Source of the DNA: a virus
Direction: 5' to 3' (one strand)
IMG/VR virus record: IMGVR_UViG_3300049433_000008
Coordinates: 1-20,588 of that record
DNA length: 20,588 nt
Position 1 is the first letter of the stretch. Each line of letters begins with the position of its first letter. The notes beneath the pieces were generated by a model that was not told the origin of the DNA, searched no databases, and saw nothing but the letters and a program-made list of their open reading frames with translations. This document shows, in pieces, positions 1 to 20,588 of the stretch. The position numbers were made by a program, and so were the translations under genes.

Positions 1-637
1 TGATGGACCGAAGAACGCAATCTATTTCAACCAACCCTCGGTATCTGTATTGCTGAAGTCGTGGGTGCCGCTGGGTGGTTCTTACAACGGCTACTTAGTG
101 CAGCATTCAGAGTCCGTAACGTTGAGTGAGTATTTCACTACCTCCGACGGTTCTTACCGCCCTAGCGTGTACTACGTGTATTGCCCGTGCGATGCAGCGG
201 TGGCCTCTGTGCATGAGTTCAGGGGGCGTGAGCTTGATATGCAGTCCACCTGTCGTGTGGTGAAGACCGAGATTGTTGGAGGTCGTGATGAGTTAGGTGT
301 TTTGCTTATGGGCCATAAGTTAAATGCTTGGTTCTACGGTTCTCAGCTTGACATAGAGACATCGCAGCGTCTGCTTCCAGGTGAAGGTCCGACCACGATT
401 CAAGTAGGTGCGGCCTTGCTAGGTGCATTGGTATGGATGTTCAAGAATCCACAACAAGGTTACTGCGAACCAGAGGACCTGCCCTTTGACGAGATACTGA
501 AGGTAGCCATGCCCTACCTAGGTCGCGTGGTCTCACAGCCGTCCGATTGGACGCCGCAGCAGGATCGCAATACATTGTTCCCTATTGAATTATCTGATAA
601 TAAGTGGGCGTTTGCTAACTTCACCATAGCTTCGTAG
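1..637 (+). CDS. Hypothetical protein, 5'-truncated by window edge
   Basis: The reading frame is open from the first complete codon (position 2) to a TAG stop at 635-637, giving 211 visible residues. A TTG at position 50 could serve as a start, but no Shine-Dalgarno site precedes it and the upstream codons read as normal protein (beginning D-G-P-K-N-A-I-Y-F-N), so the gene most likely begins outside the window. The visible part is a soluble mixed alpha/beta protein with a moderately hydrophobic stretch (Q-V-G-A-A-L-L-G-A-L-V-W-M-F) near visible residues 134-147. I do not recognise the family. It lacks the shared KIEAA leader in the visible part and is separated from the next gene by an 89-nt gap. 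Confidence 0.75.
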   Translation, partial: DGPKNAIYFNQPSVSVLLKSWVPLGGSYNGYLVQHSESVTLSEYFTTSDGSYRPSVYYVYCPCDAAVASVHEFRGRELDMQSTCRVVKTEIVGGRDELGVLLMGHKLNAWFYGSQLDIETSQRLLPGEGPTTIQVGAALLGALVWMFKNPQQGYCEPEDLPFDEILKVAMPYLGRVVSQPSDWTPQQDRNTLFPIELSDNKWAFANFTIAS

Positions 638-726
638 CACACCGTATTTTACAGAGAATACCATGCTCTATGGTGCTATTTTAGAGCTTATGAAGCAATG
701 CACATGAAACCATAAAAGAGGTAGAA
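638..726 (+). promoter_or_regulatory. Intergenic region with two alternative weak hairpins
   Basis: This 89-nt gap follows the first gene. ACCAT (660-664) can pair with ATGGT (670-674). Alternatively GCTCTA (665-670) can pair with TAGAGC (682-687). The two pairings exclude each other. Either could be a weak terminator, since ATTTTA follows the first, and the second overlaps the promoter-like element at 677. The stems are only 5-6 bp, so this is low confidence. Confidence 0.25.
677..699 (+). promoter_or_regulatory. Weak copy of the AATTTTA-type promoter-like element
   Basis: The sequence TATTTTA-GAGC matches the element at 3427 over ATTTTAGAGC, but the second half (TTATGAAGC) does not fit the GTAACA consensus. 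It lies 27 nt from the 727 start codon, further than the 11-17 nt seen for other copies. It would drive the first leader-bearing gene if real. Confidence 0.3.
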
Positions 727-1020
727 ATGAAGATAGAAGCTGCACACCGACTGCACGCCGATGAGGACTTCAAGCGCCCTACATCTTGGCTTTGGACCTC
801 AGACGGTATGAAGGGCAAGCAATTAAAGGCTGTAGCACAATCTGTGTACGAGCTTACCAAGGATGCCCAGATCAAGAAATGGGCGGCAGCCATAGTCCAC
901 AACGAACTGATGCCCAGGGAAAGCTTTACGACCATAGTTAAAGCTTTGTGCAGAGAATTCAAAGTGGTGGCCAAAGATAACGCAACTGACCTTCAAAGCT
1001 ATTTAAAGGATATGAAATGA
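727..1020 (+). CDS. Small leader-bearing protein (MKIEAAHRL), unknown function
   Basis: This 97-residue basic, predicted-helical protein starts at an ATG preceded by AAAGAGGT. Residues 1-9 are MKIEAAHRL, the first of ten copies of a leader shared by otherwise unrelated proteins in this window. The remainder (rich in Lys and Ala, with W-T-S-D-G-M-K-G-K near residue 23) has no family I recognise and no membrane segment. Its stop overlaps the next gene in an ATGA arrangement (1017-1020), implying translational coupling. By the leader I infer that it is packaged in the head, but the sequence alone does not show this. Confidence 0.85.
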   Translation: MKIEAAHRLHADEDFKRPTSWLWTSDGMKGKQLKAVAQSVYELTKDAQIKKWAAAIVHNELMPRESFTTIVKALCREFKVVAKDNATDLQSYLKDMK

Positions 1021-1838
1021 AGATAGAGGCCGCCGCCCGACTAAGAGCCTACGAAGGCTATACCTTCACGACCATGCTTGCTAATGTGGAGCACGAACAA
1101 TGGAGTGCTCTACTGGATAGAATCAGCGATCCCAATAAGATCGAGAGCGCCGATATCTGGAAGAAGATAACGGACTTAGGGCTGTTCAAGCACGTCAACG
1201 AATTGTTCGGACACGTCAAAAGCATGATTTTTAAGATTGCTGCCGAAATAGGTACAGACATTAAGGAGATCGTTGAAGTCTTTCGTACCAAGCCTATGCT
1301 GGCTTTCCTGAAGGCCATCAAGTTCAGTATCGTGACTATCCTAAAACCTATCAAGGAATTTGCGAAGCTGTACAAAGATGGTATTATGAAGGTCTTTGAA
1401 AAGCTGCACGAGACGAAGGCCCTTCAGAAATTGCACTCAGGTGCCATGAAGTTGGATGATTTCTTGGATCAGTATCCTATAATCAAACGTCTAGCAGGTC
1501 CCGCAGTAGCCGGACTCTTGGTTTGGATGTGGCTGAGTGGTTCCTTCACAGGACATCCAGATCTAGATATAGACCTGTCTACTGCGATTCAAGCTGCTCT
1601 GCACGGTCAGTGGTCTGCTGCGGAACTCTTTACCTCGAAGCAAGGACTGGTGGCCCTAGGTCTGTTGTTCGCTGGCCTGACTCTACCATGTCCTAGTCCA
1701 CCTTGGCTGGCATCCGGTCTGCCTACTAATGCCTTGCTGGCTCTTTGTTATACGGCTTATCGTCATGTACCGAAGACGGCAGAGTTGAAAGAGAGCTTCG
1801 CACACATCAAGTCCAAGATAAAGTTCGCTCATCTTTAG
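1017..1838 (+). CDS. Leader-bearing membrane protein (MKIEAAARL)
   Basis: This 273-residue protein opens with MKIEAAARL and is translationally coupled to the gene before it by ATGA overlap. Residues 45-150 are a long, Lys-rich, largely helical region. Residues about 158-175 (beginning R-L-A-G-P-A-V-A-G-L-L-V-W-M), 209-226 and 232-249 are hydrophobic enough to be membrane spans, with a Pro-rich turn (P-C-P-S-P-P-W) between the last two. It does not have a signal peptide. A helical soluble part followed by membrane-inserting segments would fit a protein that goes from virion to host membrane on infection, but that is inference. I do not recognise the family. Confidence 0.88.
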   Translation: MKIEAAARLRAYEGYTFTTMLANVEHEQWSALLDRISDPNKIESADIWKKITDLGLFKHVNELFGHVKSMIFKIAAEIGTDIKEIVEVFRTKPMLAFLKAIKFSIVTILKPIKEFAKLYKDGIMKVFEKLHETKALQKLHSGAMKLDDFLDQYPIIKRLAGPAVAGLLVWMWLSGSFTGHPDLDIDLSTAIQAALHGQWSAAELFTSKQGLVALGLLFAGLTLPCPSPPWLASGLPTNALLALCYTAYRHVPKTAELKESFAHIKSKIKFAHL

Positions 1839-1846
1839 GAGGCTAT

Positions 1847-2011
1847 ATGCAATGCAAATGTGGTCTCTTGATTGCCTCGACTTACAAAGACAAGGGCATT
1901 TCATATGCTAGGTGTTATGCAAACCATGTGACCTCAGTCATAAAGATTGAAGCCGCTACTAGACTAAAGACTTACGGTAAAGAGACCATAATATCAACCA
2001 AACCTAAATGA
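1847..2011 (+). CDS. 54-residue protein with internal KIEAATRL motif
   Basis: The likely start is ATG 1847, directly behind TAGGAGG at 1836-1842. A longer frame upstream (from 1745) overlaps the previous gene and has no good ribosome site. The N-terminal half has four cysteines or histidines in a loose pattern (C3, C5, C23, H27), which could be a small metal site. Residues 32-40 are I-K-I-E-A-A-T-R-L: the shared leader, but internal, with Ile (ATA) where the other copies have the start Met. The remaining 14 residues are polar. This may be a leader-bearing gene that acquired an N-terminal extension, or a protein that uses the motif as an internal processing site. Confidence 0.65.
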   Translation: MQCKCGLLIASTYKDKGISYARCYANHVTSVIKIEAATRLKTYGKETIISTKPK

Positions 2012-2018
2012 GGGTAAC

Positions 2019-2303
2019 ATGAGATACCTAAGCAATGTAGAGGCCATATCTTTTGATGAGTTTGTTCAACATGGCCGTGACAACGGTGGTAACATCGTTG
2101 GTGGAATGCCATGGTCGTTCAAATACAAAGGCTATGCCGTAACCCACGAGAACGACACACGCTATTTGATACTGCGTCTAACCGAGCCGCATACCCTAAA
2201 CTTCTTTACCGATGATATGCTAGTCTCAACGGATGACGATATCTTCATCATGAAGGCCTCACAGTTTCACGCACTGTTCAAATCTCTAAAGGACCTGAAA
2301 TGA
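2019..2303 (+). CDS. Small conserved-type phage protein, unknown function
   Basis: This 94-residue protein starts at ATG 2019 behind GAGGGT. The core G-G-M-P-W-S-F-K-Y-K-G-Y followed by V-T-H-E-N-D-T-R-Y-L-I is reminiscent of small phage hypothetical proteins I have seen, but I cannot name a family. It appears to be a compact beta-rich domain. It has no KIEAA leader, although it sits between leader-bearing genes and its end overlaps the next one in ATGA (2300-2303). It is therefore probably co-expressed with them. Confidence 0.8.
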   Translation: MRYLSNVEAISFDEFVQHGRDNGGNIVGGMPWSFKYKGYAVTHENDTRYLILRLTEPHTLNFFTDDMLVSTDDDIFIMKASQFHALFKSLKDLK

Positions 2304-2575
2304 AAATCGAAGCTGCTGCAAGATTAGTGTTAAGCGATAAATGGAGTGCTCCTATTACAGAGAAGGTTGAAGACCATCCACCTGAAGGACTGTTCACTAA
2401 ATCAAGTAACGCAATTGCAAGAGGTCTAAAGAAATTGCATCCTGATCTTAAAGGGGCATCTTCGGCTTTGTCGTTCTATTTGAACCGTGCAGGGAAGAAT
2501 CTCAGTGATGCAGACCGTAAGCGCGTTGAAGGTGCAAGAGAGAAATTAAAGGATCTGTACGGAGAGAAAGAATGA
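2300..2575 (+). CDS. Leader-bearing DUF3175-like protein (MKIEAAARL)
   Basis: This is a 91-residue protein. Residues 1-9 are the shared leader, and residues 14-88 resemble bacterial DUF3175 proteins from memory of that family. The shared features are W-S near the start (W15), G-L-F-T (30-33), a helix with I-A-R-G-L-K-K, S-A-L-S-F-Y-L-N-R-A-G-K-N-L (55-68), and a closing helix E-K-L-K-D-L-Y-G. The family's biochemical role is unknown. The leader appears simply added in front of the domain. It overlaps both neighbours by ATGA (2300 and 2572), so three consecutive genes are translationally coupled. Confidence 0.82.
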   Translation: MKIEAAARLVLSDKWSAPITEKVEDHPPEGLFTKSSNAIARGLKKLHPDLKGASSALSFYLNRAGKNLSDADRKRVEGAREKLKDLYGEKE

Positions 2576-3036
2576 AAGCAAAGAACTTACCACAACGTTT
2601 CAAAGAACTGGATGAAAAACAAATCATGACTTCAAGTATTAAGATTGGCGCTGCTGCGCGCTTACTGGCTTCCCAAGAACTGCGTCTGATGGCCAAGTCT
2701 ACTCCTGTTACTAAAGTAGCGGAGTTCGGCATCAGAGAGATTGGTCGTCAAATGGCTTTGAGGGGCTACATAGCCAATACCGATATTACCCGCGCCTTCT
2801 ACACTACGACCTTCGAGAAGCAAGAGAAAGATTCTGATCCTTGTATCTTCCAGCTAGTTGGTTGGCATGGCAATGGGCACTACGGAACTGAGAAAACTAT
2901 TCTGGAGTTCTACGATGAGTCCGCAGGTCATAAGCCTGTGATTACTATTGGTCAGATCAATGAGGAGAATCTGAATGAAGAGAATGAAAAGCGAGTAGTC
3001 GATAAAATATTGGATTACATAAAACGACACTGTTAG
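2572..3036 (+). CDS. Protein with internal KIGAAARL motif, unknown function
   Basis: This 154-residue protein starts at ATG 2572, coupled to the upstream gene by ATGA and preceded by GGAGAG. Residues 23-31 are I-K-I-G-A-A-A-R-L, a variant of the shared leader lying 22 residues in, again with Ile (ATT) in place of Met. An alternative ATG at 2626 would bring the motif to residue 5, but has no clear ribosome site. The remainder looks like a mixed alpha/beta domain (Q-L-V-G-W-H-G-N-G-H-Y-G near residue 98, then an acidic stretch N-E-E-N-L-N-E-E-N-E). I do not recognise it. Confidence 0.8.
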   Translation: MKAKNLPQRFKELDEKQIMTSSIKIGAAARLLASQELRLMAKSTPVTKVAEFGIREIGRQMALRGYIANTDITRAFYTTTFEKQEKDSDPCIFQLVGWHGNGHYGTEKTILEFYDESAGHKPVITIGQINEENLNEENEKRVVDKILDYIKRHC

Positions 3037-3044
3037 GAGATATC

Positions 3045-3425
3045 ATGAATACCTTGATTGCTTGTATTAAAGATATACCTGTTATGGAATTATTTCTAAT
3101 TCTAATGTTGTGTGGTACAGTGGCTCTCCTGACTTACATTCAGAGGAAGAAAGATACGCTAGACCTACGTTGGCTTATTCTGGACGATGTTACAGGTAAG
3201 CCTTCGATTCACAAGATAGGACAGCTGTGTGCCTTACTTGTATCTACGTGGGGCTTCGTGAAGCTAATCATTAACGGCACTCTATCAGAAACGTACTTTA
3301 GTATCTACATGGGTGTGTGGGCCGGCTCAACGGCGTTGAATAAGTATCTCGGCCGTAAAGCCGCCCAACCTTCGGTAGACATTCAAGTAGAAGCACAGTC
3401 TTCAGAAGACGAAGAACAAAAATAA
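3045..3425 (+). CDS. Small phage membrane protein, three predicted spans
   Basis: This 126-residue protein has a good start (TTAGGAGATATC before ATG 3045). Hydrophobic segments lie at about 13-31, 58-76 and 82-100, the last two separated by a short polar turn, with a charged acidic tail (S-S-E-D-E-E-Q-K). The stretch D-D-V-T-G-K-P-S-I-H-K-I-G-Q followed by a membrane span resembles small phage inner-membrane proteins often found near lysis or virion genes. A holin role is possible, but I see no adjacent endolysin or spanin in the window, so I do not assign it. It has no KIEAA leader. Confidence 0.8.
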   Translation: MNTLIACIKDIPVMELFLILMLCGTVALLTYIQRKKDTLDLRWLILDDVTGKPSIHKIGQLCALLVSTWGFVKLIINGTLSETYFSIYMGVWAGSTALNKYLGRKAAQPSVDIQVEAQSSEDEEQK

Positions 3426-3426
3426 C

Positions 3427-3449
3427 AATTTTAGAGCGTAACATCAACT
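3427..3449 (+). promoter_or_regulatory. Promoter-like element AATTTTA-N4-GTAACATCAACT
   Basis: AATTTTA (3427-3433), a 4-nt spacer GAGC, then GTAACATCAACT (3438-3449). Both conserved blocks are identical to those at 14450-14472. It lies 15 nt before the 3465 start codon with the ribosome site between. I infer a phage promoter with a very short 5' leader. Confidence 0.5.
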
Positions 3450-3464
3450 CACAAAGGAACCAAA

Positions 3465-3776
3465 ATGAAGATCGAAGCTGCCACCCGCCTGAAGCAAACC
3501 GAAGTAACCGCTGCTCAAGCCAACGTCAAAAAGGCCGAGAAGTATCTGACTGAAATCGGCTTCACTGGTCTGGAATTCAAGACCACGAAGGAAGACGCCA
3601 TCTGCTTCAAGTATGAGAAGTATGATGCCAAGAAAGTTGCTAAGCACCTTGGTGCACCGAAAGGTACTACCAAGAGCGAATCGATTCGCTACGGTGTTGA
3701 GGGTAAGGGCGTGGTCTCCATCTGGCCTGGTAAGGGCGTTGTATGGATGGGTAACTCTGCTAAAAACATCAAGTAA
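3465..3776 (+). CDS. Leader-bearing small domain protein (MKIEAATRL)
   Basis: This 103-residue protein opens with MKIEAATRL after AAAGGAACC. The remaining domain is clearly paralogous to residues 14-95 of the metallopeptidase at 4795: both show Y/F-L-T-E-I/L-G-F-x-G-L-x-F-K, then L-G-x-P-K, S-I-R-Y and G-x-V-x-I-W-P in the same order and spacing. The fold appears to be alternating helix and strand. A more distant relative may be the protein at 14085. Function is unknown. The gene has its own promoter-like element upstream and a terminator directly downstream, so it is probably a strongly expressed single-gene unit, in keeping with an abundant packaged protein. Confidence 0.88.
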   Translation: MKIEAATRLKQTEVTAAQANVKKAEKYLTEIGFTGLEFKTTKEDAICFKYEKYDAKKVAKHLGAPKGTTKSESIRYGVEGKGVVSIWPGKGVVWMGNSAKNIK

Positions 3777-3780
3777 CCAC

Positions 3781-3804
3781 AGGAGGCCGTGCGCCTCCTT
3801 TTCT
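3781..3804 (+). terminator. Rho-independent terminator
   Basis: AGGAGGC (3781-3787) pairs with GCCTCCT (3793-3799) around a 5-nt loop, followed by a short T-rich run (TTTTCT). It starts 4 nt past the preceding stop codon. Confidence 0.75.
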
Positions 3805-3818
3805 CATTGGAGGTCCGT

Positions 3819-4241
3819 ATGCCTTGGCAATGTAGGTTGATCGAGTATACCAAAGGAATGTCGCTATATAACGGTGATCTCAAAGTCGGTGATATGTTCT
3901 ACGCACCTACCAATGAAGAGGATTGGGGGCATACTATACGCTTTGAAATGAAACATCTTGGTGAGTTCTATTACCAGAACAACGTGCATCGCAGGCCTTT
4001 ATTCGTTATTCTTCCAGGTCCCGCATGGTTCTCTATAGATGGGCAAGCCCGAAATGCTGGGGTGTTTCATGATGCATGGACCGTGGCGGGTGAAGCACCT
4101 AACATAACAGTCACTCCTTCTATAAATCTGAATGGTACCTATCATGGGTTCCTTCAGAATGGTATTATCTCTGATGACGTTGAAGGTCGTAAATACGATG
4201 AAGAAGGTTATGAGGTGCGAAATGAAAATCCTGGCAGCTAA
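3819..4241 (+). CDS. Conserved-looking phage protein, unknown function
   Basis: The 140-residue protein starts at ATG 3819 behind TTGGAGG. A GTG at 3789 in the same frame lies inside the terminator stem and is unlikely. The C-terminal part reads W-T-V-A-G-E-A-P-N-I-T-V-T-P-S-I-N, then Y-H-G-F-L-Q-N-G-I-I-S-D-D. This resembles a pattern (Trp-Thr-Val-x-Gly, Pro-Ser-Ile, His-Gly-x-Leu-x-x-Gly) that I associate with small phage-encoded proteins of unknown role. N-terminal residues show a basic/aromatic mix with no membrane segment or leader. Its 3' end overlaps the acetyltransferase gene by 20 nt. Confidence 0.82.
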   Translation: MPWQCRLIEYTKGMSLYNGDLKVGDMFYAPTNEEDWGHTIRFEMKHLGEFYYQNNVHRRPLFVILPGPAWFSIDGQARNAGVFHDAWTVAGEAPNITVTPSINLNGTYHGFLQNGIISDDVEGRKYDEEGYEVRNENPGS

Positions 4242-4791
4242 GCGCCTCAATGCGTTGCGTATTGTTCCACAGGAAGAGGCTTACTCAGAGTCAGATGGCC
4301 AGTTCAGTCTCAGAATCTATAACGAGTTTGTCACTCGTTTGATTAAGACTAATCTCCCAGGCTACGAAATAGCTATAACGAAAAATCCCGAACAGAGCTA
4401 TTACATAGAATCATATCTGGTTCATGAAGGTAAAGCAGTTGGCCTGGTTGGTATTACCCAGTCGCACCTGAACAACAAGAAGGGGCGCATCTATGCCCCT
4501 AGTTCCTACTTCGATCCAAAGCATAGGGGTCTTGGTTATGCTAAAGCACTGTACCGTTGGATTCTCAATAGCGGTACGAATCTTGTTACTAAGAATACGC
4601 AGAGTAAATTCAGTAATGCCCTTTGGCATTCGCTTGCAAAAGAATTTCAGATGATTGAGGTCCTAGACGACGCAATCACAGAGAACAAAGAAGCTGACCC
4701 GCACACTCGCCTGATCCTGTTAGGTAAAGGCAATACGAAGGATGAACTGATACGCGAGTTTGACCTCGCAGATCACACTGTATATGGATAG
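4222..4791 (+). CDS. Leader-bearing GNAT-type acetyltransferase (MKILAAKRL)
   Basis: This 189-residue protein is best started at ATG 4222, where the shared leader appears as MKILAAKRL; upstream in-frame ATGs lie within the preceding gene. Residues 62-145 match the GNAT fold: a strand with G-K-A-V-G-L-V-G-I (70-78), a strand ending near Y96-F-D-P, then the acetyl-CoA-binding motif A turn H-R-G-L-G-Y-A (101-107) and its helix. A later segment, N-A-L-W-H-S-L-A-K-E-F, is like motif B. It should transfer an acetyl group from acetyl-CoA to an unknown substrate. Its leader suggests delivery with the virion, in which case host modification would be a reasonable guess, not a demonstrated role. Confidence 0.85.
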   Translation: MKILAAKRLNALRIVPQEEAYSESDGQFSLRIYNEFVTRLIKTNLPGYEIAITKNPEQSYYIESYLVHEGKAVGLVGITQSHLNNKKGRIYAPSSYFDPKHRGLGYAKALYRWILNSGTNLVTKNTQSKFSNALWHSLAKEFQMIEVLDDAITENKEADPHTRLILLGKGNTKDELIREFDLADHTVYG

Positions 4792-4794
4792 ACC

Positions 4795-6003
4795 ATGAAG
4801 CTCGAAGCTGCACATAGGCTAGTGGCCGTAATGGCCGACAGAAAACAAGCCCAATTGTTTTTAACCGAATTAGGGTTCAAAGGTCTTCGTTTCAAGTCAG
4901 AACGTGAGGACGAAATCAAGTTCTTTTTCTCTGACTACGATAAGGCTGTGGTAACCAAATTCCTAGGTCAACCTAAATCAGTTGAGAAGAGCATCCGCTA
5001 TAACTTCGGTAATCAAGGTATAGTTGCTATATGGCCCTCAACTGATACTGTCATCCTCCAGAATAGTAAGCGCGGTGTAAAACTGACTCCGACTCCTATT
5101 CATGTACCCGAACCTGAACCTAAAGAAGAACCAAAAGATACTGGTCCCAAGACTGGTACGGAGAACGATGACAGCCACGTACCTATCGTTCACATAACGC
5201 CTGAACTTCACGCTGAGTATCAAATGGCACAGCGTAATGAAATGTATCGTATGAAGTTCATGCAATCACTCTGGCGTTTCCTTAATAGAACCAAGTTTGG
5301 CTCTGCGATGGATATTCCGAATATAAGGCTCATGAAGAACGTCAAGGGAACTTCGTTGCGCTTGCGAGGTTACTGGCAGGCATCTACTCGTGAGTTCGCT
5401 ATCTCCAAGCGTCTGTTCAATGCGACTCAGAACTTTTTCGTGGAAGTATTCTTGCACGAGCAGTGCCATCAAGCAGTATCGGAAATCGATCATGTGGTCG
5501 ACCGAACCGAAAAGGGACATGGCCCTAATTGGCAACGTTGGATGCGCAAAGTAGGTTTGAATCCTCTTCGCTTCGATCCGAATGAGAATAGTACCTACAT
5601 GAATCCTCAAGAGAAGAAGGATTACGAGGAACGATTGGCCCGTAGGGATGCCTCATTGGAAGAGATCAAGGAGCAGAATCTCAAACGAATGCCTATGTAC
5701 ACAAAAGGCAGTGATTCCCAAGTGTGTACTGTAATGTGGAGTGGAACCTTGTATGACGGCATTGCTATATGTCCTGCGGTCCAAACTGGTGCTAAGTGGG
5801 CATTCATGTCCTTCGACGACTTGAATAACTATAGGAGTGGTTCAATCCAATGGAAGATCGTGCCTGATAAATCGATCTACATGCCACGATTAAGCGAGAC
5901 TACTGGTGATAAAGAGAAGATCGCTAAAATCCTGTTAGCTGTCATCAACTTCTATAGGCAGAAGAAAGAAAAGCGCCGCACAAATAAACTATACAGGTAC
6001 TGA
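4795..6003 (+). CDS. Leader-bearing SprT-like zinc metallopeptidase fusion (MKLEAAHRL)
   Basis: This 402-residue protein has several parts. Residues 1-9 are the leader (MKLEAAHRL). Residues 14-95 are a domain paralogous to the protein at 3465. Residues 98-130 are a Pro/Glu-rich linker. Residues 145-265 look like a SprT-type zinc protease: H-E-Q-C-H at 221-225 matches HExxH (E222 catalytic) and G-H-G-P-N-W (241-246) supplies the third zinc ligand H242 in the usual SprT context. Residues 305-402 form an unrecognised C-terminal domain ending in a basic tail. SprT/Spartan proteins act on DNA-bound proteins, so removal of host proteins from DNA is one possible role. The Shine-Dalgarno site is weak, and the gene lies 3 nt behind the acetyltransferase. 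Confidence 0.88.
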   Translation: MKLEAAHRLVAVMADRKQAQLFLTELGFKGLRFKSEREDEIKFFFSDYDKAVVTKFLGQPKSVEKSIRYNFGNQGIVAIWPSTDTVILQNSKRGVKLTPTPIHVPEPEPKEEPKDTGPKTGTENDDSHVPIVHITPELHAEYQMAQRNEMYRMKFMQSLWRFLNRTKFGSAMDIPNIRLMKNVKGTSLRLRGYWQASTREFAISKRLFNATQNFFVEVFLHEQCHQAVSEIDHVVDRTEKGHGPNWQRWMRKVGLNPLRFDPNENSTYMNPQEKKDYEERLARRDASLEEIKEQNLKRMPMYTKGSDSQVCTVMWSGTLYDGIAICPAVQTGAKWAFMSFDDLNNYRSGSIQWKIVPDKSIYMPRLSETTGDKEKIAKILLAVINFYRQKKEKRRTNKLYRY

Positions 6004-6004
6004 T

Positions 6005-6331
6005 ATGCAGATACGCAGAGCTAGTGTACGCACTTCTACAAAAACAGGGGTAGCACGTATCAAGCGCGAGTCCTACGCAACCGTAAACGGCTTCTCAAAG
6101 AAGAACAGTTGGTGGGACATACGCAAGCAGGTCTGGAAACGTGACGGAGGTCAGTGCGTGGATCATAAGCGACGAGGCATAATTGTAGCCGCTACTGACG
6201 TTCACCATATTATCCCGCTATCACGCGGTGGAACGACAACTATGAGCAACCTGATCAGTTTATGTGAAAATTGCCATGAACGCCGACACCCAGGTAACAA
6301 TCATCTGAAACAATATCACAAAGGAGCATGA
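6005..6331 (+). CDS. HNH endonuclease
   Basis: This 108-residue basic protein has a compact HNH domain: W-K-R-D-G-G-Q-C (44-51), D-V-H-H-I-I-P-L-S-R-G-G (65-76), S-N-L-I-S-L-C (81-87) and E-N-C-H-E-R-R-H (88-95). H67/H68, N82 and H91 fit the catalytic and metal-binding positions. The zinc pair at C87/C90 is present, but the first usual C-x-x-C is reduced to C51-V-D-H. It would cut DNA, as a homing-type or packaging-associated nuclease. It is not next to a visible terminase and is not inside another gene, so neither role can be fixed. It carries no KIEAA leader, and starts 1 nt after the preceding stop. Confidence 0.88.
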   Translation: MQIRRASVRTSTKTGVARIKRESYATVNGFSKKNSWWDIRKQVWKRDGGQCVDHKRRGIIVAATDVHHIIPLSRGGTTTMSNLISLCENCHERRHPGNNHLKQYHKGA

Positions 6332-6332
6332 C

Positions 6333-6767
6333 ATGGACGACCAAAAACTACGTGAGTTGATTATCCTGTTCTTGGAAATCAACTGTGAGCCTGCTGATGC
6401 TCAGGTGCATGCGTTGGCCAGTGCCCTAGGCATAGACCACGAATCCCTCGAGGCAGTAATGTACAAAATGATGGGGGAGGCTGTTGAGGAGGATGATGTG
6501 TTGGCCGATGTTGAGGATGACGAAGATGATATCCTTATCGAAGCTGCTGACGAGGATGTCCTCAATGAGGTAGCTGTTGATAACGATATGCTACCTCTTG
6601 ATGACATACCAATGAACGATGGTGACAACACCAACGACGATCTAGGTTTCCAGCAAGAGACCTCAGACGACGGACCAGACGTTCATGATATTGGAGTCGG
6701 TATGAGTTCAGGAGACTCATCTGATGTATTGACTGATGACGGAGTACCAATTCCACCGGAGATTTAA
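6333..6767 (+). CDS. Highly acidic protein, unknown function
   Basis: This 144-residue protein begins at ATG 6333 behind AAAGGAG. Residues 1-50 form a helical segment; from residue 51 onward it is dominated by Asp and Glu with few positive charges, so it is probably disordered. It contains L-I-E-A-A-D at 68-73, which resembles the core of the shared leader but lacks the following Arg-Leu. An acidic disordered protein near packaged proteins could be a scaffold or DNA mimic, but nothing in the sequence decides. The next gene starts at the base after its stop. Confidence 0.82.
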   Translation: MDDQKLRELIILFLEINCEPADAQVHALASALGIDHESLEAVMYKMMGEAVEEDDVLADVEDDEDDILIEAADEDVLNEVAVDNDMLPLDDIPMNDGDNTNDDLGFQQETSDDGPDVHDIGVGMSSGDSSDVLTDDGVPIPPEI

Positions 6768-7466
6768 ATGGCTCCTTTTCTCTCAAACCTAGGAATATCC
6801 GACCTAGCACAATCTGAGAGTCCTACGGTTGCTGCATTCCCTAAGGTCTTCAATGTCAATTGTAGGCCCATGTGGGAGCAAGCTATAGAATCACTAGAGC
6901 CTTCAGACGACCCCGGTATGGACTGGGGCAATGTGTTGAAGGCTTATGTCAGACTCTGTGTAAAGGCCTCCCAGTTTCCTTTCTCCAATCTGCGGCAGTC
7001 AGCCAACGATCAACTGACTATGAAGTTGCAGAATGCTCGGCGACAGGTTGTGCGTTTCCTGAATCTGTCCAAGATGCTGACCCACGTATCCATACGTAAG
7101 ACCCGACGTGAAGTCTCAATGACCTCGTCTGGTTTTACGGTCTGTGTTTTTGGCAACGCAGAGATAAAGGATCCTACTTTCCCAAAGTGGCTGCTGCAAA
7201 TGCCTTACCCTGGATTCAGGATTAAGGAAGACGGTAAATGGATCAAGTCAATCGGGCCTGGTGTAACGATGATCGTCTATAACGAAGGAGCTAACGGCAT
7301 TCAGCGATGGCACATAGGTTACGAGATCGTATGCAACCAATTTCCTGATATGCCAGGGCGCCATCTGCCCTCCAAAGGCGAACTAGAGGCCTTCATAATG
7401 GATATCATCTGGACGCCGATTTTAAAATCGCATCGACCTCACGGTTTTCACCGTCGCTTAATCTAG
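6768..7466 (+). CDS. Hypothetical protein, unknown function
   Basis: This 232-residue protein starts at ATG 6768, immediately after the previous stop, with a CCGGAG ribosome site inside the preceding gene. Residues 40-110 look helical (with Q-N-A-R-R-Q-V-V-R-F-L near 92-102), and residues 120-215 look like a mixed beta domain with several aromatic residues (W-L-L-Q-M-P-Y-P-G-F-R). It has no membrane segment, leader or catalytic motif I recognise. It is the last gene before a strong terminator, so it closes the 6005-7466 transcription unit. Confidence 0.82.
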   Translation: MAPFLSNLGISDLAQSESPTVAAFPKVFNVNCRPMWEQAIESLEPSDDPGMDWGNVLKAYVRLCVKASQFPFSNLRQSANDQLTMKLQNARRQVVRFLNLSKMLTHVSIRKTRREVSMTSSGFTVCVFGNAEIKDPTFPKWLLQMPYPGFRIKEDGKWIKSIGPGVTMIVYNEGANGIQRWHIGYEIVCNQFPDMPGRHLPSKGELEAFIMDIIWTPILKSHRPHGFHRRLI

Positions 7467-7471
7467 TAAAT

Positions 7472-7508
7472 AAGGGTGATACTCACGAAAATGGGTGTCA
7501 CCCTTTTC
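7472..7508 (+). terminator. Strong rho-independent terminator
   Basis: A 13-bp stem pairs 7472-7484 (AAGGGTGATACTC) with 7493-7505 (GGGTGTCACCCTT), including two G-U pairs, around an 8-nt loop. The stem ends in a T run. It separates the small-gene operon from the helicase gene. Confidence 0.88.
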
Positions 7509-7534
7509 TACGTCTACCACAATTCTAGTTCAGC

Positions 7535-7558
7535 AATTTAATGCAAGTTACACTCCCT
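7535..7558 (+). promoter_or_regulatory. Variant AATTTAA-N5-GTTACA promoter-like element
   Basis: AATTTAA (7535-7541), a 5-nt spacer, then GTTACACTCCCT (7547-7558), 15 nt before the helicase start codon and just downstream of a strong terminator, where a promoter is needed. It is a variant of the element seen at 3427, 12167, 14450 and 15856. Confidence 0.42.
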
Positions 7559-7573
7559 TTATAAGGAACTAAA

Positions 7574-10500
7574 ATGCTGCGTCCCACAACTAACCTCATA
7601 GTACCTCCAGAAGTGCAGCTTGACAAGAAGCTGATGAAATCGGAATTCCTTTACGTCTATGGTAAGGGCTATACTGGACCTGAACCAGTGTTCATTAACA
7701 AGTTGTGGCTAAGTACCTTCATGCCGAGCATTGCCAAATCACCTTCCTTTGGTAAGAGCCGTAAGGGTATTAAGGCTTGGGCTGAGCATACTGCCAAGAA
7801 TACGTTGGCTGGCCTGTTGACTCTCAAGAAAGTCAACGATCCACAAGACCCTCATTTTGTTGCCTCTGTACCCCTGGCTACCTTCAACCGACATGATGTA
7901 ACGGTTGCACATAACCGATTCGCTAGTTGGTTTACCGAAGGTGAGACAGATGAGACTCGCGACGATGAAGTGCATTCACTGAATCAAGAACTGCGTAATA
8001 CTTCTAATCCACCTGACCAAATCAGTGGACGTACTGTACCTGGTAAAGTGGCGGTAGCCAACATGGGTATCGATGCGCGTGGTAAAGTAGAACTTGAATC
8101 GACCTTGCTGAGTCTGCGACTTGCTTACAAAGGTGGGTTAGCAGTAGTGTTCGCTGACTTCAAAATCAATCAAGGTATTGCCCAGCAGCTTACTACCACA
8201 GAATGGCCAATGATCCGCAATATCGATCTGTATCCTCTACTCATGCAATGGGTTGCTGGTCAGTTCGGTTATTCTATAGATACTCCGTTGGCCTCGTTCC
8301 CGGTCTCGAAAATCTCGAAGACTCTGCCTAAGACACCTAAAGGTGAGGCACGTGTGAACGAAGACGGCTTGTCCATAGATCCTAAGGGCATTCCATTGTG
8401 GTTGCCTTCTGAGTTGGATAACACCAGCCGTTATGAGGACCAATTCACTCAAGCAGGTGACCGCGGTGATGGCACATTCTCTCTGCTGGATATGCACACT
8501 TTGGGTGAAATGAAGGATCTTACCCAAGTAAAGACCCGCTTGCCAGCCAACATTCCGGTGCTTATCGACTGGGTCAACAAGAAGTTTTCTTATACCCAGG
8601 TCAGTGGTATCTTGAAGGTCCAAGATTTGTCTCGCTTTAAGGCAGCAGACGCCGCACATATTCATAACCTACTGACTCGCTGGGTTCTGTCTACTAAGCA
8701 GGTTAGTAGCATAGCAGTCGTTGCTGGTACTGCTGGGGTAGAACCTGTTGTTAAGCTCTTGCCAACTGAGCTTGATGTAATCAACCGTGAAGATACGATT
8801 ACTGCGCGCAAGCTATCAGAAGGTCAAGTCAGTCTTATGGAATATTGGGACTTGGCTAATTCGTTTGCTACCCGATTCCTGACTAACAACAAACCGATTC
8901 TTGTAGACGAATGGGCATTGGATGGTCATGAGATTTTCCGTCCGTTTGCTAGGTACGTTAAGCTTGCGTTGCCTGCTGTTTTGAATAACTTGGATGCTGT
9001 CAATCTGAAGTATTCTGTATCTGGCGTAAGTACCACCTTGGGCCTCTTGACGCTGCTCAAGTATGCTGGTGACCAACACATTCACCTTGAGGCGTCCAAG
9101 TTGAATTCTGCTGCCGCCAACCAACGTGTTGATCCTAGTTGGAAACCACCTTCGATACCTTTGGCTCGTGATGAGGGTATGGCATTCCTTCCTCACCAAC
9201 AGAAGGTTAGAAATCTGCTGAAAGATAGTCCCGATTTTGCTATCTTGCCTGTGCAAGCAGGTGGCGGTAAATCTCCATTGACTATTTCGGATGTCCTGTA
9301 CGAGATCAAAGCAGACCGTAATAAACCTTACCTGGTCTTGTGCCCGAATTCTCTGGTTGCCCAGTACGTTAAGGAATTCAATTACTTCACAGGTGGTAAG
9401 ATTAATGTAATACCGATCAACAGTTACATGATCATGCGTAACGGTTTTGAGCGTCTTACCAAGATGATGGAAACTGCGCCACGTAACACTGTTGTGGTTT
9501 GCGATTACGATGTACTCAGGGGTAAGCAGCGTCAGGTTTGCTATGGTACTACGTCGGTTACTGTATATCCAGTGATTGAGTTCTTGCGTCAGTTCAAGTT
9601 TGATTATGCCATGCTGGATGAATCCCACAGTGTAAAAAATGATTCGCAACGTACACGCGCCTGTATGGTTTTGATTGCTGACATTCCTAAGAAACGTTTG
9701 GCATCTGGTACTATGGCTCACGATTCGCCGTCTGATTTGGCTATGCAGATTGCGATGCTTGATCCTACTTTGTTTGGTTCCAAAGCAGAATTCAATGAAC
9801 GTTTTGCTGAACCTGGTCAAGTCAAGGGTGAGCGCGTATTGAAATGGCGCCCTGGTGCACAGCAAGAAATCATGACTGCAATCAAGTCTCGTGTTGTAGT
9901 AGCAGGCGCTATGCGCAAAGAGTGGGCGGCTCTTCTGCCTAAATCCAATGAGCAATTCTTGGGTGTTGAGCTAACTGAAGCACAACATCAAGTCTACCAA
10001 GCGATTTTGACCGAAGCATTGGACAAGATGAAGGAAGACGCGAAGAACAATAAGACTCTGCAAAAGTTCTTTGAGTCCCAAGGAGTGCAGGTTAAAAAGG
10101 CTATTGAAGAAGGTGAGGAGGAGGACGAAGCAGAAGACGCAGCTGATGAGAATGCAGGGGCTGACTTGGAAGCTTTGTTGGGCTTCTACTTGGCCCGCTT
10201 GGAGCAATACATCACTGCACCTGCACGCGATGACCTAGGTGACCGTTTACTGAAAGGTGATGACCGTATATCGCCTAAGGTAAAGCAGATTATCACGCAG
10301 GTCAAACTACATTTGGACCAGAAGCTTCCAGGTAAGGTTCTGATCTTCACCAACTACACGGCTTCCGCTGAGGAAATCTTTGAGCAGTTCCCACCAGAAC
10401 TGCAAAAACAAGGCTTACTGTATGTAGCTGCGGAAAAAACCGAGACTGGTGCTGCATTTGAATCAGATGACCGTTACCGCTGGATGGTTGGTGTTGAGAA

Positions 10501-12112
10501 CTCGATGAACACTGGTCTGAACTTCCAACACGTATCTCGTTTGATCCGTACTGAGACCGTTTGGAATCCAGGTACGTTGGAGCAAGGTAACTCCCGCGTT
10601 AATCGTCCTGAACTGAAGAAGACTGAAGCACGCGCTGAAATCTTCTATGACTGGATTGTTGCCAACCGTACTCTAGATATCACCAAGATTAGCCGACTGA
10701 TTTCCAAGGTGATAGCGGTTGCTAAGTTCGAGAATACTGACAACCTTGCCTACGAGCAAATTGAGGACGTACCTGTCATTGCAATGAATGCAGATTCGAT
10801 CCAGGCAATGAATGACTGGGAAGCAAACCTGTCTACGTATGCCAATTCATACAGGACCTACAAGACTGTACAGGCAGAAGATTACGCAGAGTACAAAGCA
10901 AAGCATGGTAATATTAAGCTTGAGCCTGTTCCAAAGGCAGAAAGTCCAAAAGACGCAAAGCTGATGGTACAACTTCCTTACGTGCCAGGTCTTGAACTGC
11001 ATAAAGCGGGCGAACTAGGTTTGGTGCGTGTCGATGAGTACCTACGTATGGATACCCTTGCAGGTGCTACAGAAGATGAGGCAGATGAAGAGGCTGGCGA
11101 AATGACCGAGAAGCAGAAGCAACGGCAGAAGTTGGCCCAAGCTTTGGTAGGCCAGCCTATTCACACTGAATTCGGTGACGGTATTATCAAGTCTGTATCG
11201 GTGCGTGTTAAGAAGGTTCTGGTTTCGCTGAACGAAGGTGGTGCAGTAACCTGTGCTATGGCTGCGTCGTTCATCAAGACTAAGCCTATTAAAGGTGAGG
11301 CCCGCAATCTGCTGTTGAAGGCTGTAGGCAATATTCCAGTTGACGTAGCAGCATTACCACCTAGTCCTATCATGAAGTTGGATGCGGCAGGTGAACGCCG
11401 TCGCCTGAAAGAGAAGGAGGCAGAAGAAAAGAAAATAGCTAAGAAGAAGGCAGCAGTTCAAGAAATCAGTATCGAACTGTACCTGAATGTCAGCAATGGC
11501 TTCCTTGGTTTAACTTACTTTGTTGAGGAAGGTACCGATGATGCTAAGAATGTTGTACAGGCACACGGCTTCCGACCAGTTCCTCCACATGTCCTGACTC
11601 AAGTTAAGACTGGCCTGACTATGCGTAAGTGGTTCGATGCAATGGAAGCCAAGAAGTTTACCTTCGATCCTAAGTTCCGGGAAATGAGGGTACCAGATTC
11701 CTTTGCTGCTCTGTATCAGATGTTGAAGTCTGGCGCATTGTCCAAAGGTGCTGCGAATTTTAACTTCAGTTCTAAAAACAACTTGATTAACTTCTTCCGA
11801 CAGGAGTCTAAGCCGTCTACCGATAAGAATGCATTTAAACCTTATCCGATGGTCGAAGATGGCAAGGCCTACATAGTCATGCATACTCGTGGTCAACCTG
11901 CGAACATGCGTGCTACTAAGGTTCCTGTACCAGGTATTCACTGGGAGCAAGGTGCTGATTCGATGGTTTATTACGGTCTAGATTTGGCACATACAGGGCA
12001 GAAGATCAAAGAGCTTGAGGCATCAGGCGTCCAGATTGCCAATCGTAAAGAACTGCTCAAACAGTTCAATATGTTGAAGAAAGCCAAGTTGCGCAAATCA
12101 GAGGAAGTATAA
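7574..12112 (+). CDS. SNF2-type (SF2) helicase, 1512 residues
   Basis: ATG 7574 follows AAGGAA. The N-terminal ~540 residues have no motif I recognise. The helicase core follows: Walker A-like Q-A-G-G-G-K-S (561-567, K566), Walker B D-E-S-H (682-685), motif III S-G-T-M-A-H, and in the second lobe L-N-F-Q-H-V-S-R-L and motif VI Q-G-N-S-R-V-N-R (1004-1011, with arginine fingers R1008 and R1011). An acidic insert (about 847-870) separates the lobes. Residues 1193-1225 (H-T-E-F-G-D-G-I-I-K-S-V) resemble the small Tudor/KOW-like domain at the end of UvrD-type helicases. It should be an ATP-driven DNA translocase. Its place beside head genes and its size recall virion-carried antirestriction helicases such as P1 DarB, but there is no methyltransferase domain, and the analogy is inference. 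It has its own promoter-like element and terminator. Confidence 0.92.
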   Translation: MLRPTTNLIVPPEVQLDKKLMKSEFLYVYGKGYTGPEPVFINKLWLSTFMPSIAKSPSFGKSRKGIKAWAEHTAKNTLAGLLTLKKVNDPQDPHFVASVPLATFNRHDVTVAHNRFASWFTEGETDETRDDEVHSLNQELRNTSNPPDQISGRTVPGKVAVANMGIDARGKVELESTLLSLRLAYKGGLAVVFADFKINQGIAQQLTTTEWPMIRNIDLYPLLMQWVAGQFGYSIDTPLASFPVSKISKTLPKTPKGEARVNEDGLSIDPKGIPLWLPSELDNTSRYEDQFTQAGDRGDGTFSLLDMHTLGEMKDLTQVKTRLPANIPVLIDWVNKKFSYTQVSGILKVQDLSRFKAADAAHIHNLLTRWVLSTKQVSSIAVVAGTAGVEPVVKLLPTELDVINREDTITARKLSEGQVSLMEYWDLANSFATRFLTNNKPILVDEWALDGHEIFRPFARYVKLALPAVLNNLDAVNLKYSVSGVSTTLGLLTLLKYAGDQHIHLEASKLNSAAANQRVDPSWKPPSIPLARDEGMAFLPHQQKVRNLLKDSPDFAILPVQAGGGKSPLTISDVLYEIKADRNKPYLVLCPNSLVAQYVKEFNYFTGGKINVIPINSYMIMRNGFERLTKMMETAPRNTVVVCDYDVLRGKQRQVCYGTTSVTVYPVIEFLRQFKFDYAMLDESHSVKNDSQRTRACMVLIADIPKKRLASGTMAHDSPSDLAMQIAMLDPTLFGSKAEFNERFAEPGQVKGERVLKWRPGAQQEIMTAIKSRVVVAGAMRKEWAALLPKSNEQFLGVELTEAQHQVYQAILTEALDKMKEDAKNNKTLQKFFESQGVQVKKAIEEGEEEDEAEDAADENAGADLEALLGFYLARLEQYITAPARDDLGDRLLKGDDRISPKVKQIITQVKLHLDQKLPGKVLIFTNYTASAEEIFEQFPPELQKQGLLYVAAEKTETGAAFESDDRYRWMVGVENSMNTGLNFQHVSRLIRTETVWNPGTLEQGNSRVNRPELKKTEARAEIFYDWIVANRTLDITKISRLISKVIAVAKFENTDNLAYEQIEDVPVIAMNADSIQAMNDWEANLSTYANSYRTYKTVQAEDYAEYKAKHGNIKLEPVPKAESPKDAKLMVQLPYVPGLELHKAGELGLVRVDEYLRMDTLAGATEDEADEEAGEMTEKQKQRQKLAQALVGQPIHTEFGDGIIKSVSVRVKKVLVSLNEGGAVTCAMAASFIKTKPIKGEARNLLLKAVGNIPVDVAALPPSPIMKLDAAGERRRLKEKEAEEKKIAKKKAAVQEISIELYLNVSNGFLGLTYFVEEGTDDAKNVVQAHGFRPVPPHVLTQVKTGLTMRKWFDAMEAKKFTFDPKFREMRVPDSFAALYQMLKSGALSKGAANFNFSSKNNLINFFRQESKPSTDKNAFKPYPMVEDGKAYIVMHTRGQPANMRATKVPVPGIHWEQGADSMVYYGLDLAHTGQKIKELEASGVQIANRKELLKQFNMLKKAKLRKSEEV

Positions 12113-12114
12113 CC

Positions 12115-12153
12115 AAAGGAAGACAATTCAATTGAATTGTCTTCCTTTCTTTT
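12115..12153 (+). terminator. Perfect palindromic terminator
   Basis: Positions 12115-12148 form a perfect 34-nt palindrome (AAAGGAAGACAATTC, then AATT, then its complement), followed by CTTTTTG. It sits 2 nt after the helicase stop and should end that transcript. Confidence 0.88.
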
Positions 12154-12159
12154 TGTCTA

Positions 12160-12189
12160 TACCCTCAATTTTATTCTTTACCCTCAAGT
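12160..12189 (+). promoter_or_regulatory. Promoter-like element with TACCCTCAA direct repeat
   Basis: AATTTTA (12167-12173), spacer TTCT, then TTACCCTCAAGT (12178-12189), matching the AATTTTA-N4-GTAACATCAACT element. TACCCTCAA occurs twice (12160-12168 and 12179-12187), 19 nt apart, flanking the AATTTTA block. It is located directly behind a strong terminator and 11 nt before the 12201 start codon, so it is probably the promoter for the head-gene operon. Confidence 0.45.
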
Positions 12190-12200
12190 GGAGATTGAAA

Positions 12201-12677
12201 ATGAATTACACCCCTATCAAGAAAGCTATGCTGGCGATCGGTCATACAGTTTCCGATGGTGAACAATGGCTAGCTTCTGATATCGCTGCCTTCCGTGACT
12301 TCGCTCATTTCACTCTAGGCGTCGCACACGACAAATGCCACGGTATCCTGCAATATCCAGAACATTTTGTCGGTCACTGGACTCGCATTCATGAACTGGC
12401 TGGCTCTACCCCAAGCGCAGCACCGGTTATCCCTACACCTGTAGTTGCACCCATCGAACCTCCAACTCCTGTGGAAATTCCAGTAGAAGTTCCGGTAGTA
12501 ACTGAGACTCCAACACCAGCTGTACAAGAACCAATAGCCGAACCCGCACTGGCTCCAGTAGAGATCCCGACTGAGCCTGATGTAATTTCAGAACCTACTC
12601 CTGCCGCACAGCCTGAATCTTCGGCAGAAGCTCCAGCTCCCTTGAATTTCAACGTCTTCGGTAACAACAAGGAGTAA
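12201..12677 (+). CDS. Pro-rich tailed protein, first gene of head module
   Basis: This 158-residue protein starts at ATG 12201 behind GTGGAG; longer in-frame starts would run into the promoter and terminator. Residues 1-68 are a helical domain (D-G-E-Q-W-L-A-S-D near 19, F-V-G-H-W-T-R-I-H near 56). Residues 70-148 are low-complexity Pro/Val/Glu/Ala repeats (P-V-E-I-P-V-E-V-P-V), and a short end N-F-N-V-F-G-N-N-K-E follows. The long Pro-rich region should be extended and flexible. I do not recognise the family. A structural accessory role is suggested only by position. Confidence 0.82.
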   Translation: MNYTPIKKAMLAIGHTVSDGEQWLASDIAAFRDFAHFTLGVAHDKCHGILQYPEHFVGHWTRIHELAGSTPSAAPVIPTPVVAPIEPPTPVEIPVEVPVVTETPTPAVQEPIAEPALAPVEIPTEPDVISEPTPAAQPESSAEAPAPLNFNVFGNNKE

Positions 12678-12682
12678 TCACT

Positions 12683-13081
12683 ATGACCGTCAAGAGTCTT
12701 GGCAATCACAGTAAGGGCTATCTGGGCCACGGCATTGGCGGTCATGGTATCGCCAATAACAAGCAAGGTCTCGGGTGGGATTGTCTGGTGGCTTCAGCAG
12801 CCGGCGACGTTGAGTACGTTGAGCTTTCGTCGCTGGTTATTGGAGATATCAACCAGGGTGTGTTCTTCCAATCTGAAGCCGGTGCAACAATTGACTTCAC
12901 CTTGTGTAACTCTGCGTTGGCCACCGACAGAGATCCTCAGGCCCAGGCTTCGGTTCTATGGGGTAATACGCTGACTGTACCTAACACGAAGCAGATCGTT
13001 ACTTCACCGGGTCTGATCCTGTTTACGGTCCTACGTATTACCTTCACCCAACCTGGTGCTGTCTACATCGGAGTACGCTAA
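12683..13081 (+). CDS. Putative small virion structural protein
   Basis: This 132-residue protein starts at ATG 12683, with the AAGGAG ribosome site spanning the end of the preceding gene. It has a Gly/His-rich N-terminus (G-Y-L-G-H-G-I-G-G-H-G) and a beta-rich body with alternating hydrophobic residues (V-E-Y-V-E-L-S-S-L-V-I-G, then I-V-T-S-P-G-L-I-L-F-T-V). This composition and its place just before the protease suggest a capsid-surface or head-joining beta-sandwich protein. I do not recognise a specific family. Confidence 0.75.
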   Translation: MTVKSLGNHSKGYLGHGIGGHGIANNKQGLGWDCLVASAAGDVEYVELSSLVIGDINQGVFFQSEAGATIDFTLCNSALATDRDPQAQASVLWGNTLTVPNTKQIVTSPGLILFTVLRITFTQPGAVYIGVR

Positions 13082-13082
13082 G

Positions 13083-13862
13083 ATGTTTCATTACAACGAC
13101 GCCAAACCTAGGACTAAGGCTCCAGAAGCCCCAAAGGAAATTCACTTCAGTGAGCAGCGTCCAGATATTGTCACTGCTGCTGAAGCCGGTGAGGTAATTG
13201 ATGTGAATAAGAAACCAGAGATTCTCCACTCTTTGGATATTCTGACGCAATTGCCTTTCGCTGCAAAGTTGTACAAAATCTCGCCCAATATCGATGACTA
13301 CATCCTAATATCGGTACCAATTTGTCCATCGGATTTACCTAACCGTAATGGCATTGGATTCCCTCTAGATGAACTAACTAAGTTCCATCCACCTCCAATC
13401 AATCGCATGTCTTACAAGGCATGGGTTGGATGTCCCCTGCATTACGACCATAAGAACGAGATTCATGAGGATGCTTATGGTATTGTTCTTGATGCGACGA
13501 TGCACAAGGTAACTGGTTACGGTAAGGGCAAACTGTGGAAGGTCATGGGCTTAGCTGCCCTAGACAAAACCAAGTATCCCAAGATGGCTCAGCGTGTTCT
13601 GGATAACGACATCAACACCTACTCAATGGGTGCGATGGTGGATGCGTTCTCGTGCTCGTACTGCAAAGAACCTATGACTGAGCAATCATATTGCAGTCAC
13701 GTTCATCCGAAGAACGATATCGACTGGCAGCAGGTGCGAGGTCACGATAATTCAAATCACGTTGCTTTCCGCAATGCACATGGCATAAGTCCCATTGAAT
13801 TAAGCCTGGTTGAGAGCCCCGCGTGGACGACCGCTCTGAGCGACAACATCCTTACTCGATAG
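13083..13862 (+). CDS. Prohead maturation protease
   Basis: This 259-residue protein is best started at ATG 13083, behind CGGAG; an upstream in-frame start lies inside the previous gene. It fits the caudovirus prohead serine protease fold: V-G-C-P-L-H-Y-D-H (115-123, with catalytic His most likely H123), V-M-G-L-A-A-L, and N-T-Y-S-M-G-A (178-184, with nucleophile S181), ending in S-P-I-E-L-S-L-V-E-S-P-A. A zinc-finger-like insertion, C191-S-Y-C194 and C204-S-H206, follows the serine. It should cleave scaffold, capsid and internal proteins during head maturation. V-T-A-A at 30-33 might be a self-processing site. Its neighbours (leader proteins, scaffold, capsid) match the T4-type order. Confidence 0.92.
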   Translation: MFHYNDAKPRTKAPEAPKEIHFSEQRPDIVTAAEAGEVIDVNKKPEILHSLDILTQLPFAAKLYKISPNIDDYILISVPICPSDLPNRNGIGFPLDELTKFHPPPINRMSYKAWVGCPLHYDHKNEIHEDAYGIVLDATMHKVTGYGKGKLWKVMGLAALDKTKYPKMAQRVLDNDINTYSMGAMVDAFSCSYCKEPMTEQSYCSHVHPKNDIDWQQVRGHDNSNHVAFRNAHGISPIELSLVESPAWTTALSDNILTR

Positions 13863-13869
13863 GAACAAT

Positions 13870-14088
13870 ATGAAAATCGAAGCCGCTGCCCGACTAAAGG
13901 CTGCTGACAGTATTGAGAAACAGCGCAGAGAAGGCGACAAAGAACGTATTACTCAACTCCAAACTCTTATCAAGCACGCCGAAGAGGATGTTAAGGATAT
14001 AGAGGAAGACGGCGATGACGCATCCAGAGAGCGCAAGCATCTAGAATCAATGAGAGAAGAACTCCGTAAACTGAAAGGTATAAAATGA
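13870..14088 (+). CDS. Leader-bearing coiled-coil protein (MKIEAAARL)
   Basis: This 72-residue protein begins MKIEAAARL after ATAGGAACA. The rest is almost entirely charged and helical, with heptad-like spacing of hydrophobics (I-T-Q-L-Q-T-L-I, then L-R-K-L-K), so it is probably a coiled coil. It sits between the prohead protease and scaffold genes, the position held in T4 by small prohead-core genes, which supports a head-core or packaged role. It overlaps the next leader-bearing gene by ATGA at 14085-14088. Function beyond that is unknown. Confidence 0.85.
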   Translation: MKIEAAARLKAADSIEKQRREGDKERITQLQTLIKHAEEDVKDIEEDGDDASRERKHLESMREELRKLKGIK

Positions 14089-14438
14089 AAATCGAAGCTG
14101 CACAAAGACTCAAGGTAATGGCTGCGGCAAGTCCTGCAGCCGCACTTAAATTCTTTCGTAAGTTGGGACTCAAGGTAGACAAGCTGCCTTCTTATGTTGA
14201 GGACACGCTGCCTACTGCAGGCGGTTTTGCCAACGCAAGTAACGCAGAACTTCTGGGTAGTCGTGTAGCGCCTTTAAAAGTTTTGACTGAGACTTACGGC
14301 CAGCCTAAACGTATAAAGAAGCGAAATGAGAACCAATACGCATGGACTATTCCTGGCGGCAATCAAGCCGTATGCTACGTAGTTTCTGATGACCCTGATA
14401 CGGTTGCGTATCTACGGTTGGCCGAAATAAAATACTAA
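14085..14438 (+). CDS. Leader-bearing protein (MKIEAAQRL), possible paralogous domain
   Basis: This 117-residue protein starts at ATG 14085, coupled to the upstream gene by ATGA with AAAGG upstream. Residues 1-9 are MKIEAAQRL. The body may be a divergent form of the domain at 3465 and 4795: A-L-K-F-F-R-K-L-G-L (22-31) resembles the first helix, T-Y-G-Q-P-K-R (70-76) resembles L-G-x-P-K, and a strand with G-N-Q-A-V-C-Y-V follows as in the others. The match is weak and contains a longer insertion. Function is unknown, but its placement inside the head module supports a head-associated role. Confidence 0.83.
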   Translation: MKIEAAQRLKVMAAASPAAALKFFRKLGLKVDKLPSYVEDTLPTAGGFANASNAELLGSRVAPLKVLTETYGQPKRIKKRNENQYAWTIPGGNQAVCYVVSDDPDTVAYLRLAEIKY

Positions 14439-14449
14439 TCACAAGCAGT

Positions 14450-14472
14450 AATTTTACACAGTAACATCAACT
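14450..14472 (+). promoter_or_regulatory. Promoter-like element AATTTTA-N4-GTAACATCAACT
   Basis: AATTTTA (14450-14456), spacer CACA, then GTAACATCAACT (14461-14472), both blocks identical to those at 3427-3449. It is 16 nt before the scaffold start codon, with the GGAGG ribosome site between. Confidence 0.5.
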
Positions 14473-14488
14473 AACATTGGAGGGCATT

Positions 14489-15844
14489 ATGCCTATTCGT
14501 GAGAAGCTCGCGGCAGTAGCAAAGGCCAAGAAAATTAAGGCTGGTTCTACCCACGGCGGTAATGGTGGTAACGTCGACATCGAGGAACAATCGATTGACG
14601 ACCTGGAAAATAACATGGACGTTGATACACTGACGGACCCTGAAGATGTAGAAGGTGGTAGTACTCACTTCTCCATCACCGCAAAGAAAAAGATCAAGGC
14701 CGATCCTACTTGCGAACAGAACGTAGGTACTCTGCCTAACGATACTGAACCAGCCCAGGGCTACATTGAGAATGCATCCGAAGGTGATGCTGATTTCGAT
14801 GAGCAAATGGACCTGAATGAAGATGAAGTAGAGGCTTCTCTGGATGAAGAACTGGAGAACAACAACGCCGATACTCCTCTGACTGCCGCTGAAGGTGAAG
14901 ACGAGGATTGGGATTCTCCTCCTCCGGACGCTGATGCAATGGACGATGACGTTGAATCCGAGGAAGAAGGCGGTGAAGATACTGCTGAATTCGTCGCACC
15001 TGAAGAAGCTACTGCCGATGCAGACGAAATGTCGATCATGGACGTGGATGAAATGGATGATGCCGATAACAAGGACATTCACTTCGCTACTGCGGGTACT
15101 CGTGTTCTGGTCATCAAAGCAAACCGCATCATTGCATCGATGACTGAAGGCATTGCTACTAAAGCTGGTCGCATCGATGTATATCTGACCGATCAGTACC
15201 AGGAAGTAACTGCTTCCGAGATCGCTAAGAGAGGTCTGCGCCGTGGTCTGAAGGCAATGGGCTTCGTTGAGGCTCGTGTGAAGATCCAGAAGAACTCGGT
15301 GATCGCTGCCTTGGTCAAGAAAGAAGTTACCAAGACCACTGCTGCTGTTCGTCAAGTTGCTAACGTCAAGCAAGAGGCTCTGGAGCAATCGCTGGCAATC
15401 GCATCGGTCGGTATCAACCGCGGTTTCTTCCAGAAGAACGAGAACGTTTTGCGCGCTGCGCTAGAAGAACAGCTGATTCAAGCGGGTGTGCGAAACCCTA
15501 AGCGTATGCTGACCCAAGTATTTGCTTCGGTAGGCCCTGAATACGCCAAGCAGGTTATGCAGCTGGCCCAGAAGATCGCTGCTATGCCGCAAGAAGCCCG
15601 CGATGGTTACGTCGAAGCGCTGGACATGACTTCGGAAGACCTGGACGAGCCAGATGAGGACATGATCCCGATTGGTGCAGGAGACGATGACGAGGAAGAG
15701 GACTTCAACGATGTTGAAGAACTGAGTCCTACGATGGCAACTGCAGGTGTTGTAATGAAACGTCGCAACAAGGTAACTGCTGGCACGTATTCGCTGCAAG
15801 CAAGTGCTGTACTGAATGGCGATGTACCTCTGTTCTCGCTGTAA
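14489..15844 (+). CDS. Prohead scaffold/core protein candidate
   Basis: This 451-residue protein starts at ATG 14489 behind TTGGAGGG; the TTG inside that ribosome site is not used. Residues 30-200 are strongly acidic and low-complexity (long Asp/Glu runs). Residues 205-390 are a more ordered, Lys/Ala-rich helical domain (K-A-G-R-I-D-V-Y-L-T-D-Q), then another acidic region and a basic end. Acidity, helix content and position between protease and capsid genes fit a T4 gp22-like scaffold. The K-I-K-A-G (15-19), K-I-K-A-D (68-72) and K-V-T-A-G (428-432) peptides resemble the shared leader core and could be protease sites, as scaffolds are usually cut into fragments. No sequence family is recognised. 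Confidence 0.78.
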   Translation: MPIREKLAAVAKAKKIKAGSTHGGNGGNVDIEEQSIDDLENNMDVDTLTDPEDVEGGSTHFSITAKKKIKADPTCEQNVGTLPNDTEPAQGYIENASEGDADFDEQMDLNEDEVEASLDEELENNNADTPLTAAEGEDEDWDSPPPDADAMDDDVESEEEGGEDTAEFVAPEEATADADEMSIMDVDEMDDADNKDIHFATAGTRVLVIKANRIIASMTEGIATKAGRIDVYLTDQYQEVTASEIAKRGLRRGLKAMGFVEARVKIQKNSVIAALVKKEVTKTTAAVRQVANVKQEALEQSLAIASVGINRGFFQKNENVLRAALEEQLIQAGVRNPKRMLTQVFASVGPEYAKQVMQLAQKIAAMPQEARDGYVEALDMTSEDLDEPDEDMIPIGAGDDDEEEDFNDVEELSPTMATAGVVMKRRNKVTAGTYSLQASAVLNGDVPLFSL

Positions 15845-15855
15845 ACACAACACAC

Positions 15856-15879
15856 AGTTTTATCACTGTAACACAAATT
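15856..15879 (+). promoter_or_regulatory. Promoter-like element AGTTTTA-N5-GTAACA
   Basis: AGTTTTA (15856-15862), a 5-nt spacer, then GTAACACAAATT (15868-15879), 17 nt before the 15897 start codon. It is a slightly diverged copy of the element at 3427 and 14450. Confidence 0.45.
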
Positions 15880-15896
15880 AACTATTGGAGGTTTCA

Positions 15897-16568
15897 ATGA
15901 TCTACGGTCCACTCTCTAAGTACCCTGACTCGGCTGAAGCCGCAGTGGCTCCTGGTGCTGTTATCACTGCTGAAGGTACGGCTCTGGTACGTGCTGTTGG
16001 TGCTCAAGCTGCTGGCGTTCTGCCTTCGACTGGTACTTCCGCTGACATTTTCGTCGGTTTCTCGATTGCTGGTACTTCGGCTGCTCCTTTCGCTGAAGGT
16101 TACACCAACAAAAACGAGACTTTTACCGTTCCTGCAACTGGTAACGTTAACCTGCAATTCACTCCAGTAGCGGGTCAGGTCTTTGTCTTCGACAATACCT
16201 CGAACTCTGCTGTTGCTACACCTACCGTGGTCGGCAAGCAAGTCCAGGGTCTGACTGTTGGTGACCAAGTAACGGTAACCTACAAGTACCCGCTGTCCGT
16301 TGTTCAGGCCCGTGCTCTGACCGGTGACGTTCAGCCAGGTGGCTACAGTGGTGCGTATATCGGCCAGATCGGCTGCATCAAACGTGGTTTGATCTATACC
16401 TCGGAATTCGACGCATCGAAGAACTGGGCAGCAGCTACCGCAATCAAGATGGCAGCAAATGGCCAACTGACCGATCAATCGGGTGCTGGTAATGCTATTA
16501 ATGGCTACGTCGTAGCTGTACCTGGTTCGGACATCCCGTTCCTGGGCATTGAATTCTCGGCAGCTTAA
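15897..16568 (+). CDS. Putative head decoration/structural protein
   Basis: This 223-residue protein starts at ATG 15897 behind TTGGAGGT. It is rich in Ala, Gly, Val and Thr, with few charges and many beta-strand-like segments (V-F-V-F-D-N-T-S-N-S; V-T-V-T-Y-K-Y-P-L-S), typical of abundant capsid-surface proteins. It lies between scaffold and major capsid genes and shares their strong TCG/CTG codon preference, consistent with high expression. V-I-T-A-E (22-26) near its N-terminus is a possible but weak match to the proposed processing motif. A capsid decoration or cement role is the best guess; no family is recognised. Confidence 0.75.
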   Translation: MIYGPLSKYPDSAEAAVAPGAVITAEGTALVRAVGAQAAGVLPSTGTSADIFVGFSIAGTSAAPFAEGYTNKNETFTVPATGNVNLQFTPVAGQVFVFDNTSNSAVATPTVVGKQVQGLTVGDQVTVTYKYPLSVVQARALTGDVQPGGYSGAYIGQIGCIKRGLIYTSEFDASKNWAAATAIKMAANGQLTDQSGAGNAINGYVVAVPGSDIPFLGIEFSAA

Positions 16569-16600
16569 GAGCCGGCTCAAACCTAACAACGGAGAAAAAT

Positions 16601-17683
16601 ATGAACATGAAAGTTAAAGTCACTGCATCCCGCACCCCAGTAGCCGCTTCGGAATTCCGTTTCGTAGGCGCTTCCGAACGTGCTGTCGGTGCCAACGGCG
16701 AGCTTAACGCATCGAGCAAGCGCGAACTGATTAGCAAGCAGATGCAGTTCCTGCAAGCATCGTCTAGCGGCCAAGTTACTACCAACGCTGAAGCTACTCG
16801 TCTGGAAGCCCAGTCGAAGGTCAATCGTGAACTGATCACCGCGGCCTTCAACGATTCGGCTGCTCACCGTGTTCTGGGTGAGCGTATGGCTGACTCGCTG
16901 TTCATCACAGCAAATCGTCAGGGCTTCATGCGTAAGTATCTGGCTCGCGTTCAAGTGAATCAAGGTACAGTGCCTCGTTTCCCACTGCGTACCAAGAACG
17001 TTACCGCTGTATGGTCGACTTCGCCGACCCGCATCGATAGCCAAATCACTCGCGACAAATGGTACACTCCACCAGAACTGAGCATCGTGGCTCGTCCGTT
17101 CGTAACCCAGAACGAACTGAACCAAAGTGCCGGCGACGTGCTGCAAGAGAAGTATGTCGAAGCAACCGAAGCAATCATGGTTGCAGAAGACCGTCTGTGG
17201 TACAACCAAGTCAACGCCCTGGTCGGTATCGACAACAACCTGAGCATTGTCTCGGGCCAGTTGACTCCGTTCACTCTGATGCAAGTCTCTACCAACGTTA
17301 CTCGTTGGGGCCTGAAAGTACCGAACATTCTGCTGGCATCCGATCTGTATCAGGATATCATCGGTAACAGCGAGTTCTACAACGCCATCGATCCAGTTGC
17401 TCGTCACGAACTGCTGTTGACTGGTGAACTGGCTGTAATGTACGGTATGACTCTGACCTCGGATGCGTATCGTCACCCAGAACACAAGGTCCTGAACCAA
17501 GGTGAGTTCTTCTGTATCTCGGAAGCTCTGAACCACGGTGCATACTCGGATCGTGGTGGCCTGTCGTCGAGCCCAACCGATATCGTCAACGAGAAGATTC
17601 CAGGTAAAGGCTGGGTCATCCACGAAGAGATCGCTATCTCGGTTGCCAATTCCAGGTCGGTAGCCAAGGGCGTGAGGATTTAA
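16601..17683 (+). CDS. Major capsid protein (HK97-like fold)
   Basis: ATG 16601 lies behind ACGGAG; an ATG at 16607 is less well spaced. The 360-residue product has an N-terminal helical region (to about residue 90), then segments typical of HK97-fold capsid proteins: V-P-R-F-P-L-R-T-K-N (125-134), the region W-Y-T-P-P-E-L-S-I-V-A-R-P-F-V, a long central helix with A-T-E-A-I-M-V-A-E-D-R-L-W, and a late W-G-L-K-V-P-N-I-L-L-A-S-D strand-turn. Position after protease and scaffold, size and codon bias (mostly TCG for Ser) support the call. K-V-T-A-S at 6-10 resembles the proposed processing motif. The true mature end may lie further in; this cannot be decided here. Confidence 0.9.
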   Translation: MNMKVKVTASRTPVAASEFRFVGASERAVGANGELNASSKRELISKQMQFLQASSSGQVTTNAEATRLEAQSKVNRELITAAFNDSAAHRVLGERMADSLFITANRQGFMRKYLARVQVNQGTVPRFPLRTKNVTAVWSTSPTRIDSQITRDKWYTPPELSIVARPFVTQNELNQSAGDVLQEKYVEATEAIMVAEDRLWYNQVNALVGIDNNLSIVSGQLTPFTLMQVSTNVTRWGLKVPNILLASDLYQDIIGNSEFYNAIDPVARHELLLTGELAVMYGMTLTSDAYRHPEHKVLNQGEFFCISEALNHGAYSDRGGLSSSPTDIVNEKIPGKGWVIHEEIAISVANSRSVAKGVRI

Positions 17684-17690
17684 AATCCTC
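17674..17690 (+). other. Hairpin overlapping the capsid stop codon
   Basis: GAGGATT (17674-17680) pairs with AATCCTC (17684-17690), with the TAA stop codon as the loop. No T run follows, so it is not a usual terminator. It may protect or pause the abundant capsid mRNA. Confidence 0.45.
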
Positions 17691-17702
17691 CTCTAAGTTC
17701 AC

Positions 17703-17718
17703 GGGAGCTTCGGCTCCC
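17703..17718 (+). other. UUCG-tetraloop hairpin after capsid gene
   Basis: GGGAGC (17703-17708), TTCG loop, GCTCCC (17713-17718): an exceptionally stable small hairpin. AGCTAATC follows rather than a T run. It is likely an mRNA stability or partial termination element between the capsid gene and the next gene. Confidence 0.6.
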
Positions 17719-17742
17719 AGCTAATCTCAAAAAGGACCTAAC

Positions 17743-18174
17743 ATGAAACACTACAATCGTGCCCTGGACTGCGTAACTCTCGCAATGGCTTTTGCTGCCA
17801 AAGGTCAAGTGACCGCAGCAGCAAAGATGTTTACCAAAGCAATGGCGCAGCCAGACGTTAAGCGTGCTATCGCAACCCTGGAAGCTTCGGGTGCGCAAGC
17901 ATTTGCTACCGTTCAAGCTTCGGCCAAGACCAAGAAAGTCGCGGCTTCAAAGAAAGTCACCGCAGGCGACGACCTGGATATGGGTGATGAAGACGATCTG
18001 GAAGCTCTGGTCGGCGCTGACGCCATGGAAATGGATGACGACATGGATGACGACATGGACGACAGCGTGGAAGAAACTGCTGACGCCGACGATATGGAAG
18101 AGCCAGATGACTTCGATGGTGCTGAGTTTGCCAAAGTGATGGCAAGCTTGCAGAAGCCAGCAAAGCGTAAGTAA
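17743..18174 (+). CDS. Acidic-tailed head-associated protein
   Basis: This 143-residue protein starts at ATG 17743 behind AAAAAGGAC. Residues 1-65 are helical and Ala-rich. Residues 60-75 are basic and carry K-V-A-A-S (65-69) and K-V-T-A-G (71-75), matching the proposed processing motif. Residues 76-125 are almost all Asp, Glu and Met with short tandem D-D-M-D units. The end is basic (A-S-L-Q-K-P-A-K-R-K). The acidic/basic design resembles the scaffold two genes back, and it lies between the capsid gene and a strong terminator. A prohead core or capsid-associated role is inferred from position. Confidence 0.8.
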   Translation: MKHYNRALDCVTLAMAFAAKGQVTAAAKMFTKAMAQPDVKRAIATLEASGAQAFATVQASAKTKKVAASKKVTAGDDLDMGDEDDLEALVGADAMEMDDDMDDDMDDSVEETADADDMEEPDDFDGAEFAKVMASLQKPAKRK

Positions 18175-18181
18175 CATATAG

Positions 18182-18221
18182 AAGGGGCCAGGCAGCATTT
18201 CTTGCTGGCTGGCCCCTTTTA
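18182..18221 (+). terminator. Strong rho-independent terminator
   Basis: A 14-bp stem with one mismatch pairs 18184-18197 with 18203-18216 around a 5-nt loop; AA and TT outside extend it. TTTTATT follows. It closes the head operon. Confidence 0.9.
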
Positions 18222-18250
18222 TTCATTTGGGTGCCACCTATTAAGGACTC

Positions 18251-18895
18251 ATGATGGACATAGTACCAATCGAACAGTTTGTGCGCGATGGTATACTCAG
18301 GAGACTACAACAGACGTTTGGTGTGCAGGCCATCTTCACTACTGCTAACGATAAGACCAAGACTTTGGCCCGACTGCGTGAAGGCTCCAACGTTAATTAT
18401 CCGTACTTATTCTTGACGATCAATTCGTTTGCGCGCAACCCAGAATCATATGCGACAAATAGATTAGCACGCAAAGGTGTGATGACTGTAGTGGGCGAAG
18501 GCCAAGGCCTTACAGTTCGTCTGATGCCTGCTAACTTCGAGGCAGAGGTTGAGTTCATTACTAACAAATACGAAGGTACTGAACAAGGTACTGTATCTTC
18601 GTTTGCACGTCGCTGGCTCTTTGCTTCGCGCTGTGGATACCTCAAATTTAATATCATGTATGGCCGACTCAATCTACCTATATCAGTCACTATGAGTGAA
18701 TCTGTTTCCATACCGCCGTTAGAGAATAAGGTGGAACAGGAGACAGCGTACAAGCTCAATCCTACTATGACAATTCATGGGTGGATTTCTGAACCTGCTA
18801 TGGGCACAGAGGGCATAGTTACTGATCTAGTTGTTGATGAAGTCTTTGCCAACTCTGATGGTTCTGTACCGAGCCATCAGTTTATACCTTTCTAA
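18251..18895 (+). CDS. Probable neck/tail-completion structural protein
   Basis: The start is ATG 18251 or the adjacent ATG 18254; AAGGAC is better spaced for 18254. The 214-residue protein is a soluble alpha/beta domain with strands such as Y-P-Y-L-F-L-T-I-N-S-F and V-M-T-V-V-G-E-G-Q, and a late L-N-P-T-M-T-I-H-G-W. Size and position, between head genes and the tail sheath, resemble the neck, tail terminator and head-closure proteins of myoviruses. I infer such a role; there is no specific motif. It is the first gene after a terminator, but I see no convincing copy of the AATTTTA element before it. Confidence 0.72.
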   Translation: MMDIVPIEQFVRDGILRRLQQTFGVQAIFTTANDKTKTLARLREGSNVNYPYLFLTINSFARNPESYATNRLARKGVMTVVGEGQGLTVRLMPANFEAEVEFITNKYEGTEQGTVSSFARRWLFASRCGYLKFNIMYGRLNLPISVTMSESVSIPPLENKVEQETAYKLNPTMTIHGWISEPAMGTEGIVTDLVVDEVFANSDGSVPSHQFIPF

Positions 18896-18909
18896 ACAAG
18901 GGAGTACAA

Positions 18910-19191
18910 ATGAAAGTCATAAACTTGACGAGGTTAACTCAGATGGTTGATGTGCGCCATGCTGATGGTAAGCTTGATGGCATTCGCATTTCACCACGCT
19001 CTAAAGTCGATCTGCGGGAGAATATGGTTGTTGATGAGCGCTGGCAACAACTGAATCCTGGCATTGTTAAGATCGTCGCAGATCAAAAGCCGATACAGGC
19101 GATGATACCAATTCCTCAGACCGGGGTTACGATCTCAGGCGAAGAGTCCAAACCAGAGGCTACTGCCGCTAAACTCACGCAGGGGGAATAA
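18910..19191 (+). CDS. Small protein preceding the tail sheath
   Basis: This 93-residue protein starts at ATG 18910 behind AAGGGAG. It has a basic, beta-rich N-terminal half (V-R-H-A-D-G-K-L-D-G-I-R-I then P-R-S-K-V-D-L) and V-D-E-R-W-Q-Q-L-N-P-G-I-V-K near residue 41, with a flexible Ser/Glu/Ala tail. Its stop overlaps the sheath start in TAATG (19189-19193), so the two are translationally coupled. It is probably a minor tail or neck component, inferred from location. Confidence 0.75.
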   Translation: MKVINLTRLTQMVDVRHADGKLDGIRISPRSKVDLRENMVVDERWQQLNPGIVKIVADQKPIQAMIPIPQTGVTISGEESKPEATAAKLTQGE

Positions 19192-20588
19192 TGTCGATCT
19201 TAGAACAACGTGCTTCCGATGTACGTGTGCAGGAAATCAACTTGAGTCAGGTCATTACATCGGCCTCTACTTCGGTTGCTTGCCAAGTCATTGTCTCTAA
19301 CCAAGGTTCTGATAAACCAAAGTTCTTCACCAATGCAGATGATTACCTTGCGGAATATGGTAATCCGAACGCAATGATTTCGTTTGATGTTTACTGCGGT
19401 CTCGATTATTTCAAAGAAGGTAATCAACTGTGGGGACGTCGCGCTGTTCACTCTGATGCTTTGTATGCAGCGGTAACGATGTTTGATACTGGATCAGTTA
19501 CTAAATTATTGGGTGCACCAGCAGGTGTAGCAGACCCAGAGAATCCAGACTGGACTGCTTTGATGTCGGCACCTACAGATACGCCGATAGCTCTGTTCAA
19601 CCCAATACGCGGACAAGGCTCTTACGCCGATAACTACGCAGTCGAAATCGTAAGTGCTAACGTGGAGACGCCAACTAATTTGGTTGCTGTATCTGCCATC
19701 ACTGGCGGCACTCTGGTACCAGCTACTTACACGTATCAGATAGCGGCCCTAGGCGCTAACGGTGAGACTCTGGTCTCTGCTCCAGTGACTGTTACTATCG
19801 CAGGTGTTGCGGTCACCAACTCCGTGACTCTGACGTGGGACCCAGTAGACCTTGCAACTGGTTATGTGATATATGGACGCACTGTTGCTGTAGTAGGTCA
19901 GATTGTTACTGTCGGTCAAGGTACTTTCACCTTCGTTGATACCGGTGTTATTACCCCTCTGGTTGTACCCGGTAAGCCGATCACTAGCCCTGCTAATCTC
20001 CCACCACGTAACCCGCAATTCACGGTAAATGTTTACGACTTTACCGTAAGTCAGTTCAATCCAGTTGAGCAATTCCTGTGCACTCTGGAGCCTGGTATCG
20101 ATAGCTCTGGTACTGCTACCGAATTGGAGGAAAGAATTAATCCGTTCTCCGAGTTCATTCAGGTAACGAATAACACACCGGCTCTACTTACTGTACCTGA
20201 TGTTACCTCTGTAGCAAAAACGTTGATGACTGGTGGTAATTCTGGTACTGCGCCTACTTCGTCAGATGTCGCTAACGCTTATCAGATTTTCAAAGATAAG
20301 CAACTGTACGCCATCAACATTCTGATTAATGGCGGTCACTCTGATCCAACCGTGCAGTTGGCTATGGATACGCTGGCTCAAGGTCGTGGTGATACTGTTG
20401 CGATGCTTGACGTGCCTTCTAATGCACAGAAGTTCCAGCAAGCCATCAACTACCGTCGGCTGACTCTGAACCTGAATTCTGAGTATAGTGGTCTGTTCAA
20501 TCCAGATGTGCTTGAAGCCGATACGATCAATGGTAAGCAACAATACGTACCGTTCAGTGGTTGGGCTGCTGCTCTGTGCGCGCGTACC
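19191..20588 (+). CDS. Contractile tail sheath protein with Fn3-like insertion, 3'-truncated
   Basis: The frame is open from ATG 19191, behind AGGGGGA, to the window end: 466 residues with no stop. The N-terminus (S-D-V-R-V-Q-E-I-N-L-S-Q) and visible C-terminus (F-S-G-W-A-A-A-L-C-A-R-T) match the sheath pattern, the latter being the conserved P-x-G-x-x-A-G-x-x-A-R-T-like loop before the final domain. Residues about 160-270 look like an inserted fibronectin-III-type beta sandwich: Y-T-Y-Q-I-A-A, S-V-T-L-T-W-D-P-V-D, A-T-G-Y-V-I-Y-G. The flanking sheath strands (N-Y-A-V-E-I and Q-F-T-V-N-V-Y-D) are typical. The sheath subunits contract during DNA delivery; the insert probably lies on the outside of the tail. 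Confidence 0.9.
   Translation, partial: MSILEQRASDVRVQEINLSQVITSASTSVACQVIVSNQGSDKPKFFTNADDYLAEYGNPNAMISFDVYCGLDYFKEGNQLWGRRAVHSDALYAAVTMFDTGSVTKLLGAPAGVADPENPDWTALMSAPTDTPIALFNPIRGQGSYADNYAVEIVSANVETPTNLVAVSAITGGTLVPATYTYQIAALGANGETLVSAPVTVTIAGVAVTNSVTLTWDPVDLATGYVIYGRTVAVVGQIVTVGQGTFTFVDTGVITPLVVPGKPITSPANLPPRNPQFTVNVYDFTVSQFNPVEQFLCTLEPGIDSSGTATELEERINPFSEFIQVTNNTPALLTVPDVTSVAKTLMTGGNSGTAPTSSDVANAYQIFKDKQLYAINILINGGHSDPTVQLAMDTLAQGRGDTVAMLDVPSNAQKFQQAINYRRLTLNLNSEYSGLFNPDVLEADTINGKQQYVPFSGWAAALCART

Follow-up and report, generated by a model that had tools for sequence, protein, structure and literature searches.

A [V/I/L]-x-A motif as the probable substrate code of a T4-gp21-type prohead protease in a jumbo phage

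We propose that a short motif recurring in the head proteins of a jumbo phage is the substrate code of its T4-gp21-type prohead protease, and we put the probability of this reading at roughly 0.8. The DNA analysed is a stretch of 20,588 nucleotides (the window), positions 1 to 20,588 of the IMG/VR virus record IMGVR_UViG_3300049433_000008. The predicted substrates are the scaffold, an acidic head protein, the major capsid protein and a set of cargo proteins that carry a common leader. A preliminary description of this DNA had suggested cleavage after the Ala of K-[I/V]-x-A. The Ala at P1 is supported for the scaffold, capsid, acidic protein and leaders, but the Lys at P4 is optional, and capsids of relatives show Q, N, S or T at that position. 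Judging from the aligned sequences, what is conserved is [V/I/L]-x-A followed by a small residue at P1', and Lys is favoured in the scaffold and the acidic protein but dispensable.

If this is correct, the protease would cut after the Ala of [V/I/L]-x-A, preferring a small next residue (A, S, G or T). Inside the prohead the scaffold would be cut at many points, its C-terminal end included, the acidic protein would be split between its N-terminal domain and its acidic tail, some 70 residues would be removed from the capsid protein by a cut after RLEA-70, and an 11-residue leader, MK[I/L]xAAxRLxA, would be clipped from about ten other proteins. If it works as the capsid-targeting sequence does in T4, the leader probably directs these proteins to the core of the prohead, where they would form internal cargo.

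Results

The head genes and their candidate sites are as follows (scaffold residues are counted from the ATG at 14489).

13056..13862, + strand: prohead (head maturation) protease; phrog_18299 head maturation protease, E 6e-75
13170-13181, + strand: protease VTA-A, residues 39-42, possible self-cleavage site; numbering assumes the GTG start at 13056
14489..15844, + strand: scaffold/core protein; [VIL]-x-A sites throughout, the most enriched protein in the window
14531..14542, + strand: scaffold site 1, KIKA-G, residues 15-18; an N-terminal [KR]-[VIL]-x-A is found in most related scaffolds
14690..14701, + strand: scaffold site 2, KIKA-D, residues 68-71; a second KVKA/RVKA site is found in many relatives
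15770..15802, + strand: scaffold C-terminal sites KVTA-G (428-431) and SLQA-S (Ala 438); conserved position
16601..17683, + strand: major capsid protein, 360 aa; phrog_2522, E 1e-93; phage G capsid homology
16616..16627, + strand: capsid KVTA-S, residues 6-9, probably secondary; [VILMF]-x-A in relatives
16802..16810, + strand: capsid LEA-70-Q, predicted maturation cut removing residues 1-70; lineage-specific column
17743..18174, + strand: acidic head protein; KVAA-S and KVTA-G sit between the N-terminal domain and the acidic tail
17935..17964, + strand: acidic protein sites KVAA (65-68) and KVTA (71-74, then G); conserved [KR]-[VIL]-x-A-[SAG]-[DE] in the alignment

Every K-[I/V]-x-A site listed in the preliminary description is present at its position, and the acidic protein holds two more that had been missed, KVAA at residues 65-68 and KVMA at 131-134. 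It had been cautioned that these proteins are rich in Ala and Lys; nevertheless the motif is beyond chance, as shuffles retaining local composition, which are our baseline for enrichment, give far fewer. Over related loci, K-[IV]-x-A-[AGSD] exceeds its shuffles 7.7-fold in scaffolds (39 scaffolds), 6.4-fold in capsids and 3.3-fold in the acidic protein; among control proteins of these loci the helicases reach 1.2-fold and the tail sheaths contain none. The looser [VIL]-x-A-[ASG] is raised 2.9-fold in scaffolds (z 19), 3.5-fold in capsids and 2.8-fold in the acidic protein, while the helicase, the sheath and a neighbouring virion protein of the same loci show no enrichment (1.0x). A motif no rarer in tail and replication proteins than in head proteins had been named as evidence against a cleavage site. 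On this check the reading is not refuted: helicase and sheath lie at about 1.0x, and scaffold, capsid and acidic protein stand above them. The window's own three most enriched proteins for [VIL]-x-A-[ASG] are likewise the scaffold, the acidic protein and the capsid. Whole-genome totals of K[IV].A[AGSD] match shuffles (11 against 11.0 in BcepSauron, 15 against 14.0 in Motura), but such a count is weak because Lys is not required.

The scaffold of the window contains four copies of [KR][VI].A[AGSD] where 0.27 are expected, and 12 of [VILM].A[ASG] where 3.0 are expected; none of 2000 shuffles reaches either number. Pooled over 37 related scaffolds the enrichment gives z 20; pooled z-scores are inflated by homology among the sequences, and taken singly 32 of 39 scaffolds have p<0.05. 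For the BcepSauron and Motura scaffolds individually, the enrichment of [VILMF]-x-A is not significant. An unsupervised scan of related scaffolds places V.A and I.A first and second among 400 gapped pairs, and the identical scan on T4 gp22, gp67 and gp68, run as a positive control, recovers L.E and I.E, which is the known gp21 site. A T4-like L/I-x-E specificity does not fit the composition of these scaffolds, since [VILM].E is depleted (250 where 333 are expected) and the pair that is enriched is [VILM].A. Near the scaffold C-terminus most relatives carry S-[VL]-x-A. [KR][VILM].A occurs in the C-terminal part of the acidic protein in 20 of 32 relatives, against 6.0 expected.

The protease itself is not recognised by Pfam or NCBIfam profiles. 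Its putative catalytic residues H129, H132 and S190 are invariant in 27 protease sequences, and just beyond the presumed catalytic Ser the protein has a CxxC...CxH insert. An AlphaFold model of moderate quality (pTM 0.61) has T4 gp21 (5jbl) as its best VIA match (Z 8.5, 133 residues), followed by many herpesvirus proteases. Foldseek of this model against the PDB returned nothing significant, gp21 surfacing by VIA alone, and hhalign against the single T4 gp21 sequence gave a probability of 0.2%, with the H and S regions paired sensibly. On this model, the protease has a fold related to the gp21/assemblin type, with T4 gp21 nearest. The VTAA noted earlier near its N-terminus is indeed there, and the proteases of several close relatives also have [VIL]-x-A towards their N-terminus, but the protein shows no enrichment (0.9x); it is a weak candidate for self-cleavage.

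The capsid protein, 73% identical to the major head protein of BcepSauron, offers more than one possible cut. The preliminary description pointed to KVTA at residues 6-9, and hydrophobic-x-Ala ([VILMF]-x-A) at residue 9 is indeed kept in 39 of 42 relatives; this is nonetheless probably not the maturation cut. We consider it likely that the mature capsid starts after RLEA-70 instead, because roughly 20% of the mass of the PaBG capsid is lost (PMC7412058), homology to the phage G capsid (6wkk) begins at residue 72 (it spans residues 72-356), and the column at residue 70 carries lineage-specific motifs. The predicted loss is 70 of 360 residues, or 19.4%; a cut at residue 9 would give 2.5%. At this column relatives have IEA, LEA or VFA, BcepSauron reading VFA-S, and one has KIEA-A. 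Within the window clade the junction carries the motif in 14 of 16 members against 8.5 expected from shuffles, a modest excess; it is absent from two members with a deletion. LNA-37 and LQA-53, invariant across the clade, were considered as cuts and judged structural, given that the GExNA segment retains its NA under other codes. The AlphaFold capsid model (pTM 0.40), which places residue 70 within a helix (62-84) with no obvious loop, was dropped as too weak for locating the mature N-terminus. In the literature on related phages and phage P1 we found no N-termini or mass spectrometry for the window clade.

The leader K-[I/L]-x-A-A-x-R-L opens nine called ORFs of the window, and one more copy lies within the 1745-2011 frame. 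Those located are:

727..759, + strand: MKIEAAHRLHA, ORF start
1017..1049, + strand: MKIEAAARLRA, ORF start
2300..2332, + strand: MKIEAAARLVL, second site without Ala, ORF start
2626..2670, + strand: MTSSIKIGAAARLLA, then S; internal start in ORF 2572-3036
3465..3497, + strand: MKIEAATRLKQ, second site without Ala, ORF start
4222..4254, + strand: MKILAAKRLNA, of a GNAT acetyltransferase (PF00583, E 1e-5)
4795..4827, + strand: MKLEAAHRLVA, of a SprT-like metalloprotease (PF10263, E 1e-10)
13870..13902, + strand: MKIEAAARLKA, then A; ORF start
14085..14117, + strand: MKIEAAQRLKV, second site without Ala, ORF start

Short, motif-terminated N-terminal tags on unrelated proteins are present. BcepSauron has few leaders, and a search of PaBG gave no clear set. 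In 48 leaders from six genomes, Ala occupies the second site in 38; at the first site, with the position left free, it is found in 48 of 51. The R (48/49) and L (48/48) of the core are almost invariant. That the leaders carry K-I-E-A-A, as first described, is correct, but a cut after K-I-E-A is less likely than one after R-L-x-A. The cut probably falls at this second site, where we place it because an orthologous cargo protein of Erwinia phage Y3 is fused to that phage's SLS leader at the same position (LLA-SQIFYRGL in the relative G005, SLS-SPKIFYRGL in Y3; 38% identity, E 5e-38).

Sister lineages use other codes. A-x-A is enriched in the scaffolds of PaBG, Lu11 and HRDY3 (z 4.2-5.8), and S-x-S in those of seven Erwinia/Dickeya/Yersinia phages, JA29, fHe-Yen9-02, Y3, Alexandra, AD1, Yoloswag and SNUABM_5 (z 4.3-6.2). 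The scaffold C-terminal region has ATA-S, AVA-S or SQS-S, each lineage its own motif. The capsid junction column has S-x-S, for example SQS-A or STS-A, in all seven S-x-S phages and in none of 16 members of the window clade, and ATA-S in Lu11 (residue 71) and HRDY3. Leaders read MKIQLAVA in Lu11 and MKIFISLS in Y3 and fHe-Yen9-02, with the predicted cut at their end. Hence the lineage code recurs in three places, the scaffold C-terminus, the capsid near residue 70 and the leader ends (Lu11, Y3, fHe-Yen9-02), a covariation that amounts to about three independent groups, the lineages being few and their members related. No single code was assigned for Aura, GR7B, GR11A, Xhv16, RHph and NCTB.

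Alternative explanations

Ala- and Lys-rich helices with hydrophobic periodicity might yield [VIL]-x-A as an echo of composition or structure, with no recognition by a protease. These proteins contain much Ala, the scaffolds also have an excess of A.[VILM] (z 6.5) and [KR]..A (z 6.8), and the invariance of capsid LNA-37 and LQA-53, with the NA of GExNA persisting under other codes, suggests that these two are structural. We nevertheless regard this as very unlikely: local-composition shuffles fail to reproduce the motif, the helicase, sheath, protease and neighbouring virion protein stay at about 1.0x, the T4 control returns the true site, and in sister lineages A-x-A or S-x-S substitutes in the corresponding places. 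It is also quite unlikely, in our opinion, that only the scaffold and capsid sites are real and the leader is a separate signal that is never removed, for example one binding the scaffold or a host structure. Such a role would account for the near-invariant R and L, which a cut after K-I-x-A leaves unexplained, and for the second-site Ala missing in some window leaders. However, leaders track the lineage code (LAVA in Lu11, SLS in Y3 and fHe-Yen9-02), the cargo junction aligns with the leader end, and the T4 capsid-targeting sequence combines targeting and processing residues in one short leader (PMC9026906).

The exact form first suggested, in which Lys is indispensable and residue 10 begins the mature capsid, seems to us unlikely. 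It draws on the highest fold enrichment of any pattern (7.7x for K[IV].A[AGSD] in scaffolds) and on the retention of the residue-9 site. Yet Lys is replaced in many relatives, both the PaBG mass loss and the start of fold homology argue for residue 70, and the residue-9 site has no counterpart in the S-x-S lineages. The reading we prefer remains cleavage after Ala of [V/I/L]-x-A.

Significance and comparison with known systems

With somewhat better than even confidence, we suggest that one jumbo-phage family has switched its code in at least three ways (V/I/L-x-A, A-x-A and S-x-S, with no P1 Glu), that scaffold, capsid junction and leaders were re-coded jointly, that the window code equals the assemblin consensus, and that each genome tags as many as about twelve proteins, among them homospermidine-synthase-like, NUDIX, GNAT and SprT-like ones, so that they are packaged and delivered to the host. 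If true, a protease family with P1 Ala or Ser whose substrates change alongside its code would clearly exemplify co-evolution of a protease with its substrates; for uncultured jumbo phages, sequence alone could serve to predict mature N-termini and packaged cargo; and a bridge toward the herpesvirus (V/L/I)-x-A site may exist. The leader may also be useful as a capsid-targeting tag with which to load proteins into the heads of jumbo phages.

In T4 and in the giant phages phiKZ, 201phi2-1 and SPN3US, the proteases that have been characterised cut after Glu. In T4 the capsid pro-region comprises 65 of 521 residues, and for T4 IPIII a change of the last leader residue is reported to block clipping but not packaging. 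The T4 gp21 site is L/I-x-E (PMC9026906). Shared with T4 are the protease fold (VIA Z 8.5), a P3-x-P1 code scattered over scaffold/core proteins, an N-terminal leader of about 10 residues on packaged proteins that ends in a cut site, and a capsid N-terminal pro-region. Unlike T4, P1 is Ala and not Glu, the leader sequence is unrelated and holds two motif copies, and the protease has the CxxC...CxH insert. phiKZ and SPN3US (S/A-x-E, A-x-E) are likewise giant phages, in which numerous head proteins are cleaved and the code is a short P3-x-P1, and SPN3US prefers Ser at P1' (PMC10052503, PMC9026906); however, their P1 is Glu, as opposed to Ala here and Ser in sister lineages, and SPN3US propeptides are mostly long, compared with leaders of about 11 residues here. 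Phage P1 cuts its capsid at E120-S121 and has the DarB capsid-targeting signal (PMC9024508). There too internal proteins bear an N-terminal packaging signal and a capsid pro-region is removed, but the residue at the P1 position is Glu and no separate scaffold is known.

The maturational site of herpesvirus assemblin is (V/L/I)-x-A, then S. It shares with the window code V/I/L at P3, Ala at P1 and a small P1', as well as a location near the scaffold C-terminus and a related protease fold; here, in contrast, scaffold and protease are separate genes and the scaffold would be cut many times. Convergence and shared descent are equally possible sources of this likeness.

Head genes and the predicted protease

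The window is a 20.6 kb piece of a jumbo myophage genome whose capsid protein shares 73% identity with its counterpart in Burkholderia phage BcepSauron and 62% with the one in Achromobacter phage Motura; relatives are encoded in 63 IMG/VR loci. The helicase gene is followed by two small genes, the prohead protease gene, two leader genes and those for scaffold, virion protein, capsid and acidic protein, then by two further small genes and the tail sheath gene, an order mostly common to both phages. Leaders are short N-terminal segments on otherwise different proteins (cargo). A slash below marks a predicted cut.

13056..13862 (+) prohead protease
14489..15844 (+) scaffold
16601..17683 (+) capsid protein, 360 aa
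17743..18174 (+) acidic head protein

In our opinion, the best-supported reading is that a gp21-type protease cuts after Ala in [VIL]-x-A and that scaffold, capsid protein and leaders are its substrates. Motif enrichment, conservation, covariation and fold are observed; from these we infer cleavage and the exact bonds. The predicted protease would dismantle the scaffold, free a capsid pro-region and clip leader-tagged cargo, which might be packaged and ejected.

The protein encoded at 13056 matches the head maturation protease family phrog_18299, and H129, H132 and S190 are invariant. Its AlphaFold model (pTM 0.61) aligns best with T4 gp21 (Z 8.5), then with herpesvirus proteases; Foldseek alone missed the gp21 likeness of this model. 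At the sequence level, hhalign against the single gp21 gave a probability of 0.2%, although H and S regions were paired sensibly. Soon after the S-M-G segment, residues 200-215 of the protease (13056-13862) carry a zinc-finger-like insert, C-x2-C-x9-C-x-H, invariant family-wide. A related prohead protease gene (L025:6230-7030, IMGVR_UViG_3300018414_000006) contains an intein (TIGR01443 intein C-terminal region, E 1e-7; PF14890) that sits immediately in front of the conserved H/E-H region.

The cleavage motif

The preliminary description proposed a cut after the Ala of K-[I/V]-x-A. All the motifs it listed are indeed present at the residues named, and the acidic head protein has two further sites. 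The window scaffold holds 12 sites of [VILM].A[ASG] (3.0 expected) and 4 of [KR][VI].A[AGSD] (0.27 expected), each reached in 0/2000 shuffles. The head versus non-head count suggested there as a check did not refute it: in homologous protein sets from related loci, against shuffles preserving local composition, [VIL].A[ASG] reaches 2.9x the expected number in scaffolds, 3.5x in capsid proteins and 2.8x for the acidic protein, versus 1.0x in helicases, sheaths and the 15885 virion protein; proteases stand at 0.9x. Homology inflates the pooled z-scores; individually, 32 of 39 scaffolds are significant. The main exception to a head-only rule is a large protein of two related genomes (1427-1696 aa), encoded away from the head-gene cluster, with 40 [VIL].A[ASG] sites versus 18.8 expected (G002:66121-71211) and 32 versus 15.1 (G008:71962-76245).

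An unsupervised scan of every gapped residue pair X.Y in 37 scaffolds ranked V.A first (z 14) and I.A next (z 11). The identical scan of T4 gp22, gp67 and gp68 ranked L.E and I.E above all other pairs; these are the published gp21 site (PMC9026906). On a positive control, then, the method picks out a genuine cleavage code. The hydrophobic residue and the Ala two positions later are conserved in alignments, while Lys at P4 (the fourth residue before the cut) is optional.

Sister lineages, delimited by capsid homologues, have other scaffold codes: A-x-A in PaBG, Lu11 and HRDY3 (z 4.2-5.8), and S-x-S in JA29, fHe-Yen9-02, Y3, Alexandra, AD1, Yoloswag and SNUABM_5 (z 4.3-6.2). Every phage of the three groups has its own lineage code near the scaffold C-terminus: VTA/A, LEA/H or LQA/S in the window clade, ATA/S or AVA/S in A-x-A phages, and SQS/S in S-x-S phages. 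The capsid column near residue 70 reads RLEA/Q in the window, IEA, LEA or VFA in its relatives, ATA/S in Lu11 and HRDY3, and SES, SQS, STS or SHS in 7/7 S-x-S phages; PaBG offers several A-x-A options around it. This covariation comprises about three independent lineages, with six further phages outside the code assignment. The S-x-S phages are jumbo phages of Erwinia, Dickeya and Yersinia (L068, L137, L139, L140, L141, L142, L146); their code, strong in scaffold and capsid junction, is another candidate protease specificity.

Capsid and leaders

The residue-70 column lies 19-20% into the capsid protein, and the PaBG capsid protein loses ~20% of its mass at maturation (PMC7412058). The sole solved relative found, the phage G capsid (6wkk), matches window capsid residues 72-356, and its gene product has 282 residues only. 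Hence residues 1-70 look like a pro-region. At the junction itself the motif excess in the window clade is modest (14/16 versus 8.5 by shuffles). The KVTA at capsid residue 9, listed in the preliminary description as a candidate site, is conserved (39/42), but the residue-70 column better fits the ~20% loss; KVTA would be a secondary cut inside the pro-region.

Forty-eight leaders from six genomes share K-[IL]-x-A-A-x-R-L-x-A-[A/S/T], that is, [IL]-x-A twice. N-terminal motif discovery showed that leaders of the sister lineages finish with the code of their lineage: MKIQLA[VI]A/ in Lu11, M[KEQ]I.[IV]SLS/ in Y3 and fHe-Yen9-02. The junction of an orthologous cargo pair (38% identity, E 5e-38), MMKLNAAHRLLA/SQIFYRGL in the related genome G005 versus MQIFVSLS/SPKIFYRGL in Y3, aligns with the second leader site. 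R-L-x-A/ is therefore a likelier processing bond than the K-I-E-A noticed earlier. Some gene starts may be wrong, because whole-genome genes were called with a simple longest-ORF script.

Window cargo includes a GNAT and a SprT-like protein; other cargo in the clade includes a NUDIX protein and a saccharopine-dehydrogenase-fold protein (G002:8449-9900, G005:34377-35792). The latter has a match among the proteins of Motura, a phage reported to encode homospermidine synthase (PMC9992855), and so probably resembles this enzyme. Should the leader act as a targeting signal, the head would contain a polyamine enzyme as packaged cargo. Several cargo proteins (G005:4950-5558, 36845-37780) have a short repeat-like stretch, WW..L....Q..Y...HP.SK, after the leader, and so has one protein with an S-x-S leader (fHe-Yen9-02 26553-27596).

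Comparison with known proteases

The maturational consensus of herpesvirus assemblin, (V/L/I)-x-A/S, equals the window clade's code; common descent and convergence are indistinguishable here. The T4 capsid targeting sequence, 10 residues long with processing set by residues 8 and 10 (PMC9026906), has the same layout as our leaders. In T4, phiKZ, 201phi2-1 and SPN3US cleavage occurs after Glu (PMC9026906, PMC10052503), and likewise in the phage P1 capsid (PMC9024508), whereas the window family and its sister lineages have Ala or Ser at the predicted P1, the residue before the cut, which would be a new variant among these proteases.
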